The notes under the pieces: model-generated
Database searches by the model: none
What the model saw: the letters and a program-made list of their open reading frames with translations, nothing else
Told to the model about the DNA's origin: nothing
IMG/VR virus record: IMGVR_UViG_3300023184_000035
Coordinates: 84,134-148,133 of that record
Direction: 5' to 3' (one strand)
Length of the DNA stretch: 64,000 nucleotides
From: a virus
Translations under genes and position numbers: made by a program
Part shown: in pieces, positions 1-64,000 of the stretch
Layout of the letters: the number at the start of each line of letters is the position of its first letter
How positions within the stretch are numbered: the stretch's first letter is position 1

Positions 1-2
1 AA

Positions 3-176
3 GTGGCAGTGAACTTCGAAACTTTCCTGGAACAGTGCAACATGTGCGGTGCCGAGTACTACTACATCATGGAAGATGGTCAGTGGTACTATGGTAGCAT
101 GCACGAAAGCGATCCTTTCTACAAGCGCCTGGTGTTGTTGAGTGACGCACTGGAATCTGAAACGGTTGACCAATAA
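3..176 (+). CDS. Hypothetical protein, 5' end outside window
   Basis: The reading frame is open from the window edge to the TAA at 174-176 (57 codons visible). The peptide is aromatic-rich, with a CxxC pair (CNMC) and a Tyr cluster. I do not recognise it. Its last codons overlap the -35 box of the promoter for the next gene, so it ends the upstream operon. The start lies upstream of the window or at one of the GTG codons at its edge. Confidence 0.55.
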   Translation: MAVNFETFLEQCNMCGAEYYYIMEDGQWYYGSMHESDPFYKRLVLLSDALESETVDQ

Positions 177-194
177 TTCCCAAAGTGCTATAAT
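166..194 (+). promoter_or_regulatory. Sigma70-type promoter
   Basis: TTGACC at 166-171 is followed by a 17-nt spacer and a perfect TATAAT at 189-194, 30 nt before the ATG at 225. It is one of a set of near-consensus host-type promoters in front of non-structural genes. Confidence 0.8.
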
Positions 195-224
195 ACGAAC
201 ATACAAAGCAAAAAGGAGTTGACA

Positions 225-449
225 ATGCAAGACGCACAAGAGATCTATTACGGCATGTTTACAGATGCTGGCAATCAAGAAGTTGCCGCTATTGTAAAAC
301 ACGCCAAGGCAAAACAACTTACGTGGGCACAGACTTACAAACTGTTGTCACAGTTGGCAATGGTTTCAGATTATGCTGAAGCCCTGGACACCATGGTGCG
401 TGAGATGGTGTATGACGCAATCGGCGCTGATGGCCCTTTTTACATCTAA
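225..449 (+). CDS. Small conserved-type phage protein, unknown function
   Basis: A 74-aa acidic helical protein. The ATG at 225 is chosen over the upstream TTG at 219 because AAGGAG at 213-218 sits 6 nt ahead of it. It is the first gene after a sigma70 promoter, which fits an early protein. No catalytic motif is visible and no function is proposed. Confidence 0.7.
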   Translation: MQDAQEIYYGMFTDAGNQEVAAIVKHAKAKQLTWAQTYKLLSQLAMVSDYAEALDTMVREMVYDAIGADGPFYI

Positions 450-459
450 GGAGACGATG

Positions 460-651
460 ATGAAAATACGCAACGAATATTTGTGGCTGGTACTGTTGGT
501 GGCTGTGATTGCAGGTGGTCCGCTGTTGAGCATCTGGGCCTTGAATACACTGTTTCCTGTGTTGGCTATTCCTTACACCCTAGAGACCTGGGCCGCAATG
601 GCCTTGGTTGGTGGCGTATTTCAAAGTTTGAAAATTGGTAAGAAAGACTGA
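460..651 (+). CDS. Small two-helix membrane protein
   Basis: 63 aa with two hydrophobic segments (about residues 8-30 and 38-56) and a basic C-terminus (KIGKKD). AAGGAG at 448-453 favours the ATG at 460 over the one at 457. It lies in the early operon behind the 225 gene. It could be a holin-like or envelope-modifying peptide; nothing in the sequence decides this. Confidence 0.65.
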   Translation: MKIRNEYLWLVLLVAVIAGGPLLSIWALNTLFPVLAIPYTLETWAAMALVGGVFQSLKIGKKD

Positions 652-652
652 T

Positions 653-1420
653 ATGTTTGTAGATGTCTCTAACATGACAGCCCGCGAAATACAACGCCTG
701 GGCCACGAGGACGATGAGGGGCCTGTGCAACGCCGGTGGAAGCCACGTACTACTGCCGGTGGTGGGCATCGTGGCTACAGTGTAAGCGATGTGTGGGGTG
801 CCGCATGTCATGCACAATGCATCAACGGTGTGTACGTCAAAGAAGATTTATGGGAATGGCCCTCAGAGTCAGCAACTGCTATGCAACTCAAACGCAAAAG
901 CAATCGCAACATCATGATGGATGCATTAGAAAATCCTTTCATGATCACAGACGAAGATCGCTCAGCAGGCGAGCAGTGCATGAAGTTCATTTCTAATGAC
1001 ATGACGTTCCGCGCACTGCAAAACAAACTCACAGACTTTGACCGCAGTGTGATGAAGATCACTGCTGTGACAGATCGATTCTTTCCGCAGGCGCATAAAT
1101 TAGAATTGGCCACTGTGGCTTGTTTGCCCAACAGTCATCAACGTGCCCTGACACGCATTGCGGAACAGGACAGACTCAATCAGACTGCTGGTTATATAGG
1201 TGCTGTGGGCGACAAGGTCACCATCAACGTGGACATTGTTCGCTGTGTATTCAGTCAGAAGTGGAACACCTACTACGCAACTGGTATCACCAGCAACAAT
1301 GAAACAGTGTTCTTTTCCATCCGTGAACCGCTAAACACAGGCACCTTGCTGTCAGTGCAGGGCACTGTGAAAGCGCACCGGGATGGACAGACTCAACTCA
1401 ACCGCGTGAAGGTGCTATGA
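653..1420 (+). CDS. Phage protein with OB-fold-like C-terminus
   Basis: 255 aa. The N-terminal half is charged and has a Gly-rich patch (TTAGGGH). The last 75 residues look like alternating strands (NVDIVRCVF, ATGITSNNETVFFSI, TLLSVQGTVKAH), which resembles a small OB or beta-barrel fold; that is inference from pattern only. The ATG at 653 overlaps the preceding TGA. The family is not recognised with certainty, and a nucleic-acid-binding role is possible but unproven. Confidence 0.65.
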   Translation: MFVDVSNMTAREIQRLGHEDDEGPVQRRWKPRTTAGGGHRGYSVSDVWGAACHAQCINGVYVKEDLWEWPSESATAMQLKRKSNRNIMMDALENPFMITDEDRSAGEQCMKFISNDMTFRALQNKLTDFDRSVMKITAVTDRFFPQAHKLELATVACLPNSHQRALTRIAEQDRLNQTAGYIGAVGDKVTINVDIVRCVFSQKWNTYYATGITSNNETVFFSIREPLNTGTLLSVQGTVKAHRDGQTQLNRVKVL

Positions 1421-1554
1421 GATTGGTGTTGGTTGTGTTTGCGTTGACAGGGTGTAGTGTGTTTCACGACGCCCGAGATGAATTCAAGAAAGAAGTAACT
1501 GGTGTTCAATCAGAATTTGCTAGACTTTACAACAAGGAGAACTCAAATGAGTAA
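1417..1554 (+). CDS. Small lipoprotein
   Basis: 45 aa, starting at an ATGA overlap with the previous stop. The N-terminus is a short lipoprotein signal (MRLVLVVFALTGCS) with a lipobox LTGC; Cys13 would be lipidated. The remainder is charged and helical. It overlaps the next ORF by 8 nt, so translation is probably coupled. It may act at the inner or outer membrane of a Gram-negative host. Confidence 0.65.
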   Translation: MRLVLVVFALTGCSVFHDARDEFKKEVTGVQSEFARLYNKENSNE

Positions 1555-1675
1555 GATTTTAATTGGTTTTGTGTTGGGATTGATTGTGGCTAGTGTGGGC
1601 TTCTCGGGCATTGCCCGAATTGCCGACCGAGGTGTCCAAACCATCCAAACACAGAGCAAAGAATTGGCCCAGTAA
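1547..1675 (+). CDS. Small single-span membrane protein
   Basis: 42 aa with one N-terminal transmembrane helix (residues 4-24) followed by an amphipathic tail. AAGGAG at 1534-1539 fixes the ATG at 1547. Small proteins of this layout (GFxLGLIVASVGFSGIA) are, from memory, recurrent in T4-like aquatic phages. Function is unknown. It is likely translated together with the lipoprotein it overlaps. Confidence 0.65.
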   Translation: MSKILIGFVLGLIVASVGFSGIARIADRGVQTIQTQSKELAQ

Positions 1676-1711
1676 ATTGGGCAAATCAAATCTAAATTGT
1701 GCAAAAAGTGG

Positions 1712-1740
1712 TTGACACAGATACCGTTTTGTTGTATAAT
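1712..1740 (+). promoter_or_regulatory. Perfect-consensus sigma70 promoter
   Basis: TTGACA at 1712-1717, a 17-nt spacer and TATAAT at 1735-1740 match the Escherichia coli consensus at all 12 positions. It drives the 1805 gene through a leader of about 58 nt. Confidence 0.9.
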
Positions 1741-1804
1741 TTGGATATGCTGAAGCACAGCATGTTTCGTAATTTAACTTTAGGCAACTCAGAAAGGCAA
1801 CAAA

Positions 1805-2161
1805 ATGTCAAATGACAAACTCTTTACCGTAGCAGGCACCGCAACTCACAAAGGCGTGACCAAGGTACGCTTTGCAAACGACTTGGTGGCTCGCATCAAG
1901 ATCCTGGCCAAGGCCGGCGCAACTGATGTCAACTTGGTGGAACTGCCCCAAGCTATGACCAAACTGCAAGCACTCAAGTACTTGCAAGAACAAGGTATCA
2001 CTGCTGGTGATGCTGGCTTTGCTGTGGCCAACAAACTGGCTGAGAAAAGCAAAGTGGCCAAGAAAGGCGAAGTCAAAGTGTCTGCAAGCGGCACCAAGGC
2101 CAAGTCTAAAACTGCTCCTGCAACTGTTCGATCAGATGCAGTTGAAAGCACCAACGCCTAA
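1805..2161 (+). CDS. Conserved phage protein with basic Lys/Ala/Ser tail
   Basis: 118 aa. The first 75 residues form a compact domain (LFTVAGTATHKGVTKVRFAN, then VNLVELPQAMTKLQALKYL) of a type I recall from T4-like marine and cyanophages, function unknown. The last 40 residues are a low-complexity Lys/Ala/Ser/Thr tail, typical of flexible nucleic-acid-contacting ends. It is a single-gene unit with its own perfect promoter (1712-1740) and its own terminator (2180-2204), so it is probably strongly and independently expressed. Confidence 0.8.
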   Translation: MSNDKLFTVAGTATHKGVTKVRFANDLVARIKILAKAGATDVNLVELPQAMTKLQALKYLQEQGITAGDAGFAVANKLAEKSKVAKKGEVKVSASGTKAKSKTAPATVRSDAVESTNA

Positions 2162-2179
2162 TACAAACAGGCTCCCAAC

Positions 2180-2204
2180 AACGCCGTCAATGACGGCGTT
2201 TTTT
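2180..2204 (+). terminator. Rho-independent terminator
   Basis: AACGCCGTCA pairs with TGACGGCGTT across a minimal loop and is followed by a T-run at 2199-2204. It lies 19 nt after the stop of the 1805 gene. Confidence 0.9.
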
Positions 2205-2233
2205 ATTGACTCGTCAATCGAGATAATTACTGT

Positions 2234-2494
2234 ATGCTGGAATTTGAAGATGACCCCATTTACGAATACGCCAAGACTGTGATGTTTCAAATCATGACAG
2301 TGCTGTACATGAACGGACGCACAGAAGCACACGTGGGTGCCATAATGCGGCTGTTGGGTGTGGATGAAGACCATGCTAGACTGCATGATGATGAACGCAT
2401 TGAGCTGGACGAAAATTTTGCCCGGATGGCTGCGGAATTAAATATGAATGAGCTTGTGTCTGCTCAAGTCCCCCAAGGAACCACAATCCATTAA
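2234..2494 (+). CDS. Conserved small phage protein
   Basis: 86-aa acidic, probably all-helical protein. It follows the terminator at 2204 directly; a weak -35-like TTGACT at 2206 has no convincing -10. Its stop overlaps the next start by one base. No domain is recognised. Confidence 0.65.
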   Translation: MLEFEDDPIYEYAKTVMFQIMTVLYMNGRTEAHVGAIMRLLGVDEDHARLHDDERIELDENFARMAAELNMNELVSAQVPQGTTIH

Positions 2495-2739
2495 TGTCTA
2501 TCCCCACATACCGTGCAGTTGAACCACTGTACATTGTGATGTTGCGCAACAACCAAGCTGAGCCCATGTTCAAGACTTGGATACGCCGACATCAAATTGA
2601 ACATGCCAATGTCACTGGCAACCGAATGATGCTTCATCACCAGCAAGCCTTTGATCGATTTCTTGTGACATGGACACATGAGTGGACTGCCATCACTGTG
2701 TGGGACACTTGGAACCGCAGACACATCTACATGGACTAG
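2494..2739 (+). CDS. Small hypothetical protein, Trp/His-rich
   Basis: 81 aa, translationally coupled to the 2234 gene (TAATG overlap). It has an alternating strand-helix pattern with many Trp and His (TWIRRHQIEHANVTGNRM, WTHEWTAITVWDTW). No known motif is present. The coupling and the lack of competing frames support it being real. Confidence 0.6.
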   Translation: MSIPTYRAVEPLYIVMLRNNQAEPMFKTWIRRHQIEHANVTGNRMMLHHQQAFDRFLVTWTHEWTAITVWDTWNRRHIYMD

Positions 2740-2767
2740 GCAGGAGTGCCAAATTCCTGTGTTTTTC

Positions 2768-2796
2768 TTGACATGCTGTGATAATGCATGTATAAT
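2768..2796 (+). promoter_or_regulatory. Perfect-consensus sigma70 promoter
   Basis: TTGACA at 2768-2773, a 17-nt spacer and TATAAT at 2791-2796. It drives the 2822 gene. Confidence 0.9.
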
Positions 2797-2821
2797 TACT
2801 ATTCATAACAAAGGAGTCATA

Positions 2822-3013
2822 ATGACCAATCATGAACAAATCGTAGCCGCTTACGACACATACATTGCGGAAAATGAAAAATTCACAGCCAAGGGTGTGA
2901 AAGCCGCGGCTGCCCGTGCTAGAAAAGCCTTGCAAGAAATGACCAAAGGTATCAAAGAGCGCAGAAAAGAAATCACAGCAGAGAAAGAAGCACTTGCGGC
3001 AGCACCCAAGTAA
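2822..3013 (+). CDS. Small basic histone-H1-like protein
   Basis: 63 aa, Lys/Ala/Arg-rich and helical. The central motif (KGVKAAAARARKALQEM followed by KERRKEI) resembles the bacterial/phage Hc1-type histone-H1-like family, so DNA condensation or binding is plausible. The start is fixed by AAGGAG at 2811-2816. It has its own perfect promoter. The family assignment rests on composition and recalled motif only. Confidence 0.7.
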   Translation: MTNHEQIVAAYDTYIAENEKFTAKGVKAAAARARKALQEMTKGIKERRKEITAEKEALAAAPK

Positions 3014-3026
3014 CGCTCAGCCTGAG

Positions 3027-3179
3027 ATGCAGGAGTTACATTCGTGGCCCTTGCATCTCACTGCCGACTTGCGGCAGCGACTGTTGGATGATAAAATGCG
3101 TCGAGCCCAGCATTACTGGCAGGCGCAGGAAAAAATCCGCAGTGCCAAAAATCCACAAAATCATGGCAATCACAACTGA
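3027..3179 (+). CDS. Possible small protein, unknown
   Basis: 50 codons from ATG 3027; an in-frame TTG at 2994 is an alternative start. It is rich in Arg/Gln/His and helical. It overlaps the next gene by 17 nt in a different frame. There is no clear ribosome binding site, so it may be a chance frame filling the gap. Confidence 0.4.
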   Translation: MQELHSWPLHLTADLRQRLLDDKMRRAQHYWQAQEKIRSAKNPQNHGNHN

Positions 3180-3651
3180 TCAAATTCCCACCATAACCAT
3201 AGATGAACTAAGCGATCATCTCGATCATCTAACCAGTGGCGTCAGCACCGACACCATAACCTGGGGCAACAGCTCAATCTGGAGCACAACCGGAACAGTG
3301 GTACCGGGCTATGGTGCTGCTATTGGTGGTCAAAATGCTTACACCTACGCAACCAATACCACTAGCCCTTGGATTAGCGTTAGCAATGGTGGCACTGGGT
3401 CAATCAACCCCAGTGCCAGCATAGAAATCAAAGGCGAAGACGCTGACATCAAGATCAATGGCAAAAGCATGGTGACCTGGATGGAGGCGGTAGAAGAACG
3501 ACTTAACATACTCACACCCAATCCTGAACTGGAAAAAGACTGGGATGACTTGCGCAGACTGGGGCAACGCTACAGAGCCTTGGAAAAGAAATGCAAGGAA
3601 AAAGCACAGATGTGGGCGGCCTTGAAAAAAGTACAACCTCGACAACCATGA
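3163..3651 (+). CDS. Conserved phage protein with C-terminal coiled-coil
   Basis: 162 aa. Residues 1-85 are Thr/Ser/Gly-rich and beta-like. Residues 87-155 are a conserved-looking module (IEIKGEDADIKINGKSM, then VEERLNILTPNPELE) ending in a charged helix likely to form a coiled coil. I recall the C-terminal module from many T4-like environmental phages with no assigned role. It overlaps the radical SAM gene downstream by ATGA. Confidence 0.7.
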   Translation: MAITTDQIPTITIDELSDHLDHLTSGVSTDTITWGNSSIWSTTGTVVPGYGAAIGGQNAYTYATNTTSPWISVSNGGTGSINPSASIEIKGEDADIKINGKSMVTWMEAVEERLNILTPNPELEKDWDDLRRLGQRYRALEKKCKEKAQMWAALKKVQPRQP

Positions 3652-5033
3652 GCACATGGGCAGAGTTTTACAATCAAATCCGAGATCCTGCATGGCCTGA
3701 CTGCAAACAAGAACATCAGTTCTCACAACTACCCGAACATATTCAAAAAGAATGCTGTGAAGTATTTGGGTATGTTCCGGGTGCATTTAAAAAACAATCC
3801 AAGCTGCCCAATCGGGTGTTTCCAATCAACACAGCAACAGCTTGTCAGTTAAAATGGAACTGGAGCACAATATATCTTACCACAGAAGACACAGCCAGTT
3901 GTCATAGAACCACTCATCATAAATTTGACACTGACACGTTTGATTTTCACAACACGCCTAGTAAATTGCAAGACCGGCGGCACATGTTGGCGGGCAAATG
4001 GCCCGAACATGGTTGCGAATACTGTCGTGATATAGAGCAGGCAGGTGGACAAAGCGATCGTATTACCAATTTGGACTTCCCAGGTATACATGCGCCTCCT
4101 GAGCTAGATCAAGATCCTGTGGCGGTTGATGTTACTCCTCGTATACTAGAAGTATATTTCGACAACACTTGCAATTTAAAATGCCTGTACTGTGGTCCTC
4201 ACTTTAGCAGTCTGTGGGACGCTGAAAACATTCGACATGGCGCTGGGGCATTTGCCAAGAGTGCCAATATTGAAAGCAACAAACAAAAGATATTTTCTTG
4301 GTTGAGGCAACATGGGCACAACCTTACAGTGTTCAATATTTTAGGTGGCGAGCCACTGTATCAAGACGAACTTGATCAATGCTTGGATTTATTTGAGCAG
4401 CATCCTGCACCCGAACTTAAATTACAAATATTTACAAATCTCAATGCCAAGTTGAGTCGTGTAAAAAATTTAGTTGAACGTGTTAAACAATTGATTGATC
4501 AGAACAAACTGAGAGAATTTGAAATAACTGCCAGTTTGGATTGCTGGGGTACACCGCAAGAATATGTGCGATACCCATTGGATCTCTCTGTATGGGAAAA
4601 GAACTTTGAATACTTGGTAGACCAACCTTGGATAAATTTAATTATTAACTCCACAGTGACACCACTCACTGTAAAAACTCTACCTGATTTACTGCAAAGA
4701 ATAAATCAGTGGAGTACAACTAGAAAAATATATCACTATCAAAATTCTGTCAACGGCCCCAGTTACATGTTTATTGACATATTTGGCGGAATTTTTCAAA
4801 ATGATTTTGATCAAGCCCTGGCCATCAAGCCAACTAATACTCCAGAAGAACAATCTAGTACTCAGTACTTGAAAGGCATTGCACAACAAAGTTTGCATCG
4901 TGGCCCCAACGTGCCTGAAATAAAAAAACTTTTTAATTTTTTAAACGAAAATGATCGTCGACGTAATACCAGCTGGTCCACGGTGTTTCCTTGGCTGGTT
5001 GAAGAATTTGTCAAATATGATCTAAAAATTTGA
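3648..5033 (+). CDS. Radical SAM protein (twitch/SPASM-type)
   Basis: 461 aa. The radical SAM cluster motif CxxxCxxC is C175-C179-C182 (CNLKCLYC), in a strand-turn context typical of the TIM-barrel start. An ILGGEPL motif near residue 235 fits the SAM-contacting GGE motif. The 170-residue N-terminal extension has further cysteines (C66, C85, C123, C126) that could ligate an auxiliary cluster or zinc, as in twitch-domain enzymes. Substrate is unknown. ATGA overlap with the preceding gene. It would act in the cytoplasm and need reduced Fe-S clusters, which may relate to the phage-encoded ErpA-like protein at 12339. The upstream ATG at 3591 is in frame but less well supported. Confidence 0.85.
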   Translation: MSTWAEFYNQIRDPAWPDCKQEHQFSQLPEHIQKECCEVFGYVPGAFKKQSKLPNRVFPINTATACQLKWNWSTIYLTTEDTASCHRTTHHKFDTDTFDFHNTPSKLQDRRHMLAGKWPEHGCEYCRDIEQAGGQSDRITNLDFPGIHAPPELDQDPVAVDVTPRILEVYFDNTCNLKCLYCGPHFSSLWDAENIRHGAGAFAKSANIESNKQKIFSWLRQHGHNLTVFNILGGEPLYQDELDQCLDLFEQHPAPELKLQIFTNLNAKLSRVKNLVERVKQLIDQNKLREFEITASLDCWGTPQEYVRYPLDLSVWEKNFEYLVDQPWINLIINSTVTPLTVKTLPDLLQRINQWSTTRKIYHYQNSVNGPSYMFIDIFGGIFQNDFDQALAIKPTNTPEEQSSTQYLKGIAQQSLHRGPNVPEIKKLFNFLNENDRRRNTSWSTVFPWLVEEFVKYDLKI

Positions 5034-5058
5034 CACACAATACAAATCATTATATAAT
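5030..5058 (+). promoter_or_regulatory. Perfect sigma70 promoter giving a leaderless nadE mRNA
   Basis: TTGACA at 5030-5035, a 17-nt spacer and TATAAT at 5053-5058. Only 6 nt separate the -10 from the ATG at 5065, so the predicted +1 coincides with the start codon. No Shine-Dalgarno is present. Confidence 0.85.
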
Positions 5059-5064
5059 GCTATT

Positions 5065-5877
5065 ATGATACCCAAAACACCTAAACAACGCATCAAACAC
5101 ATCGTCAAGTGGATCCAAGACTATGCTCGCAAAGCAAAGATTAATACCTTGGTGGTGGGTATTTCAGGCGGCATTGACAGCTCAGTTGTGAGTGCCTTGT
5201 GTGCTCGAACTGGCTTGAAAACCATTGTGGTACAAATGCCCATTCGCCAGAATAAGAAACTGGACAACTTGAGTTCAGCACACGCAGGCTGGCTGTTGAA
5301 TCATGTGCCCAGCTTCAGCATCACGCACATGATCATGGATTTGACCCCAGTGTTCACAGCATTTGAGAAAAAGCTCACACCTTTTGGCGACAGTGAACTG
5401 GCATTTGCCAACAGCAGAGCCCGACTGCGCATGATGACCCTGTATCAAATTGCACAGAGTCATGGTGGCATTGTGGTGGGCACAGGCAACAAAGTGGAAG
5501 ATTTTGGCGTGGGATTCTTTACCAAGTACGGTGACGGTGGAGTGGATATCTCTCCCATTGGTGACTGTTTGAAAACTGAAGTCTGGGACATGGGACGAGA
5601 ACTTGGCTTGCTCCAGGAGATCATCGATGCCCCGCCCACCGACGGACTCTGGGCCGATGACCGTAACGACGAAGATCAACTGGGCATGAACTACCCTGAA
5701 CTGGAACGCATGATGAGCATTGACTTTTTGAAGCGAGCCAAGATCGTGGATTCAGACATGCCTGGCAGCGCCAAACTCAATGCTGACGATCGAAAAAAAT
5801 TAAAACGTTATCAAGAACTACGTGCTCAGAACATGCACAAGATGATGTCTATCCCTGTTTGTACAATGCCCCGTTAA
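5065..5877 (+). CDS. nadE: NAD+ synthetase (ammonia-dependent type)
   Basis: 270 aa, the size of NH3-dependent NadE, with no glutaminase domain. It converts deamido-NAD plus ATP and ammonia to NAD. The PP-loop ATP-binding motif SGGIDSS is at residues 34-40. The conserved block GTGNKVEDFGVGFFTKYGDG and the following DISPIGD are typical of the deamido-NAD site. The transcript appears leaderless. Phages with NAD metabolism genes are thought to sustain NAD during infection. A second NAD-related candidate in this window is the nucleotidyltransferase domain at 58436. Confidence 0.93.
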   Translation: MIPKTPKQRIKHIVKWIQDYARKAKINTLVVGISGGIDSSVVSALCARTGLKTIVVQMPIRQNKKLDNLSSAHAGWLLNHVPSFSITHMIMDLTPVFTAFEKKLTPFGDSELAFANSRARLRMMTLYQIAQSHGGIVVGTGNKVEDFGVGFFTKYGDGGVDISPIGDCLKTEVWDMGRELGLLQEIIDAPPTDGLWADDRNDEDQLGMNYPELERMMSIDFLKRAKIVDSDMPGSAKLNADDRKKLKRYQELRAQNMHKMMSIPVCTMPR

Positions 5878-6271
5878 CTACAATGTTAATGGCAAAAACA
5901 CACCATTTTGACAGTTTTTTGACAGCCTTACAGCTAGATCAAATAAGTAAAAGTGGTGGTAGAACAACACATTGCAATCTAATAGGATCTTCTACTGCTG
6001 ATTGGTATCTTGTCCAATTGAATAAAACAAGTACCCGTGACACCAAAAGAGGTTTGTCCAAGCCAAATTGGTGTTCGAAAGAGACTCTCGGAAAGTCTCT
6101 TCGTTGACAACTAGAATTGGACAGGCTCATTTCTCAGGACGCGAGCTTGTCCCAAACGAGTATGCCAAGGAGGCCCGAGGTCTATCTATGCTCATCTCAA
6201 CTGCACTTTTGTCAACGTGATCTACTCGGGACTCCGCGTATAGCCACGTATTGGCAAGAAAAGGAAATCAA
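5878..6271 (+). ncRNA. Gene-poor 394-nt region with structured-RNA features
   Basis: The only gap over 300 nt in the window. It holds several hairpins: AGAGACT/AGTCTCT (about 6080-6100), GGACAGGCTC/GAGCTTGTCC (6119-6151, one G-U), CCCGAG (6174-6179) with CTCGGG (6225-6230), and a long-range TGTCCAATT (6011-6019)/AATTGGACA (6115-6123). TTGTCC recurs at about 6010, 6054 and 6147. Alternatively it is coding: a 74-codon frame (5883-6107) and an overlapping stop-free frame (6041-6220) could be a small or frameshifted gene. No tRNA or tmRNA signature is seen. The class is unknown. Confidence 0.4.
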
Positions 6272-6847
6272 ATGAAAGTTAATACAAATCGGCCCAATGC
6301 ATTGGCATCGTGGTCATCTCGAGTTATCAAACTACTGGGACTGTTTTTGGTCATGCTGGTGGTTTGGAATGTGTGCCAAAGCAGATTGGCCTCACTACGA
6401 AGCGACCGGGCAGCCGGCATGGTGGGCTATGTGTCAGCAGAAGACAAATTACGACAATTGGATTGCCTAACCCGCAACATCTACTGGGAAGCAGCCTCAG
6501 AGCCGTTTGAGGGCAAAGTGGCAGTGGCGCAGGTCACGTTAAATAGAGTAGAGAGCGGCAGATTTGCCAACACTGTGTGCGGTGTGGTCTATCAAAAGAA
6601 CGTGTTCTATGAAAAGGTAGTTTGCCAATTCTCGTGGTTCTGCGAAGGCAATCACAAGGTCCGAGCAGTGTATCAGCCCATGTGGCAAGAAAGCGAACTA
6701 GTGGCCAAAAAAGTACTATTGGAGAACTTCCGATTGCCCGGCATGAAAAATGCGTTATACTATCATGCTGACTATGTAAATCCCAACTGGCACAAAGCCC
6801 GAATTGACAAAATTGGTCGTCACATCTTTTATGGAGAAAAATCATGA
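6272..6847 (+). CDS. Cell wall hydrolase, SleB/Hydrolase_2 family
   Basis: 191 aa. One N-terminal transmembrane or signal-anchor helix (residues 18-36) precedes a SleB-like catalytic domain (about 60-190). NIYWEAASEPFEGKVAVAQV is diagnostic, with E73 the likely catalytic acid; NRVESGRF and CQFSW follow. It should cut peptidoglycan glycan strands in the periplasm. The ATG at 6272 with AAGGA upstream is preferred over the TTG at 6251. It overlaps the next gene, a multi-span membrane protein, by ATGA, giving a hydrolase/holin-like pair separate from the GH19 lysis cluster at 46-52 kb. Confidence 0.9.
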   Translation: MKVNTNRPNALASWSSRVIKLLGLFLVMLVVWNVCQSRLASLRSDRAAGMVGYVSAEDKLRQLDCLTRNIYWEAASEPFEGKVAVAQVTLNRVESGRFANTVCGVVYQKNVFYEKVVCQFSWFCEGNHKVRAVYQPMWQESELVAKKVLLENFRLPGMKNALYYHADYVNPNWHKARIDKIGRHIFYGEKS

Positions 6848-7155
6848 ACGCCTGGCCCTTTAACTTACAAATTGTTCGAGACTTTTTGAACAATCACCTG
6901 CACAAAATTTCAGCAGACACCCTGGGCTGGTTGGCAGCCATTGTGTTGCACTGTGCCACAATTCCTTCACTGCTGGCCTTGATGACTGGACTGAGTGATC
7001 GAGTGCCCAGCCTGGATGTGGTGGCGTTTCTTTGGGCAGGCCTAGTACTGCTGTTCCTGCGAGCCATTGTGCTCAAAGATACCCTGAACATCATCACAAT
7101 TGGTCTGGGGTTTATAGTGCAAGCCGGGCTCATGGCCCTGATCCTGTTTAGGTAA
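6844..7155 (+). CDS. Multi-span membrane protein, possible holin partner
   Basis: 103 aa with about three hydrophobic helices (near 27-48, 57-75 and 80-101) and short loops. Its ATGA overlap with the SleB hydrolase suggests co-translation and a shared role, for instance access of the hydrolase to the wall. I recall similar proteins in cyanophage-like genomes without assigned function. Holin is inference. Confidence 0.65.
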   Translation: MNAWPFNLQIVRDFLNNHLHKISADTLGWLAAIVLHCATIPSLLALMTGLSDRVPSLDVVAFLWAGLVLLFLRAIVLKDTLNIITIGLGFIVQAGLMALILFR

Positions 7156-7168
7156 TACTTCAGTAGTA

Positions 7169-7197
7169 TTGACCAATAATTGCAATCCTGCTATAAT
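7169..7197 (+). promoter_or_regulatory. Sigma70-type promoter
   Basis: TTGACC at 7169-7174, a 17-nt spacer and TATAAT at 7192-7197. It is likely to drive the long overlapping gene string from 7229 to about 11.5 kb. Confidence 0.85.
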
Positions 7198-7228
7198 ACA
7201 GCATGATTAGCAACTCTGGAGTACTGCA

Positions 7229-7621
7229 ATGACCATGCATCTTGAAGGCCCATGGCTCAGCATGAGCGGCAAAAAGCGCGGCAAAGTAAAGTTTCGCAAC
7301 GCTGAAGAAGCCCGACGTGCTAGAGAACTTGATGAGTCATGGCGAGAACTGCTGAAACGTCAAGGCGTGGAAGCAGAGCAAAAGCGTCAGACTCGTGCTA
7401 TGACAGCACCCCCACTAGATTACAAGCTGACCACACCCGTGGGTCGTACCAACACACATCACATTCCCAGCCGTGACACAGGTGGCAACGCCACACTGGC
7501 CGCACCCAAAGTTTACACAGGTACCAAGGTCAAGGGCATTGCTACCATGCACAAGTCAAATGCTGTGCCGGTGTTCTCGGACGAGGAGGCAGTAGAAATT
7601 TCAAGGATGCGCCGTGGCTAA
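7229..7621 (+). CDS. Conserved phage protein, unknown function
   Basis: 130 aa. The N-terminal half is basic and helical (KFRNAEEARRARELDESW); the C-terminal half is a Thr/Pro/His-rich stretch with TGTKVKGIATMHKSNAVPVF. GGAG at 7218-7221 supports ATG 7229. It is the first gene of a tightly coupled operon. I recall the C-terminal pattern from uncultured aquatic phages. No catalytic motif is seen. Confidence 0.7.
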   Translation: MTMHLEGPWLSMSGKKRGKVKFRNAEEARRARELDESWRELLKRQGVEAEQKRQTRAMTAPPLDYKLTTPVGRTNTHHIPSRDTGGNATLAAPKVYTGTKVKGIATMHKSNAVPVFSDEEAVEISRMRRG

Positions 7622-7922
7622 AATTAATCGTTGCACTTATTATTTTGAACTGCTGAAAAACCGTAGTGATGGTATCAATTCTTGGAAAGCCGGTGCATAC
7701 TCAGCCGCAGGTTATGTGGGTGCATATTATGGCGGGCAAAGTAGACTGTCACATAACTGTGACAGGGTATGGATGCAAGGACCACGCGGTGGTGTCAAGA
7801 TTATAAAAGATAGAATAAACTGGTACGGCGGTATGTATGGAAGATACATCACAAACAACAAAAAAGCCATGAAAGAGTTTGCCTGGATCAAACTGTCAGC
7901 ACGGCCCTTGGAGTTAGGATGA
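7614..7922 (+). CDS. Small paralogue family member 1
   Basis: 102 aa, GTG start overlapping the previous gene by 8 nt. It shares VWxQGPRGGVxxIK and a C-terminal WxKLxARxL with the next gene, so the two are tandem duplicates. It has aromatic-rich strands (Tyr/Trp) and no catalytic motif. It opens a run of tiny coupled genes with WC and LRW-type motifs. Confidence 0.65.
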   Translation: MAKINRCTYYFELLKNRSDGINSWKAGAYSAAGYVGAYYGGQSRLSHNCDRVWMQGPRGGVKIIKDRINWYGGMYGRYITNNKKAMKEFAWIKLSARPLELG

Positions 7923-8182
7923 CATATCATTACTACGGTGTCAAAGGTGACTTTGCATGGAAATTGGCAGTGGACAATAAATTGCGCTCAACCAATATCA
8001 ACCACGTTCCCCGACTCATGCGTGAAAGCGATCAAGTGTGGTGTCAAGGTCCACGTGGCGGTGTGCAGTTGATCAAGGGTGCATACTGGAACTACTGGGC
8101 CACATACTTGCGCCGGGATTCAGAAAAAATGAAACAGTTTACTTGGGTAAAATTACGAGCAAGGGCATTAAAACAATCATGA
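7919..8182 (+). CDS. Small paralogue family member 2
   Basis: 87 aa, ATGA overlap. Its core VWCQGPRGGVQLIKG aligns with the preceding gene, as does the terminal FTWVKLRARALK. Duplication followed by divergence is the simplest reading. Function is unknown. Confidence 0.65.
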   Translation: MTYHYYGVKGDFAWKLAVDNKLRSTNINHVPRLMRESDQVWCQGPRGGVQLIKGAYWNYWATYLRRDSEKMKQFTWVKLRARALKQS

Positions 8183-8493
8183 ACTTTATAACATGGATTT
8201 TTAGACGAATCAAAAACAGTCAATCAGATTGGGTACGGGGTTATCACCGTTTGATCCTAGAGGAAACATTCCTGAGTATAGTGTTTACACTTGTGTGTGG
8301 AATTTTTTTGTATATTGTACCTGTGGGATTTCTGTTGATGCCCTACGTTGACCGTGCAGACACAGTCGTAACGATCATATGGGGTCTTGTAGCATCGGTT
8401 GTGATGTTCTATGTGTATCATTGGCTCATGGCCCTGCATGAAGTTTACCTGCTGGAAAGACAGAAAACTTGGAACGCATTGTCCAGAAAGTAA
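8179..8493 (+). CDS. Small membrane protein with two hydrophobic helices
   Basis: 104 aa, ATGA overlap with the previous gene. Two strong hydrophobic helices (about 30-54 and 63-85) with a basic N-terminus. It sits inside the paralogue cluster but does not share its motifs. Unknown; envelope-associated by inference. Confidence 0.65.
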   Translation: MNFITWIFRRIKNSQSDWVRGYHRLILEETFLSIVFTLVCGIFLYIVPVGFLLMPYVDRADTVVTIIWGLVASVVMFYVYHWLMALHEVYLLERQKTWNALSRK

Positions 8494-8496
8494 AGT

Positions 8497-8760
8497 ATGA
8501 TCTACTACAAAATTCGCAAGAAGTCAGACCCTACTCAGTTTCGCAAAAGTGATGGCTCTTACAATAGCTCAGGCAAAGTGTATGACACCCTGGGCAAACT
8601 CAGAGCCGTTATTACCCAGCACATGAACGCTCACAATGCGTATTTTCGCGATCAACTACAAGATTGGGAGTTTGTGGAATACGAAGTAGTCGAGCGTGAA
8701 GTCCGGCAACTGGTTGATGTTGTGGACAAGAAAAAGGTCTGGGAGATACTGAAGCGATGA
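8497..8760 (+). CDS. Conserved small phage protein (YYKIRKK type)
   Basis: 87 aa. It opens with YYKIRKKSDPTQFRKSDG, followed by GKVYDTLGKLRAVITQHM and a helical charged C-terminus. I recall similar proteins in T4-like cyanophages, without function. Its stop overlaps the next start (ATGA). Confidence 0.65.
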   Translation: MIYYKIRKKSDPTQFRKSDGSYNSSGKVYDTLGKLRAVITQHMNAHNAYFRDQLQDWEFVEYEVVEREVRQLVDVVDKKKVWEILKR

Positions 8761-9044
8761 TCAAACAAGAATTTCCCAACATTTACAAAATGACATTTCC
8801 TGAACATGCCGCTATGGTGATGAGACTTAATCTTCCATACACTGCTTACATTGATGAGCACAAGCATATTGCGGCCGAAACATGGTGCCGACAAACATTT
8901 GGCAGCAGATGGAGCATTGCCAGCACCGCTGGTAAGGGTGGCGTTTGGGCATGCAGGCATGGCGGTGTGGGTCATCACTGGCAATATTTGTTTGGCTTTG
9001 CTGAAGAAAAATACAAGACATGGTTTGAATTGAGGTGGTCATGA
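8757..9044 (+). CDS. LRW-family small paralogue 3
   Basis: 95 aa, ATGA overlap. It shows the family layout: TWCRQTFG near the middle, a Trp/Gly-rich section, then a C-terminal WFELRWS. The same WC...F...WFxLRWS pattern recurs in three of the next four coupled genes. A small beta-rich fold is likely. Unknown function. Confidence 0.65.
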   Translation: MIKQEFPNIYKMTFPEHAAMVMRLNLPYTAYIDEHKHIAAETWCRQTFGSRWSIASTAGKGGVWACRHGGVGHHWQYLFGFAEEKYKTWFELRWS

Positions 9045-9277
9045 ACAGCAAGCAAAGACGAAATCTTACCCGTAAATTAAAATATCATATTACACTGGGA
9101 TTTGATCCTGGAAATTATAATATTGAATTTGATGAAAATGTTGATAAAGCAATTGAATGGTGTATGAAGAAAACTACAGGGGCTTACCATATTGATAGTG
9201 ACACCTACTTTGAAAAGGTTATTTTTAGATTTGAAAAAGAACGTGATGCGGTATTCTTTACGTTGAGGTGGGTATGA
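9041..9277 (+). CDS. LRW-family small paralogue 4
   Basis: 78 aa from ATG 9041 (the upstream GTG is less likely because ATGA coupling marks 9041). EWCMKK in the middle and FFTLRWV at the C-terminus match the family. It is more AT-rich and Lys/Asn-rich than its neighbours, a local compositional shift that may mark a separate origin. Confidence 0.65.
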   Translation: MNSKQRRNLTRKLKYHITLGFDPGNYNIEFDENVDKAIEWCMKKTTGAYHIDSDTYFEKVIFRFEKERDAVFFTLRWV

Positions 9278-9531
9278 ATACGGAACAAAGACGCAAAGCA
9301 ATCAAGAAAAATCATGCCACAATGTTTGGACATAGTGTATTGCTTGACAGTGTCAGAAGTGGCTGGGCAAGGACTTGGTGTGAACAACAGTTTGGAAAAC
9401 GCTACGAGGCTGTGGACAACGAACAAGGGCGGTGGGCATGTTTCTGGGGCGGCAGAGACCATCCCAGTCATTACAGATTTCATTTTGCAGATGATCAAGA
9501 TCGTATGTGGTTTGTGTTGAGGTGGTCGTGA
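9274..9531 (+). CDS. LRW-family small paralogue 5
   Basis: 85 aa, ATGA overlap at 9274. TWCEQQFGKRYEAV, CFWGGRD and WFVLRWS align well with the 8757 product. Unknown function; the best-preserved copy of the family layout. Confidence 0.65.
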   Translation: MNTEQRRKAIKKNHATMFGHSVLLDSVRSGWARTWCEQQFGKRYEAVDNEQGRWACFWGGRDHPSHYRFHFADDQDRMWFVLRWS

Positions 9532-9764
9532 TGTTGCTGGGACATGGCACAGTGTATGGCGCACAGTATTATACTGTGGCTCCACCCATGGGCGGTACGC
9601 CCTGGCGTGATATGGAGGCCTGGTGCCAGGCGACATTTGGCGCCAGCACTGGCAGTATTTGGTCAGCCTGGCAGAAATCCAGCGAACGTTGGTATGTCAA
9701 CAACAGCAAGTTTTGGTTCCGTGATGAAGCAGATAGAACCTGGTTCTTGTTGAGGTGGTCGTGA
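9531..9764 (+). CDS. LRW-family small paralogue 6
   Basis: 77 aa. ATG 9531 overlaps the upstream stop (TGATG); GTG 9528 is an alternative. AWCQATFG and TWFLLRWS carry the family signature. Confidence 0.65.
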   Translation: MLLGHGTVYGAQYYTVAPPMGGTPWRDMEAWCQATFGASTGSIWSAWQKSSERWYVNNSKFWFRDEADRTWFLLRWS

Positions 9765-9919
9765 AGAATTTATTGATAATGTATACTGTGTTGAGTTTGC
9801 AGGGCTGTGCTACAGCATTTGCAGTGGCCGATGTGGCTGGTGCCACTGTGGTGTATGCAGGAAAAACTGTGGTCAACACAGTTGATGCCATCACCCCAGA
9901 CATTGTAAACAAGAAATGA
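9761..9919 (+). CDS. Small lipoprotein, entericidin-like layout
   Basis: 52 aa, GTG start in a GTGA overlap. A short hydrophobic signal ends in LSLQGC (Cys16), a plausible lipobox. The mature part is Ala/Val/Thr-rich (VADVAGATVVYAGKTVVNTV). Lipoproteins of this kind resemble entericidins or small phage envelope proteins. It sits within the paralogue cluster. Confidence 0.65.
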   Translation: MKNLLIMYTVLSLQGCATAFAVADVAGATVVYAGKTVVNTVDAITPDIVNKK

Positions 9920-10152
9920 AAAAGTACTACGGTGGCATGAACGGCACTCAGAATCCTGATTTCCCATACCAGGTGCGTGTGATCAATTTCACTACTGAAA
10001 TGTTTGCGTGGTGTGAAGACTATGATGATCAAGGTGACCCGTTGTGTAGATTTCACGTGAACTGGGATTTGTATGGTAACGATTATGATCGTGTGACATT
10101 TGAGCAGGCGGCGCCGGCCATAATGTTTGCACTGAGATTTGGACGAGCATGA
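9916..10152 (+). CDS. LRW-family-like small protein 7
   Basis: 78 aa, ATGA overlap. It has AWCEDYDD and ends IMFALRFGRA, a diverged version of the WC...FxLRW pattern. Acidic and aromatic-rich. Unknown function. Confidence 0.6.
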   Translation: MKKYYGGMNGTQNPDFPYQVRVINFTTEMFAWCEDYDDQGDPLCRFHVNWDLYGNDYDRVTFEQAAPAIMFALRFGRA

Positions 10153-10187
10153 GAAAGAAAAGTTTATTAACTGCAAGAGGAGATTTT

Positions 10188-10607
10188 ATGGAAAACCCAT
10201 TACCTTGGGAACAGCAAGAAGTATTTAGATTGTTAAAGGCACAGCCCGGCACCAGCTATCAAGAATCAGACGAAACAGGTCGACACATTTTTAGAGACTG
10301 GGTGCGCAACCTGTTGAATGTGAGCGAAATCACTGTGACGTTTGTCAAAGCAGATGGCAGTATTCGTGACATGCGATGCACCTTGGATGGTGATCGTATT
10401 CCGCCTCAACCCCCAAGAGCAGAAAAGCCGGCCAAAGAAGCACCTGTAGACGGCTTAAGGCAACATGGCTTCTTGGGAGAGGCTAAAGAAGTCACCAAAC
10501 CCGAAGAATCGCACACCCAAAAAGTGTTTGACTTGGACGCAGGTGCCTGGCGCAGTTTCCGTTACGATCGGCTCAAAAAGGTCACAGCCAGCATGAGTTT
10601 TGAATAA
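10188..10607 (+). CDS. DUF2693-like SH3-barrel phage protein
   Basis: 139 aa from ATG 10188, which has AGGAG 5 nt upstream; ATG 10149, coupled by ATGA to the previous gene, is in frame and also possible. Residues about 30-70 contain the pattern ITVTFVKADGSIRDMRCTL, which I recall as the core of DUF2693/SH3-like barrel proteins in T4-like phages. A Pro/Glu linker and a shorter C-terminal region follow. Function unknown. Confidence 0.7.
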   Translation: MENPLPWEQQEVFRLLKAQPGTSYQESDETGRHIFRDWVRNLLNVSEITVTFVKADGSIRDMRCTLDGDRIPPQPPRAEKPAKEAPVDGLRQHGFLGEAKEVTKPEESHTQKVFDLDAGAWRSFRYDRLKKVTASMSFE

Positions 10608-10614
10608 GTAACGC

Positions 10615-10833
10615 ATGGCCAAAGAAGAAACAATCAGCATGGAGGGCAAGGTTCAAGAAATCCTGCCCAACACCATGTTTAGGGTATTGCTGGACGATGT
10701 CAACACAGAAGTAATTGCATATCTATCGGGAAAAATGCGCACACACAACATCAAGGTGTTGCTGGGCGATAGAGTTGCTATGGAGTTCAGTCCCTATGAT
10801 TTGACTCGTGGCCGTATCACACGCCGTAGATGA
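10615..10833 (+). CDS. infA: Translation initiation factor IF-1
   Basis: 72 aa, the same length as Escherichia coli IF-1, a single OB fold. [28 protein letters not shown] and [10 protein letters not shown] match IF-1 throughout. IF-1 binds the 30S A site and modulates IF-2 and IF-3 during start selection. The gene lies within the phage gene string, overlaps the next ORF by ATGA and is not flanked by bacterial genes. The SPYDL form of the conserved C-terminal motif resembles proteobacterial IF-1. Its presence beside a genome rich in apparent leaderless genes is notable. Confidence 0.95.
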
Positions 10834-11555
10834 TAACAAGCACCACAAATCAAGTTCCGGAGTTGCAAGGGTTAATTCTCATTGACTGTTGGGAACCAAG
10901 CCAGAAAACCCGCCTGGTCATAAATCAATTCTATCAAAACATAATTGACAGCACTGTACAACACAATTTTGTTTGTGTCATCAACAGCGGCAATAATATT
11001 TTGTTGGATTTAACAGATCACAGTTTTGCAAATTTGTTTTACCATCACTGCAACAACCGGTTGACTTGGCTGCCGGAACATTTACAACAACGACACAATC
11101 GTGTGATTGCCAACAGTTGTAGGTGGGCTGGTCAAAGTCACATCAACAAAGAATCACAAAGCAATTCTAGCTCTAGACTTTTACACAATCATTTCTTAAC
11201 CCAGGAACGCGGAATCTACATCATGGATCCGTTGGATCTTGTGTTTCATAACCAATTGGTATTTTCAGGCCAGGTCAAAAATTGGTTAATTGTTGGCCGT
11301 AGTTGGCAAATGTGTGTTCACAGCAATGGCCTAGGGCTCAACAATCTAGCAGAATTATCCAGCAGGTTTGACTTGAATTTTTATGCCACAGATTACAGTT
11401 TTTTAAAAGAAGATAATGAAACCATGGCCACGCATGCGGATTTTGAATCTGATGAACTGGAGTGGGCAGTTGTGAGCAACTTTGGGTATCAATTGGTACC
11501 GTCAACCAAACGCAACCGATACTCTGAAATACTTGCTAAATATCTTTATGCGTGA
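10830..11555 (+). CDS. Unknown protein, possibly isochorismatase-like fold
   Basis: 241 aa, ATGA overlap with infA. A first strand LILIDCWEP and a later [18 protein letters not shown] segment, followed by FYATDYSF, recall the Asp strand and the Cys-containing turn of isochorismatase-like cysteine hydrolases, but the overall match is weak and a catalytic Lys is not obvious. It precedes sodB with an 8-nt overlap. Treat the fold as a hypothesis. Confidence 0.55.
11535..11542 (+). promoter_or_regulatory. Late-type promoter box before sod
   Basis: GCTAAATA ends 5 nt before ATG 11548, inside the end of the upstream gene. No Shine-Dalgarno is present. It fits the leaderless late-box pattern seen at other genes. 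Confidence 0.55.
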
Positions 11556-12090
11556 ACACATCAACCTGGTAGAAGCCAGCACCAGACCGGCAAAATTAGA
11601 AACCACTCCCTTGCCCTACGGACCCAAGGACCTGGCACCTGTTATGAGTGCCGAAACCATTGATTATCATTTTGAACATTTGGCCAAAGGGTATGCCAAG
11701 CGTTACAATGCCGGAGAAGGCAATGCAGATTTCAATCGCGCTGGTAGCTTTTTACACAACAAGTTTTTCCCGCAACTGCAACCGGTCAAGGGCGCCAACA
11801 GACCTCGTGGTGCTGCACTTGCGTTGATTGAAGAGCACTTTAAAACCTACGAAGATTTCAAAGAAGCAGTTAAAGCGACTGCCATGAAGATACAAGGCTC
11901 GGGATGGGTGTACTTGAGCACTGGTGGTGAAATCAAAACCATTGCCAACCATGCTGTGCGCACAGATATATGCGTGTTGATTGACTGGTGGGAACATGCT
12001 TGGGCCCTGGACTATCAGTCAGATAAAGAAAAATATCTAGATAACATCTGGAAAATAATAGATTGGGACGTCTGTAACCAACGTCTGTAA
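11548..12090 (+). CDS. sodB: Fe/Mn superoxide dismutase
   Basis: 180 aa, near the usual SodB length of about 190. It dismutates superoxide. The N-terminal helical hairpin has SAETIDYHFEHL with metal ligand H41. H70 lies in GSFLHNKFF, a diverged form of the usual WNHxFYW, and D146 and H150 lie in IDWWEHAW. All four ligands are therefore present, while the second-sphere Trp/Tyr around H70 are replaced, which may change metal preference. Probably cytoplasmic, with no signal peptide. The symbol indicates the Fe-type resemblance, not a proven metal. Confidence 0.92.
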   Translation: MREHINLVEASTRPAKLETTPLPYGPKDLAPVMSAETIDYHFEHLAKGYAKRYNAGEGNADFNRAGSFLHNKFFPQLQPVKGANRPRGAALALIEEHFKTYEDFKEAVKATAMKIQGSGWVYLSTGGEIKTIANHAVRTDICVLIDWWEHAWALDYQSDKEKYLDNIWKIIDWDVCNQRL

Positions 12091-12099
12091 GGAGTCAGC

Positions 12100-12342
12100 A
12101 TGTGGAGATATCTGTGGGTATTTGTACCCGTTGTGGCACATGCAGACATGAGCGAATGTATAAACATTGCTGATCAGAACAAAAAAAATTACTGCATGGC
12201 TTCCTACAGCGGGAGTGCCGCTTTTTGCGATAAGATCAAAAGTTACGAATCAAGAACACAATGCATGCGAATGGTAATTGCCCGACAACGACAATCCGCA
12301 TATCAAGTACCTAAACCACCCAAAAAGGAAGAAACAAAATGA
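12100..12342 (+). CDS. Secreted small protein with regular Cys repeats
   Basis: 80 aa. A short signal peptide ends at AHA (residue 15). The mature part has four cysteines at 20, 32, 43 and 55, spaced 11, 10 and 11 residues apart (C-x11-C-x10-C-x11-C), as in helical Cys-repeat proteins that form disulfide-linked hairpins. A Pro/Lys tail follows. AAGGAG upstream of ATG 12100 supports the start. It is coupled to the ErpA-like gene by ATGA. Periplasmic location inferred. Confidence 0.7.
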
Positions 12343-12659
12343 ACCTACAACCAGCTGCTATTAGTAAACTGCAAGAACTTGTTGCCGAAGAAGGCAATCC
12401 CAACTTGATGCTACGTGTGTTTGTGCAAGGTGGAGGATGCTCAGGATTCAGTTATGGATTTACATTTGATGAAGCACAAAACGAAGATGATTTTGACTTT
12501 GTTTACGACTCTGTGAAAGTTGTTGTGGACGCAATGAGCATGCAGTATCTGCAGGATTCGGCCATTGATTACAAGGAAGACGCCATGGGTGCCAGCTTTG
12601 TGATCAACAATCCACAAGCGGTGTCAACGTGTGGGTGCGGCAGCAGTTTTAGTGTTTGA
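12339..12659 (+). CDS. Iron-sulfur cluster insertion protein, ErpA/IscA type
   Basis: 106 aa, full length for an A-type carrier. The three conserved cysteines are C34 (GGGCSG), C98 and C100 (CGCGSSF). It receives Fe-S clusters and passes them to apo-proteins. Likely clients in this genome are the two radical SAM proteins. ATGA overlap with the secreted Cys-repeat gene. Its 3' end overlaps the convergent minus-strand gene by 36 nt. Confidence 0.95.
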
Positions 12660-12854
12660 ATTTAACCAGTTATCGTAAGTCTCTGCCAGCGGATCCACTA
12701 GTGTTTGTTTTCCTAGAGCATGCACAATCAATGGCAGGCCGGGAACAATTTTTTCTATTAAACCAGCATGGTCAGCCACCAAAAGAAATAACTTGTGTGT
12801 CTCTGATGGACTCAGTTGTCCAATTGCTTCAGTAATTGTTTGTATATCGTACAT
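12624..12854 (-). CDS. Small helical protein, unknown
   Basis: 76 aa from the ATG at 12854 (a TTG at 12869 is upstream). It lies directly behind the glycine-rich adhesin gene on the minus strand and its 3' end runs antisense into the ErpA coding region for 36 nt. Helical, with [17 protein letters not shown]. As the third gene of the minus-strand fibre operon it could be an adhesin chaperone or accessory, but nothing proves this. Confidence 0.55.
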
Positions 12855-12855
12855 T

Positions 12856-14772
12856 TTATTTCCGTTCAATTAATCTACCCAGTTCAGCAACAAGTTTAAA
12901 CATCACAAACACTGGGATCAACATCAAGCCCTTGCCAAATCCTGCTGGCTTTTTGCTGGGGCCAAACCATCGTTGCCACACACCCACTGCTTTACATATG
13001 GGAATACCAGCTGCCATGATCATGCGTCCGGTCAAACTGCCTTGTTCTTTTCTGCCAACTCTATAGGCCATTTCTTCTGCCCAAGGTGTAGCAATGTCTT
13101 GTGCCCAAGAGGTTGACCATTTGGCAGCAGCAACACTGAATTCTTCATCAGTCATCCAAGGCATCATTTTGGGTCCACCACCACTCATCCAGTCTACAAC
13201 AATCTCGGCCCATGCCCGATATCCATTGTAGATGTCAGGACGCACTTGTACCAGTTCAGCACCAAATGCTTGATCAGCTTCGTATATATCTTGTGACATG
13301 AGGCCAAGTTCAAATAGTTTAGTACAGATGATCTTGCCACCTCCACCGCCACCTCCACCGCCACCACCAATTCCAGCTCTTGGTTCCCAACCAAAATAAC
13401 CAGCCACAGTGCTGAGTGTTGGTGCATAGTCATCACTGGCACCAATGATGTGAGTCCATGTCCCGTTGTATTTCACAAACACATTGCGAGATTCTTTCCA
13501 AACTCCGTTGACGTTTATATAGGCCTTTTGCACCGGGGTCCATGCATCGTCAAGTTTGACTTGATAACTGGTGGGACTGAACTCTAGCACAGCATATCCG
13601 CCATTGCCAGAAATGGTGTAAACGCCACCTAATCCGCCTCGCCCATCATACCGAGGTAACCCAGCACCGCCAGGTTTGAGCCCATTGGGCAGGTATGTGA
13701 CGTCGCCTGCTGATCCGCCATACATGCCAGAATATCCGCCAGTATCCCCACCAGGGACAGTGCCACCATTCCCAGCATTAACACCACCACCGCCACCACC
13801 GCCACCACCGCCATCACCTGTCCTGTTGGTACCATTTTGTCCGGCTGTGGTACCTGATTCTTGTCCTCGGTCACCAGGCGCATCTTGGCCAGTTGAGGCA
13901 CCAACATTGCCACCGCCACCGCCACCGCCACCACCGCCGGCCACGGCCAACAACGTGAAATTTTTAAACAGCAATGTGGCGCCGCCGCCGGCGCCACCAG
14001 CACCTGAACTGCCTGCTGGGCCAGCTGTGCCGCCGTAGCCACCGGAATATGATATATCTAGCACATCACTATCAGTAATAGTCACTGCAATAGATGCTGG
14101 GCCACCAGTGTTGACTCCGCGTATTCTCACAGAATGATTGCCGGCTGGTATCAACACTTGACTGTTGTACACAGTGGGCCAATTGGTACCACTCAGTACT
14201 TCATTGCCATCCACATACACATTGAAGTAGTTGTCACATGTGCCGGTAAAGGTGTAAACTTTTGTGAAAGGGAAATTCACAATGGCACTGTGATCAAACA
14301 CTGGTACATTGTACCAGTATGTGTAGTTACCACCACCCCAATTATAGCTGTATTGCCTTTTTTCTTCCCATACACCGTATTTGTTTAAAAAAGTAGGGTA
14401 CACATTGAGTGAATACTTGTAGATTGATTGGTAGGGACCAAGAGATCCCAATAATTCAAGTGTGGTGAAAATTGTGCCGGTTGTGGTATAGCCAGGACCT
14501 GGAATACCTGGACGACTGCCTTGTCCAGCACCAGTGCCACCCGATTGCCCGCCGCCGCCCACGGCAACATCTATTATGTCACCAGGTTCTACTGTGAATG
14601 TTTTTACCGAACACATGGCCCCGCAGCCATTTCCACCTCGATGACTGTCATTGCCGCCGCCGCCGCCACCTCCACCCCAAAGATATGCAGTCACATTGGC
14701 TTGGAAGCCTTCTGGCATGACCAGACGTTGCAGGGTATCTGTAAACCCAGTTGCTCTAATTATTTCTGCCAT
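12856..14772 (-). CDS. Glycine-rich tail adhesin (receptor-binding protein)
   Basis: 638 aa. Residues 30-120 and 235-400 carry long poly-Gly tracts (GGGGGGGG runs, GGTGAGQG) like the glycine-rich motifs of T-even gp38-type adhesins, which fold as polyglycine-II bundles. Between them a PA14-like or carbohydrate-binding section (TFTGTCDNYFNVYVDGNEVL) occurs. The last 150 residues (ICTKLFELGLMSQDIYEADQ, RPDIYNGYRAWAEIVVDWM) form an alpha-helical module with a hydrophobic C-terminus that I recall in other phage adhesins. It follows a long fibre gene with no gap (TAA then ATG), as gp38 follows gp37. Host-range determinant by inference. Confidence 0.85.
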   Translation of the reverse strand: MAEIIRATGFTDTLQRLVMPEGFQANVTAYLWGGGGGGGGNDSHRGGNGCGAMCSVKTFTVEPGDIIDVAVGGGGQSGGTGAGQGSRPGIPGPGYTTTGTIFTTLELLGSLGPYQSIYKYSLNVYPTFLNKYGVWEEKRQYSYNWGGGNYTYWYNVPVFDHSAIVNFPFTKVYTFTGTCDNYFNVYVDGNEVLSGTNWPTVYNSQVLIPAGNHSVRIRGVNTGGPASIAVTITDSDVLDISYSGGYGGTAGPAGSSGAGGAGGGATLLFKNFTLLAVAGGGGGGGGGGNVGASTGQDAPGDRGQESGTTAGQNGTNRTGDGGGGGGGGGGVNAGNGGTVPGGDTGGYSGMYGGSAGDVTYLPNGLKPGGAGLPRYDGRGGLGGVYTISGNGGYAVLEFSPTSYQVKLDDAWTPVQKAYINVNGVWKESRNVFVKYNGTWTHIIGASDDYAPTLSTVAGYFGWEPRAGIGGGGGGGGGGGKIICTKLFELGLMSQDIYEADQAFGAELVQVRPDIYNGYRAWAEIVVDWMSGGGPKMMPWMTDEEFSVAAAKWSTSWAQDIATPWAEEMAYRVGRKEQGSLTGRMIMAAGIPICKAVGVWQRWFGPSKKPAGFGKGLMLIPVFVMFKLVAELGRLIERK

Positions 14773-16437
14773 TTAAATTTGATACCAAATATCACCGTTA
14801 TTGCCTCCTGAAGGAGCAAGGGTTGAAATATATCTTGTGCCATATCCATTGGAGTTGGCAGCAATTGATATAGTTCTGTCGGCAGCTAATGTGCCTCCAC
14901 CTGACAATCCTGTGCCAGCTGTAATTGACGTGCTGGTCCAGGCCGCTTGTAAATTTGATCTTGCTTCGGCAGCAGTAGCACCACCTGTACCACCAGCATT
15001 GACCAATATTGGAGTAATGCCTGTGATTGAGCCACCAGTTATCACAACTGAATTGGCATCTTGACTACTCATGGTTCCCAGGTTGTCAAACACAGCAGTG
15101 ATACCAAGATTGTCTCTAGCACCCAATGGAGTTGATGCACCGGTGCCGCCAGCAGTGACCGGGATTGGTTGATCCAATGAAACAACCTGTCCGCCAGTTA
15201 TGGTTATTGCCCCTGATAAATTAACGCTGGAACTGCTTTGTGTGGCGATTGATCCAAGTCCAAGATTGTTTCGCGCCAATGCTGCATTGTTTGCACCGGT
15301 GCCACCACTGGCAACGGGTATGGGGTTGAACAGGCCATTGATGTTTCCGCCTGAAATTTCTACTGAGCTGGCATTTTGTACTGCCATTGTGCCCACAACG
15401 GTGACAGCGCCTGTTTGTAGACCAAGACTTGCTCTAGCATCAACTTGTGTGTTGCCGCCTGTTCCGCCACTGGCTATGGGAATAGGCGCACTTAATCCTT
15501 GAACTGTTCCACCAGTGATGTTTACTGCACCTTGATCTTGCTGGGCCATGCTGCCCAGCAAGCCGCCGGGATAACTCAAGGCATTGACCACAAATCCAGT
15601 TGTGGCCAGTTGTGTGTTGGCAGTGCCCAATCCAGGGGTTGGTGCAGTAGGAGCACCAGTAAACTGTGGACCAACTGTGACAAATTCTGTAGTGGCCAGT
15701 TGTGTGTTGGCAGTGCCCAAAGGTGCTGTGGGTGCAGTGGGCACACCAGAAAGTTGCACACTGTTGGTGACAAATGCTGTGGTGGCAATCTGTGTGGTAG
15801 CATCGCCTGACAGTGCTGTGGGTGCTGTGGGAGTTCCTAAAAATGCCGGGCTGGTTTTTTCAGTTTGTACAAATGCTGTGGTGGCAACTCGCTGAGTGTT
15901 ATCATTGTAATTTGCTGTGGGTGCAATCACATTGCCTGTGAACACTGGGTTGATCTTGTTGTTCTGCACAAAAGCAGTGGTGGCAATCCACGTGCTGTTG
16001 GTGGCAGTGGGTGCAGTGGGTGCAGTGGGAACCCCGCTCAGTTGCGGGCTATTTGTAACAAAACCAGTAGTGGCAATTTGTGTATTTGCTGTGCCCGAAG
16101 GTGCTGTGGGTGCTGTGGGCACGCCAGTGAATGTTGGGGATATTTTGGCAGCTTCTACGTAGTTTTGCGAGGCCAATACAGTCCAGGTATTGGCAGTATT
16201 GTACGCACTGATTAAGTCAGTGTTGGCATTATACCAAAGTTGCCCCAAAATAGGTTGTACTGGTGCTGTTCCATTGGCAAAATTTTCCAGCAAATACACG
16301 TAGTTTTCGTTCTGATATTCGCCGTAGTTGGTGACAGCTCGTCCCACTAGGGATAGATCAGTAGCTGTGGTGTTTACTGTACCGTCTCCCACAACGGCAA
16401 CAATTTGTCCACGACTGTTATTGATGATGTATGACAT
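14773..16437 (-). CDS. Tail fibre with two repeat types
   Basis: 554 aa. The N-terminal domain (MSYIINNSRGQIVAVVGDGT to about residue 90) is a recurrent attachment domain of T4-like environmental fibres. Six repeats of about 31 residues follow (FTGVPTAPTAPSGTANTQIA type, residues about 101-290), then four or five copies of a PIPVASGGTG...ARxNLGL repeat, a classic tail-fibre shaft module. The C-terminus ends in SAPSGGNNGDIWYQI-like sequence. GGAG upstream of the ATG at 16437. It diverges from the 16510 fibre gene. Confidence 0.88.
   Translation of the reverse strand: MSYIINNSRGQIVAVVGDGTVNTTATDLSLVGRAVTNYGEYQNENYVYLLENFANGTAPVQPILGQLWYNANTDLISAYNTANTWTVLASQNYVEAAKISPTFTGVPTAPTAPSGTANTQIATTGFVTNSPQLSGVPTAPTAPTATNSTWIATTAFVQNNKINPVFTGNVIAPTANYNDNTQRVATTAFVQTEKTSPAFLGTPTAPTALSGDATTQIATTAFVTNSVQLSGVPTAPTAPLGTANTQLATTEFVTVGPQFTGAPTAPTPGLGTANTQLATTGFVVNALSYPGGLLGSMAQQDQGAVNITGGTVQGLSAPIPIASGGTGGNTQVDARASLGLQTGAVTVVGTMAVQNASSVEISGGNINGLFNPIPVASGGTGANNAALARNNLGLGSIATQSSSSVNLSGAITITGGQVVSLDQPIPVTAGGTGASTPLGARDNLGITAVFDNLGTMSSQDANSVVITGGSITGITPILVNAGGTGGATAAEARSNLQAAWTSTSITAGTGLSGGGTLAADRTISIAANSNGYGTRYISTLAPSGGNNGDIWYQI
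15570..16137 (-). repeat. Tandem approx. 93-nt coding repeats in fibre shaft
   Basis: Six degenerate copies encode units of the form FxGxPTAPTAxxGTANTQxA plus TTxFV. Copies differ by point changes and small length changes. Such tracts can expand or contract by recombination and set fibre length. Confidence 0.8.
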
Positions 16438-16451
16438 TGATCACTCCAATT

Positions 16452-16499
16452 CCCAGTATTTAGCGGTGCGCAGAGTTTTGGTAAATACCATACTGGGAC
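16452..16499. promoter_or_regulatory. Symmetrical divergent late-promoter region
   Basis: CCCAGTATTTA at 16452-16462 and its near mirror TAAATACCATACTGGG (16482 onward) give a TAAATA box facing each fibre gene: minus-strand box 16462-16457, plus-strand box GGTAAATA 16480-16487. CCCAGTAT and ATACTGGG are exact reverse complements, so the region is an imperfect inverted repeat around two late promoters. Confidence 0.7.
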
Positions 16500-16509
16500 G
16501 AATCAAAAC

Positions 16510-18888
16510 ATGGCACAAGAAATCATCAACGTAGGGGTAGTAGCAAACGACGGGCAAGGCGACCCGATACGATCTGCATTTACCAAGACCAACAACAATT
16601 TTAGTCAATTGTTTGCGGCTGGTGGTGTTAGTGGTATTTCAAACGGCACTAGTAATATCACAATTTTAGACAGTGGTGCCATCTTGATGAGCCCGCAAGG
16701 CACTGCTAACGTGATTACTGTAACCACAACAGGTGCCACTGTGACAGGCACACTGGTTGGTAGTCCCAATATTTCAGCCACAGGTAACGTACTTGCAGGG
16801 CAATTTTTCATTGGAAATGGTAGCCAATTATCAGGGGTAGTATCAACCGCAGCGGCTGCGCTGATCACTGGCAGCACACTGAGTTCCAACGTGTTGACCA
16901 GCAGTTTGACCACTGTGGGCACCTTGGGCACACTCAGTGTCACGGGCAACATACGCGGAGGAAACATCCTTACCCCTAATGATGTGGTTGCCACGGGCAA
17001 TGTGGCAGGATCTAATTTCAACGCAGGATTGAACATAAATGCATCAGGTAACGTAACAGGTGGTAATGTTATTGCCGCCAGCGCACTCAGTGTAGGCGGA
17101 GTTATCAGCGGTGCTGGCAATGTTGACATTGGCACACAGTATTTTATTGGTAACGGCAGCCAACTTTCGGGCATTGCTGTGAGTTCAAATGCAGCATTGT
17201 TGACCTATAGTACCTTGAGCAGTAATGTCACAATCAGCAGTTTGCAACAGCTGGGCAATCTCAGTTATCTTGTTGTGAGCAATGCACTGGGCAATGGTAC
17301 CATGGTGGTCAATGGTGGTATCACCACTGGAACTGCCATATCAGCCACTGGTAATATCACTGGTGGCAACATCAACACTGGTGGTGTGGTCAGTGCCACA
17401 GGCAATATCACAACTGGCACAGGCAACATTGGCGGCGGTAATTTGTCAGTTGGTGGCAACGTTATTGCTGTCAACATTGAAATTGGCACAGAAATAAGAT
17501 CCCTGGGATATATCACCGCCGTGGGCAACGTGATTGGCAGTAACCTGGTCACTGCAGGATTTGTTACCACAACTGGCAACGTGGTTGGGGGCAATTTAAC
17601 CACTGCAGGTATTGCCAATGTTAACTCGTTACGAGTTCCCACAACTGCCAGTGTCACTGGCAACATCACTGGCGGAAATGTATTAACAGGTGGGATAGTC
17701 AGCAGTACTGCCAATATCATTGGCGGAAATATCTTGACTGGTGGCATAATATCAGCCACAGGCAATGTCACAGCACCCAACTTTATTGGCAATGTGGTTG
17801 GTAATATTTCAGGTACTTTGTCAGCCCCAGGCGCCAATACACAAGTGGTGTTCAATGACACTGGCGTAGCCAATGCCACGGCAGGCATGGTGTTCAATAA
17901 AACATCAAATGCGTTTGCAATATCAGGCAACATCACTGGTGGTAATTTGATCACAGCTGGTGATGCCACAGTGGGCGGTAATGTAGTTGCTGGAGGCACC
18001 AATACCTATCTTAACACAACCAACATTTACGCTGTAGATCCTATTGTGAGTTTTGGGCGCAATGCCAACAATCAACCCTTGCTCAGCAGTGACAGCAAAG
18101 ATCGCGGAACACAACTTTACTACTTTGCTACATCAGAAAAGAGTTCATTTATTGGGTATCAGGCCAGCACAGGCAATTTGATAGCCGCAGTACAGGCCAC
18201 TGTCACTGGTGAAGTGGTCACAGTCAACAGTTATGGCAATCTTGTAGTGGGGACATTGTTGGGATCGGTGGTCAGTGCCACAGCCAATGTGATTGGTGGC
18301 AACATCAGCACAGGTGGTGTAGTATCAGCAGGCGGCAACATCACTGGTGCTAACTTGCTGGCAGCTGGATTAAGTTTGAGCAGCAACGTTATCAGTGCGC
18401 TCAATGTCACTGCCAATATTGCTGGCGGCAATATTCTAACACCAGGGTTGATTTCAGTTGCTGGCAATGTCACTGGTGGTAACATATTAACTGGTGGATT
18501 GATCAGTGCCACAGGCAACATTACAGGTGGCAACTTGACTGTCAGTGGCAACACAGCCACAGTCACCACCGCCAGTTATCAAATTGGCTACAGAGATTTG
18601 CCACAGAACACCAGTTTTGGTACCTTGGCGGCAACTGATGGTGGCAAACATTATTATGGGTCAGGCACAATCACCATTCCTGGCAATGGCACGGTGCCAT
18701 TTAATATAGGAACTGCTGTGCTGGTGATCGCTAGTGCATCAACCACAATCTCTCCAGCAGTTGGTGTGACATTGGTTCAAGCTGGTACTGGTTCAACAGG
18801 CTCAAGAACTTTGGCTGCTGATGGCATGGCCACCTTGGTAAAAGTTTCCACAAACACCTGGTACATCAACGGTACAGGGATAAGTTAA
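16510..18888 (+). CDS. Long tail fibre, TGNITGGN repeats
   Basis: 792 aa. The N-terminal attachment domain (QEIINVGVVANDGQGDPIRS) is followed by many degenerate units of about 20 residues containing SATGNITGGN, plus FIGNGSQLSGI units. Near residue 500 a non-repeat insert occurs (TYLNTTNIYAVDPIVSFGRN to about residue 600), and the C-terminal 120 residues (after YQIGYRDLPQNT) are non-repetitive and probably form the tip. Low charge and Thr/Gly/Asn/Val-rich, as in trimeric beta-structured fibres. Late box GGTAAATA at 16480. The next small gene starts in a TAATG overlap. Confidence 0.87.
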   Translation: MAQEIINVGVVANDGQGDPIRSAFTKTNNNFSQLFAAGGVSGISNGTSNITILDSGAILMSPQGTANVITVTTTGATVTGTLVGSPNISATGNVLAGQFFIGNGSQLSGVVSTAAAALITGSTLSSNVLTSSLTTVGTLGTLSVTGNIRGGNILTPNDVVATGNVAGSNFNAGLNINASGNVTGGNVIAASALSVGGVISGAGNVDIGTQYFIGNGSQLSGIAVSSNAALLTYSTLSSNVTISSLQQLGNLSYLVVSNALGNGTMVVNGGITTGTAISATGNITGGNINTGGVVSATGNITTGTGNIGGGNLSVGGNVIAVNIEIGTEIRSLGYITAVGNVIGSNLVTAGFVTTTGNVVGGNLTTAGIANVNSLRVPTTASVTGNITGGNVLTGGIVSSTANIIGGNILTGGIISATGNVTAPNFIGNVVGNISGTLSAPGANTQVVFNDTGVANATAGMVFNKTSNAFAISGNITGGNLITAGDATVGGNVVAGGTNTYLNTTNIYAVDPIVSFGRNANNQPLLSSDSKDRGTQLYYFATSEKSSFIGYQASTGNLIAAVQATVTGEVVTVNSYGNLVVGTLLGSVVSATANVIGGNISTGGVVSAGGNITGANLLAAGLSLSSNVISALNVTANIAGGNILTPGLISVAGNVTGGNILTGGLISATGNITGGNLTVSGNTATVTTASYQIGYRDLPQNTSFGTLAATDGGKHYYGSGTITIPGNGTVPFNIGTAVLVIASASTTISPAVGVTLVQAGTGSTGSRTLAADGMATLVKVSTNTWYINGTGIS
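16740..18560 (+). repeat. Degenerate TGNITGGN-coding repeats
   Basis: The core GGCAACATCACTGGTGGCAA and variants recurs every 60-90 nt. The same units occur in the fibre genes at 23093, 34025, 36692 and 41667, giving distant stretches of similarity that could support recombination between fibre genes. Confidence 0.75.
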
Positions 18889-19427
18889 TGAGTGGCATAA
18901 TGACTGCCGTGGCAGGCAGCAGCAGTGATGCCATACTATATACAGCTGGCTTGTACGGGCCGTTTGGTGCCGATCCATTGCCCATCACTGGCAGTAGCAC
19001 CAGTGCAGGTGGCAGCACAGTAACCATCAACCGTACCTGGATAGGCTATTTGCGTCCAGCGTCAACTGGCACCAATACCTTGACCATACAGTCCTTGTGG
19101 GATCAATACGTAATATATCTTGGCGGCACGTATGCATTTAATTGGGGAGGCAGTCCCAGCAGTATTTCCTATATTTGGGTTGGTGCCCTTGCCGAATCAG
19201 GTTATACTGTATTCAATGCCAATGCTGCATCAAGCAACAACACTGTTACCTATAGTCCCAGTCTCACTGCCGGCAGAAATTATCCTGTGAGGTATCAATG
19301 GGCCGCCACGTTGCCATATAGTGCCTTTGCATACGCTGGTGCGTATCCAGGATACACCACAGGCAGTTGCAGTTTCAGTGCAAGCAACGGAACAGCCTAC
19401 TACAATGCCTTGACCAATGGCTTCTAA
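18888..19427 (+). CDS. Small tail-associated beta-rich protein
   Basis: 179 aa, TAATG-coupled to the long fibre. Contains a PA14-like pattern: VTINRTWIGYLRPASTGTNT, then WDQYVIYLGGTYAFNW, then a TAGRNYPVRYQW segment like the PA14 pressure strand. Carbohydrate binding or a fibre-tip accessory is plausible. No signal peptide. Confidence 0.7.
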   Translation: MSGIMTAVAGSSSDAILYTAGLYGPFGADPLPITGSSTSAGGSTVTINRTWIGYLRPASTGTNTLTIQSLWDQYVIYLGGTYAFNWGGSPSSISYIWVGALAESGYTVFNANAASSNNTVTYSPSLTAGRNYPVRYQWAATLPYSAFAYAGAYPGYTTGSCSFSASNGTAYYNALTNGF

Positions 19428-19433
19428 CACTAC

Positions 19434-19441
19434 AATAAATA
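19434..19441 (+). promoter_or_regulatory. Late promoter box
   Basis: AATAAATA, 21 nt before ATG 19463, after the end of the 18888 gene; an AAAGG precedes the start. Confidence 0.5.
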
Positions 19442-19462
19442 TGTCAAAGGCACAATAAACAC

Positions 19463-22400
19463 ATGGCACAACCTGTATGGATCACACCAGCTGGCAACTT
19501 GGGAATTATTCCTGAGGGCATATTCTATCAACAGACCTTGTCAGCCTACGACCCTGATCCTGCACCAGGCACAGAGTTGTATTATCAAGTGATTGCAGGT
19601 GTATTGCCTGGTGGTGTGCAGTGCAGTTTGTCAGGCTTGATTGCTGGTGTTCCGCAGGCACTGGCCAGTGTGGAAGGCGTACCATATCCGGTTAATCGCA
19701 ACGTCACCAGCAAATTTACAGTTCGTGCCTATACGTTTGATGAAGCCACTGGCCGAGTACTACGCATTGCTGACCGAACATTCAACCTTACTGTGTCGGG
19801 TAACAACACTCCTGAGTTTATTGCGCCAGCTGGCAGCTTTGCCACAAACAATTCAGCCACATTTGTGGCAGCAATTTCAGGATATGAACTCACTGTAACG
19901 TCAGTTTCAGCAGGTGCGCTGTACTTGGGCATGGTCATACGAGGCGCCGGTGTCGCACAGGGCACAACAATCACAGCGTTTGGAACAGGTACCAGCGGAG
20001 CAGGAACATATACTGTGGACATCAGCCAGACCAATGCTGGTACGGACATGACTGGTTGGATTGGCGTATACTATGATGGCGACCATGTAGATTTACAATT
20101 TGAATACACCAATGTAGATCCAAATGAAACTGTGACTATTCGTGTTGTAGGAGGACAAATTCCTCCAGGCTTGACCTTGAGCTCAACAGGATTGCTTAGT
20201 GGTTACATTGAGCCAGCTATTAATGTTACTGAACAATCAGGTTATGATTTGACCCCTGCAAGCACTCTGCCATTTGACTTTGTAGTTTCTGCCATCAGCA
20301 AGAATTATCAATTTACACTGGAAGCCAGTGATGGAAAAAGCAGTACATTAAGAACATTCACAATATACGTGTATAATCGCAGTGATAATACTGCGGATAC
20401 CACAACTATCACAGCCGACAACACCTTTGTCACAGCCGATCAAGGCACAGATCGTAACCCATTCTTGGTCAATGCCTTTCCATCAAATCTTGGCAGCATA
20501 CGTGCTGACAACTATTTTGCGTATCAATTCCGGGGCAACGATTACGACACAGTGGATCTCACGTATTCAATCTCAGTAAATGAAGGTATTGGACTACCAC
20601 CTGGGCTAGTGCTGGATGCCACATCAGGTTGGTACTATGGGTATGTACCCAATCAGGGCTTGACTGAAATTACCTACAGTTTTAATATACAAGTCAGTCA
20701 AACTGACGATCCTACTATTGCCAGTCAGTTATATCCGTTTACTATAACTGTGACAGGTGTGAGTGATGATGAGGTCACTTGGCTCACTCCCGCAGATCTT
20801 GGCAGCATTGAAAACGGTTCCACAAGTTTGCTCAATATTGAAGCCATTAACAATGGTGGCCGTGAACTAAGTTACAGACTGGAAAGTGGTGGATACAACC
20901 AATTACCACAAGGGTTGACCTTGTTAGAGACTGGTGAGATTGCTGGCCGATGTACTTTTAACACCTTTAGCGTTGACTTGGGATTTACAACATTTGACAA
21001 GAGTCAGAGTGTGGCGTCGGGCATTCAAGAAACCACGTTTGACAGCACTTTTGTGTTTACGGTAAATGCATTTGCCAAAGATCCCAGTCAGTTTTTGTAC
21101 ACAGTGGGCGGTGTAAACATCATCAGTGGTGGTACAGGTTACAGCAGTGTAACACCACCCACAGTTGAATTCAGCCTGCCTGTTGGTAGTACAGCCGTGC
21201 AAGCAGTGGCCGGCACAGTAGAAGTCACTGGTGGAGCCATTACAAATATTCCTCTTGTGACAGGTGGTGCAAGCTACACTGAACCTGCTACAATAACCAT
21301 TACTCAAGGATTTGGTGGCACAGGAGCCATACTTGAATCAGAAATGTTTCGCACCGGCAACCGTGATGTTATCTCGGTGTTTAAAACATTCACCCTACGA
21401 GTTGTAAGAGCCTACAACTATCCCTATCAAAACTTGTTCTGTGTGGCCATGCCGCCTCCTAATGATCGTGTGATATTAAACGAGCTGTTAGACGATCCAG
21501 TAATTTTTGATCCCACATATATCTACAGACCTGATGATCCTAACTTTGGGGTAGCCACACAAGTAGAATACGCACATGTTTATGGACTTGCACCAGATAC
21601 CACAGACACCTACGTGGCCAGTTTGTATCTCAATCACTATTGGAAAAATCTTGTACTGGGATCAATAAAGACCGCACAGGCCTTGGATGCGGATGGCAAC
21701 ATCATATACGAAGTTGTATACAGTAGTATTATTGACAATTTGGTAAATGCCGCTGGGGCTAGTGTGTCCAAGATTGTGAATTTGCCATACACCATTATTG
21801 ACCCACTAGATGGAAGTACACAGATCACTCAGGTATACCCCAACAGTCTTGTGAACATGAGAGATCAAGTTATTGATGTTGTGGGGCAAATTTCAAGTAA
21901 ATTACCACTGTGGATGACCTCAAAACAAACCAATGGTAGTGTGTTGGGATTCACACCTGCTTGGGTTATTTGTTACGCCAATCCTGGTAGAGGCAAGCAA
22001 ATTGCCTACTATATACAAGAATATTTTGGTCAGCAGTTAAACTTGATTGATTTCAAGGTTGACCGATATGTCATGGATCGTACACTGAGCAAAAACTGGA
22101 ACCCAGCGACACAAAGTTGGACTCCCAAGGGCAGCCTCACTACATTTGACTTTTACAACACCACGGGTTATGTGAATCTTGGCACTGTGGAGTGTGCTAC
22201 AAACTTGGCCTACGATGATATTAACTATAGAACTATAGATGAAATAAATGCCTTGGGTGGTATTGATGGCCTAACTTGGATTGCAGTAAGTGGTCAAGCG
22301 CCGCCATCGGGCACCAAGGTTGTGATACGAAATGGTAGTAAGTTGATATTTGTCAATCAAGAAAACTACGGCAACTACAATAGTGTAGATGATGCCTGGC

Positions 22401-23080
22401 AGCAATATACCACAACATATGACGCAGTGGGATTTAGTCCTGAAGTAGCAGGTGAAAATTTTGACGAGAGCTACACAATTTCTGGCGGGCAAACAGTACA
22501 GTGTACTGTTACCACAGCTGCCACTGATCGAATCACCTGTACCAGCACCACCGGCATGGTAGCAGGAGATACCATATGGTTTACTAGCACTACATTTGGT
22601 GATGTCACTGCCTTCAACAACAACAACCAAATCTACTACATCTACGACGTGCCCAACAGCACTCAGTTTAGAATTGCAGAAACAGTGGATGCAACATCAC
22701 CATTGGCTCTCAGTAATGACTCTGGTGACATGACTGCCAACTGGGGCGATTATAGAATGGGCATTTGGGAAGTCAGCATTGGCGGTGTGGACAACAACAT
22801 TGTCACACTGTCACTGTTGCAACAAACTGCACCCAATGATTATCTAAGAGTCACTCAAGGTGAAACTTACAACACTGCCCAGTTGTATAGACCCACCACA
22901 CCAGGACCTGCACTGACCTTGATCAATTGGCAACCATTGATCACTGCTGTGACAGTAATTGGCAATGAAACCACATTCGACCAGGCCAGCATGCAGTTTA
23001 TTGCGCCTGTTGATATGTACGATACCAGCGATGCGCTGGATAAATATCTCGTATTCCCCAAGAGCGATATTTTGGTGTAA
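19463..23080 (+). CDS. Large tail structural protein with Ig-like domains
   Basis: 1205 aa, the largest gene in the window. Residues 1-600 contain at least four Ig/cadherin-like repeats of the putative-Ig (He_PIG) kind: [19 protein letters not shown], [20 protein letters not shown] and [17 protein letters not shown]. The C-terminal half has no repeats ([40 protein letters not shown]) and contains blocks I recall from large T4-like baseplate or fibre proteins. Probably a long extended baseplate- or tail-attached protein. Late box 21 nt upstream. Confidence 0.82.
23039..23046 (+). promoter_or_regulatory. Late promoter box inside the end of the upstream gene
   Basis: GATAAATA, 46 nt before ATG 23093, which has its own AAGGA ribosome binding site. 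Confidence 0.4.
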
Positions 23081-23092
23081 CAAGGACAACAC

Positions 23093-24592
23093 ATGACCAG
23101 CAGTATTAACCCAAACACAATTGACGGCACTTATCCAATTGCCGGACAAGACAACAATTCACAAGGTTTCCGTGACAACTTCACACAGACCAAAGTTAAT
23201 TTTACCTATGCGGCCCAAGAAATTGACGACTTGCAAGCCAAAGCAGTGCTCAAAGCAGCTCTGACTGGTACCGTGCTGGACAACAACATGGCGGACAATT
23301 TGATCTATGCTGCCAAGATACAGGATTTTTCAGCTGTCAAAGTTGCTGTTACCCCCACAGGTGGTGTGCTGACAATGAATTATGCATCAGCACACTATCA
23401 AAGTTACAGTACTGCCAGTGCCGGTAGCATCACCCTGGCGTTCTCTAATTTCCCACCTGCAGGTGCATATGGGTACATGAAATTGCAAATCACCGTGACC
23501 GACATAACTTACACATTGACTTTGCCTTCTTCAGTCAGTTTGGGTATTTCGGGAATTCAAGGTATTAGCCCAGGCACAGCCGGCGTCACAAATACCATTA
23601 CATTTGGTGCCACAGGAGTTTATGAATTTGGATTTGGCAGTTATGATGGCGGCAGCACCATTACTATATTTGACTTGAACCGTGCGTTGACAAACTTCAC
23701 CGGGGCCAATATCGCCACAGTCAACGTTACTGCTTCAGGTTATGTCAGTGCCACAGGCAACGTGCAAGGTGGTAACATTCGATCAGTAGGCTTGGTCAGC
23801 ATAACCGGCAACATCAGTGGTGGCAATGTCAACACAGTGATTGTTAGTGCCACAGGCAACGTGCAAGCCGGTAACCTTCGTACCGGTGGATTGATCAGTG
23901 CAACTGGCAACGTCACTGGCGGTAACATCGTTGGATTCTCAAGACCCAGTACAGGTACTGCAACTGTTCCTGCAATTTTGTTGACATCTGGCACCAATCT
24001 GACCACTGCCGCAGCCGGCGCCATGGAATATGATGGTACTGTGATGTATGGTACTCCCAGTGCCAGCAATCGTGGTGTACTCAACACAGCACATGTTATT
24101 GTGTTAGCTTCTAACAATACCATAACTGACAATGCTAGTGCTCAAGCAGTATTCAACGTTGGTACTGGTGGATTAGGCACCATTACATTACCAGCCAGTA
24201 CCTCCTACATCATGGAAGCAGTGTATTACCTCACTCGAAGTGTGGGCACAAACAGCCACACATTGAGCACACTGTTTGCTATTGGGGGTTCATTGACCAG
24301 TATTGCTTATGTGGCTGAGACCACCAGTACCACTGGCAACGTTCTGGGTGCAGTCAGTAGAATATATGGTACAGCAGCCACAGCTCTTGCTGTGACCGCA
24401 GCTAGTAGTTCAGCTACAGAGAACATCACTGTTGTGATTCGCGGCATTGTACGCACCAATGCAGCCGGAACGTTTACTCCGCAGATCAAATATGATGTTG
24501 CACCCGGTGGTGCTCCTATAGTATTGGCCAACAGTTATTTCAAATTGATCCCAATTGGCAATAACTCCGTGACTTTTGTGGGCAACTGGTAA
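23093..24592 (+). CDS. Tail fibre with TGNxxGGN repeats
   Basis: 499 aa. The N-terminal domain (SSINPNTIDGTYPIAGQDNN, FRDNFTQTKVNFTYAAQEID) resembles fibre attachment domains of T4-like phages. Three or four SATGNVQGGNIR-type repeats follow near residues 218-280. The C-terminal 200 residues (LLTSGTNLTTAAAGAMEYDG onward) form a distinct beta-rich domain with VMYGTPSASNRG, often seen at fibre tips. AAGGA upstream of the ATG. Last gene of the first fibre block. Confidence 0.85.
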   Translation: MTSSINPNTIDGTYPIAGQDNNSQGFRDNFTQTKVNFTYAAQEIDDLQAKAVLKAALTGTVLDNNMADNLIYAAKIQDFSAVKVAVTPTGGVLTMNYASAHYQSYSTASAGSITLAFSNFPPAGAYGYMKLQITVTDITYTLTLPSSVSLGISGIQGISPGTAGVTNTITFGATGVYEFGFGSYDGGSTITIFDLNRALTNFTGANIATVNVTASGYVSATGNVQGGNIRSVGLVSITGNISGGNVNTVIVSATGNVQAGNLRTGGLISATGNVTGGNIVGFSRPSTGTATVPAILLTSGTNLTTAAAGAMEYDGTVMYGTPSASNRGVLNTAHVIVLASNNTITDNASAQAVFNVGTGGLGTITLPASTSYIMEAVYYLTRSVGTNSHTLSTLFAIGGSLTSIAYVAETTSTTGNVLGAVSRIYGTAATALAVTAASSSATENITVVIRGIVRTNAAGTFTPQIKYDVAPGGAPIVLANSYFKLIPIGNNSVTFVGNW

Positions 24593-24602
24593 TCCAAACT
24601 CG

Positions 24603-24632
24603 TTGACTTTGTTCAGCGGATCGCGCTATAAT
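24603..24632 (+). promoter_or_regulatory. Sigma70 promoter, leaderless arrangement
   Basis: TTGACT at 24603-24608, an 18-nt spacer and TATAAT at 24627-24632. ATG 24638 follows after 5 nt with no Shine-Dalgarno. Confidence 0.8.
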
Positions 24633-24637
24633 ATACT

Positions 24638-24874
24638 ATGGAACATCCGCTGATAGGCTCACTTGAAGAACAAACGCTAGAAGAACTTGGCGCCAAAATC
24701 AATGAACTAGGCAAAAAATTGGGCATTGCTGCCCGCACAGGAAATGGACATTTGTGTAATCAAATACGCATGGCCATGGAAAACTATCAAAACATGTATC
24801 AAACCCGGTTGCAAGAGAGTTATAAAAAGGCTCAAGGCGACTCAAACTTCGACGACAAGATAAACATCCAATGA
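24638..24874 (+). CDS. Small helical phage protein
   Basis: 78 aa, mostly helical, with TLEELGAKINELGKKLGIAA, NQIRMAMENYQ and a charged tail. It probably forms a coiled coil. Apparent leaderless start. First gene of the replication/folding block and coupled to the next gene by ATGA. I recall similar small proteins near structural genes of T4-like phages, function unassigned. Confidence 0.7.
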   Translation: MEHPLIGSLEEQTLEELGAKINELGKKLGIAARTGNGHLCNQIRMAMENYQNMYQTRLQESYKKAQGDSNFDDKINIQ

Positions 24875-25473
24875 ACGTTAGATTACAATATGACATGGAT
24901 TTCCTTGCAGGAATCTACTACGACGAGCGACTGCAATTAAACAGTTACTCCATCAGCATGAGTTTGTTGACCAAGACCACAGATGCACTCAACACCAATA
25001 TTGCCATGGACCGACTCAAAATGTTTATGCATGGCGAATTGGCCAATACTGTGTTCGTCAATCAAGCACTGCAAGAACGTGCAGAAATGTTGCAAATCAT
25101 GGGTGTGAATGTGACAACCCTGCCCGAAGAACCAGTAGACCAAATCGTGGGCATGATGTTATACTACAAGCTCAATGCCATCATGGAAGGACGCATGAGT
25201 GTGACCCGACTGGATCTCATGAGTGCATTGGGCGACAGTGTTTGGTACCAGCATGATGCTGAGGAAGACTCACCGGGCCCATTCAGAGCCGAAGGTTGGT
25301 GGCATGAACCCAGTGTGCAGCATGACACTGTGGTTCAGGGAGATGCAGGAGACAATGTGGTCAAAGTTGTGCCCAACGCTTGGATTGAATACGGACTGAC
25401 CTGGCCCGAAAACACACCTGAACCCACTGCCAACACTGTGGTGTTTGCCAATTTCACAAAAAATGAAGACTAA
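24871..25473 (+). CDS. Conserved phage protein, unknown
   Basis: 200 aa. Residues 1-120 are helical (LLTKTTDALNTNIAMDRLKM, VDQIVGMMLYYKLNAIMEGR) and residues 120-200 are Trp/Pro-rich and acidic. No catalytic motif. Its stop overlaps the PolIII-alpha-like gene by 11 nt. Unknown. Confidence 0.65.
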   Translation: MNVRLQYDMDFLAGIYYDERLQLNSYSISMSLLTKTTDALNTNIAMDRLKMFMHGELANTVFVNQALQERAEMLQIMGVNVTTLPEEPVDQIVGMMLYYKLNAIMEGRMSVTRLDLMSALGDSVWYQHDAEEDSPGPFRAEGWWHEPSVQHDTVVQGDAGDNVVKVVPNAWIEYGLTWPENTPEPTANTVVFANFTKNED

Positions 25474-25975
25474 TCAATACGGCGAAATTATATATGACGA
25501 GAGTGATCTTGTGAACATGGTCATGAGCGGTGCCACCATAGAGTGCTTGCAAGGCATGCTGGTTGAGCCAGGTGTGAATTTAGAAACAGCGTCGGCATAC
25601 CTAGAACAAGTTCCTGAACTGGTTGAGTATGCATTCACAGACATGACTGTGGAAGAGTTTGATCAAATGAAACAAAACTCCTGGCACATGCCTGACGAGT
25701 ATAAAAATTTAGACATTGCTGAATACATTTTGAGTCTGTGTGATTCAGACGCTCGACTGCAACGATGCGGTGAAGAACTGTTGCTGTTCCAAGAACGCAA
25801 CTTGTTTGATCTGTTGCGTTATCTCAAATATCTTGTGGACACATTAAAATCCAACCGCATGATTTGGGGTGTAGGACGTGGCAGTTCAGTGGCCAGTTAC
25901 GTGTTGTATCTCTTGGGTGTGCATAGAATTGATTCAATGTTCTATGATTTAGATGCTCGTGAGTTCCTGCGTTAA
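25463..25975 (+). CDS. Stand-alone PolIII-alpha-like fragment protein
   Basis: 170 aa. The last 36 residues contain GVGRGSSVASYVLYLLGV and DLDAREFLR, matching the GxGRGS...AY..GI...DPL..L.FERFL signature that precedes the catalytic core of bacterial C-family DNA polymerases (DnaE/PolC). The protein stops there: the catalytic aspartates, PHP domain and fingers are absent. N-terminal residues 1-130 are acidic and helical with no recognised match. I recall such short PolC/DnaE-like proteins in T4-like environmental phages; the role is unknown. Start ATG 25463 overlaps the previous gene. Confidence 0.75.
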   Translation: MKTNQYGEIIYDESDLVNMVMSGATIECLQGMLVEPGVNLETASAYLEQVPELVEYAFTDMTVEEFDQMKQNSWHMPDEYKNLDIAEYILSLCDSDARLQRCGEELLLFQERNLFDLLRYLKYLVDTLKSNRMIWGVGRGSSVASYVLYLLGVHRIDSMFYDLDAREFLR

Positions 25976-25978
25976 ATA
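25971..25978 (+). promoter_or_regulatory. Late promoter box
   Basis: GTTAAATA overlaps the stop of the PolIII-like gene, 19 nt before ATG 25998; TAGGAG at 25985-25990 is the ribosome binding site. Confidence 0.5.
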
Positions 25979-25997
25979 AAATTTTAGGAGTAAGACA

Positions 25998-26225
25998 ATG
26001 ACCAAAGACGTTTATAAAAGTGCTAGAGGCAAAGCAGTTGACATGGGCGCACTGCGTTTGAAAAACGAAAAAGAACGTGCAGTGGGCAACATGAAGGTCA
26101 ACGCTCGCGGCGATGCTGTAGATGACAAAAATGTTCCAGTACACAGCCGACCACAACAGGTGCACAAACAATATCAACAACAGGTTCAGGCAAAAACCGC
26201 CAGCCACAAATGGGATCTAGATTAA
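25998..26225 (+). CDS. Small conserved hydrophilic phage protein
   Basis: 75 aa, very hydrophilic and probably disordered (KSARGKAVDMGALRLKNEKE, PQQVHKQYQQQVQ). Clear ribosome binding site TAGGAG. Followed by the co-chaperonin in a TAATG overlap. I recall similar proteins in T4-like phages; it may be a structural or scaffolding component, by inference only. Confidence 0.7.
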   Translation: MTKDVYKSARGKAVDMGALRLKNEKERAVGNMKVNARGDAVDDKNVPVHSRPQQVHKQYQQQVQAKTASHKWDLD

Positions 26226-26608
26226 TGAAGGCAGCATATTCAGCACACCAAATCACACGTGAAAAATTTCACGCACTCAATGATTCAGTCATAGTAGAAG
26301 ACATGGAATTTGATGTCAGGATCACACAAACTGGTCTTATCTTGCCCAGTGACAACGGCAAGAGTTCAGGCATTCGTCCACGTTGGGGTCGGGTGTATGC
26401 TGTTGGTCCCGAGCAAACAGATGTGCGTGTGGGCGAGTGGGTGTGTGTGGCACATGGACGTTGGACCCGCGGTATTGACATTGAAGATGGTGATGTCAAA
26501 CGCACCATCCGCAAAATTGATCCCAAAGACATCTTGATCTCAGCAGATGAACGTCCCAATGACCTCACATTTTCAGACGCTATTCATGTGGAAAAGAAAG
26601 AATGGTGA
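26225..26608 (+). CDS. GroES/gp31-like co-chaperonin
   Basis: 127 aa, longer than GroES (97) and near T4 gp31 (111). HALNDSVIVEDMEF, GLILPSDNG and RWGRVYAVGPEQTDVRVGEW match the Cpn10 beta-barrel; the region after LILPSD would be the mobile or roof loop area. It should cap host GroEL so that large phage proteins such as the major capsid protein can fold. ATG 26225 sits in a TAATG overlap with the gene before. Confidence 0.82.
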   Translation: MKAAYSAHQITREKFHALNDSVIVEDMEFDVRITQTGLILPSDNGKSSGIRPRWGRVYAVGPEQTDVRVGEWVCVAHGRWTRGIDIEDGDVKRTIRKIDPKDILISADERPNDLTFSDAIHVEKKEW

Positions 26609-26835
26609 TCCGGACCTGGAACGCAGATACCATTATTGGTCAACTTCAACAATGTTATTTTGCTGTTAATGATCCCCACCTAGACGGTTTTACCGGATGG
26701 CATTGCAAAAAAGACTTGCTTCGTGTAAAATTAGCACTGGACGACATGTTAGAAAAGTCCCCAACCTTTGCTGGTGAGCAAGAATGGTTACTAGAGCAAG
26801 AACAAGACAAGATGTGGAAGGTATTAAAATCATGA
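26602..26835 (+). CDS. Small hypothetical protein
   Basis: 77 aa, overlaps the co-chaperonin stop by 7 nt. The Trp/His-containing N-terminal half (HLDGFTGWHCKKDLLRVKLA) is followed by a Glu/Gln-rich helix. Unknown. Coupled to the next gene by ATGA. Confidence 0.6.
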   Translation: MVIRTWNADTIIGQLQQCYFAVNDPHLDGFTGWHCKKDLLRVKLALDDMLEKSPTFAGEQEWLLEQEQDKMWKVLKS

Positions 26836-27002
26836 TAGAAATTCAACCCAAAGACCCAAGTCGTAGACATTTCTACGCAAGTATGATCAAGAGCATTGTG
26901 AGATTGGGTGCGTGTGCAGCACTGTACACCGGCGACTATGCCACAGCAGCCATCATGCTGTTCACTGCTGAAATGATTGGTATTGCTGAGGAACTGGTGT
27001 GA
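26832..27002 (+). CDS. Very small membrane protein
   Basis: 56 aa from ATG 26832 (ATGA overlap). One or two hydrophobic helices (about 20-34 and 38-55). Unknown. The longer frame start at 26784 lies inside the previous gene and is not needed. Confidence 0.6.
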   Translation: MIEIQPKDPSRRHFYASMIKSIVRLGACAALYTGDYATAAIMLFTAEMIGIAEELV

Positions 27003-27199
27003 ACATCCGTTGTGAAAAGTGTGATGCTGAGTTTGAATGCGGCGCCCACACTGGACACTGCTGGTGCTTTGGCTTGGATCACATTACTCCTGACAATCGA
27101 GGCACAAACTGTTTGTGCCAATCCTGTTTGCAACAACTAATAGACAAAAAAAATGAAAGAACTCTGGACCGAAAAGTACCGCCCGACTACACTATCTGA
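26999..27199 (+). CDS. Cysteine-rich CWC-type zinc-binding protein
   Basis: 66 aa, GTG start overlapping the previous stop. Cysteines follow CxxC-x4-C...CWC...CLCxxC (CEKCDAEFECGAHTGHCWC then NCLCQSCL), which matches the cysteine-rich CWC family, small probably zinc-binding proteins common in proteobacteria. Its 3' end overlaps the clamp-loader gene by 47 nt in another frame. Confidence 0.7.
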   Translation: MNIRCEKCDAEFECGAHTGHCWCFGLDHITPDNRGTNCLCQSCLQQLIDKKNERTLDRKVPPDYTI

Positions 27200-28076
27200 T
27201 TATGTGTTTCGAGATCAAGCACAGCGAGAGCAAGTAGAAAGTTGGGTCCGGTCGGGTGCTATTCCGCACTTGCTTTTTAGCGGATCACCTGGCGTGGGCA
27301 AGACCACCTTGGCCAAGATCTTGATCAACGAACTGGGCATTGACCCATTTGATGTGATGGAAATCAATGCGTCAAGAGAAAACAACATTGATACCATTCG
27401 AGCCAAGATCACAGGCTTTGTTCAAACCATGCCATTCGGCGATTTCAAGATTGTGCTATTAGATGAAGCTGACTATATTACCCCAAATGGACAAGCGGCT
27501 CTACGTGGAGTCATGGAAACTTATGCGTCAACTGCTAGGTTTGTTCTTACTTGTAACTACCCCAATCGTGTTATCCCTGCTTTGCACAGCCGTTGCCAAG
27601 GCTTTCATATCGAGCGTGTGGATGTAACAGAATTCACTGCCAGAATGGCCACCATACTGGTGACAGAGAGTGTGGATTTTGACTTAGACACACTAGACAG
27701 TTATGTCAAGGCCACTTATCCAGATCTGCGAAAATGTATCAACCTGTGCCAAATGAACACCGTGGAAGGTCGACTCAGTGCGCCACACGGAGACGAAGGT
27801 GGTGCAACATCTGACTATTTGTTGGCGGCTGTGGACTTGTTCAAACGTGGCAAACTGCGTGAAGCACGTACCTTGCTGTGTCAAAATGTGCGCAGTGAGG
27901 ACATGGAAGCCTTGTTCCGTTGGATGTACGACAACTTGGACTTGTGGGGCACCACTCCAGAACATCAAGACCAAGCCATTGTGATCATACGCAACGGGGC
28001 TGCCAACAACAGTCTTGTGGCAGATCACGAAATTAACCTGAGTGCCACCATAGTTGAACTCTGTCAAATCTCTTGA
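27153..28076 (+). CDS. 44: Sliding clamp loader small subunit (gp44-like AAA+ ATPase)
   Basis: 307 aa, close to T4 gp44 (319). Walker A is GSPGVGKTT at 44-52, Walker B is VLLDEADY with D104/E105, and sensor and SRC arginine-finger motifs are present (CNYPNR, then SRC at 146-148). It loads the gp45-type sliding clamp with ATP during phage replication; the partner gp62 and clamp are not in this window. The start overlaps the Cys-rich gene and has no strong ribosome binding site, so coupling is likely. Confidence 0.93.
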   Translation: MKELWTEKYRPTTLSDYVFRDQAQREQVESWVRSGAIPHLLFSGSPGVGKTTLAKILINELGIDPFDVMEINASRENNIDTIRAKITGFVQTMPFGDFKIVLLDEADYITPNGQAALRGVMETYASTARFVLTCNYPNRVIPALHSRCQGFHIERVDVTEFTARMATILVTESVDFDLDTLDSYVKATYPDLRKCINLCQMNTVEGRLSAPHGDEGGATSDYLLAAVDLFKRGKLREARTLLCQNVRSEDMEALFRWMYDNLDLWGTTPEHQDQAIVIIRNGAANNSLVADHEINLSATIVELCQIS

Positions 28077-29199
28077 GCCAGTAGTAGATCCCAACAACAG
28101 AATTAGTTTTTTGTTGGATTGGGAACTCACATTAAAATGCAACTTAGATTGCAGTTATTGTGCTAGTGGCGTGGATTTTTTTCATGATAATTCAACCAGT
28201 CACCCACCACTGGCAGAGTGTTTAAAAACTGTAGATTTTATGTTTGAGTATGCGGACATGTATATGTCAACTAAACCTAAATCATTGCGTCAGGTTATAC
28301 TCAATGTGTATGGTGGAGAGAGCCTGCATCATCCAGATATAGTGCCTATATTAGAGCAGGTGCATGCACGTTACAAGCAATATCGTGATCGATGGAACCT
28401 CACCATTACCACAACAACAAATGCTGTTGTTAGTGACAAAAAATTTGCAAAAATTATTCCGTTGATTGACGAATTTACCACAAGTTACCATACTCAAGCC
28501 ACAGACAAACAAAAACAACAATTCAAAAAAAACTTGTTGGCTATCAAGGCTGCAGGACGCAGGTTAAAATGCATTTTGTTGATGCACCCTGAGCCTGACC
28601 TGTTTGCGGATGCAAATTCCATGATGGCCTGGCTAAACACCAATGATATTCGATACCTGCCCAGGGCGTTGGACCATATTAAAGATCAGGTTGAATTCAA
28701 CTACAAGACCACACAAGTTGTATGGTTTAAAAATTTATACAAAAATAAAAGTTTTAATTCCGCAAATCAATTACCTGAACTAACACAAGACACAGACAAC
28801 AATACTGACTTGTCTGATTCAGGACGAGCTTGTTGTGGTGGAAGACAACTGCATCAAGATCAAAATTACAAAACCAGAGATTTTTTTGTTGCGAACCGAT
28901 TTCCTGATTGGCATTGTAGTGTAAATCATTTCTTCTTGTATATCAAACAATACACTGGTGATGTTTTTGTGAACAAAGATTGTAAAATGAATTACAATGG
29001 CTCCGTGGGCCCAATTGGAAATTTAAAACAAGCTGATCAATTACTGACTGAAACAAAGAATTACGTTGATACTGATACCATGCCAGTTATACAGTGTAAA
29101 AAATTACAATGTTTTTGTGGACTGTGTGCGCCAAAAGCTGCCAGTAGAAGCGAGTATGACATAATTATTAACAAATATTTTACAAAGAAAACATCATGA
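28054..29199 (+). CDS. Radical SAM protein with Cys-rich C-terminus
   Basis: 381 aa. CxxxCxxC at C29, C33, C36 (CNLDCSYC), then a GGES motif (NVYGGESLHHP) for SAM binding. The C-terminal third has an ACCGGRQ pair and an exposed CKKLQCFCGLC cluster, which could hold auxiliary Fe-S clusters of the SPASM/twitch kind. Such enzymes often modify peptides; the substrate is unknown. TTG start, forced because no ATG lies upstream of the cluster motif; it overlaps the clamp-loader end by 23 nt. Confidence 0.82.
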   Translation: MNSVKSLEPVVDPNNRISFLLDWELTLKCNLDCSYCASGVDFFHDNSTSHPPLAECLKTVDFMFEYADMYMSTKPKSLRQVILNVYGGESLHHPDIVPILEQVHARYKQYRDRWNLTITTTTNAVVSDKKFAKIIPLIDEFTTSYHTQATDKQKQQFKKNLLAIKAAGRRLKCILLMHPEPDLFADANSMMAWLNTNDIRYLPRALDHIKDQVEFNYKTTQVVWFKNLYKNKSFNSANQLPELTQDTDNNTDLSDSGRACCGGRQLHQDQNYKTRDFFVANRFPDWHCSVNHFFLYIKQYTGDVFVNKDCKMNYNGSVGPIGNLKQADQLLTETKNYVDTDTMPVIQCKKLQCFCGLCAPKAASRSEYDIIINKYFTKKTS

Positions 29200-29486
29200 G
29201 ATACTTATTGCTAACCTACTACACCAAACCTGATGGCAAAATTGACGAAGTCATGGCTGTGGCTAAAAATTTGAAACAGCGCGACCATCAAACTTGCAAT
29301 GTTATACTTGACTTTAAAACCCTGAGTGTGTTAAAATGCAGCATGGGCGGAACACAAGTACCAAGAGATTTTGATAGAATCACAGCATACTATCATCAAC
29401 ACTATGCCTCAACAATAGAACGATTATTCAAAGAGAACGGATACGAAGTTGAAGTCAACACACAAAAAGAACCTGATCCTGGTTGA
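29196..29486 (+). CDS. Conserved phage protein (LLTYYTKPDGKIDE type)
   Basis: 96 aa, ATGA overlap. The alternating strand-helix order (LLLTYYTKPDGKIDEVM, TCNVILDFKTLSVLKC, then a long helix) indicates a small alpha/beta fold. I recall close relatives in T4-like cyanophages, function unknown. Its end overlaps the HAD gene by 38 nt. Confidence 0.7.
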   Translation: MRYLLLTYYTKPDGKIDEVMAVAKNLKQRDHQTCNVILDFKTLSVLKCSMGGTQVPRDFDRITAYYHQHYASTIERLFKENGYEVEVNTQKEPDPG

Positions 29487-30042
29487 TGCTGATGGCGTAC
29501 TTTTGGATTGGGAATACGCATTCTCAATCTGGATGGAAGAACACGGATTTGCCAAACGCGACGGACACCAATTTGAATACGATATTGGCAACAGATATGG
29601 CATAGATCGGGAACAAGGCAAAAAACTGATCAAGATGTTCAACGAATCGGCTGCAATTGGATTCTTGCCACCGCTACGTGATGCCATGTACTACGTGAAA
29701 CGCCTGCACGAAGAACACGGCTATGTATTTCACTGCATCACCAGCTTGAGCACTGATGTCAACGCTGGCCGACTGAGAGAAATGAACTTGCGCAAACTGT
29801 TTGGCAAGACTGCGTTTGAAGGAGTGACTTGTTTGGCCACTGGTGCCGACAAAGACTCAGCCTTGGAACCTTATGCTGGGTCCTATCTCTACTGGGTTGA
29901 GGACAAGCCAGAAAATGCTGACCTAGGCCACCGCATGGGCCTCAGGAGCATACTAATGGAACACGGGCACAACATGCATCATGAGTGCCCGTATCCGGTG
30001 GTTAAAAATTGGCGGGAAATCTACGAAATTATCACCTCCTAA
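29449..30042 (+). CDS. HAD-superfamily phosphatase/nucleotidase-like protein
   Basis: 197 aa. The HAD motif I is LILVDADGVLLDW, with nucleophile D13 and acid/base D15; later WVEDKPENA gives the acidic motif IV-like block. The size and cap region are like 5'(3')-deoxyribonucleotidases, so dephosphorylation of a nucleotide is a reasonable guess. TTG start overlapping the previous gene; convergent with phoH. Confidence 0.75.
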   Translation: MKSTHKKNLILVDADGVLLDWEYAFSIWMEEHGFAKRDGHQFEYDIGNRYGIDREQGKKLIKMFNESAAIGFLPPLRDAMYYVKRLHEEHGYVFHCITSLSTDVNAGRLREMNLRKLFGKTAFEGVTCLATGADKDSALEPYAGSYLYWVEDKPENADLGHRMGLRSILMEHGHNMHHECPYPVVKNWREIYEIITS

Positions 30043-30881
30043 ACTGCGTAGAGTTTCAACACTGACCCAATGATGCTGTGACGTTGTACATCACGTGTTT
30101 GCATTTCGCACACAGCAATTCCTGCGACTGGCGTTTGAGCCAATTTCGCACATAGATCAAACAATCCGTTGTCTCCTTGAGCACGGTCTGCTTGATCCAC
30201 ATCTCCTGTGATCACTATCTTGGAGTGTTGTCCAATGCGTGTCATCAGCATCTTGACCTGTGCTGGTGTGGCATTCTGCATTTCGTCTGCGATGATCCAC
30301 GAATTTTTGAAGGTCCGGCCTCTCATGTATGCCAGAGGAGATATTTCCAGAATCTGATCTTCAATCATGGCCAAGATGTCTTGTGGCCTATAGTATTCAC
30401 GCATGACGTCCAGTAAGGGACGAGTCCAAGGTTCCATTTTGGCAACCAAATTGCCGGGAAGAAAGCCATGACTTTCACCCTCCACACCCACTGCGGGTCT
30501 TGTCAGCACTATTCGATCGCATACTCCTTCTCTTAGATTTTTAACAGCGGCCAGCATTGCCAGGTACGTTTTACCTGTTCCAGCGGGTCCTGCTGTAACG
30601 ACAATGTGTTGAGCTGGATCTTGCAGGGCCATGACCAAGCGTTCTTGATTTCGTGTTCGAGGGATCAAGTCAATGCGGCGAGGTTGTGCTCGCGGCGCTG
30701 AGTTAAATGCTATGGTGTTTGCTACTTCCAGGTTCATACGTTTTTGTGCTTTTGTTGCTCGTTGTCTACTCAAGTGTGATTCTCCTAAGCCCTGTAGGGC
30801 CAGGTATTTACGGTCAAAGATTTGACAATAACTGAGTGGTATTTTCAAATAGTTGGTCACTAAATACTGACCTGGCTGCAT
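30039..30881 (-). CDS. phoH: PhoH-like ATPase
   Basis: 280 aa from ATG 30881; an in-frame TTG at 30899 would add six residues. The P-loop is GPAGTGKT, followed by IVLTRPAVGVEGESHGFLPG and IIADEMQNATPAQVKMLMTR, which together identify the PhoH core. Role in phages is uncertain; in bacteria it is linked to RNA metabolism and phosphate stress. Minus strand, converging on the HAD gene with a 4-nt overlap and diverging from 30941. Confidence 0.93.
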   Translation of the reverse strand: MQPGQYLVTNYLKIPLSYCQIFDRKYLALQGLGESHLSRQRATKAQKRMNLEVANTIAFNSAPRAQPRRIDLIPRTRNQERLVMALQDPAQHIVVTAGPAGTGKTYLAMLAAVKNLREGVCDRIVLTRPAVGVEGESHGFLPGNLVAKMEPWTRPLLDVMREYYRPQDILAMIEDQILEISPLAYMRGRTFKNSWIIADEMQNATPAQVKMLMTRIGQHSKIVITGDVDQADRAQGDNGLFDLCAKLAQTPVAGIAVCEMQTRDVQRHSIIGSVLKLYAV

Positions 30882-30925
30882 AAAAGTGTCACGACTCAAG
30901 ACTGTTGTGTGCTCTCAACAACTTT

Positions 30926-30933
30926 GGTAAATA
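30926..30933 (+). promoter_or_regulatory. Late promoter box, leaderless arrangement
   Basis: GGTAAATA ends 7 nt before ATG 30941; no Shine-Dalgarno. Confidence 0.6.
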
Positions 30934-30940
30934 ATGCATT

Positions 30941-31552
30941 ATGCAAACCAAAAACATTCACGGCATCAACGACAAAGAACTGTTTAAAAATCACGAAGAT
31001 TATTGGCAGGTCGCTGACAACATCCGCGACATATACATGAGTGACGGCAGTTTGACCACACTGTTGGACTTTGAACGTGTGTTAGATGACATGGATATCT
31101 ACGCATTTAAAAACTGGGAAATTGGTGAACTAGTTGCTGGTCCTGAAATTAGCAAGTACACTGTGACTGTGACATTCATGTGGCCTGAAAAAATGATGCC
31201 CGATCCACGTGGAGCCAAACGTTTATTGCCGTTTGACTGCAAGGTCAATTACAAAAAACAAAAGATCAAAATACCCATCAAGATCAGTGATCCCAGCGAT
31301 TACATTCCTGGTACCAAAAAAGCACGAATCATTGAAAAACCTGTGTGGTTGGTGGAAATTACCATGCCCAAACGACTCATGAGTGAGATCCGCACAGGTG
31401 CAGTAGAAATGGAAGATCAAGACATTGACCTTGATGAACTAGACGCAGCCTACGAGCAGGATCTAGACAAAGAAGACACACAAAGCGATTCAAAGGCACA
31501 AGATGCACAACAAAACCTCGAACAAGACCTTGCCCCAGTCCCAGCTGCTTGA
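30941..31552 (+). CDS. Conserved phage protein, probably virion-related
   Basis: 203 aa. Residues 1-150 form an alpha/beta domain (TTLLDFERVLDDMDIYAFKN, KYTVTVTFMWPEKMM), followed by an acidic low-complexity tail (Asp/Glu/Gln). The upstream late box and the position at the head of the second fibre block suggest a late structural or assembly protein. Not otherwise recognised. Confidence 0.7.
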   Translation: MQTKNIHGINDKELFKNHEDYWQVADNIRDIYMSDGSLTTLLDFERVLDDMDIYAFKNWEIGELVAGPEISKYTVTVTFMWPEKMMPDPRGAKRLLPFDCKVNYKKQKIKIPIKISDPSDYIPGTKKARIIEKPVWLVEITMPKRLMSEIRTGAVEMEDQDIDLDELDAAYEQDLDKEDTQSDSKAQDAQQNLEQDLAPVPAA

Positions 31553-32072
31553 AGGACTACAGTATCGTGACCTAGAAGGCATGATGAAACCCACTATCCA
31601 CGTGGACGAATTTTCAGGCAAAATGGGCGATGACGAAGACATCATCGTACTCAGCTTCTTTGTGCGTGACAAACAAGCAGCCAAAGATCTAGTGGCCTGG
31701 TTTGAAAAAGGCTATGACTTCGTGCTGGATGCTGACCGCTCACCAGGCGAAATCAAACCGTCACGCTTCTTGGTATACGTGGAAATGCGCAGACGCAGTG
31801 CCGCACCACAGTATGTGGCAGAACTCATAGATGACTTGGCCACACTTACAGAACATGAACTTGAAGACTGGCACATGCGCTACGATGGCCAAACCATGCC
31901 GTTTTCAGAAGAAGCATTTGCAAAAACTGTGCCGTTGACTCCAGATGATTACCGTAAAACACATGAGACGGATCTAAACGAGTGGCGCACAGCCGCTGGA
32001 CTTCCAGTTAAAAAGATTCATGATACCAAGCGTGACCTTAAAGAACTACAATCAGCAGCAGGTATACTATGA
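31503..32072 (+). CDS. Conserved phage protein, unknown
   Basis: 189 aa, overlaps the previous gene by 50 nt. IHVDEFSGKMGDDEDIIVLS, FFVRDKQAAKDLVAWFEKGY and RFLVYVEMRRR suggest an ACT-like or ferredoxin-like alpha/beta fold. I recall it as a widespread unassigned protein of aquatic T4-like phages. Next gene coupled by ATGA. Confidence 0.7.
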   Translation: MHNKTSNKTLPQSQLLEGLQYRDLEGMMKPTIHVDEFSGKMGDDEDIIVLSFFVRDKQAAKDLVAWFEKGYDFVLDADRSPGEIKPSRFLVYVEMRRRSAAPQYVAELIDDLATLTEHELEDWHMRYDGQTMPFSEEAFAKTVPLTPDDYRKTHETDLNEWRTAAGLPVKKIHDTKRDLKELQSAAGIL

Positions 32073-32446
32073 GAATGCGCGACATCATCATGGAAGGTGA
32101 AGAGGCCAAGAATGTCACGATAAACATTCCCATCACAATCACCATTCCTGCAGGCGGTGGCATGCCCACAATTGGTAGTATAGCAGCGGCAGCAGACCCC
32201 AAGGACTTGCCTGATGAAACTATCATGGTTCCGCCCTTGCAACAAGAGCTAGAACTGATGAAACAACAAGGCGGCAAAAAGAGCAAGATCATCAATCAAA
32301 TTGTATCAGACAACGGAGCAGGCGGCCGAATGAGCGAGGCCAGCGAGGCCGAACAAGAATACGCCAAACGCAATTACTTTAATCTTGCTGAAGATTTTGA
32401 CGAACTGGCTGGAGAATTTGATCGCTTAGCCGAAGACCAGGAGTAA
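32069..32446 (+). CDS. Phage protein with capsid-targeting-like N-terminus
   Basis: 125 aa. The N-terminus MRMRDIIME/G resembles T4 capsid-targeting peptides that are removed by prohead protease after (L/I)xE; here I7-M8-E9. A Thr/Ile/Pro-rich strand region and an acidic helical C-terminus (DFDELAGEFDRLAEDQ) follow. May be packaged in the head; this is inference from the N-terminus shared with 46526 and 63509. Confidence 0.65.
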   Translation: MRMRDIIMEGEEAKNVTINIPITITIPAGGGMPTIGSIAAAADPKDLPDETIMVPPLQQELELMKQQGGKKSKIINQIVSDNGAGGRMSEASEAEQEYAKRNYFNLAEDFDELAGEFDRLAEDQE

Positions 32447-32449
32447 TCC

Positions 32450-33097
32450 TTGTCGTTTATTCAAAATCTTTTTACCAGCAGAGACAACAACGCCAACTCA
32501 GCCACATATGTTGGACAAGCGGATCGTCTTTGGTGGGATCCAGTAACCAACCAATTTTACTACAGTGATGGCAACACCGCTGGGGGATTCCCTGTGGGAG
32601 GCGGCAGCGGCAACGCCGAACCAGCTGGCAGCAACACACAAATACAATTCAACAACAACGGCAGTTTTGGTGCCAGTGCAAATTTAACATTCAACAATGC
32701 ATCCAATGTGTTGTCCTTGGGTGGTTCAGTAACAGCCACAGGCAATGTCACAGCCAATTACTTTGTGGGCAACGGTAGTCAATTGACTGGGCTTCCCTCG
32801 GGCGGCAGCAATATCACTGTACAAAATCAAGGCAGCATACTGACCACAGCGGTCAATACCATAAATTTCACCGGTAACGGGGTTGTGGCCAGCAATGTGG
32901 GCAATGTTGTAACTGTCAGCGTTTCTGGCGGTGGTGGCACATTGCCCAGCCAGGCTGGCAATGCCGGGAAGATTTTGAGCACAGATGGGGTCAACCCATT
33001 GTGGGAAACCATGCCTGGAGTGTTTGGTCTTGTGATAGACGGAGGCGATGCTGCCTTTGCAAGTTTGGATTTTATCATTGATGGAGGACCGGCATGA
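32450..33097 (+). CDS. Short tail fibre protein
   Basis: 215 aa, TTG start with AGGAG 6 nt upstream. The N-terminal domain (FIQNLFTSRDNN, ADRLWWDPVTNQFYYSDGNT) is followed by NTQIQFNNNGSFGASANLTF and an FVGNGSQLTGL unit typical of trimeric fibres, and a short C-terminus (GLVIDGGDAAFASLDFII). ATGA overlap with the next fibre gene. Opens the second fibre block. Confidence 0.8.
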   Translation: MSFIQNLFTSRDNNANSATYVGQADRLWWDPVTNQFYYSDGNTAGGFPVGGGSGNAEPAGSNTQIQFNNNGSFGASANLTFNNASNVLSLGGSVTATGNVTANYFVGNGSQLTGLPSGGSNITVQNQGSILTTAVNTINFTGNGVVASNVGNVVTVSVSGGGGTLPSQAGNAGKILSTDGVNPLWETMPGVFGLVIDGGDAAFASLDFIIDGGPA

Positions 33098-34005
33098 CCG
33101 CAGGTGCAACGATTAAACTACGCAGAGATACTTCTGCAAACTGGGCGACAGCCAACACAGTGTTGGCCATGGCTGAACCTGGACTAGACACCACAGTCAA
33201 CTCAATCAAATACGGTGACGGGACCACAGCCTGGAACAATTTACCATATTCTGGTATTGTGCCCACTGCTACAGGCAATCTAATCCCGGCAATTGGTAAT
33301 ACTTACTCTCTAGGCAATGTAACAAATCCCTGGGCTGGGTTGTACATCAGTGGAAATACCATCTATCTTGGCAATGTAGTTTTAGAAGCCACGGGCAACG
33401 CACTTGTAATAGACGGTAGTGTTGTGACCCCCGACGGCGGCAATGTTGTATACGACCAAATATCTGCCACGGGCAATATTACAGGTCCAAATATCAGTAT
33501 CAGTGGCAATGTTACCGGCAACTATTTTTCGGGAAATGGCGCAGGATTAACCAGTATAACAGCCTCAAATGTTGGTGTATTAACTTCTCTCAGTGTAACG
33601 GGCAATATTGACACTGGCAATTTACTCACCGCTGGGCTGGTATCAGCGGCTGGCAATGTCACAGCCAACTATTTTGTGGGCAATGGCAGTGCATTGACCA
33701 GTGTTATGGCCGATCGTGGAGCAGATCTCAACAACTGGGACAGCATGACCCAAATGGGTGTGTATACGGTAAATAGAGCTAGTTGGTCAGGTACAGTGGG
33801 AACACCGTTGGACAGTCAGGTTTACGTGGGATTGGTAGAAGTAATGAATAGTACAGGAACTGCGTTGTCGCAGGTATTTTACCCAGGAACAGTGGAATCA
33901 GGTAATGTCAAGATACAGTGGAATCGTACGTACTGGTCAGGAACATGGAGTTCATGGCTCAAAATAGTCAATGATGATCAAGTGGTGGTGGGTGGTGCGT
34001 ATTAA
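33094..34005 (+). CDS. Tail fibre with pyocin-knob-like C-terminus
   Basis: 303 aa. The N-terminal attachment motif is IKLRRDTSANWATANTVLA with GLDTTVNSIKYGDGTTAWNN. A shaft with two or three TGNI/FVGNGSALTSV units follows. The C-terminal 90 residues (ADLNNWDSMTQMGVYTVNRA, VKIQWNRTYWSGTWSSWLKI) are a pyocin-knob-like domain found at phage and pyocin fibre tips. Likely receptor-contacting. Confidence 0.85.
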   Translation: MTAGATIKLRRDTSANWATANTVLAMAEPGLDTTVNSIKYGDGTTAWNNLPYSGIVPTATGNLIPAIGNTYSLGNVTNPWAGLYISGNTIYLGNVVLEATGNALVIDGSVVTPDGGNVVYDQISATGNITGPNISISGNVTGNYFSGNGAGLTSITASNVGVLTSLSVTGNIDTGNLLTAGLVSAAGNVTANYFVGNGSALTSVMADRGADLNNWDSMTQMGVYTVNRASWSGTVGTPLDSQVYVGLVEVMNSTGTALSQVFYPGTVESGNVKIQWNRTYWSGTWSSWLKIVNDDQVVVGGAY

Positions 34006-34024
34006 GTTATAGGAAAAAGAAGAA

Positions 34025-36673
34025 ATGTCAAATACAATTTTATTAAAAAAATCAAGTACAGCCAACAGCGTACCATTAGCAGCTAATCTTGCATTGGGTG
34101 AAGTTGCCCTTAACTACACTGATGGTAATTTGTTCTACAAAGACGGCGGCGGCACAGTCAATCTCCTGGTCAGCAACAAATTTGTATCTGTTACAGGCAA
34201 CATCACTGGTGGTAATTTGGTCACGTCAGGTGTGGCCAATGTGGGCAGTTTGAGCACTGCTGGCAACATCACAGGTGGCAACGTCAACGGTGGGGCAAAT
34301 GTTTTTGCTACCACACATACAGGTACCACAGTTTCAGTAACAGGCAACATTACTGGTGGCAATTTAATCACATCAGCAGCCATTAGTGCCGCTTCAGTCA
34401 GTGCAAGTGCAAATATCACCGGTGGCAACTTGAATGCTGCTGGATTGAGTTTGTCAAGCAACGTGGTCAGCGCATTAAACTTGAGTTCAAGCCTGACGGC
34501 GGCCACTACAATTTCAGCTGTGGGCAACATCACTGGTGGCAATTTGAATGCCGCTGGCCTGAGTTTATCAAGCAATGTGATCAGTGCATTGAATGTTACT
34601 GCCAACATTGCTGGTGGCAACATCACAACACCTGGATTGATCAGTGCCACTGGTGACATCTCTGGCGCAAATATTACCACAGCAGGCCCCAATGCCACAA
34701 TTGGTTCTTCAACAGCCAATGCCACTTACAACATTGGTACAGGTGCAACCACCACAGGTCTGCTGAAAAACATCAACATTGGCACCGGTGGTCTTGCCAA
34801 CTCTACCACCACTGTTGCTGTTGGTCCCACACTGGGCAATGCCACTGTAACAACTTCTGCCAACACCACAGTGGCCATTGCCAACACTTCTGGTTTGGCA
34901 CTGAGTGTGGCTGGTAATGTAACTGCCAATTACTTTATCGGTAATGGGTCACAGTTAACCGGACTAACGCCCAACAAGATTTTTAACGGTACCAGTGAAG
35001 CCAACATTGGAACTTCAAGTGGTAATGCCAATATTTCAATTGGTGGCACAAGCAATGTGGCTGTGTTTACCACGGCAGGGTTGAATGTCACCGGCATTGT
35101 TAGTGCATCGGGTAACATCACTGGCGGTAACCTAAATGCCAGTGGCTTGAGCCTAAGCGGCAATGTGGTGTCACCACTCAACGCCTCATCAAGTATTGCA
35201 GCCGGCACCACTGTTAGTGCTGTGGGTAACATCACTGGTGGCAACATCATTACAGGTGCAGCCGTAAGTGCTGCCTCAGTCAGCGCCAGTGGCAATGTCA
35301 CTGGTGGTAATTTGGTCACAGCGGCTGCTGTAAGTGCTGCCTCAGTCAGTGCTTCGGGCAACATCACTGGCGGTAACCTAAATGCTGCTGGACTGAGCCT
35401 GAGTTCAAACGTAGTATCAGCACTGAATTTAAGTTCAAGTTTGACGGCTGCAACAACCATCAGTGCTGTGGGCAATATTACTGGTGGTAACTTAAATGCT
35501 ACCGGATTGAGTCTCAGTGGTAATGTTGTTTCAGCAATCAATTCAACTTCTGCTATCACAACCACTGCCAACATCACTGGTGGCAACATTGTCACAGGTG
35601 CGGCGGTCAGTGCTGCTTCAGTCAGTGCCAGTGGCAACATCACTGGTGGCAATGTCAACACCAATGTGTTGTCAGGCACCGGGACCACAATCAAATCTTC
35701 AGGTGCATTGAATCTCAGTGCTACCGGAAACATTGTGGTCAACAGCCAATACATCAATGGTTTATTAGATCCTATACAAAATCAAGACGCAGCCACCAAA
35801 GGCTATGTTGACAGTGTGGCGCAAGGTCTTGATCCCAAAGCATCAGTGGTATACGCCACAGCCGCAGCCCTAAGTGCATACACTTACAACAATGGCTCAT
35901 CAGGTGTTGGCGCAACCATTACAGCCAACAGCAACGGCGCACTCAGCATCGATGGATCAACTCCCAGTGCCGGCGAACGTGTGTTGGTTAAAAATGAAAC
36001 ATCAACCAACCAACCCTACAACGGTATCTATGTTGTAACACAGGTTGGTAGCGGTAGTTTGCCGTTTATATTGACCAGATCAACTGACTTTGATACCGGC
36101 ACAGAAGTTCCAAGTTCGTTTGTGTTTGTTGAATTTGGCAGTACCCAAGCCGACACTGGTTGGGTGTGTACCACAAATTCACCAGTCACCATTGGTACTA
36201 CCAACATTGTATTCACACAGTTCTCTGGTGCAGGTACATATACTGCCAATACCGCAGCTGGCCTGGTACTAAACGGTTCGGTATTTTCTGCAAAAACTGA
36301 CAACACAACCACTGCATTTGACGGTTCAGGCAACATCATTGTCAAAGCCAGTGCGCAGTTGACCACACCCAACATTGGTGCCGCTACTGGTACCAGCTTG
36401 AGCGTAACAGGCAACATCACCGGTGGTAACCTAAATGCCACTGGATTGAGTTTGAGTGGCAACGTTGTTAGTCCGATCAACACAACGTCTACAATCATTA
36501 CCACTGCCAACATCACAGGTGGCAACATAATTTCTGTAGCAGCATTCAGCGGTGTTAGTGTCAGTGCCAGCGGCAACGTAACTGGCGCCAACATAAACGG
36601 TACCACTGGAGTTTATTCAAGTGGTGTACAGGTCTTAACTATCAATGATACTGTAGATGGTGGCACCTACTAA
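34025..36673 (+). CDS. Long tail fibre, many TGNITGGN repeats
   Basis: 882 aa. The N-terminal domain (TILLKKSSTANSVPLAANLA, NYTDGNLFYKDGGG) is nearly the same as in the next gene, indicating duplication. Residues 55-570 are dominated by SATGNITGGN and NAAGLSLSSNVVSALN repeats. Around 585-750 a distinct domain occurs (KGYVDSVAQGLDPKASVVYA, GERVLVKNETSTNQPYNGIY), known to me from other phage fibres, then more repeats to the end. AGGA upstream of the ATG. Confidence 0.87.
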   Translation: MSNTILLKKSSTANSVPLAANLALGEVALNYTDGNLFYKDGGGTVNLLVSNKFVSVTGNITGGNLVTSGVANVGSLSTAGNITGGNVNGGANVFATTHTGTTVSVTGNITGGNLITSAAISAASVSASANITGGNLNAAGLSLSSNVVSALNLSSSLTAATTISAVGNITGGNLNAAGLSLSSNVISALNVTANIAGGNITTPGLISATGDISGANITTAGPNATIGSSTANATYNIGTGATTTGLLKNINIGTGGLANSTTTVAVGPTLGNATVTTSANTTVAIANTSGLALSVAGNVTANYFIGNGSQLTGLTPNKIFNGTSEANIGTSSGNANISIGGTSNVAVFTTAGLNVTGIVSASGNITGGNLNASGLSLSGNVVSPLNASSSIAAGTTVSAVGNITGGNIITGAAVSAASVSASGNVTGGNLVTAAAVSAASVSASGNITGGNLNAAGLSLSSNVVSALNLSSSLTAATTISAVGNITGGNLNATGLSLSGNVVSAINSTSAITTTANITGGNIVTGAAVSAASVSASGNITGGNVNTNVLSGTGTTIKSSGALNLSATGNIVVNSQYINGLLDPIQNQDAATKGYVDSVAQGLDPKASVVYATAAALSAYTYNNGSSGVGATITANSNGALSIDGSTPSAGERVLVKNETSTNQPYNGIYVVTQVGSGSLPFILTRSTDFDTGTEVPSSFVFVEFGSTQADTGWVCTTNSPVTIGTTNIVFTQFSGAGTYTANTAAGLVLNGSVFSAKTDNTTTAFDGSGNIIVKASAQLTTPNIGAATGTSLSVTGNITGGNLNATGLSLSGNVVSPINTTSTIITTANITGGNIISVAAFSGVSVSASGNVTGANINGTTGVYSSGVQVLTINDTVDGGTY
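34190..35690 (+). repeat. Long internal repeat tract in fibre gene
   Basis: Repeated blocks of about 100-150 nt encode ISAVGNITGGNLNAAGLSLS followed by SNVVSALN and variants; several adjacent copies are nearly identical over tens of bases. Part of the tract matches about 18360-18440 in the 16510 fibre. A likely site of unequal recombination and of assembly ambiguity. Confidence 0.75.
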
Positions 36674-36691
36674 AATAAGTAGTAGAGCACC

Positions 36692-38554
36692 ATGACAAAC
36701 ACAGTATTAATCAAACGTTCTGGCACAGCCAATTCAGTCCCGCTTGCAGGCAATCTGCAAGCGGGCGAGCTGGCCATCAACTATGCTGACGGCAATTTGT
36801 TCTTCAAGAACAGCGCAAACGTAGTAACTTTGATTGCCAGCACTCAATTTGTTTCAGTAGCTGGCAACGTAACCGGCGGCAACATCACCACTGGCGGATT
36901 ATTAACTGCCACAAATCAAATGGTGATTGTGGCGCCCAGCCCCACATCAGAAGGCGGTCAAATTGTTCTGGCCTGGGCCAACATATCAGGCATCACTGGA
37001 CAGGCCAATTCAACTTGGAATTTGGATGTAGATTCCAGCAACAACTTCAGAGTATTCTCTCAAAATGCCACAGGCGTGGCAAATGTTGTTTTGAGTTTGA
37101 ATTCTGCAAGTCAGGTGGCCAGTTTTGGGGGTAATGTCAGCGGTTCATATTTCATTGGTAACGGTTCAGCTCTTACTGGTATCACGGCCACAGCAGGTGC
37201 TGCCATCACCAACGGCACATCAAATGTCACAGTGGCCGCCAACAGCAATGTCACAGTAGGTGTAACTGGCACCACCGTTGCTACGTTTGCATCAACAGGT
37301 GAATACGTCACAGGATTGATCAGTGCTACTGGCAACGTGACCGGCAACTACATCTTGGGCAATGGTGCGTTGTTGACTGGTGTTATCACAAGTGTGGCCA
37401 ACATCAATTTAGGAACCAGCAACGTCACTGTAGTAAGTTCAGGTGGCAATGTCACAGTAGGGGTGGGTGGCACTGGCAATGTGGCAGTGTTTGCTACTAC
37501 TGGTGAATACGTCACAGGATTGATCAGCGCAAGCGGTAATATAACTGGTGGTAATCTAAATGCTGTGGGTTTGAGCCTAAGTTCAAACGTTGTATCTGCA
37601 CTAGTGTCAGCAGCCAACATCACCACAACTGCCAATATCTCTGGTGGTTTTATACTGGGCAATGGGTCACAGTTGACTGGAATTGCCACCGGGAGCAGCA
37701 CCAAAATATCCAACGGTACCAGCGAAGCCAACATTGGTACCAGTGCCGGCAATGCCAACATCACCATTGGCGGTGTGTCAAATGTGGCAGTGTTTACCAC
37801 CACAGGACTGAACATAACCGGCAACATCAGCGCATCAGGCAACATATCTTCGGGCCTGTTCTTTGGTGGCGGCAACATGGGCCTGGACACCGAAGCAGTC
37901 ACACAGACGTTTAACTTTGGCAATCTCACTGCTGGGGTAGACACAATCTATGCCTTGAATGTGGTAACTGCGCCAACTGACGCTGTGAACGGTGTCAACA
38001 TCATTGACTACAGTATTGCCAATACCAAATTGGCCAACAGCATAGTGTTGACCACTCCCAACATTGGTGCTGCAACCGGCACCGGCCTAACTGTCACTGG
38101 CAATGTCAATGCTGCTGGTCTCACAGGCACCACAGCATCAGTCACAGGCACAGTATTTGCTGATAGAATCACCACAGTGAGCGTCCCGCAGGTGCTGAAT
38201 GACATCAGCAATCAATGTGATGGGGCAAAAATGATATTTCCTTTACAGGTTGATCAAAGCAACATCACCTCAGCCAACATCACAGACAGCAAAAATCTGC
38301 AGGTGGCAGTGAGTGGCTTAGTGCTGTCGCCCTGGGTCAATACCCAAACCTGGCCCTGGTTCCAGACTTTTGCTGGATTTCCTTTGCGCAGTCCTGGATA
38401 TCGTGTGACTGCAGACGCAACTTCAGCAAACGTGACATTTTACCGATCTCCAGCACAAGGATCACAGGTAGTTCTCACCATCATAAATAATTCATCTACT
38501 GCACAATTAAGGAAATATCCATATAGTGCTACCACCATAGCACTGGGAGATTGA
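36692..38554 (+). CDS. Tail fibre, paralogue of the preceding gene
   Basis: 620 aa. The N-terminus TVLIKRSGTANSVPLAGNLQ and NYADGNLFFK aligns with the 34025 product. The shaft contains TSNVTVAANSNVTVGVTGTT-like and GTSEANIGTSAGNANITIGG units, the latter shared with 34025. The C-terminal 180 residues (VLNDISNQCDGAKMIFPLQV, SPGYRVTADATSANVTFYRS) are unique and probably form the tip. An AATAAGTA sequence lies upstream as a possible late box. Confidence 0.85.
   Translation: MTNTVLIKRSGTANSVPLAGNLQAGELAINYADGNLFFKNSANVVTLIASTQFVSVAGNVTGGNITTGGLLTATNQMVIVAPSPTSEGGQIVLAWANISGITGQANSTWNLDVDSSNNFRVFSQNATGVANVVLSLNSASQVASFGGNVSGSYFIGNGSALTGITATAGAAITNGTSNVTVAANSNVTVGVTGTTVATFASTGEYVTGLISATGNVTGNYILGNGALLTGVITSVANINLGTSNVTVVSSGGNVTVGVGGTGNVAVFATTGEYVTGLISASGNITGGNLNAVGLSLSSNVVSALVSAANITTTANISGGFILGNGSQLTGIATGSSTKISNGTSEANIGTSAGNANITIGGVSNVAVFTTTGLNITGNISASGNISSGLFFGGGNMGLDTEAVTQTFNFGNLTAGVDTIYALNVVTAPTDAVNGVNIIDYSIANTKLANSIVLTTPNIGAATGTGLTVTGNVNAAGLTGTTASVTGTVFADRITTVSVPQVLNDISNQCDGAKMIFPLQVDQSNITSANITDSKNLQVAVSGLVLSPWVNTQTWPWFQTFAGFPLRSPGYRVTADATSANVTFYRSPAQGSQVVLTIINNSSTAQLRKYPYSATTIALGD
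38482..38489 (+). promoter_or_regulatory. Late promoter box
   Basis: CATAAATA inside the end of the upstream fibre gene, 72 nt before ATG 38562, which has a GAGGA ribosome binding site. Confidence 0.4.
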
Positions 38555-38561
38555 GGAAACT

Positions 38562-41500
38562 ATGTCAAAACACGTTATTATCGAAAGTTACGGATTAAAC
38601 CCAGCCACTAAAACGGTCACAGTCACCGGCAAAAACATCCGCAAAGAACAACTGCTGTTGATCACCAACGTAACTGCCAATGCCAGTTATCAAGGCACAG
38701 TGATCTACAATTTCTCAGATCCCAATCTTGGTGCCACATCATACACCACCAGTGTCAGTACCGACACTGGCCTAGAAACCACAACCGTTGTGTTGAGTTA
38801 CAACACAGCGTCAATGTTGAGCACAGACAAACTGGCCATCATGACCGAGGAAAGTTATCAGGAAATCATGCCGGATGAAACCCTGCGCGATCCCGTGGAC
38901 AAACTGCGTGTGAGCACACCACAGGCCTTGATTGACACTGACTTTGAATACGGTTTACAGCCCACCAAATGGGAACAGCTGAACCTGTTGAACAATCGTC
39001 CCACAGGGTTTTATGATGTTACCTCACCTGCCACAATTTCCAACGTGGCTGCGTCAGGCAACACTGTCACCGTCACAGGCAGCATTGCTACTTTTACCGC
39101 CACCATTGCCACCAACACCCTGACTGTGACTGCTTTGAGCTCAGGCCTAATAGGCAACGGCATGGTCATCACCGGTGCAGGTGTCACTGGCAACTCTGTA
39201 GTCACCGCTTTAACTGGCAATTCGTCAGGCGGCATTGGCACATACACCTTGAGTCAAAGCAGCACTGTAATCAGTCCAGTCACAATGACAGCTACACCGG
39301 CCACAGGCACACCGGTGTTTGTGCAAGGCACCCTTGACACCAACTACGCAGACGGTTGGTGGACTGTGCAGACCAGTTCGGGCACTGCATTCACCTATCA
39401 AACCTTGGTCAATCCTGCTGCTGCCTTGTATGATTCACAGAAAACTTATGTGTTCCCTGGTGCTTGGTTCACCGGTGCTGTGTATCCCATGGCTGCTGGC
39501 AACATTTCCAACGTGGGCAATGTGCTCACCATTACCACAACTTACAATCATGGTCTACGTGTGGGTGACGGCGTGGCCATTGCCAACGTCACTGCATCGG
39601 CCAATGCGCCCAACGGACCATTCACTGTGGTGGCAACTCCCACCACAAACACATTCACAGTGAACACAGCCAACACTCCTGGCACCAGCATCACTGCCAC
39701 AGCCAACAACAGCATTTTCCCAAGACCCCTGGGCTACACACAACAACGTGCGTTTGACGGTGGTGTGCAGTTCACAAACTTGGTGCCATATCATGGTTAT
39801 CAAGTGATTCGCCAAACTCGACGATACTTCCGTTATCAGTCTGGCAAAGGTATTCAGTTCTCAACAGGCAGTATTTTAAAACCTGCCTTGTCCCTGACCA
39901 CAATGACCAGTTCAGGCACCACTGTCACAGTATCTTGCCAACAACCACACGGCTTGTTGCCCGGAGCAGGTATCAAGGTTGTGGGTGCTGCACAGACCGC
40001 CTACAACGGCACAGGCACAGCAGGTGGCAGCACTTACACAGTGGTCACAGTGCCCACACCCAGTAGTTTCACATACACTGCTGACTCAACTCCTTCGGCC
40101 AGTCCAGCCACATCCTCATCAGCAGGCAACACAGGTATTATTGTGAGTCCCACGGCCTGGTATGGCAGCAGCAACAGACTGGGCATGTTTGACAGCCAAA
40201 ACGGTTTTTACTTTGAATTTGACGGACAAACCCTGTATGCTGTGAGACGCAGCAGTACCACTCAGTTGTCAGGCCTGGTCACTGCCACCAATGGTTCAGA
40301 TTCCATCACTGGCAGCAACACCAAATTCAGCACACAGCTCACTTCGGGTGATTTCGTTGTTATTCGTGGACAAAGTTACATTGTCAACGCCATCATTAGT
40401 GACACATCAATGACTATAAGTCCTGAGTATCGTGGTGCCACCACAGTGGCCAACAGCACTCAGATCAGCAAGACCATCAACACTAGAACTGCGCAGAGCA
40501 GTTTCAACATTGACAAAGTGGATGGCACAGGTGCCAGTTTGTTCAATCTGGACTTGACCAAGATGCAGATGTTCTACGCTGACTATTCTTGGTACGGTGC
40601 TGGTGCCATCAGATACGGATTTAAAAACAACCGCGGTGAAGTCATATACTGCCATCGCATGCCCAACAACAACTTGAACACCGAAGCATTCATGCGTTCA
40701 GGTAACTTGCCGTCGCGCTATGAGACCAATACCTTGCCAATATACACAGCGTTGACTGCTTCTGTGAGCAGTGCGCTGACCACAGGTGCCACAATCAGCG
40801 TGGCAGATGCCAGCACATTTCCCTTGGCTGGCAACATACGCATAGTTGAAAGCAAAGCCACAGGTGGCAATGTGGAAATCATCAACTATTCCACACGAAG
40901 CAACACTGTGTTGACTATTGGTTCAGCAGGCACAGCAGGACGTGCGGTGACTGGCGGCGCAACAACAGCACAGACATTCACTTATTCAGCCACATCACCC
41001 ACAGCGGTAGAATTGTACAGTCCGCAAACTGCCAGCACAATCAGTCACTGGGGATCATCAGTCATCATGGACGGACGCTACGACGATGACCGATCATTTG
41101 TGTTCTCGGTGGGTTCTTTGGCTCCTGTTGCCAACGTGGCACAGAACGTGCGACAGCCTATCATGAGTGTTAGATTGGCACCCAGTGTGGACAACGGCCT
41201 AACTGGTCTGATTGGTGTGCGTGAGATTTTGAATCGCATGCAGTTGACACCGCGTGGTATTGACTGTTACACTTCAGGCACTGCTTACCGCATTGACTTG
41301 TTGTTGAATGCTAGACTCAGCGGGGGCACCTGGACCAGCGTGGGCGGATCCAGCTTGGCACAGTACATATTCCACACTGCTGGACAAACAGCCGCAGCCG
41401 GTGAGGTTATCTACTCATTCTTTACCAACACAGGATCAGCCACCAGTCAAGACTTGGCCTTGGTGCGTGACATTGGCACCAGTATTTTGAGTGGTGGTAA

Positions 41501-41639
41501 TACCACCACTGCCAGCGTGACTCAGGCCAATTTGTATCCAGATGGACCGGACGTGCTGACTGTTTGCGCTACCAATATCACTGCAACTGGCACCAATACC
41601 ATCAACAGTCGTTTGAGTTGGACAGAAGCACAGGCATAA
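38562..41639 (+). CDS. Large tail/baseplate-associated structural protein
   Basis: 1025 aa. The N-terminal 150 residues include a block I recall from T4-like environmental tail proteins (VSTPQALIDTDFEYGLQPTK, WEQLNLLNNRPTGFYDV). Residues 150-380 hold Thr/Val-rich beta modules (AGVTGNSVVTALTGNSSGGI), some resembling those of the 19463 protein. A central region (RAFDGGVQFTNLVPYHGYQV, RQTRRYFRYQSGKGIQFSTG) is a known-looking phage structural domain, and the C-terminal 600 residues are non-repetitive. Probably a baseplate or long-tail-fibre hub protein. Confidence 0.8.
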   Translation: MSKHVIIESYGLNPATKTVTVTGKNIRKEQLLLITNVTANASYQGTVIYNFSDPNLGATSYTTSVSTDTGLETTTVVLSYNTASMLSTDKLAIMTEESYQEIMPDETLRDPVDKLRVSTPQALIDTDFEYGLQPTKWEQLNLLNNRPTGFYDVTSPATISNVAASGNTVTVTGSIATFTATIATNTLTVTALSSGLIGNGMVITGAGVTGNSVVTALTGNSSGGIGTYTLSQSSTVISPVTMTATPATGTPVFVQGTLDTNYADGWWTVQTSSGTAFTYQTLVNPAAALYDSQKTYVFPGAWFTGAVYPMAAGNISNVGNVLTITTTYNHGLRVGDGVAIANVTASANAPNGPFTVVATPTTNTFTVNTANTPGTSITATANNSIFPRPLGYTQQRAFDGGVQFTNLVPYHGYQVIRQTRRYFRYQSGKGIQFSTGSILKPALSLTTMTSSGTTVTVSCQQPHGLLPGAGIKVVGAAQTAYNGTGTAGGSTYTVVTVPTPSSFTYTADSTPSASPATSSSAGNTGIIVSPTAWYGSSNRLGMFDSQNGFYFEFDGQTLYAVRRSSTTQLSGLVTATNGSDSITGSNTKFSTQLTSGDFVVIRGQSYIVNAIISDTSMTISPEYRGATTVANSTQISKTINTRTAQSSFNIDKVDGTGASLFNLDLTKMQMFYADYSWYGAGAIRYGFKNNRGEVIYCHRMPNNNLNTEAFMRSGNLPSRYETNTLPIYTALTASVSSALTTGATISVADASTFPLAGNIRIVESKATGGNVEIINYSTRSNTVLTIGSAGTAGRAVTGGATTAQTFTYSATSPTAVELYSPQTASTISHWGSSVIMDGRYDDDRSFVFSVGSLAPVANVAQNVRQPIMSVRLAPSVDNGLTGLIGVREILNRMQLTPRGIDCYTSGTAYRIDLLLNARLSGGTWTSVGGSSLAQYIFHTAGQTAAAGEVIYSFFTNTGSATSQDLALVRDIGTSILSGGNTTTASVTQANLYPDGPDVLTVCATNITATGTNTINSRLSWTEAQA

Positions 41640-41666
41640 CCGGCATAACAAGGATAACAATAAAAA

Positions 41667-42743
41667 ATGTCAACACAAGTACAATTTAGACGTGGCACCG
41701 CAGCAGAAAACAATGCTTTTACCGGAGCATTGGCCGAAGTCACGGTCAACACCACTGACAATACCTTGCGTGTGCATGATGGCGTCACTGTTGGTGGATT
41801 CACCATGGTTGGACTTGCTGCCACACAAACGTTGACCAACAAAACTCTGACCAGTGCTGTGCTGACCACTCCCAATATTGGTGTGGCCACAGGTACCAGT
41901 TTCAGTGCAACAGGTGCCATCAACACTGCCACCACTGTGAGTGCCACAGGCAACATCACAGGTGGTAATGTCAACACTGGTGGAACAATATCTTCCACAG
42001 GCAACATTGTTACCAGTGGGTTCTTTGTGGGCAACTTCTCATCAGGCACAAATTTAACGCTGGGCAATGTCACACTGGGCAACATTATCAATGTCAATGC
42101 CAGCGGCACAGGCAACATTGGCAACACCACTGGATATTTCAACAGTGCATTTGTGCAAAATATCACATCTGTCACGGTCAGTGCCACAGGAAACGTCAAC
42201 GCAGCCAACGTGAACATAACTGGCACAGCCGCTGCCGGTTCAGGTGTGTTGATTGTGTCTGGTAACATACAAACTACCACAGCCAACAACACTTCAAACA
42301 TTGGCAATGTCAGCAACTATTTCAACACAATACATGCCAAAGCCACCACAGCACAATACGCTGACGTTGCAGAATTGTATACAGCCGACGCTGCCTATGC
42401 TCCTGGCACAGTGTTGATATTTGGTGGTGAACAGGAAGTCACTGCCAATATCACCAGTCACAGCACTGCAACAGCAGGAGTAGTTAGTAAAAACCCCAGC
42501 CATTTGATGAATGCTGGTCTACAGAGTGATTATGTTGTGGCAGTAGCACTGTTGGGGCGAGTATCATGCCAAGTGCAAGGCACAATTCACAAAGGTGAGT
42601 TGCTGGTGGCCAGTGACACCACAGGTGTTGCACAACGACTAGATCCTGCACAATATCAACCTGGTTGCATAATTGGCAAGAGTTTGGAAAACTATGACAG
42701 CACCACTGTGGGCATGATTGAAGTTGCTGTGGGTGTCAAGTAA
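41667..42743 (+). CDS. Tail fibre with C-terminal G2-peptidase-like domain
   Basis: 358 aa. The N-terminus (TQVQFRRGTAAENNAFTGAL, TTDNTLRVHDGVTVGG) is a common fibre attachment module; a short shaft of TGNITGGN and TSNIGNVSNYFNTIHA units follows. The C-terminal 130 residues (ATTAQYADVAELYTADAAYA, PGTVLIFGG, and the final VGMIEVAVGVK) resemble the intramolecular-chaperone/peptidase-G2-like domains of phage fibres, which may self-cleave or cap the trimer. Last gene of the second fibre block, converging with the methyltransferase. Confidence 0.82.
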   Translation: MSTQVQFRRGTAAENNAFTGALAEVTVNTTDNTLRVHDGVTVGGFTMVGLAATQTLTNKTLTSAVLTTPNIGVATGTSFSATGAINTATTVSATGNITGGNVNTGGTISSTGNIVTSGFFVGNFSSGTNLTLGNVTLGNIINVNASGTGNIGNTTGYFNSAFVQNITSVTVSATGNVNAANVNITGTAAAGSGVLIVSGNIQTTTANNTSNIGNVSNYFNTIHAKATTAQYADVAELYTADAAYAPGTVLIFGGEQEVTANITSHSTATAGVVSKNPSHLMNAGLQSDYVVAVALLGRVSCQVQGTIHKGELLVASDTTGVAQRLDPAQYQPGCIIGKSLENYDSTTVGMIEVAVGVK

Positions 42744-43259
42744 TCAGCGAATCCACTCGCAGTAGATTCTGTTGTTTGAATCCTGTTGCATGTCTGCTAC
42801 CCAAAATCCAAACTGACCAGCATATTGGGTCAACAGTTCTGGTGTCCATAAAAAGAAATCAATCTCTCTGCACTGCTCATTGCCATGATCCTGACGTCCA
42901 GGATTGCAACGCCAGTAGATTCTAGCATGCGGAGTCAACAACTTGGTCACACATTCAATTTGTTGTAGTATGGTCTCTTCTGTGCCAAAGTTTATACTGC
43001 CCAAACAAAAAGCCACATTGAAATGAATATTTGATTTAAATTCTTCAATGGTGCATTGGTAGTCAGCAGAATCAAACGCAGGGTCAATTCCGGTCAAATT
43101 GGCAATACGCCCACGAAACGGATTTGGACCACAACCTATGTCTATCACTGATTCTCCAAGTTTTATCTTTTTACACAACGCCCATCCAGAATACTCATAT
43201 TGGTCTATGTTTGAGTGCCAATGTGTGCTGAAATATTTGTCCAGGGTGTGTTGATCCAT
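42744..43259 (-). CDS. SAM-dependent methyltransferase (class I)
   Basis: 171 aa from ATG 43259; upstream in-frame ATG codons fall in the divergent gene. Motif I VIDIGCGPN (38-46) binds SAM, and GIDPAFDSADY gives the acidic motif II region. The C-terminal half has DFFLWTPELLTQYAGQFGFW. Small soluble Rossmann enzyme; substrate unknown. It diverges from the sulfotransferase-like gene across a palindromic AT-rich promoter. Confidence 0.8.
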   Translation of the reverse strand: MDQHTLDKYFSTHWHSNIDQYEYSGWALCKKIKLGESVIDIGCGPNPFRGRIANLTGIDPAFDSADYQCTIEEFKSNIHFNVAFCLGSINFGTEETILQQIECVTKLLTPHARIYWRCNPGRQDHGNEQCREIDFFLWTPELLTQYAGQFGFWVADMQQDSNNRIYCEWIR

Positions 43260-43272
43260 ATAATTAATTATA
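43259..43272. promoter_or_regulatory. Palindromic divergent -10 region
   Basis: TATAATTAATTATA is a perfect 14-bp palindrome that places a TATAAT on each strand. The minus-strand copy ends 7 nt before ATG 43259; the plus-strand copy ends 11 nt before ATG 43276. No good -35 boxes are seen. It lies between the divergent methyltransferase and sulfotransferase-like genes. Confidence 0.5.
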
Positions 43273-43275
43273 CAC

Positions 43276-43851
43276 ATGCTTCCCAACAGAATATTTTTAA
43301 CAGGCGTACCTGGTTCACGCTGGTCAGGTATTGCACAGACCCTGGAGTCTATTCCTGAGTTCAACACAAGTGATCGCACACCCGAGCGCACATATACACA
43401 TCACAGTTATACCGGACACCAAGGTGCATACTTTGGACCAGGCATGGAACTGGAATGTAAATTAAATGACCAGTACATTGATGCAGCCTGGACTGAACCT
43501 GGCGGCACACGATTAGTCAAAAGTCATGACTGGGCCTATGTATTGCCACAAGTTGAGCATTACTTTCCCAAGGACTGGATCATGTTGGTGTATCGTCCAG
43601 ACATGGCAAGTTATGCCTGGTGGCACGAAGCTGGCGGGTTTCAGATCAAGTATCCTTGCTATGATGCTTACCAGGACAGCACAGGCATGCTGGCAGCCAT
43701 CACAAGACAAAATCAGTGCATACTTGAATATGCACACCGTAAGAATGCCACTTGGCATCACTTTACTCCTGAGTGGGTCAAAAGTACATTTGGACATCAA
43801 GTTGAAATTAAAAAGACTTTTCCAGATATTTTAGTAACGGTGTTTAAATGA
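43276..43851 (+). CDS. Sulfotransferase-like P-loop protein
   Basis: 191 aa. The N-terminal IFLTGVPGSRWSGIAQTLE looks like a 5'-phosphosulfate-binding loop. TRLVKSHDWAYVL, then WIMLVYRPDMASYAWWHEAG, correspond in order and spacing to the KxH and R-x-P-x-D-x-x-S motif of sulfotransferases that bind PAPS. Acceptor unknown. The adjacent APS kinase (44075) and DUF2061 gene support a sulfur-related role. A generic P-loop kinase is the alternative. Function is inferred. Confidence 0.6.
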   Translation: MLPNRIFLTGVPGSRWSGIAQTLESIPEFNTSDRTPERTYTHHSYTGHQGAYFGPGMELECKLNDQYIDAAWTEPGGTRLVKSHDWAYVLPQVEHYFPKDWIMLVYRPDMASYAWWHEAGGFQIKYPCYDAYQDSTGMLAAITRQNQCILEYAHRKNATWHHFTPEWVKSTFGHQVEIKKTFPDILVTVFK

Positions 43852-44078
43852 GAGATCATGTTTGGTATATCAAGTACGCCAGTGCTGTCACAATTTTGTG
43901 TGCCATGGTGTTGCATGTTTTTGGCATCACACCCTGGAATAGTTTTGTGCAGATGATTGGAGCCACAGGCTGGATCTATGTAGGGTACAAATGGAATGAA
44001 CGTGCGTTGATGTTGAATTTTATTCCACAATTCTTTATCATCATTCCTGGCCTGGTGTACATGTATTTTTTGAAATGA
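43848..44078 (+). CDS. Small membrane protein in sulfation cassette
   Basis: 76 aa, ATGA overlap with the sulfotransferase-like gene and with the APS kinase gene. Three hydrophobic segments (about 8-26, 30-47 and 55-75). Its position between the two putative sulfation genes suggests a linked role. Not recognised. Confidence 0.65.
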   Translation: MRDHVWYIKYASAVTILCAMVLHVFGITPWNSFVQMIGATGWIYVGYKWNERALMLNFIPQFFIIIPGLVYMYFLK

Positions 44079-44479
44079 AACGCATCTTGATCATGGGCTT
44101 GCCGGGTGCAGGCAAAACCACGTTGGCTCGAGCATTAGCAGACAAAATAAATGCCATGTGGTTCAATGCTGACGATGTGCGTAAACAATATAACGACTGG
44201 GACTTTAGTCATGAAGGCCGCATTAGACAAAGCCACCGTATGCGTAGTTTAGCAGATGACAGTGATGCAAAATTTGTCATTTGTGATTTTGTGGCACCAT
44301 TGGAGGAAATGCGTGAAATTTTTTCAGCAGATTTTACCATATGGATGGACACTGTTAGGCAGAGCAAATTTGAAGATACCAATCAGATGTTTGCTCATCC
44401 CAGCTACTGGGATTTAAAGATCGTCAATTATGAATATGATGTGGACGAAATAGCAAGGAAATTAAATGAAAGAACTTAA
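44075..44479 (+). CDS. Adenylylsulfate (APS) kinase-like protein
   Basis: 134 aa, shorter than bacterial CysC (about 200). Walker A GLPGAGKTTLA at 8-18; NADDVRKQYNDWDFS and GRIRQSHRM match the CysC substrate-binding blocks, and CDFVAPLEEMR matches the conserved FVSPY/ISPF-type segment. CysC phosphorylates adenosine 5'-phosphosulfate to PAPS, the universal sulfate donor. ATGA overlap upstream, 14-nt overlap downstream. A generic nucleoside or polynucleotide kinase is a less likely alternative. Confidence 0.8.
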   Translation: MKRILIMGLPGAGKTTLARALADKINAMWFNADDVRKQYNDWDFSHEGRIRQSHRMRSLADDSDAKFVICDFVAPLEEMREIFSADFTIWMDTVRQSKFEDTNQMFAHPSYWDLKIVNYEYDVDEIARKLNERT

Positions 44480-44792
44480 AAAGAAATTCAACGACTGGAG
44501 ACGTAGAAGCATAGCTAGACTAGTAAGCTGGCGCATAATTGGTGGCAGCACAACTGCTGCCATTGTATATTTTGTTGCAAAAGGCGGTGCCAGTGCCGCA
44601 GAAACTGCTACTATTATCTTTATTTGTCAGTTCACTATAAACGCATTGATGTACTACATTCATGATCGCGTTTGGAATCATTTCCAATGGGGAAGAGAAG
44701 TGGTTTTTGAGGACGGAACTACTGTGACACGGGCTGAATACCTAGAATCTGTGGCAAATGCCAAATCCACAAATCATGAAAAAACGGTATAA
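44466..44792 (+). CDS. DUF2061 membrane protein
   Basis: 108 aa. RLVSWRIIGGSTTAAIVYFV and FTINALMYYIHDRVWNHFQW are the DUF2061 signature: two transmembrane helices and a conserved HDRVWN end. From memory, DUF2061 genes often lie beside sulfate-activation genes (cysC/cysN) in bacteria, so its overlap with the APS kinase gene is consistent. Transport or anchoring in sulfation is inference. Confidence 0.75.
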   Translation: MKELKKKFNDWRRRSIARLVSWRIIGGSTTAAIVYFVAKGGASAAETATIIFICQFTINALMYYIHDRVWNHFQWGREVVFEDGTTVTRAEYLESVANAKSTNHEKTV

Positions 44793-44812
44793 ATAATGGT
44801 GTATCGATACAC
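44788..44812 (+). promoter_or_regulatory. Perfect T4-type late promoter followed by a palindrome
   Basis: TATAAATA at 44788-44795 matches the T4 late consensus exactly. GTGTATCGATACAC at 44799-44812 is a perfect 14-bp palindrome just at the predicted transcription start, before the AGGAG of the 44831 gene. It may be an operator or a 5' mRNA hairpin. Confidence 0.75.
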
Positions 44813-44830
44813 ACCTTAGGAGAACACTCG

Positions 44831-45526
44831 ATGGACGCAAAACAATTTGTAAACAAAATCCGCAAGGATAATCAAGCATTGTTCCAAGCCAGCCAAATCA
44901 ACGTCAAAGCCTACTTCGACAGCAAACCTGCTCAAGAAGTCCTGGTAGAACACTTTGTGGGCCGCATGGTCAACGAGCGCATGAATATGGTGGAAATTGC
45001 CAACGCAATCGCTGCTATGCCTGCTGATACTCCAACAGAAGAACTTGAACTGTTGACACGTCAGGCACAAGACGAAGCCCGGCACTTCCGCATGGTAAAA
45101 GAAGTCATTGAGCACATGACTGGTCAGCCGCTAGACGTGGCTGCTGCCATTGCTGCTGAGGCTGCCAAACCCACTGCCAAGGGTGCTGGCTTGTTGGCCA
45201 AGTACGAAGCTGAAACTGATCCTGTTGCCCTGGCAGCATATCAACTGGTTGCTGAAGGCCGTGCCGAAGCAGTATGGAATCAAATGGCTGACTGCATTGA
45301 TGATGAGTTCATCTCAACTTCATATGCTAAAATTGCCCGGGACGAAGGCTTTCATGCCAACATTGGTGGCTGGAAACTGGAAAAATTGGTGCAAGACGAA
45401 GCCACTCAAGTTCGCGTTGAAACACTGGTTGCCAAAATGCGTCGAGACTTGTTTGACATCAGCTGCAAAAACACAATGGAAGTTCCTGCAGCCAAACAAC
45501 TAGTGGCCGAAGCCTACGGTTGGTAA
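44831..45526 (+). CDS. Ferritin-like di-iron protein
   Basis: 231 aa, all-helical. Two carboxylate-His motifs fit a di-iron four-helix bundle: an ERMNMVEIANAI helix and RQAQDEARHFRMVKEVIEH, then a second pair with EGRAEAVWNQM and KIARDEGFHANIGG (ExxH in both halves). It could be an oxygenase of the PaaA-like type or an iron-storing or oxidative-stress protein; the motif set does not decide. Strong late promoter and AGGAG suggest high late expression, so it may be virion-associated. The next gene starts in its stop (TAATG). Confidence 0.8.
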   Translation: MDAKQFVNKIRKDNQALFQASQINVKAYFDSKPAQEVLVEHFVGRMVNERMNMVEIANAIAAMPADTPTEELELLTRQAQDEARHFRMVKEVIEHMTGQPLDVAAAIAAEAAKPTAKGAGLLAKYEAETDPVALAAYQLVAEGRAEAVWNQMADCIDDEFISTSYAKIARDEGFHANIGGWKLEKLVQDEATQVRVETLVAKMRRDLFDISCKNTMEVPAAKQLVAEAYGW

Positions 45527-46062
45527 TGCGAATAGGACTCACACAACGAGTCCTGTTGCACAAAGGTCGGGCGTATGATTCCTTGGAGCACTCGTGGTAC
45601 GAGTTTTTGCAAGGACATACGCTTGTTTCTATTCCCAACAGACTTCCAGTAGATATACCAGACATAGACGCACTGATCATCACAGGCGGTGATGATCATC
45701 CTGTGCGCAATCAAGTAGAACATGAACTGGTCAACAGCATGTTATCTCGTGGCCTTCCTATCATAGGCATCTGTCATGGCTGTCAAGTGCTGACAACAAC
45801 ACTAGGTGGCACAGTTGTGCCCGTGGATGGTCACATGGACAGTTATCATGAAGTCACTTATCATGAGCAACAACATTTGGTCAACAGTTATCATAAACTG
45901 CGTATAGAACAGCCACCCCCAGGTGCTACAGTGTTGGCCCAAGATCCTGATGGCCATGCAGAAGCCTGGATTCATGAGCGCACTGCTGGCATTATGTGGC
46001 ATCCTGAACGCATGATCGAGCCTTGGATTCCTAGAGAGATACAACTGCTGTTGACACGATAA
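45526..46062 (+). CDS. Class I glutamine amidotransferase-like hydrolase
   Basis: 178 aa. The nucleophile elbow GICHGCQ gives the catalytic Cys, and MWHPER gives the His and Glu of the triad. An early DALIITGGDDHPV forms the oxyanion region. The layout is like gamma-glutamyl hydrolase/PuuD-type (peptidase C26) enzymes, slightly short. It hydrolyses a gamma-glutamyl amide; the substrate is unknown. TAATG coupling to the ferritin-like gene. Confidence 0.85.
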   Translation: MRIGLTQRVLLHKGRAYDSLEHSWYEFLQGHTLVSIPNRLPVDIPDIDALIITGGDDHPVRNQVEHELVNSMLSRGLPIIGICHGCQVLTTTLGGTVVPVDGHMDSYHEVTYHEQQHLVNSYHKLRIEQPPPGATVLAQDPDGHAEAWIHERTAGIMWHPERMIEPWIPREIQLLLTR

Positions 46063-46065
46063 ATA
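46058..46065 (+). promoter_or_regulatory. Late promoter box, leaderless arrangement
   Basis: GATAAATA overlaps the stop of the upstream gene and ends 5 nt before ATG 46071. No Shine-Dalgarno. Confidence 0.6.
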
Positions 46066-46070
46066 TCTGT

Positions 46071-46529
46071 ATGTGGATTTTACATTTTTTACCTGATGCC
46101 GTAATTCTTTGGATCTGCAACACAGTGTTGTTGGCAGGCATCTTGCTGACTACTGTTGCATTTTTTATCAAACGCATACCCATCATTAACCAATACCGGA
46201 TACCCGCACAAGTCCTGGGCATCGCACTGCTGGTTGTGGGTGTGTACTGGCGTGGTGGCTATAGTATCGAAATGGAATGGCGTGAGCGTGTGGCAGAAGT
46301 ACAAGCTCAGGTAGCGGCTGCCGAGGCAGCAAGTAAAGAAACCAACACAAAGATTGTCACCAAGGTTGTTACAAAAACGCAGGTGATTCGCACCCGCGGT
46401 GAGACCATCACCAAGTACATTGACAAAGAAATTGTCAAATATGATACAAAGTTTGCAGCTGGTGGCGAATGTGAAATTCCACGAGAATTCATCAAAGCCA
46501 TCAATGATGCAGCGGAGGCACCCAAATGA
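46071..46529 (+). CDS. Membrane-anchored coiled-coil protein, i-spanin-like
   Basis: 152 aa. Two hydrophobic helices (about 8-34 and 46-62) are followed by an Ala/Gln/Glu-rich coiled coil (WRERVAEVQAQVAAAEAASK) and a Lys/Thr-rich segment with a Cys near the end. An inner-membrane anchored coiled coil upstream of a lipoprotein and an endolysin suggests the inner spanin subunit. Leaderless late start. Spanin is inferred from layout, not from sequence similarity. Confidence 0.6.
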   Translation: MWILHFLPDAVILWICNTVLLAGILLTTVAFFIKRIPIINQYRIPAQVLGIALLVVGVYWRGGYSIEMEWRERVAEVQAQVAAAEAASKETNTKIVTKVVTKTQVIRTRGETITKYIDKEIVKYDTKFAAGGECEIPREFIKAINDAAEAPK

Positions 46530-47407
46530 AAATAAACGACATTATCAAGGAAGATTTCAACGGCGAGTATGATGACGAAGCCGGAATGGCGCAAGGCAAC
46601 TTGTATACCATTGCCAAGGCAGCGCAAGGCTTGCTGGACACCATTGACGATCATGACAACTTGCCTGAGTGGGTACAAGAGAAAATTGCCAAGGTAGAAG
46701 GCATGATGGTTACCGCATGGAATTACTTACAGAGTCAAGAAGCACAAGGAATTGACCCACAGATAGCAGAAAGTGCTGAAAAACGCTGTCGGCAATGTGG
46801 CATGAAGAACTGTAAATGCCCAGGTGATAGTTGCAAATGCAAACCCATTGCAGGCTGGGTTCCTGGCAAAGGATTTAAGAAAGCCATGGACGAAGCAGCC
46901 AAGTCAGCCCATCCCCAACAGGCTGCCAAAGCCATTGCCATGAAAAAGGCAGGCATAAAGCCCAGGCACATGGGTGAAAGCGCAGAACTTGAAGAAGAAT
47001 TTGATCTTATTGAATCGATCATCAACCGACTGGCAGAACACAATGGCGTTGATGCTGAAGTAATCTGGGAAGACCTGGACAGTCTCACAGAAGATGAACT
47101 GTATGCATTTGCTGTGACATCAGAACCCATCATGGAAAGCGAAGCCTGGCAGAAAGCCAACAAGCGTGACCATACCGACGGTATGAGTCAAAAGGCTGTT
47201 AATACATATCGCAGAGAACATCCCGGCAGCAAGTTAAAAACTGCTGTAACAACCAAGCCAAGCAAACTAAAACGTGGCAGCAAGGCTTCAAAGCGTAGAT
47301 CAAGTTATTGCAGCCGCAGTCGTGGGCAAATGAAAATGCACAGCATTTCATGCTCAAAGACTCCAGACAAAGCCATATGCAAAGCTCGTAGACGTTGGAA
47401 CTGCTGA
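46526..47407 (+). CDS. Multidomain phage protein with capsid-targeting-like N-terminus
   Basis: 293 aa. The N-terminus MKINDIIKE/D fits the T4 capsid-targeting peptide ending in (L/I)xE. Residues 10-80 form a helical domain (NLPEWVQEKIAKVEGMMVTA, WNYLQSQE). Residues 87-108 hold a Cys cluster (CRQCGMKNCKCPGDSCKCK) that may bind metal. The last 75 residues are basic (RRSSYCSRSRGQMKMHSISC, KAICKARRRWNC), a C-terminal module (DUF5872-like) I recall in several phage virion proteins. ATGA overlap. Probably a processed head-internal protein. Confidence 0.7.
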   Translation: MKINDIIKEDFNGEYDDEAGMAQGNLYTIAKAAQGLLDTIDDHDNLPEWVQEKIAKVEGMMVTAWNYLQSQEAQGIDPQIAESAEKRCRQCGMKNCKCPGDSCKCKPIAGWVPGKGFKKAMDEAAKSAHPQQAAKAIAMKKAGIKPRHMGESAELEEEFDLIESIINRLAEHNGVDAEVIWEDLDSLTEDELYAFAVTSEPIMESEAWQKANKRDHTDGMSQKAVNTYRREHPGSKLKTAVTTKPSKLKRGSKASKRRSSYCSRSRGQMKMHSISCSKTPDKAICKARRRWNC

Positions 47408-47694
47408 TGAATTTGCTTAAACTATTTTTTCTAGTGGTGTTTGTTATTTTGGCATTCCTTGCCACTGGATGTTCAACCGTGGTGCCGGTCACACAAAAGT
47501 TTCCTGAAGCACCGGGCAACATAGCAATGACGCCTTGCCCGCAACTACAGAAATTAGCGGAAGATGCCAAGTTAAGTGACATTAGTAAAACTGTGTCAGT
47601 GAACTACGGCACTTACTATGAGTGCGCTGTGAAAACAGATGCCTGGATTGAATGGTATCAAAAACAAAAACACATATTCGAAAACATAAAATAA
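47407..47694 (+). CDS. Lipoprotein, o-spanin-like
   Basis: 95 aa, TGATG overlap. The N-terminal signal ends in the lipobox LATGCS (Cys near residue 21). The mature part has a Pro-containing start (VVPVTQKFPEAPGN) and two more Cys, as in Rz1-like outer spanins. It lies directly before the GH19 endolysin gene and after a membrane-anchored coiled-coil gene, as expected for a spanin pair split by one gene. Confidence 0.65.
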   Translation: MNLLKLFFLVVFVILAFLATGCSTVVPVTQKFPEAPGNIAMTPCPQLQKLAEDAKLSDISKTVSVNYGTYYECAVKTDAWIEWYQKQKHIFENIK

Positions 47695-47704
47695 GGAGCC
47701 ACCT

Positions 47705-48319
47705 ATGGAGCTAACATTACAACAACTAAAACAAATGGTGCCAGGCATACCCTATGCCGAACACTGGCTGGAAGCCCTGGATCAACTGCTGCCAGACTAC
47801 GAAATCAACACACCCGAACGCATTGCGGCTTTCATAGCACAGTGCGCACATGAGTCAGGTGGGTTTAAATTTATCAAAGAAAATTTAAATTACAAAGCCG
47901 CAAGTTTGCGCACAGTGTTTGGCAAATATTTCCCCACGGATGACTTGGCCAATGCCTATGCCAAAAAGCCTGAAATGATTGCCAACCGAGTGTATGCATC
48001 ACGCATGGGCAACGGTGACGAACACTCAGGTGATGGCTATCGCTATTGTGGTCGTGGACTTATCCAACTAACTGGCAAAAGCAACTATGAAAACTTTGCT
48101 GCCAGCTTGGAAATATCACCTGAAGAAGCAGCAGAATACCTGGCCACATTTGAAGGCGCCGCACAAAGCGCCTGCTGGTTCTGGGAAAGTAATAACTTGA
48201 ATGTGGAGGCTGACGCTGGCGACATCAAAAAGATGACCAAGAAGATCAATGGTGGTTATATTGGTTTAGAAGATCGTATTCATCACTATGAGAATGCATT
48301 AAAAATCATGGGAGCATAA
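47705..48319 (+). CDS. GH19 chitinase/lysozyme-like endolysin
   Basis: 204 aa. The catalytic helix has FIAQCAHESGGF with E50 the likely general acid, then YRYCGRGLIQLTGKSNYENF, the GH19 substrate-cleft signature, and NRVYASRMGNGDE. No signal peptide, so it needs the holin. It cleaves beta-1,4 glycan, in phages usually peptidoglycan. AAGGAG before ATG 47705. A second GH19 domain occurs inside the 60951 polyprotein. Confidence 0.92.
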   Translation: MELTLQQLKQMVPGIPYAEHWLEALDQLLPDYEINTPERIAAFIAQCAHESGGFKFIKENLNYKAASLRTVFGKYFPTDDLANAYAKKPEMIANRVYASRMGNGDEHSGDGYRYCGRGLIQLTGKSNYENFAASLEISPEEAAEYLATFEGAAQSACWFWESNNLNVEADAGDIKKMTKKINGGYIGLEDRIHHYENALKIMGA

Positions 48320-48320
48320 C

Positions 48321-48647
48321 ATGGCAGAAGAATCAGCAAAAGGTGCGTTTATAGAGAAACTGTTGTTTGCTCTATTGCCACTGATCATAGCAGGAGTTGG
48401 ATATTTGCTTAATTCGGTGGCACAACTCAATCACCAAGTGACCATACTAGAAAGCAAAGTAAGTCTAGTGGTAACACAGGACAACAAGCAGGCCAGCAAC
48501 ACCGGCAGCGAACTTGCTCGTGAAAAACTACGTCAAGACCTGACAGAAGCAATTCAAAAGAATCGTGACAGCATTCAAGAAAATAAACAAATGATTGCTG
48601 TGCATGAGGAACGAATTAGACGTTTAGAAAAAGCAGGAGCAAAATAA
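48321..48647 (+). CDS. Single-span membrane protein with coiled coil
   Basis: 108 aa. One transmembrane helix (about 12-34), then a long charged coiled coil (REKLRQDLTEAIQKNRDSIQ). Directly follows the endolysin, a frequent place for holin, antiholin or i-spanin genes; its layout also fits an alternative inner spanin. Function inferred from position. Confidence 0.65.
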   Translation: MAEESAKGAFIEKLLFALLPLIIAGVGYLLNSVAQLNHQVTILESKVSLVVTQDNKQASNTGSELAREKLRQDLTEAIQKNRDSIQENKQMIAVHEERIRRLEKAGAK

Positions 48648-48648
48648 C

Positions 48649-49176
48649 ATGACAGAAGCAGCAAAACCCTTATCACGTAGCGAACGTGAAGCAGCAATTA
48701 AAGACAAAGCAGGACTAGTAATTGTGATCATGGCCCTGTTTATGGGCATCACAACTTACTTTTCAAACAATTACTCAGGTGCTGTGCTGAAGAACATGCT
48801 CAAGGCCACAGACACTTATGCTTTTTATCAAAGCAAAAGTATCAAGCAAAGCATTGCCGAAGGACAGTTACAAGATGCTCGAGATCCCAACCGCATCAGA
48901 GAACTGGCAGCCAAGATCGAACGTTACGAATCTGATCCTGCTAAAGGCGAAGGCAAGCGTGAATTACTGGCTCGGGCACAGGCTTATGAAGCCGCCCGTG
49001 ATGATGCCAGTCAACACAGTCCATGGCTGACATTTGCATCAATGGCATTCCAACTGGCCATTGTGTTGTTAAGTGCTAGTATATTGGCAGTCAACAACAA
49101 AATGTACCGAATCAGCGAAGTAGTTGCTGTAATTGGTGTACTGTTGTTGAGCCAAGGTATCTGGTTGTGGTTCTAA
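48649..49176 (+). CDS. DUF4337-like membrane protein
   Basis: 175 aa. Transmembrane helix about 22-40, a soluble helical part with TDTYAFYQSKSIKQSIAE, then two helices at the C-terminus (about 125-145 and 150-173). The NNYSGAVLKNM plus YAFYQSKSIK pattern matches DUF4337, a bacterial membrane family of unknown role. Part of the lysis/membrane gene cluster. Confidence 0.72.
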   Translation: MTEAAKPLSRSEREAAIKDKAGLVIVIMALFMGITTYFSNNYSGAVLKNMLKATDTYAFYQSKSIKQSIAEGQLQDARDPNRIRELAAKIERYESDPAKGEGKRELLARAQAYEAARDDASQHSPWLTFASMAFQLAIVLLSASILAVNNKMYRISEVVAVIGVLLLSQGIWLWF

Positions 49177-49203
49177 CACCCACTTAAACTAAAGTACAGA
49201 TCC

Positions 49204-49211
49204 GTTAAATA
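49204..49211 (+). promoter_or_regulatory. Late promoter box with leader hairpin
   Basis: GTTAAATA at 49204-49211. The 36-nt leader to ATG 49248 contains GCCCC (49218-49222) paired with GGGGC (49230-49234), a short hairpin that may affect translation. No T-run follows, so it is not a terminator. Confidence 0.5.
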
Positions 49212-49247
49212 CTTCAAGCCCCCAGCGTAGGGGCATGAGCAATAATA

Positions 49248-50078
49248 ATGGATCCACTAACACTGTTTGCCTTGGCCAACGGCGCTGTTCAAGCCGTGAA
49301 AAAAGGATGTCAATTATACAAGGACATCAAAGGTGCCGCGGGTGAGATAAATGGCGTTCTCAAAGACCTAGATGAGCAATTTCACAAAAAGTATGATGGC
49401 AAGCCTGTGCCACCGGCAGCCACCAAACAACTGGCAGAAGAAAAATCTCGTGTTCGAGAACTGAACAAACGCAGTGAAGAAAGCACCAACATCTACACCG
49501 ACATTGGTGACAGCCTGGGTGTGTACTATGACAACTATTTCAAATGTCTAGCAGTGCTGGAAGACGAAGAAAAGCGATCAAAAACTGAATTGTATAGTGG
49601 TGGCGACAGTCTAGCAAAACGTGCCCTCAAGCGTGTGCTGATGAAAAAGCAACTGGAACAAATGGGCAAGGAACTGCGAGAACTCATGATTTATCAAAGC
49701 CCGCCTGAACTGGGTGCCTTGTTCACCGAAGTAGAAAGTATGACCAAGGAACTGGGCAAAGAACAAAAAGTTCTTGTGGCCCAAGAAATTGCTCGAGCCA
49801 ATCGTCGTAGACAACGCATGGCCAAGTATCAATTTGAATTTGCCTTGGGTATTGCTGTGATCATATTGATGTTTGTCATGGGCGGATTCTTTATGTGGGT
49901 TGCACATGACGCACAACAGCGTTGGGGAGACTGGATCAATCGTCCCAACAATTACCGAGCCCAAGAAGAGGCATTGCGCAAACAAGAGTGGTTTGCACAT
50001 CAGCAACGGCTGCGCGAGTATGAAGAGTTTTTAGAACAAAAAAGACGCCAGGCCGAGCACGATGAATCCCGTAACTAA
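49248..50078 (+). CDS. Coiled-coil protein with one transmembrane helix
   Basis: 276 aa. The first 195 residues are mostly charged helices with heptad-like spacing; a strong transmembrane helix lies at about 198-222, followed by a basic/Glu-rich cytoplasmic or periplasmic tail (RLREYEEFLEQKRRQAEHDE). Unknown; late box upstream. Overlaps the next membrane gene by 17 nt. Confidence 0.68.
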   Translation: MDPLTLFALANGAVQAVKKGCQLYKDIKGAAGEINGVLKDLDEQFHKKYDGKPVPPAATKQLAEEKSRVRELNKRSEESTNIYTDIGDSLGVYYDNYFKCLAVLEDEEKRSKTELYSGGDSLAKRALKRVLMKKQLEQMGKELRELMIYQSPPELGALFTEVESMTKELGKEQKVLVAQEIARANRRRQRMAKYQFEFALGIAVIILMFVMGGFFMWVAHDAQQRWGDWINRPNNYRAQEEALRKQEWFAHQQRLREYEEFLEQKRRQAEHDESRN

Positions 50079-50397
50079 AACCCTGCTACTAATCTTGAGC
50101 ACAATACTTGCTGTGTTTGCCGTACCTGCTGTGCTGATTGTGTTTCATGTGTACTTGAATGCGTTCTTTGCCATAACGCTTTTTATAGCCTGCTTTGTGC
50201 TGTTTGGGTACTATACCTTTCAAGAGATTTACCCAGAGATACAACGGAAACATCTAGAGGAGGAAGCGATATTTCATCAGTTCCACGGGGACAAAGACAA
50301 GATACGCTACTACAAAGGATTCAAGAAACACTTTGATGGAGAATTAGATCTAGAGCAGTTGGAACAATGGTTTGAGCGCCATCCCCGCAAACATTAA
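50062..50397 (+). CDS. Membrane protein with two transmembrane helices
   Basis: 111 aa. Helices about 6-28 and 32-52, then a charged C-terminus with FHQFHGDKDKIRYYKGFKKH. Unknown. Converges with a small minus-strand gene, overlapping it by 4 nt. Confidence 0.65.
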   Translation: MNPVTKTLLLILSTILAVFAVPAVLIVFHVYLNAFFAITLFIACFVLFGYYTFQEIYPEIQRKHLEEEAIFHQFHGDKDKIRYYKGFKKHFDGELDLEQLEQWFERHPRKH

Positions 50398-50537
50398 CGA
50401 CGAGTGGTAAACCACACAGCACTGAGTGTGATAGCACCCACAACTATGTACCCGCAAAAAACTGCCAACAGCCACAGCCAAGGGCGTTTCACTTCAGAGA
50501 GATAGGTGTGTAGTTGATCAATTGCAGATTTGGCCAT
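50394..50537 (-). CDS. Very small membrane protein on minus strand
   Basis: 47 aa. An amphipathic N-terminus (AKSAIDQLHTYLSEVKRP) and one transmembrane helix (about 20-42) ending TTRR. ATG 50537 is preceded after 5 nt by a minus-strand TTTAAATA (50550-50543), the same leaderless layout as plus-strand late genes, which supports it as a real gene. It fills the gap between 50397 and 50606. Confidence 0.6.
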   Translation of the reverse strand: MAKSAIDQLHTYLSEVKRPWLWLLAVFCGYIVVGAITLSAVWFTTRR

Positions 50538-50542
50538 GCTAT

Positions 50543-50613
50543 TATTTAAATGCAGTGTGTCTAAATATTACGCAGCAGTTATCTTGTGTTGGGCCGATAC
50601 ACAATTATAAATA
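50543..50613. promoter_or_regulatory. Divergent pair of late boxes
   Basis: Minus-strand TTTAAATA (50550-50543) faces the 47-aa gene; plus-strand TATAAATA (50606-50613), a perfect late consensus, faces ATG 50620 with a 6-nt gap. Both genes appear leaderless. Confidence 0.65.
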
Positions 50614-50619
50614 CACATT

Positions 50620-51015
50620 ATGGCACCATCAGCAAGCGTAACCTTTACTTCAGTTCCTACCAGTATCACAAAAGGCTCTACAGGAACATTTAATACCACC
50701 TCAACTGCTTCATTAGCAAATGCTACCCTGTATTGGGTTATAAATAATGGCACTACAACCAACAGCAATTTCTCTGCAGTCACGGGATCATACACAGCCA
50801 CTGGTGGCGCTGGCTCATTTTCGATTGTGACACTAACAGATGGAATTTACCAAGCTGACTTGACTTTTACTGTCAGTGTATATCAAGATTCAGGATATAC
50901 CGTCTTGAGAGCCACCAGCGCCTCAGTGAATTTGGCCAGCCCAACTCCACCCGGGGGGCAAACAGTGACAATTGGTGGCGGAATCACCATTGGTGGCAGC
51001 ATCACATTCAATTAA
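50620..51015 (+). CDS. Small beta-rich virion-type protein, Ig-like
   Basis: 131 aa. Ser/Thr/Gly-rich strands (SVTFTSVPTSITKGSTGTFN, LYWVINNGTTTNSNFSAV, FTVSVYQDSGYTVLRA) form a plausible Ig-like or jelly-roll sandwich, ending in a Gly/Ile strand (TIGGGITIGGSITFN). Strong late promoter. Likely a head or tail decoration protein, by inference. Confidence 0.68.
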   Translation: MAPSASVTFTSVPTSITKGSTGTFNTTSTASLANATLYWVINNGTTTNSNFSAVTGSYTATGGAGSFSIVTLTDGIYQADLTFTVSVYQDSGYTVLRATSASVNLASPTPPGGQTVTIGGGITIGGSITFN

Positions 51016-51018
51016 AAC

Positions 51019-51026
51019 CATAAATA
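51019..51026 (+). promoter_or_regulatory. Late promoter box
   Basis: CATAAATA, 18 nt before ATG 51045, with AAAGGAG in between. Confidence 0.5.
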
Positions 51027-51044
51027 TTCTTAAAGGAGCCTGAC

Positions 51045-51521
51045 ATGTCAGAAGAACAAAAACCAGAAAAGAAAGACGAAGACTGGATGCAGAAAAAATG
51101 GCGTCCAGCCATGGGATGGATGTACATGGGAGTGTGTATATTTGACTTTGTGGTTGCACCAGTGTTATGGAGCACAGCACAGGCCATATTCCACGGTGGG
51201 GTAAATGTGCAATGGCAACCCCTCACACTACAAGGTGCAGGCCTGTTCCATATCAGCATGGGTGCTGTGCTTGGCCTGGCAGCATATGGTCGCACACAAG
51301 AAAAACTAGCAGGAGCTAACAATGGCGGAATCCAATTACCATCAGGCGTCGGTACAACATATACGCCGCCGGTACCAATACAACAGCCCGCAGCCAGCGG
51401 TTTTAGTACACCAGCAGCAGTCTTTGGAGCACCAGCGGTTACACCCTCAGCAGCACCAGCAGTCATTACAGGATTTGGCGGCAAACCTGGGCCTGTGCAG
51501 CCATCATTCCCGGAGATATGA
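51045..51521 (+). CDS. Holin, 3-TM type
   Basis: 158 aa. WRPAMGWMYMGVCIFDFVVA with PVLWSTAQA, and PLTLQGAGLFHISMGAVLGL with AAYGRTQEK, match the 3TM holin family (GTA/phage type) as I recall it. Three membrane segments lie within residues 20-90; the last 60 residues are a Pro/Ala-rich cytoplasmic tail. It would time lysis by opening the inner membrane for the GH19 endolysin at 47705. Strong ribosome binding site. Confidence 0.82.
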   Translation: MSEEQKPEKKDEDWMQKKWRPAMGWMYMGVCIFDFVVAPVLWSTAQAIFHGGVNVQWQPLTLQGAGLFHISMGAVLGLAAYGRTQEKLAGANNGGIQLPSGVGTTYTPPVPIQQPAASGFSTPAAVFGAPAVTPSAAPAVITGFGGKPGPVQPSFPEI

Positions 51522-51529
51522 AATAAATA
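51522..51529 (+). promoter_or_regulatory. Late promoter box
   Basis: AATAAATA, 24 nt before ATG 51554, after the holin stop. Confidence 0.5.
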
Positions 51530-51553
51530 AAAGTTATTAATTAGGATGATTTG

Positions 51554-52336
51554 ATGTCTTCACCACCATATGACAACATAACCGGTATCAGTCGGACTGT
51601 CATGAAAGATAATGCACAGGAAACTGTGTATGATTACAACGGCAATGCTCGTCCTGGCGAGATGGTAGCCGATTTGACTCAAGATCCGCCTGTGGTTTAC
51701 ATAGGCAATAATTTGGGGCAGCTAACACAGGTATTCCCCAGCACGTCCGGTGGCCCAATCGGTAGCAGCGGTGCTGTACAAATAAATTGGATGAGCACCT
51801 TTAGCAATCAAGGTGGCACCCCCGGATCTACATATTCTACTATACAATTCAATAGTGATGGGCTGGCCACTATCAGTGGCACTAATGCGTTCCAATCCAG
51901 CAGTAATGTGACCTACTTAACAATCAATGCACCACAGGTGCAAAGTACGGATTTTGGCACATTGTCCGGCCCCGGCGTCACTGTAGTGGGGTATGATGAC
52001 AACTACAATACTCCTCGCAGTGCTTATTTTAGTGTGCAGGATCAGGCCAGTGTTACACAACAATGGGATTTTGGTATCCTTGGTAGTGGCAGCAACAATT
52101 TTACTGTGCGCAACAGAACTGCAGATTCCTTACCATTTACAGTAAATACCAATGGAACAGTTCAACTTCAAGTTATGGCTGTGGCATCATTACCTGCGGC
52201 CACAACTATTGGATTAAAAACTTTTGTCAACGATTCTAATCGAGTGGCATCAGGCAACTTTGGAGCAGTGGTAGGGAACGCCGGTTCAAATGTTGTACCA
52301 GTCTACAGCGATGGCGCCAATTGGCGCATAGGTTAA
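51554..52336 (+). CDS. Tail fibre-like protein
   Basis: 260 aa from ATG 51554 (the TTG at 51551 is in frame). An N-terminal segment (TGISRTVMKDNAQETVYDYN, NARPGEMVADL) resembles fibre attachment domains; a beta-rich middle follows; the C-terminal 45 residues (KTFVNDSNRVASGNFGAVVG, then VVPVYSDGANWRIG) form an end module common in phage fibre and tailspike proteins. Isolated from the two main fibre blocks. Confidence 0.78.
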   Translation: MSSPPYDNITGISRTVMKDNAQETVYDYNGNARPGEMVADLTQDPPVVYIGNNLGQLTQVFPSTSGGPIGSSGAVQINWMSTFSNQGGTPGSTYSTIQFNSDGLATISGTNAFQSSSNVTYLTINAPQVQSTDFGTLSGPGVTVVGYDDNYNTPRSAYFSVQDQASVTQQWDFGILGSGSNNFTVRNRTADSLPFTVNTNGTVQLQVMAVASLPAATTIGLKTFVNDSNRVASGNFGAVVGNAGSNVVPVYSDGANWRIG

Positions 52337-52357
52337 TTAATTAAAGGAGATAAAAAA

Positions 52358-53338
52358 ATGAAAAAATTGAATCTTGTGTCGGGAATTGCTGCAATAGCAA
52401 TTGGCCTAGCATCATTCTTTGCAGCAGCTCAAAGCAATCAGACTCCGGTCAATATCACCACGGTCACTCCTGGGGGCGCAACAGCAATTACCAGTTATAG
52501 TAGCATGAATACCACATATACTTTTAATCTGCAAAACACAACAAACGCACAATTTTGTCAAGGCACAGACGACTGTGCATTGCCCACTGCACAAACAGGG
52601 GCAAATGCCTATACTATTTCCAACACACGCTGGGGAACCTACAAACTCAACAACGCTGTTCCGGGTGCCTGTGCTCCAAGTATCACCTACGGTGGTGTTC
52701 AATATTGCTTGTTGGAGTTTCATTTCCATGGTCCATCTGAACACTGGGTCAATGGCGGGGCAACAGATTTAGAAGTGCATTTTGTTTTCTTCAATTTAGC
52801 AGATGCCACATCTGGTGCACGTGGATTGTGCGCTGCAAATTCACTATTGGTAATGGGGCAACGAATGGTAGGTAATGGTAGCTCAGCAAATGCAGCCTGG
52901 ACCAATGTGTTTAATGCTATTCCAACTGCCAACGCTTCTGGAGCATACGCCAGCACTGGCACTACCCAACTGACGCTCAATGTCCAAACACTAATGGGTA
53001 TTCCAGGCGGCAACATTAACACCGCCCCTAGTTACAGATACCTTGGTGGGTTGACTGCCCCAATCAGTATTGCTACCCTAGGACAAGCAAATGGAAATCA
53101 ATCTAACAGTTGTGTGGCCAACAACAATCCCAACAACGGTCAACCATGGTGGGGCAATCCACAGAATCAATTGAACAATGGAGCATATCCAGAAATTGTG
53201 CAATGGGTGTTGTTTAGACAACCAATACAGTTATCTGTAGCACAGGTAAATCAGTTCAAGGCAAAGTTTCCAGATGGTAATGCTCGTTCGGTTCAACCCA
53301 ACACTGGTGTAACAATCAACTTGGCCAATCCAAATTAA
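52358..53338 (+). CDS. Secreted alpha-carbonic anhydrase
   Basis: 326 aa. Sec signal peptide at residues 1-25 (cleavage after AAA/AQS). Zinc ligands H122 and H124 (EFHFHGPSEHW) and H141 (DLEVHFVF), with the conserved SEH and E139, match the alpha-class CA active site. VQWVLFRQPIQLSVAQVNQF near the end matches the conserved CA C-terminus. It interconverts CO2 and bicarbonate, predicted in the host periplasm or outside. Longer than typical bacterial alpha-CA (about 245), with inserts around 150-260. AAGGAG before the ATG. Unusual in a phage. Confidence 0.93.
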   Translation: MKKLNLVSGIAAIAIGLASFFAAAQSNQTPVNITTVTPGGATAITSYSSMNTTYTFNLQNTTNAQFCQGTDDCALPTAQTGANAYTISNTRWGTYKLNNAVPGACAPSITYGGVQYCLLEFHFHGPSEHWVNGGATDLEVHFVFFNLADATSGARGLCAANSLLVMGQRMVGNGSSANAAWTNVFNAIPTANASGAYASTGTTQLTLNVQTLMGIPGGNINTAPSYRYLGGLTAPISIATLGQANGNQSNSCVANNNPNNGQPWWGNPQNQLNNGAYPEIVQWVLFRQPIQLSVAQVNQFKAKFPDGNARSVQPNTGVTINLANPN

Positions 53339-53368
53339 AACAACTCAATCAAAAGGTAGGAAAGTAAA

Positions 53369-53614
53369 ATGAAAAATGTTATATTTGTAGCAGGATTAAT
53401 GTTTTGTGTGCCAGCCTTGTCTGCAGACTCACACTCAGCAGATGTAGCTCGAGCAGATGCAGCCAAAACCCAACACGAAACCAAGAAAGTGTGTGTGGAT
53501 CAAATGAAAGACGGTAAACCAGTCAAAGATGCCAAAGGTTTCACAAAACAAGATTGCAAAAAAATCCGAGTACATAAAAAACTCGAAGGCACCCCGGTAC
53601 CTGAAAAGAAATAA
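53369..53614 (+). CDS. Small secreted Lys-rich protein
   Basis: 81 aa. Signal peptide about 1-19 (VPALSA/DS), then a basic mature domain with two Cys (KKVCVDQMKDGKPVKDAKGF, KQDCKKIRVHKKL) likely to form a disulfide. Downstream of the carbonic anhydrase and probably co-transcribed, so a periplasmic partner is possible. Unknown. Confidence 0.7.
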   Translation: MKNVIFVAGLMFCVPALSADSHSADVARADAAKTQHETKKVCVDQMKDGKPVKDAKGFTKQDCKKIRVHKKLEGTPVPEKK

Positions 53615-53643
53615 TTGACAACCAAGCCAGGGTCCTGTATAAT
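53615..53643 (+). promoter_or_regulatory. Perfect sigma70 promoter for dnaJ
   Basis: TTGACA 53615-53620, a 17-nt spacer, TATAAT 53638-53643. The -10 lies inside the left arm and loop of the hairpin at 53631-53658. Confidence 0.85.
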
Positions 53644-53663
53644 TAACTATACAGGACCTTTTT
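53631..53663 (+). terminator. Terminator-like hairpin overlapping the promoter
   Basis: GGTCCTGTATA (53631-53641) pairs perfectly with TATACAGGACC (53648-53658) over a 6-nt loop, followed by TTTTT at 53659-53663, two bases before ATG 53665. It looks like the terminator of the carbonic anhydrase operon, with the dnaJ promoter -10 nested in it. It could also be an operator. Confidence 0.75.
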
Positions 53664-53664
53664 C

Positions 53665-54450
53665 ATGACCGACTACTACGCCGCACTAGGCGTGCCAAAA
53701 ACTGCCACTGCTGACGATATCAAACGAGCCTTTCGTAAGTTGGCCAGCCAACACCATCCAGACAAGGGCGGGGATACTGCCAAGTTCCAGGCCATACAAC
53801 AGGCCTATGCCACACTAGGTGATGAACAAAAACGTGTGGAATACGACAATCCTAGACCACAATTTTCAGGATTCCATGGACACCCGGGTGGGGTAAACAT
53901 CAATGACATCTTTGGACAAATGTTCGGGCAACAGTTTGCGCACCAACATCAACAGCCGCGTAGAAGTCATGTGCGCATGACACTTTGGATCACACTGTTG
54001 GATGTGGCCACTGGTGGCAAGCGTACTGTAAGCCTGGGCACACAAAGCGGTGTGAGTGCTGTAGAAATTGAAATACCCCTGGGCATCAACGACGGGGACA
54101 ATGTGCAGTATGAAGGCATTGGTCCTGGTGGGTCGGACCTGGTGGTTAATTTTAGGATTTCACCAGATCGAACATGGATTCGTGAGGGGCTCAATCTCAC
54201 CATGGAGGTCCGACTGAATATTTGGAGTCTAATCTTGGGTGGTGATCTCACCATTGACACATTGACTGGCAAGACCCTGACTGTGAGCGTGCCTGAGCGC
54301 ACACAACCTGGCACCAGTTTGCGATTGAAAGCACAAGGATTGCGAGATCGATCAGGCAACACAGGAGATATTTTTGTGCGAGTACAGGCCACAATTCCCG
54401 ATAACATTGCGCCCGAAATCTTGGATGTTATCCGAAATCACCAAGAATAA
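53665..54450 (+). CDS. dnaJ: DnaJ/CbpA-type co-chaperone
   Basis: 261 aa. J domain at residues 1-65 with HPD at 31-33 ([11 protein letters not shown]), a short Gly/His/Gln linker, then two beta-sandwich C-terminal domains. The Cys-rich zinc finger of DnaJ is absent, so it resembles CbpA/type II DnaJ. It stimulates host DnaK (no phage DnaK in window). Own sigma70 promoter with no clear ribosome binding site. It may work with the ClpA-like unfoldase and GroES-like protein in a phage folding set. Confidence 0.93.
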
Positions 54451-54499
54451 ATATTTTGGCACAGCCCAGGTTGCACCAATACTGCAAACACCGTATAAT
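54446..54499 (+). promoter_or_regulatory. Paired late and sigma70 promoters before clp
   Basis: AATAAATA at 54446-54453 (late type) and TTGCAC at 54471-54476 with a 17-nt spacer to TATAAT at 54494-54499 (sigma70 type). ATG 54526 follows with AAGGA. The gene could be on early and late. Confidence 0.6.
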
Positions 54500-54525
54500 A
54501 AACACAAGACAACTCAAGGACCCAC

Positions 54526-56781
54526 ATGCAAAACAATCCCGAAATTGAACACATTGTAGAACAAGCAGTTAAAATTGCTCGAGACAAACATCACGAATAT
54601 GTGATAACAGAACATTTGTTGCTGAGCCTGGTCAGGCATGCACCGTTTAGAAAAACTCTAGACCGTTTTGGTGCGGAAGTTGCACAGATGGAGCAAGAAG
54701 TTGACACATATCTTGACAGTTTGAAACACCTTGTCAAAGCTGATGCTGACTTGCAACCAAGAAAAACACAGACCCTAGAACGCCTGTTTAATCGTGCCAA
54801 TGTGCAGGTCATGTTCACCGGACGCAGAACACTCACAACACTGGATTTGTACCTGAGTATCATGGCCGAAACCAACAGTCATGCACACTACTTCTTGCTC
54901 AAATACGGTGTGAAGAAAACTGAATTCTCAGACTTCTTTACCAAGAATTACACAGCTGGTGAAGCGTCCAAGATGAACATAAATCAAGCCAATGATATCT
55001 TGAACGAGTATTGCACCAATCTTACTGAAATGGCCAAGGCTGATCAGTTGGAACCGCTAATTGGACGCCAAACCGAACTGCACGAAATGATCACAGTAAT
55101 GGCACGCCGCTTCAAGGCCAATGTGCTCATGGTGGGAGATCCAGGTGTGGGCAAGACCTGCATTGTGGACGGACTTGCCCAAGAAATCATTGCTGGTCGT
55201 GTGCCTAAATTCATACAAGATCACGAAGTATGGGGGCTGGAAGTTGGCAGTTTACTTGCAGGATCCAAGTACCGTGGCGAGTTTGAAGAAAAGTTCAAGG
55301 CTGTGATTGCTGCTCTGGAAACCAAAAAGAACTGTATCCTGTTCATTGACGAAGCACACACCATGAAAGGTGCTGGTGCAGGGTCACAAAGTAGCCTGGA
55401 CTTTGCCAACATGTTGAAACCCGCAATCACCAAAGGACATTTGAAAGTGATTGCGTCAACCACCTGGGAAGAGTACTACGAATCATTTGAAAAGGATCGC
55501 GCACTCATGCGCAGGTTCTATCGTATCAGTATTGACGAGCCAGATACAGAAACCACAGAGAGAATCCTTGCTGGTCTAAGCCCCAGACTGGAAAAGTTTC
55601 ATGATGTAGTAATTGATCGCGCAGCCATGTTGGCCGCTGTGGAACTGGCCAACCGTTATATTCATGATCGTAAAAATCCTGACAAAGCCATTGACTTGTT
55701 GGATGCGTCATGCGCACGTGAACGTGTGAAAGATCAAGGTACCGTCACCATCACCAAGGAACTGATCCAAGCACAGGTAAGTCGTGTGGCCGGGGTGCCA
55801 GTGGATCGACTGCAAAATGAACGCAGTGCAAAGATCATGGATTTGGATTCAAACATCAAACAGAAATTGTACGGGCAGGATTCAGCCGTGGATGCTGTGC
55901 TGGAACGGGTGTATATCAACTTTGCCGGTATTGGCAATGACAAACGACCCATCTCAAGTTTCTTGTTCCTGGGCCCAACTGGCACAGGTAAAACTGAACT
56001 GGCCAAACTGTTGAGCGAACACTTGGAAATGAAACTGTTGCGCTATGACATGAGTGAGTACCAAGAAAAACACACAGTGTCAAGTTTAATTGGTGCACCT
56101 CCGGGCTATGTGGGCTTTGAAGATGGCAATGTGGGCGGCGGCAAACTGATTTCGGACATCAGCAAGAATCCCTATGCTGTGATCTTGTTTGATGAAATTG
56201 AAAAAGCACACTCGGATGTGACCAACATCTTGTTGCAGATGCTGGACGAAGGACATATCACCAGTGCAAACGGCAAACGAGTGGACGTGAAAAACTGCAT
56301 CATCATCATGACAAGTAACTTGGGCGCACAAGCCAACGATGCCAACAACATTGGGTTTGGTAGTTTGGAGAAATCGGGTGAAGAAGATCGTGCCATGAAA
56401 GACTTCTTCCGTCCTGAACTGCGCAATCGTATTGATCGTATCTGCAAGTTCAACAAACTGGACACACTGGCCATCAAGAAGATTGTGGTGAAGTTTGTGG
56501 ATGAACTCAAAGCCAGTATGACACACAAGAACATTCGATTGGTGCTGACCGAACCGGTTATTGACCATCTAGCTGACAAGGGCTATGACAGCAAAATGGG
56601 CGCACGTCCGCTGAGTCGCAAGATTGATGAACTGATCCGTGTGCCATTGAGCAAGCGGATCTTGTTTGATCGACTGGAAAACTGTACAATCACTGCTGTG
56701 ATGACAGAGGACGCTGTGGAGTTCATGATCGAACAGGACACTGTGACCAGTGTGAACACAGAAGGAATTATCATTGTATAA
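54526..56781 (+). CDS. ClpA-like AAA+ protein unfoldase
   Basis: 751 aa, ClpA size (758). N-domain (1-150) with EHIVEQAVKIARDKHHEYVI and TEHLLLSLV. AAA-1 Walker A GDPGVGKT (about 204-211) with LFIDEAHTMKGAGAG; AAA-2 Walker A GPTGTGKT (about 482-489) with FDEIEKAHSDVTNILLQMLD and RNRIDRI sensor motifs. No long ClpB coiled-coil middle domain. An NNIGFGS loop matches the IGF/IGL loop used to dock ClpP. It could redirect host ClpP or act alone in remodelling. No phage ClpP or ClpS seen here. Confidence 0.92.
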   Translation: MQNNPEIEHIVEQAVKIARDKHHEYVITEHLLLSLVRHAPFRKTLDRFGAEVAQMEQEVDTYLDSLKHLVKADADLQPRKTQTLERLFNRANVQVMFTGRRTLTTLDLYLSIMAETNSHAHYFLLKYGVKKTEFSDFFTKNYTAGEASKMNINQANDILNEYCTNLTEMAKADQLEPLIGRQTELHEMITVMARRFKANVLMVGDPGVGKTCIVDGLAQEIIAGRVPKFIQDHEVWGLEVGSLLAGSKYRGEFEEKFKAVIAALETKKNCILFIDEAHTMKGAGAGSQSSLDFANMLKPAITKGHLKVIASTTWEEYYESFEKDRALMRRFYRISIDEPDTETTERILAGLSPRLEKFHDVVIDRAAMLAAVELANRYIHDRKNPDKAIDLLDASCARERVKDQGTVTITKELIQAQVSRVAGVPVDRLQNERSAKIMDLDSNIKQKLYGQDSAVDAVLERVYINFAGIGNDKRPISSFLFLGPTGTGKTELAKLLSEHLEMKLLRYDMSEYQEKHTVSSLIGAPPGYVGFEDGNVGGGKLISDISKNPYAVILFDEIEKAHSDVTNILLQMLDEGHITSANGKRVDVKNCIIIMTSNLGAQANDANNIGFGSLEKSGEEDRAMKDFFRPELRNRIDRICKFNKLDTLAIKKIVVKFVDELKASMTHKNIRLVLTEPVIDHLADKGYDSKMGARPLSRKIDELIRVPLSKRILFDRLENCTITAVMTEDAVEFMIEQDTVTSVNTEGIIIV

Positions 56782-57454
56782 GATTGAATCTGATCATCGT
56801 AGCAGTCTATACTACGAGCGGTACGAGTGGTGTGTGACTTTCAATATTGCCGAAGCCAATTGTTTGCGAAACTTGGAACAAAAACAATTTGAGAATGCCT
56901 TGCGCAGTGCTAAAAAATGGCGTCAGGAAATAGTGAGTTACGCTCAACTGCCGTCTGAGCGATGGACCGACGAAAAAGAACAGGCATTGCGTGAGGCCCG
57001 TGATTGTTTGTTGGCCGAAACTCATCCGTTTAAAACTGTGGTCAGTTACAACACCTTGTGTGCGTATACCAACCACCTGGGCCTGGCTGATCACCTGCAA
57101 GCTGATGGGTTTGAGATACAACTGGTACGGCAAGCCCAGCTGACCAAACCAGCCAACGTGGTGCAACTGCGTGAATCACAATATGCTTACAGAACGTATT
57201 TTCGAGAACGCCGAATCAATCTAGAGCAACGCAACATGCTGGCTAATTTTTTAAATTCACGCCGAGATACATTGCGTGTTAGCACAGCATTGGACAACTG
57301 GGCCAACGGCAAGTTTATTGGTTATGTACGAAATCACAGTTACTCTCGAGCCCACTATTTTATAGACCATGATCACCCCAACGAAGGCACCATGCTCAGC
57401 CTAGTAATGCCGGGCATTGTAAGAAAGACCATGCCCATTGAAACGACTAAATAG
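56774..57454 (+). CDS. Phage protein, unknown
   Basis: 226 aa, TTG start overlapping the clp stop by 8 nt. Helical, aromatic and basic (NCLRNLEQKQFENALRSAKK, YFRERRINLEQRNMLANFLN). The C-terminal third is beta-like with GKFIGYVRNHSYSRAHYFID. I recall similar unassigned proteins from T4-like phages. Confidence 0.65.
   Translation: MYKIESDHRSSLYYERYEWCVTFNIAEANCLRNLEQKQFENALRSAKKWRQEIVSYAQLPSERWTDEKEQALREARDCLLAETHPFKTVVSYNTLCAYTNHLGLADHLQADGFEIQLVRQAQLTKPANVVQLRESQYAYRTYFRERRINLEQRNMLANFLNSRRDTLRVSTALDNWANGKFIGYVRNHSYSRAHYFIDHDHPNEGTMLSLVMPGIVRKTMPIETTK
57446..57453 (+). promoter_or_regulatory. Late promoter box, leaderless arrangement
   Basis: ACTAAATA overlaps the upstream stop and ends 7 nt before ATG 57461. 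No Shine-Dalgarno. Confidence 0.55.
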
Positions 57455-57460
57455 TACACT

Positions 57461-57625
57461 ATGGCTAAAATACACCAAGAAACAGTGGTGATCACACTGA
57501 GTAAACTGATCAAAGATAACGATGCTGGCGTTGAAATTGCCACAGCCGACATTGTTGCTGCCTTACAAAGCGTGGCAGAAGAACTTGCTGGTGCAGGTAT
57601 TGTTGTAGAAGCGGACAAAGCATAA
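57461..57625 (+). CDS. Very small helical protein
   Basis: 54 aa: AKIHQETVVITLSKLIKDND, then an Ala/Val/Glu-rich helix (DIVAALQSVAEELAGAGIVV). Its stop overlaps the next start (TAATG). Leaderless late start and tight coupling support it. It would fit a small virion or assembly peptide, function unknown. Confidence 0.65.
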   Translation: MAKIHQETVVITLSKLIKDNDAGVEIATADIVAALQSVAEELAGAGIVVEADKA

Positions 57626-57981
57626 TGACAACAAAGACCATTCTTGGCACCACTGTTTATGGTACGCCTTCGGGCAACTATGACGGATCAAGTCAAGACT
57701 GGTATTCAGATCCTGTCACAGCCGCCGACTACTATCAAGGTCGTGGCGGCATACAGACCATTACATTTTCAGTGGCAGATTTTGTGGGCACAATGTATCT
57801 AGAAGCCTGCTTGGATGCAAATCCTGCCGAAGCCAACTGGTTTGTCACGTACACGTATGGCAGCGGCACACCGTTGTCAGACTATCATCCTGAAACCATC
57901 ACAGGAAACTTTACATGGATGCGAGTCCGAGTTGAGGGGTTTGATGGCGGCACAATCACATCAGTCACAATCACATATTAA
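57625..57981 (+). CDS. Beta-sandwich virion-type protein
   Basis: 118 aa, TAATG coupled. Strand-rich (ILGTTVYGTPSGNYDGSSQD, TITFSVADFVGTMYLEACLD, FTWMRVRVEGFDGGTITSVT) in the manner of a jelly-roll or carbohydrate-binding-like domain. Likely a head decoration or tail accessory protein. The next gene starts right after its stop. Confidence 0.7.
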   Translation: MTTKTILGTTVYGTPSGNYDGSSQDWYSDPVTAADYYQGRGGIQTITFSVADFVGTMYLEACLDANPAEANWFVTYTYGSGTPLSDYHPETITGNFTWMRVRVEGFDGGTITSVTITY

Positions 57982-58419
57982 ATGAGCGACAGTTCAACAA
58001 TTAGTTTTGATATTGACACATCAGATTCTTCTGCCGCAATTGGTGTTGCTGCCTGGGTAGATGATGTCTGTGCGTTCCAAACTGATCATTTAACTGAGCG
58101 CAAACATATTGATCATACAGTATTGGATGATGGTACCAAGCGTGAACTGCGTATTGTAATTTCAGGTAAAACTCCCAAGCACACTCAAATTGATGAGCAT
58201 GACAATATCATTAAAGATGTGGTCGTAAAAATATCTAATATTTCCATTGACGGCATCGACATCACTCAGATATTCCATGAAAAATGTGTTTACACACATG
58301 ATTTCAATGGCACACAACCTGAGATCCAAGACATATTCTTTGGTATTGCCGGGTGCAATGGTACAATAAGTCTCAAATTTTCCACTCCCATTTACTTGTG
58401 GTTGCTGGAAAATATGTAG
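57982..58419 (+). CDS. Beta-sandwich virion-type protein 2
   Basis: 145 aa starting on the base after the previous stop. Contains ISFDIDTSDSSAAIGVAAWV, then ELRIVISGKTPKHTQIDE and KISNISIDGIDITQIFHEKC, a fold pattern (strand ladder, GKxxxHTxIDE) I recall in phage proteins with carbohydrate-binding-like domains. Unknown ligand. Confidence 0.7.
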   Translation: MSDSSTISFDIDTSDSSAAIGVAAWVDDVCAFQTDHLTERKHIDHTVLDDGTKRELRIVISGKTPKHTQIDEHDNIIKDVVVKISNISIDGIDITQIFHEKCVYTHDFNGTQPEIQDIFFGIAGCNGTISLKFSTPIYLWLLENM

Positions 58420-58421
58420 CA

Positions 58422-58429
58422 ACTAAATA
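58422..58429 (+). promoter_or_regulatory. Late promoter box, leaderless arrangement
   Basis: ACTAAATA ends 6 nt before ATG 58436. No Shine-Dalgarno. Confidence 0.6.
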
Positions 58430-58435
58430 CAGTTT

Positions 58436-59938
58436 ATGACAACTGTAGTAATCATGCCCGGGGGTTTTCACCCTTTTCACCCAGGACACTTGGCGCTGTA
58501 TCAATCAGCACAACGTGCCTTTCCTGATGCCGAAGTTTACGTGGCCGCTACCAATGACAAGAGTGACAGGCCTTTTGATATCTCAGACAAACAAAAAATT
58601 GCCTATGCCGCAGGAGTTGAACCTGGACATTTTGTTCAAGTCAAGTCGCCATTTCGTGCAGAAGAAATTGCCAGTCAGTACAATCCCAATCAGGATGTTT
58701 TGATTTTTGTGCGCAGTGACAAAGACGCCAACACACAACCTCAGGCAGGTGGAGTTAAAAAAGACGGGTCTGCCAGTTATCTGCAACCGTTGTTGGGTGC
58801 CCGACGATTGGAACCATTCAGCAAGCATGCCTACATGGCGTATTTGCCCACTGTGGAATTTGGTCCTACTGACATGACTTCTGCCACACAGATACGAGCG
58901 GCATGGCCCACGCTCACACCCAAACGTAGACTGGCCCTGGTCATGAGCTTGTATCCCAACACACAACAAGATCCAGCAGGCGCACAGGATATTGTACGCA
59001 TATTTGATCAAACCATTGGCGGGATTGATGAAGACATCAGTCGTAGAGGATTCCTACGAGGCATGGGTGCAGCAGCTGGCTTGGCCGCAGCCGGCACAGT
59101 TGGTGCACAGGAAACTTCCAAACCTAATTTTATAGCCATTGTCAAAATTGGCGATGATGTTCGACAACTTGATCTTGGAAACAAATTTAACAGTTCCCAA
59201 GAAGCCTTGGAATTTGTTGGTAACATCTTGTCCAAAAAAGGACTGCAAGGTTACACTGTGAACATTGCTCGTGGTCAACCCAAGACAAATGAGAACCAAG
59301 GCTGGGCAGCAACATTGGAATCAGACGGCATCACCACAGGAACTGGTGTCACAGGCGGCATGCATGCTGGATATCAAGATCGTTATAACCAGCCCATTGA
59401 TGAACGTGACCTTGGTTCTAAGTTGGGTAGCAAGCGTGACCAGGGCAAAAGTGTTCGCAAGTGGCGCAAAGAGCGTGGGCTTGATGAGCAAGACTACTTG
59501 GACGAAGCTCGCACTGACCCCATCCAAGCTGCCACTGTGGACTTTTATCAAAATCAAGTTGGTGATGTTGATAAAAAGCCTGTGGACAACTATCGAGAAA
59601 TTGCTAGAAAATTACTGGGGCAAACAGAAAATCCTGGCATGCGTAAGAAAATCATGGATATTCTTGTGCAAGGAAATAAAAATCCCTACATCCAAGGCGG
59701 CATCATAACCACAGTGGCTGCCATAGTAAGTGGTGGGATTTTGAGCAGTGCCAATCGAATGGGCCTTACCCCACAACAAACCAACATGATGTTGCAGGCC
59801 ATATTAAACACAGTGGTTCCCACTGTGGTGTCTAGACTCAACGGCAAGAGTTGGGCTGATACTGCCAAATACACCCTGGCCTCAGCAGGCATAGGCACAG
59901 GCATTGCTGCCATGACCGAAACAGGTCGCAAAAAATAA
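58436..59938 (+). CDS. Polyprotein: cytidylyltransferase-like domain plus Tat-like segment and tail domains
   Basis: 500 aa. Residues 1-190 are a nucleotidyltransferase with GGFHPFHPGH (H15, H18), the HxGH signature of cytidylyl/NMN-adenylyl-type enzymes. At residues 197-199 is IDE, followed at once by DISRRGFLRGMGAAAGLAAA, which has the twin-arginine (SRRxFL) plus hydrophobic core of a Tat signal, but internal. The later regions (about 240-310, 330-390 with GLDEQDYLDEAR, and 390-500 with hydrophobic stretches) are not recognised. (L/I)xE motifs at domain joins suggest prohead-protease processing. Leaderless late start fixed by the catalytic motif. Confidence 0.78.
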   Translation: MTTVVIMPGGFHPFHPGHLALYQSAQRAFPDAEVYVAATNDKSDRPFDISDKQKIAYAAGVEPGHFVQVKSPFRAEEIASQYNPNQDVLIFVRSDKDANTQPQAGGVKKDGSASYLQPLLGARRLEPFSKHAYMAYLPTVEFGPTDMTSATQIRAAWPTLTPKRRLALVMSLYPNTQQDPAGAQDIVRIFDQTIGGIDEDISRRGFLRGMGAAAGLAAAGTVGAQETSKPNFIAIVKIGDDVRQLDLGNKFNSSQEALEFVGNILSKKGLQGYTVNIARGQPKTNENQGWAATLESDGITTGTGVTGGMHAGYQDRYNQPIDERDLGSKLGSKRDQGKSVRKWRKERGLDEQDYLDEARTDPIQAATVDFYQNQVGDVDKKPVDNYREIARKLLGQTENPGMRKKIMDILVQGNKNPYIQGGIITTVAAIVSGGILSSANRMGLTPQQTNMMLQAILNTVVPTVVSRLNGKSWADTAKYTLASAGIGTGIAAMTETGRKK

Positions 59939-59955
59939 CACCCGCTGTTATAATC

Positions 59956-59963
59956 TTTAAATA
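59956..59963 (+). promoter_or_regulatory. Late promoter box
   Basis: TTTAAATA, 27 nt before ATG 59991, which has GGAG at 59982-59985. Confidence 0.5.
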
Positions 59964-59990
59964 CTAACATAATTTTTTAACGGAGAACCC

Positions 59991-60935
59991 ATGTCAGACC
60001 AAGCACCGGTGACTACTACGCCACCAACCGATCCTGTAACAACCAATCAGCAAAACATTCAAGTAAACATTGATTATTTGCGCACCACACGAGTGCATAT
60101 TTGCATGCCTTGTTATGGAGGGCAACTCACTGAGCAATGCTTCATGAGCTACATCAAATGGGCCAACTTGTGCCGTCAACTCAACATTGACTGGACAGTA
60201 GAAACCATGACCAATGAGAGCTTGATCAGTCGAGCACGTAACACGCTCACAGCCAAGTTCCTGCACACCAAAGAATCCACACACTTGATGTTTATTGACG
60301 CTGACATTGGCTGGGAACCCTGGCATTTGTTGGTGATGTTGGATGCACAAAAAGACGTCATTGGCGGATTGTACCCCATGAAATCACTGCCGGTAAAATG
60401 GTGTGTGAACGGTATCCCAGGCCTGCCCGAAGATCCCAACAGTAATCTTGTGGAAGTCACAAAGACTGGCACAGGTTTCTTGTTGATCAAACGTGACGTG
60501 TTTGACAAGTTAACTGCACACCCTGCTACCAAGCCGTTCAACAACGACATTGGCTTGCCTGAAGAACTGAACCCTCACATGAAAACCTACTTTGACACTG
60601 CTGTGCGTGAGAACCGCTACTACAGTGAAGACTGGACTTTCTGTGAAAACTGGCGCGACATTGGTGGCCAAGTGTGGGTGGACAAACGTGTGCTGTTGCG
60701 TCACGTGGGCACATACACATTTGACTATGCCACACACGAACAACTGTACAAGGACCTCAAACAGATGTTTGAACCTGGTGCTGTTACTGTAACTCCAGTG
60801 TCACCAACTCAAGCATTGCCCAACAACAAAGTCACTGAAGGGCATGACTTGGCCAAAGCACCGGCTCCTGTGCCCGAGCCTGTGGTAATGGCTTCAAGCA
60901 AGAAGAAAGCCAAGAAAGCCGCTGCCGCAGCCTAA
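59991..60935 (+). CDS. Glycosyltransferase-like protein (GT-A fold)
   Basis: 314 aa. After a Thr/Pro-rich N-terminus, VHICMPCYGG and LISRARNTLTAKFL precede THLMFIDADIGW, whose DAD is the DxD metal-binding motif. VIGGLYPMKSLPVKW and SEDWTFCENWRDIGGQVWVD follow the order seen in phage GT-A-like enzymes. The last 50 residues are Pro/Ala-rich with a Lys/Ala tail (KKKAKKAAAAA). Could glycosylate DNA, virion proteins or host glycans; target unknown. Confidence 0.8.
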   Translation: MSDQAPVTTTPPTDPVTTNQQNIQVNIDYLRTTRVHICMPCYGGQLTEQCFMSYIKWANLCRQLNIDWTVETMTNESLISRARNTLTAKFLHTKESTHLMFIDADIGWEPWHLLVMLDAQKDVIGGLYPMKSLPVKWCVNGIPGLPEDPNSNLVEVTKTGTGFLLIKRDVFDKLTAHPATKPFNNDIGLPEELNPHMKTYFDTAVRENRYYSEDWTFCENWRDIGGQVWVDKRVLLRHVGTYTFDYATHEQLYKDLKQMFEPGAVTVTPVSPTQALPNNKVTEGHDLAKAPAPVPEPVVMASSKKKAKKAAAAA

Positions 60936-60936
60936 C

Positions 60937-60944
60937 GGTAAATA
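60937..60944 (+). promoter_or_regulatory. Late promoter box, leaderless arrangement
   Basis: GGTAAATA ends 6 nt before ATG 60951, just after the upstream stop. No Shine-Dalgarno. Confidence 0.6.
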
Positions 60945-60950
60945 CAACTT

Positions 60951-63512
60951 ATGAACATTCATGAGTTGTCTACCTATAATCTTGCCGACGCAGTAAAGTT
61001 TCACCGCCGTCTCAATCCCAGAATCTGGGGGCGAGACGAGCATTTGCTTCCTGAAGTGCGTGAAAAATTACTCACCATTGCTGAGGACTTTCAAGAATTC
61101 TTGGGCGTTGACGATCTCAATGTTCAAGACATCACCATATCAGGCAGCAACGCAGCCTACTCCTATACAAAAAATTCTGACATTGACCTACACCTTGTGG
61201 TCGAGATGCCTGACGATCCTGTGTATCAGGAGCTGTTCACGGCAAAAAAATACCAATACAACTCTGAGCACAACATACGGATTGGTGGGGCCGAAGTAGA
61301 ACTGTATGTTCAGCCTGCAGATCAAGCGCACCACAGTCAAGGCATTTACTCGGTAAAAGACGGCGAGTGGATTCAAGTGCCGCAACGCAAACGTGCGCAG
61401 ATAGACGATACCTGTGTGCGTGACAAAACAGCAGATTTAGATTCAAGAATTCATGCTGCTGTCAAAAGTAAAAACATTGATGCCATCAGCACACTGTGGA
61501 CCAAGATTAAAACCATGCGTCAAGCAGGACTTGAACAACATGGTGAGTTTGGTTGTGAAAATATCTCTTTCAAATTGTTGCGCAACCAGGGTTGCATCCG
61601 ACTGCTTAAAGATGCGATGACTGCTGAAAAAGATCGCGGACTCAGTTTGCGTGAAACTCCTGCAAAACCATTCCGTTATGGATACGGTGCAGAAGTTGAC
61701 GAAGCCAGTCTAGCAGACATGCGATCAGCATTTGCTGCCACTGATGCCACACGCAAGCAAGAAGTGTTTCACAGTCCAGACGAATACAACAAGGTCATGA
61801 AGCAACGACAGGCCGCTGCTGATGAGCGTCAAGAAAAAATTGTAAAGATATCACGAGGCCCAGTAAAACCCTGGCCCATGGGTGTAAAAGAAGGCATGCA
61901 AAGTCAGCCTTACAGCACCAGTGATGGTGTTGCTGCCAGCACCAAACAGTTTTTAGAAGATGCAGAGTCTGATGACCAAACTCTTGTGCATGACTTTATT
62001 CAACACACTGCCATGGAACTGGGCATAGATCCCTTGCCTGAAATTCAGTTGCACACCGACCCTGAATGGAGCACACACAATCACAGTTTTGGTCGTTATG
62101 ACCCTGACACACATACGTTGAATGTCAGCATGCCCAATCGCCACATCCTGGATGTGTTGCGCACAGTGGCACATGAATTGGTGCATTGCAGTCAAAATCA
62201 ACAGCATGGTCACTTGCCTGATGATGCAGGTGAAACTGGCAGTGACTGGGAAAATGATGCCAATGCCCGAGCTGGTATCATCATGCGTGACTGGGCCAAC
62301 ACCCATCCCGAACATTTTGAATTGCCGGCTCTGCGCGAGAGTGTGAGTGATTACCAAATACACGATACTGAAAAATTGGATCGTGTGCTGGCCAAATGCT
62401 GTCAAATGATTGAACGTGGACAACAAACGGATCCTGAACGTTATGGGCAGGTGGCTGCGTGTATAATTGATCCTGATCACAACTATGTGTATGGCATCAA
62501 CTTGCCTGGCGCTGATGGCCGACGCCGACATGCTGAACGTGTGGCCATAGACCGATATCGTAAAACACATGGTGATGTTCCTGAAGGCAGTATTGTGGTC
62601 ACCACACTGAGTCCTTGCAATGCACCCATGGATGAACGTGCAGGGAAGAGTTGCAAAGACCTGTTGAATTCAGTGGGCATACACAAAGTGTATTGTGGAT
62701 ACATTGACCCTACTCAGCATGACGATGCCGACGCTGACTTCACTGTGGGGCTCACACAAAATGATGAGTTATGGGAAGCATGCAAAGCATTTGCTGACAC
62801 ATTCCTGCATGAAGATGAGCTAGAAGAAGGTTGGCGCAGTGCATTGGCCGGAGCCGCTGCCGCAGGTGCCATGGCATTTACACCAGCACCAGCCAACTCC
62901 ACAGCCGCACCTGCATTAAATCCCGCAGCACAACCCGCTGCCGTTCAACAAGTACAACAGACTGGGCCACAAGCTGCATTGACCAAAGCCGCACAGGCAG
63001 CAGGCATCAAAGGTACAGAACTGGCGCAGTTCATGGCACAATGTGAACATGAGAGTGGTAACTTTGCACACCTGGAAGAACTGGGCGGTAAAAATTATCT
63101 TGCCAAGTACGATCTCACAGTGAATCCTGCCAAGGCCAAGGCCCTGGGCAACACTCAAGCCGGAGACGGTGCCAAATACAAAGGACGTGGGTTTATACAG
63201 ATCACAGGCAAAGCCAACTATGCCAGTGCTGGACAGGCCCTGGGCATAGACCTAGTGAGCAATCCTGAGCTGGCTGCCAAACCTGACGTGGCTGCCAAAG
63301 TTGCTGTGTGGTACTGGCAGAATCGTGTGAAACCGTATGTGCAAGACTTTAGTGACACACGTGGGGTTACCAAACGCATCAATCCTGGCTTGCAAGGCTT
63401 GCAAGACCGAGTGGACAACTTCAAAGATTATCAACAACAAACAGCCACTGTGGCTGCACCACCAGCTAGAGTGGCAGCCGCACCACAGGCTCAACCAGGA
63501 CCAGCAGCATGA
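60951..63512 (+). CDS. Four-domain polyprotein: nucleotidyltransferase, zinc peptidase, deaminase, GH19
   Basis: 853 aa. (1) Residues 1-240: Pol-beta-type nucleotidyltransferase with SGSNAAYSYTKNSDIDLHLV (G65-S66, D77, D79). (2) About 330-460: zinc-peptidase-like with HELVH at 408-412. (3) About 470-620: cytidine-deaminase-like with HAE at 527-529 and zinc cysteines C556 and C568. (4) About 675-845: GH19 domain with AQCEHESGNF (E699/E701) and GRGFIQITGKANY. Between 3 and 4, LEE (624-626) is followed by GWRSALAGAAAAGAMAFTP, a signal-peptide-like segment, and an Ala/Pro linker. Leaderless late start. Probably cleaved and packaged; that is inference. Confidence 0.85.
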   Translation: MNIHELSTYNLADAVKFHRRLNPRIWGRDEHLLPEVREKLLTIAEDFQEFLGVDDLNVQDITISGSNAAYSYTKNSDIDLHLVVEMPDDPVYQELFTAKKYQYNSEHNIRIGGAEVELYVQPADQAHHSQGIYSVKDGEWIQVPQRKRAQIDDTCVRDKTADLDSRIHAAVKSKNIDAISTLWTKIKTMRQAGLEQHGEFGCENISFKLLRNQGCIRLLKDAMTAEKDRGLSLRETPAKPFRYGYGAEVDEASLADMRSAFAATDATRKQEVFHSPDEYNKVMKQRQAAADERQEKIVKISRGPVKPWPMGVKEGMQSQPYSTSDGVAASTKQFLEDAESDDQTLVHDFIQHTAMELGIDPLPEIQLHTDPEWSTHNHSFGRYDPDTHTLNVSMPNRHILDVLRTVAHELVHCSQNQQHGHLPDDAGETGSDWENDANARAGIIMRDWANTHPEHFELPALRESVSDYQIHDTEKLDRVLAKCCQMIERGQQTDPERYGQVAACIIDPDHNYVYGINLPGADGRRRHAERVAIDRYRKTHGDVPEGSIVVTTLSPCNAPMDERAGKSCKDLLNSVGIHKVYCGYIDPTQHDDADADFTVGLTQNDELWEACKAFADTFLHEDELEEGWRSALAGAAAAGAMAFTPAPANSTAAPALNPAAQPAAVQQVQQTGPQAALTKAAQAAGIKGTELAQFMAQCEHESGNFAHLEELGGKNYLAKYDLTVNPAKAKALGNTQAGDGAKYKGRGFIQITGKANYASAGQALGIDLVSNPELAAKPDVAAKVAVWYWQNRVKPYVQDFSDTRGVTKRINPGLQGLQDRVDNFKDYQQQTATVAAPPARVAAAPQAQPGPAA

Positions 63513-64000
63513 GAGCACATGAATTTTTACGTGAAGATGTTGAGAATTTTCCCATTGCCAATGTACGTAGACCCAATGGTGCCATTGGCAACCAAGGTGT
63601 GAACACGGAGCAAGCAGCCGATGTGTTGACTCATGCTGCCGGCATGCAGGTATCGCCAGACTGGACCATGCGACAGTTAGTGGATGCGCTACGGGCTGAT
63701 CCTGCGGCACAACAACGTCTGCGACAATTTGTGCAAAAAAATCCCATCACAGTGTCTGCCCTACCAGATGGTTCATATCATTTGCTGGATGGCCATCACA
63801 GAACATTTTTGCTGAACCTGCTGGGCGATGAAACAGTGCCTGCTATTGTTAAAGAAGGTGTGGCGGAAGGCTTGACAGAAGCAGCCATGTCTAACGCTGT
63901 AACATTTTTTAGAGGTGAGCCAATACTTTCACAAGAAAGATTAAATCAATTAAAATCAAGCATAGGCAAACCTTACCCTATACTAAGGAAAGAAGGATCA
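63509..64000 (+). CDS. ParB-like/possible ART protein, 3' end outside window
   Basis: 164 codons visible, no stop before the window edge; ATGA overlap with the polyprotein gene. The N-terminus MRAHEFLRE/D is capsid-targeting-like with L7-R8-E9. Residues 30-115 resemble a ParB-like domain: DWTMRQLVDALRADPAAQQR, then YHLLDGHHRTFLLNLL with the DGHHR motif. From about residue 130, TFFRGEPILSQERLNQLKSS could be the first strand and Arg of an ADP-ribosyltransferase domain, but too little is visible. A packaged internal protein injected with DNA is a reasonable hypothesis. Confidence 0.72.
   Translation, partial: MRAHEFLREDVENFPIANVRRPNGAIGNQGVNTEQAADVLTHAAGMQVSPDWTMRQLVDALRADPAAQQRLRQFVQKNPITVSALPDGSYHLLDGHHRTFLLNLLGDETVPAIVKEGVAEGLTEAAMSNAVTFFRGEPILSQERLNQLKSSIGKPYPILRKEGS

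Follow-up and report, generated by a model that had tools for sequence, protein, structure and literature searches.

The analysed window is the final 64 kb of a viral contig from IMG/VR (148,133 bases), the source of which is a large environmental T4-like jumbo phage. At the contig's end, an open reading frame (ORF) of 853 amino acids runs on the + strand from ATG to TGA (60951..63512, exact ends confirmed). Four domains were located in it, all on the + strand. A nucleotidyltransferase (NTase) domain (aa 8-233, 60972..61649; G65 S66, D77, D79, E117) was identified by structural modelling, Foldseek and phrog_36119 (E 1e-40), and a metallopeptidase domain (aa 340-456, 61968..62318; HELVH at 62172-62186) by an AlphaFold2 model, Foldseek and its conserved motif. 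A deaminase domain (aa 464-613, 62340..62789; HAE 527-529, C556, C568) and a GH19 glycan hydrolase domain (aa about 673-825, 62967..63425; HES motif at residue 700) were each identified by Pfam, modelling and Foldseek.

The Pfam matches of the deaminase (dCMP_cyt_deam, aa 476-583, E 7e-11) and the GH19 domain (Glyco_hydro_19, aa 685-792, E 6e-14) exceeded the curated cut-offs, the NTase match was weak (NTP_transf_2, aa 56-101, E 0.03), and the HELVH region had no Pfam match. In AlphaFold2, the NTase/peptidase part was modelled at pLDDT 80 with linkers below 50 at aa 235-249 and 303-337, and the deaminase/GH19 part at pLDDT 75 with a linker below 50 at aa 621-670. The top Foldseek matches of the NTase model were AAD(9)/AadA/MNT nucleotidyltransferases, those of the deaminase model were RibD/TadA/dCMP deaminases, and those of the GH19 model were GH19 endolysins (9ms7 at TMt 0.76); the GH19 part also matches endolysin families (phrog_181). 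The top match of the peptidase model was jannalysin (4jix, E 0.10, prob 0.95), and support for its minigluzincin-like fold is therefore modest, the weakest among the four domains. G65 S66 and D77xD79 of the NTase were invariant in 40 sequences, HELVH 408-412 was invariant among the five closest relatives, and the deaminase residues were conserved in 13 loci. Models and motifs together support four enzyme folds in one chain: an ANT/MNT-like NTase, a mini-gluzincin-like peptidase, a deaminase and GH19. The original prediction, which had read one ORF with four enzyme domains and had named the deaminase residues HAE and C556/C568, thus holds on the exact frame and on structure prediction of its segments, with the reservation about the peptidase.

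A profile search against IMG/VR yielded 129 relatives, and 80 were retrieved. Among the 49 distinct relatives longer than 500 aa, the NTase was common to all and the peptidase to most, while the remainder varied by locus as shuffled tails (560-2560 aa overall). The HELVH peptidase was also encoded as a stand-alone ORF with its own leader at two loci (L104 and L107). In one relative (L099), roughly 1065 aa of a 2073-aa open frame come before the NTase, which may therefore not be the leading module in every case. The earlier statement that no standard phage protein has this domain order was upheld among INPHARED phages (50,697 records), where the whole four-domain architecture was absent and the deaminase module had no match, but not in IMG/VR, where L003/L040 (1183 aa, 82% identity) carries the order of the window together with additional modules.

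Short motifs of the form [LIV]xE lie between the modules of the polyprotein (a bar marks the putative cut, + strand throughout). The NTase module ends at LRE235|T (61647..61655), a putative prohead-protease site in the low-pLDDT linker, where relatives read LSLRE|A or similar. The following linker (aa 236-336, 61656..61958) contains the candidate sites VDE251|A, VKE314|G and FLE336|D, as judged from the model and motif positions. By motif position, LRE463|SVSDYQ (62331..62339) marks the peptidase/deaminase junction, and deaminase modules at other loci likewise begin after a [VILF]xE|[SN] site. Putative sites LHE621|D and LEE626|G (62805..62828) lie in the low-pLDDT linker of the deaminase/GH19 junction. 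By sequence, L/I-x-E sites thus sit at the expected processing positions, and several LxE triplets are also found inside folded domains. Inspected by eye, the junctions of the long relatives showed [LIVM]xE with A, S, G, N or D as the next residue.

All ORFs of the loci were then compared, a junction being defined as the start of a module that opens one ORF and is internal in another. For example, MRAQEFVAE|AFDNPY at an N-terminus corresponds to VDE|AFDQPY or ITE|AFDQPY at internal positions. [LIVMF]xE was present at 207 of 305 internal junctions (68%) vs 28.5% of random positions in the same proteins, counted over related sequences and not independent events. The control motifs xD and xQ gave 0.7-fold, xK 1.3-fold, and xS and xA at most 1. 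The table includes start-call artefacts (a ClpB fragment accounts for 35 rows, 4 with the motif), and the real share is therefore likely higher than 68%. Global tripeptide counts over polyprotein tails gave no clear LxE excess, the excess being confined to junctions.

T4 prohead protease gp21 cuts after L/I-x-E (PMC9026906), and the T4 internal proteins IPII and IPIII have the N-terminus MKTYQEFIAE|A. A similar leader was found at the studied loci, where 145 distinct proteins start with M[RK]xxEF. Of these, 116 have I, V or L at residue 7, and 97 (67%) have E at residue 9, vs 9% overall. N-terminal LxE was not enriched across whole genomes, only in the M[RK]xxEF class. The polyprotein itself starts with MNIHELSTYN, which is no T4-type capsid-targeting leader. 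The next gene (63509..64000, +), which runs off the contig, encodes the leader MRAHEFLRE|DVENFPIANVRR, with D directly after the site, and a ParB-like module; this module also occurs internally, behind NLRE|DIENFPIANVRR in L006 and behind NLRE|D in L038 as well. A neighbouring gene similar in kind to the polyprotein gene (58436..59938, +) encodes an HxGH nucleotidylyltransferase domain, a hidden Tat signal and then unknown modules. Its site IDE199| and the signal DISRRGFLRGMGAAAGLAAAGTVGA (aa 200-224) span 59018..59107 (+); they were recognized by eye and by Pfam TAT_signal (E 0.003, below its cut-off). Earlier in the window, a DnaJ-like gene (53665-54450) adjoins a gene for a ClpA/ClpB-type double AAA+ ATPase (54526-56781); in the relatives inspected (L006, L007), this phage chaperone pair likewise precedes the polyprotein cluster.

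Upstream of the polyprotein gene, the element CGGTAAATA (60936..60944, +), whose TAAATA starts 12 nt before the start codon, is consistent in sequence with a T4-type late promoter. The looser form NNTAAATA was present before the polyprotein gene, and the strict T4 late promoter TATAAATA was absent there. A TAAATA element was close upstream of most related polyprotein genes, and CGGTAAATA was also close upstream of the portal gene in two larger relatives (G009 and G010). At a distance of 10-32 nt, NNTAAATA precedes 29 of the 199 ORFs of the window's contig (1.1 expected) and 59 of the 382 ORFs of G009 (1.7 expected), structural genes included. About 15% of the ORFs in these two contigs thus carry TAAATA, 25-35 times expectation, resembling a T4-like late regulon.

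Pfam S77 (gp21-type protease) and Gp23 had no match in the 148-kb contig of the window or in the five first relatives searched, all five being fragments without the head region; S77 is unseen in the window's contig because this too is a fragment without head genes. An S77 protease was found in the larger relatives G009 (E 2e-23) and G010 (E 9e-25), where portal-, scaffold- and major-capsid-like genes adjoin it. Of 9 further large contigs bearing the GH19 or Tat (signal-led) module, 8 encoded it too. In all ten capsid proteins seen, the N-terminal propeptide contained [LI]xE (YLKE|NASAG, for example), and such motifs were numerous in the scaffold.

Virion evidence came from the cultured cyanophage S-CREM2. 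Mass spectrometry of CsCl-purified S-CREM2 virions detected 52 of 219 ORFs, and its authors warn that some detected proteins may have co-purified (PMC10665884). The leader rule derived from T4 selected four S-CREM2 ORFs at the true start (6, 13, 136 and 154), and all four are present in the published virion proteome. ORF156, the homologue of the polyprotein's NTase (34% identity, E 5e-38), was detected in the virion with 6 unique peptides and 15.2% coverage (PMC10665884); it is a stand-alone protein and no polyprotein, as is the NTase of cultured cyanophages, a separate protein of about 237 aa. The proteome also includes ORF155, ORF137 and ORF160 (PMC10665884), the last two of which contain several small modules with [LIV]xE linkers. 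ORF154 was considered as an orthologue of the window's HxGH protein and was not treated as such, because the shared stretch was only weak (29% over 66 aa). Another cultured cyanophage, Synechococcus phage S-SRM01 (L243, 6462-8291), has between its terminase and tail genes a gene for a 609-aa protein (QPX48171.1) in which small basic modules are joined by [LIV]xE linkers, one of which reads GVDE|SAAALLRAGLAAGTALAGM.

Directly after LEE626 of the polyprotein lies a signal-peptide-like segment, GWRSALAGAAAAGAMAFTPAPA (aa 627-648, 62829..62894, +), which would become N-terminal if the chain were cut at E626. Neither the [LIV]xE junctions nor this segment before GH19 had been part of the original prediction. 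Hydrophobic segments were scanned without the [LIVMF]xE motif as input, and signal strength was assessed by simple rules. The scan gave 30 distinct hydrophobic segments lying inside module proteins; 20 of them begin 2-11 aa past [LIVMF]xE, compared with 28 of 262 in other proteins (Fisher p 4e-11; these counts, too, cover related sequences and not independent events), and no comparable excess was seen with D, Q, K or S in place of E. A GH19 set was assembled from a search seeded on the catalytic domain only, together with the GH19 modules already collected. It comprised 57 distinct proteins with a recognizable core, 55 of them with a hydrophobic segment ahead of the domain; [LIVMF]xE was found 2-11 aa upstream of the segment in 51 of the 55 (42 Sec-like and 9 Tat), and the control motifs in 14 (xD), 3 (xQ) and 4 (xK).

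The segments after [LIV]xE come in Tat, Sec-like and lipobox types. Short forms place them directly behind a leader, as in MRINEVIDE|DISRRGFLGG... (L207), MRSYEFISE|IDRRGFLGALGAG... (L157) and MFLNELFEKDVDE|GWKDWAAGAAIGAAAL... (L163). One downstream module carries a Tat signal in most loci and a Sec-like one in L087, where it was recognized through homology of the region behind the signal; the Tat-module search pattern contained SRRG, and its matches are therefore no independent test. Lipobox-like cysteines shortly after [LIV]xE inside polyproteins were noted in L048 (10001-12913, VSGC), L056 (3003-7514, LAAC), L065 (274-5154, LSGC) and L066 (5623-7311, LVGC), and these proteins are possible injected lipoproteins.

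The original prediction had also ended the chain with a lytic domain. Simple lysis fits poorly with the window, which encodes a separate ordinary GH19 endolysin (47705-48319; phrog_181 E 7e-77), followed by small membrane-protein-like ORFs and likely the lysis gene of the phage. Ordinary GH19 endolysins of the same genomes have the domain from the first residues, with no site, leader or signal, whereas the polyprotein's GH19 has the signal-like segment, and this suggests action in the periplasm during entry, not lysis at exit. Given the separate endolysin and the virion-type processing sites ahead of the polyprotein's domain, a further lysis enzyme acting in the producing cell is improbable, despite the match of the GH19 part to endolysin families.

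Taken together, these observations favor, with somewhat better than even confidence, a packaged polyprotein that is cut by an S77 protease after [LIV]xE and whose GH19 part is exported at entry. The polyprotein would be made late and packed into the prohead of the T4-like jumbo phage, where a gp21-type protease would cut after [LIV]xE between modules, freeing the nucleotidyltransferase, the small metallopeptidase, the deaminase and the GH19 wall hydrolase. The final cut at LEE626|GWRSALAG... would give the GH19 part an N-terminal export signal. After ejection with the DNA, this part would reach the periplasm of the new host via Sec or Tat, and the NTase, peptidase and deaminase would remain in the cytoplasm. 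Packaging is well supported, and cutting at the [LIV]xE sites is probable; we infer the cutting itself, the injection, the export and the role of each enzyme. The original prediction of a packaged, injected cargo cut into parts is partly supported; among the readings it has the best support, through the junction motif, the protease of the relatives and the virion homologues. It had named no protease. A broader proposal is that environmental T4-like phages use the capsid-maturation protease to switch on Sec, Tat and lipoprotein signals within packaged polyproteins, whereby every injected module is sorted to a compartment of its own in the next host; this proposal is tentative and falls a little short of an even chance. 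Signals buried inside the polyprotein would, on this proposal, be silent in the producing cell.

The same features were weighed against other readings. The chain might be packaged and cut as above, with the hydrophobic segments serving as membrane anchors or contacts that aid entry of DNA or protein. Many segments are indeed Ala/Gly-rich with weak n-regions (GWKDW carries no net side-chain charge), and this alternative has perhaps one chance in four. It does not account easily for the SRRGFL twin-arginine motifs and lipobox cysteines (LVGC, LSGC, VSGC) at the same position or for the downstream module that is Tat in most loci and Sec-like in another, and wall hydrolases are the most frequent cargo, in one case (L039) preceded by a LysM-like stretch.

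Cutting of the packaged polyprotein by its own HELVH metallopeptidase, with the prohead protease uninvolved, is unlikely. Nearly all long relatives have a zincin-like domain, and that role was proposed for zincins by Iyer et al. 2017 (PMC5512222), but ORFs that lack the peptidase, among them short leader-plus-cargo ORFs, have the same [LIV]xE junctions, which match both S77 specificity and the capsid-protein sites of the relatives' genomes. More doubtful still is an uncut multidomain cytoplasmic protein whose linkers merely resemble cutting sites and whose signals were left over from fused secreted proteins. The [LIV]xE motif is short and not enriched over whole polyprotein tails, as that reading would have it; however, only junctions, and only the E form of the motif, show the enrichment, modules placed behind a leader start at the same E|x point as their homologues, and homologues are present in the S-CREM2 virion.

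The proposed packaged and S77-cut polyprotein resembles several known systems without coinciding with any. Polyvalent proteins of phages and conjugative elements combine many unrelated domains and are predicted to be injected with DNA; self-processing by zincins has been proposed for them, and Pol-beta NTases were reported only from conjugative elements (Iyer et al. 2017, PMC5512222). The window's protein shares with them the disparate domains in one chain (NTase, peptidase, deaminase, GH19) and a zincin-like metallopeptidase (common there, not obligatory; here HELVH 408-412), and lysozyme and ParB-like domains are common to both systems. In contrast, the window system has prohead-protease sites at junctions and hidden export signals, and signal peptides are unmentioned in the main text of that paper (PMC5512222). 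The T4 internal head proteins IPI-III and Alt have a capsid-targeting sequence and are processed by gp21 (PMC9026906, PMC5694885). The L/I-x-E motif, the variable cargo, the S77 protease of the relatives and the leaders on neighbouring genes are shared with them, but T4 internal proteins are single-cargo, whereas several cargos are joined per chain here and the cuts would expose Sec, Tat or lipoprotein signals; the polyprotein was not classed as a T4 internal protein because the T4-type leader is absent.

S-CREM2 ORF154-156, ORF137 and ORF160 (PMC10665884) offer a homologous NTase, the same small basic modules and [LIV]xE linkers, but there the NTase is a separate 237-aa protein with no fused peptidase, deaminase or GH19. 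SAR/Sec-signal phage endolysins likewise join a wall hydrolase to an export signal. Unlike in those enzymes, the signal lies mid-precursor (aa 627-648) and not at the N-terminus of the primary product, and activity is predicted at entry, not exit. Nor is the polyprotein's GH19 a stand-alone gene like a lysis-cassette endolysin, a role that 47705-48319 fits. No account of protease-unmasked signals in phage cargo was found in the literature covered, which was open-licence papers; if demonstrated, such unmasking would itself be novel.

If the proposed system is true, injected multi-enzyme proteins and T4 head processing would be united in one testable system, with a third idea added, that of export signals active only after capsid maturation. 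Many 'hypothetical' proteins that lack annotation in T4-like jumbo phages and cyanophages would be cargo modules, and leader, [LIV]xE and cargo would form a simple rule for finding injected effectors. It would also show how wall enzymes or lipoproteins could reach the periplasm of the new host from its interior and yet be harmless in the producing cell.
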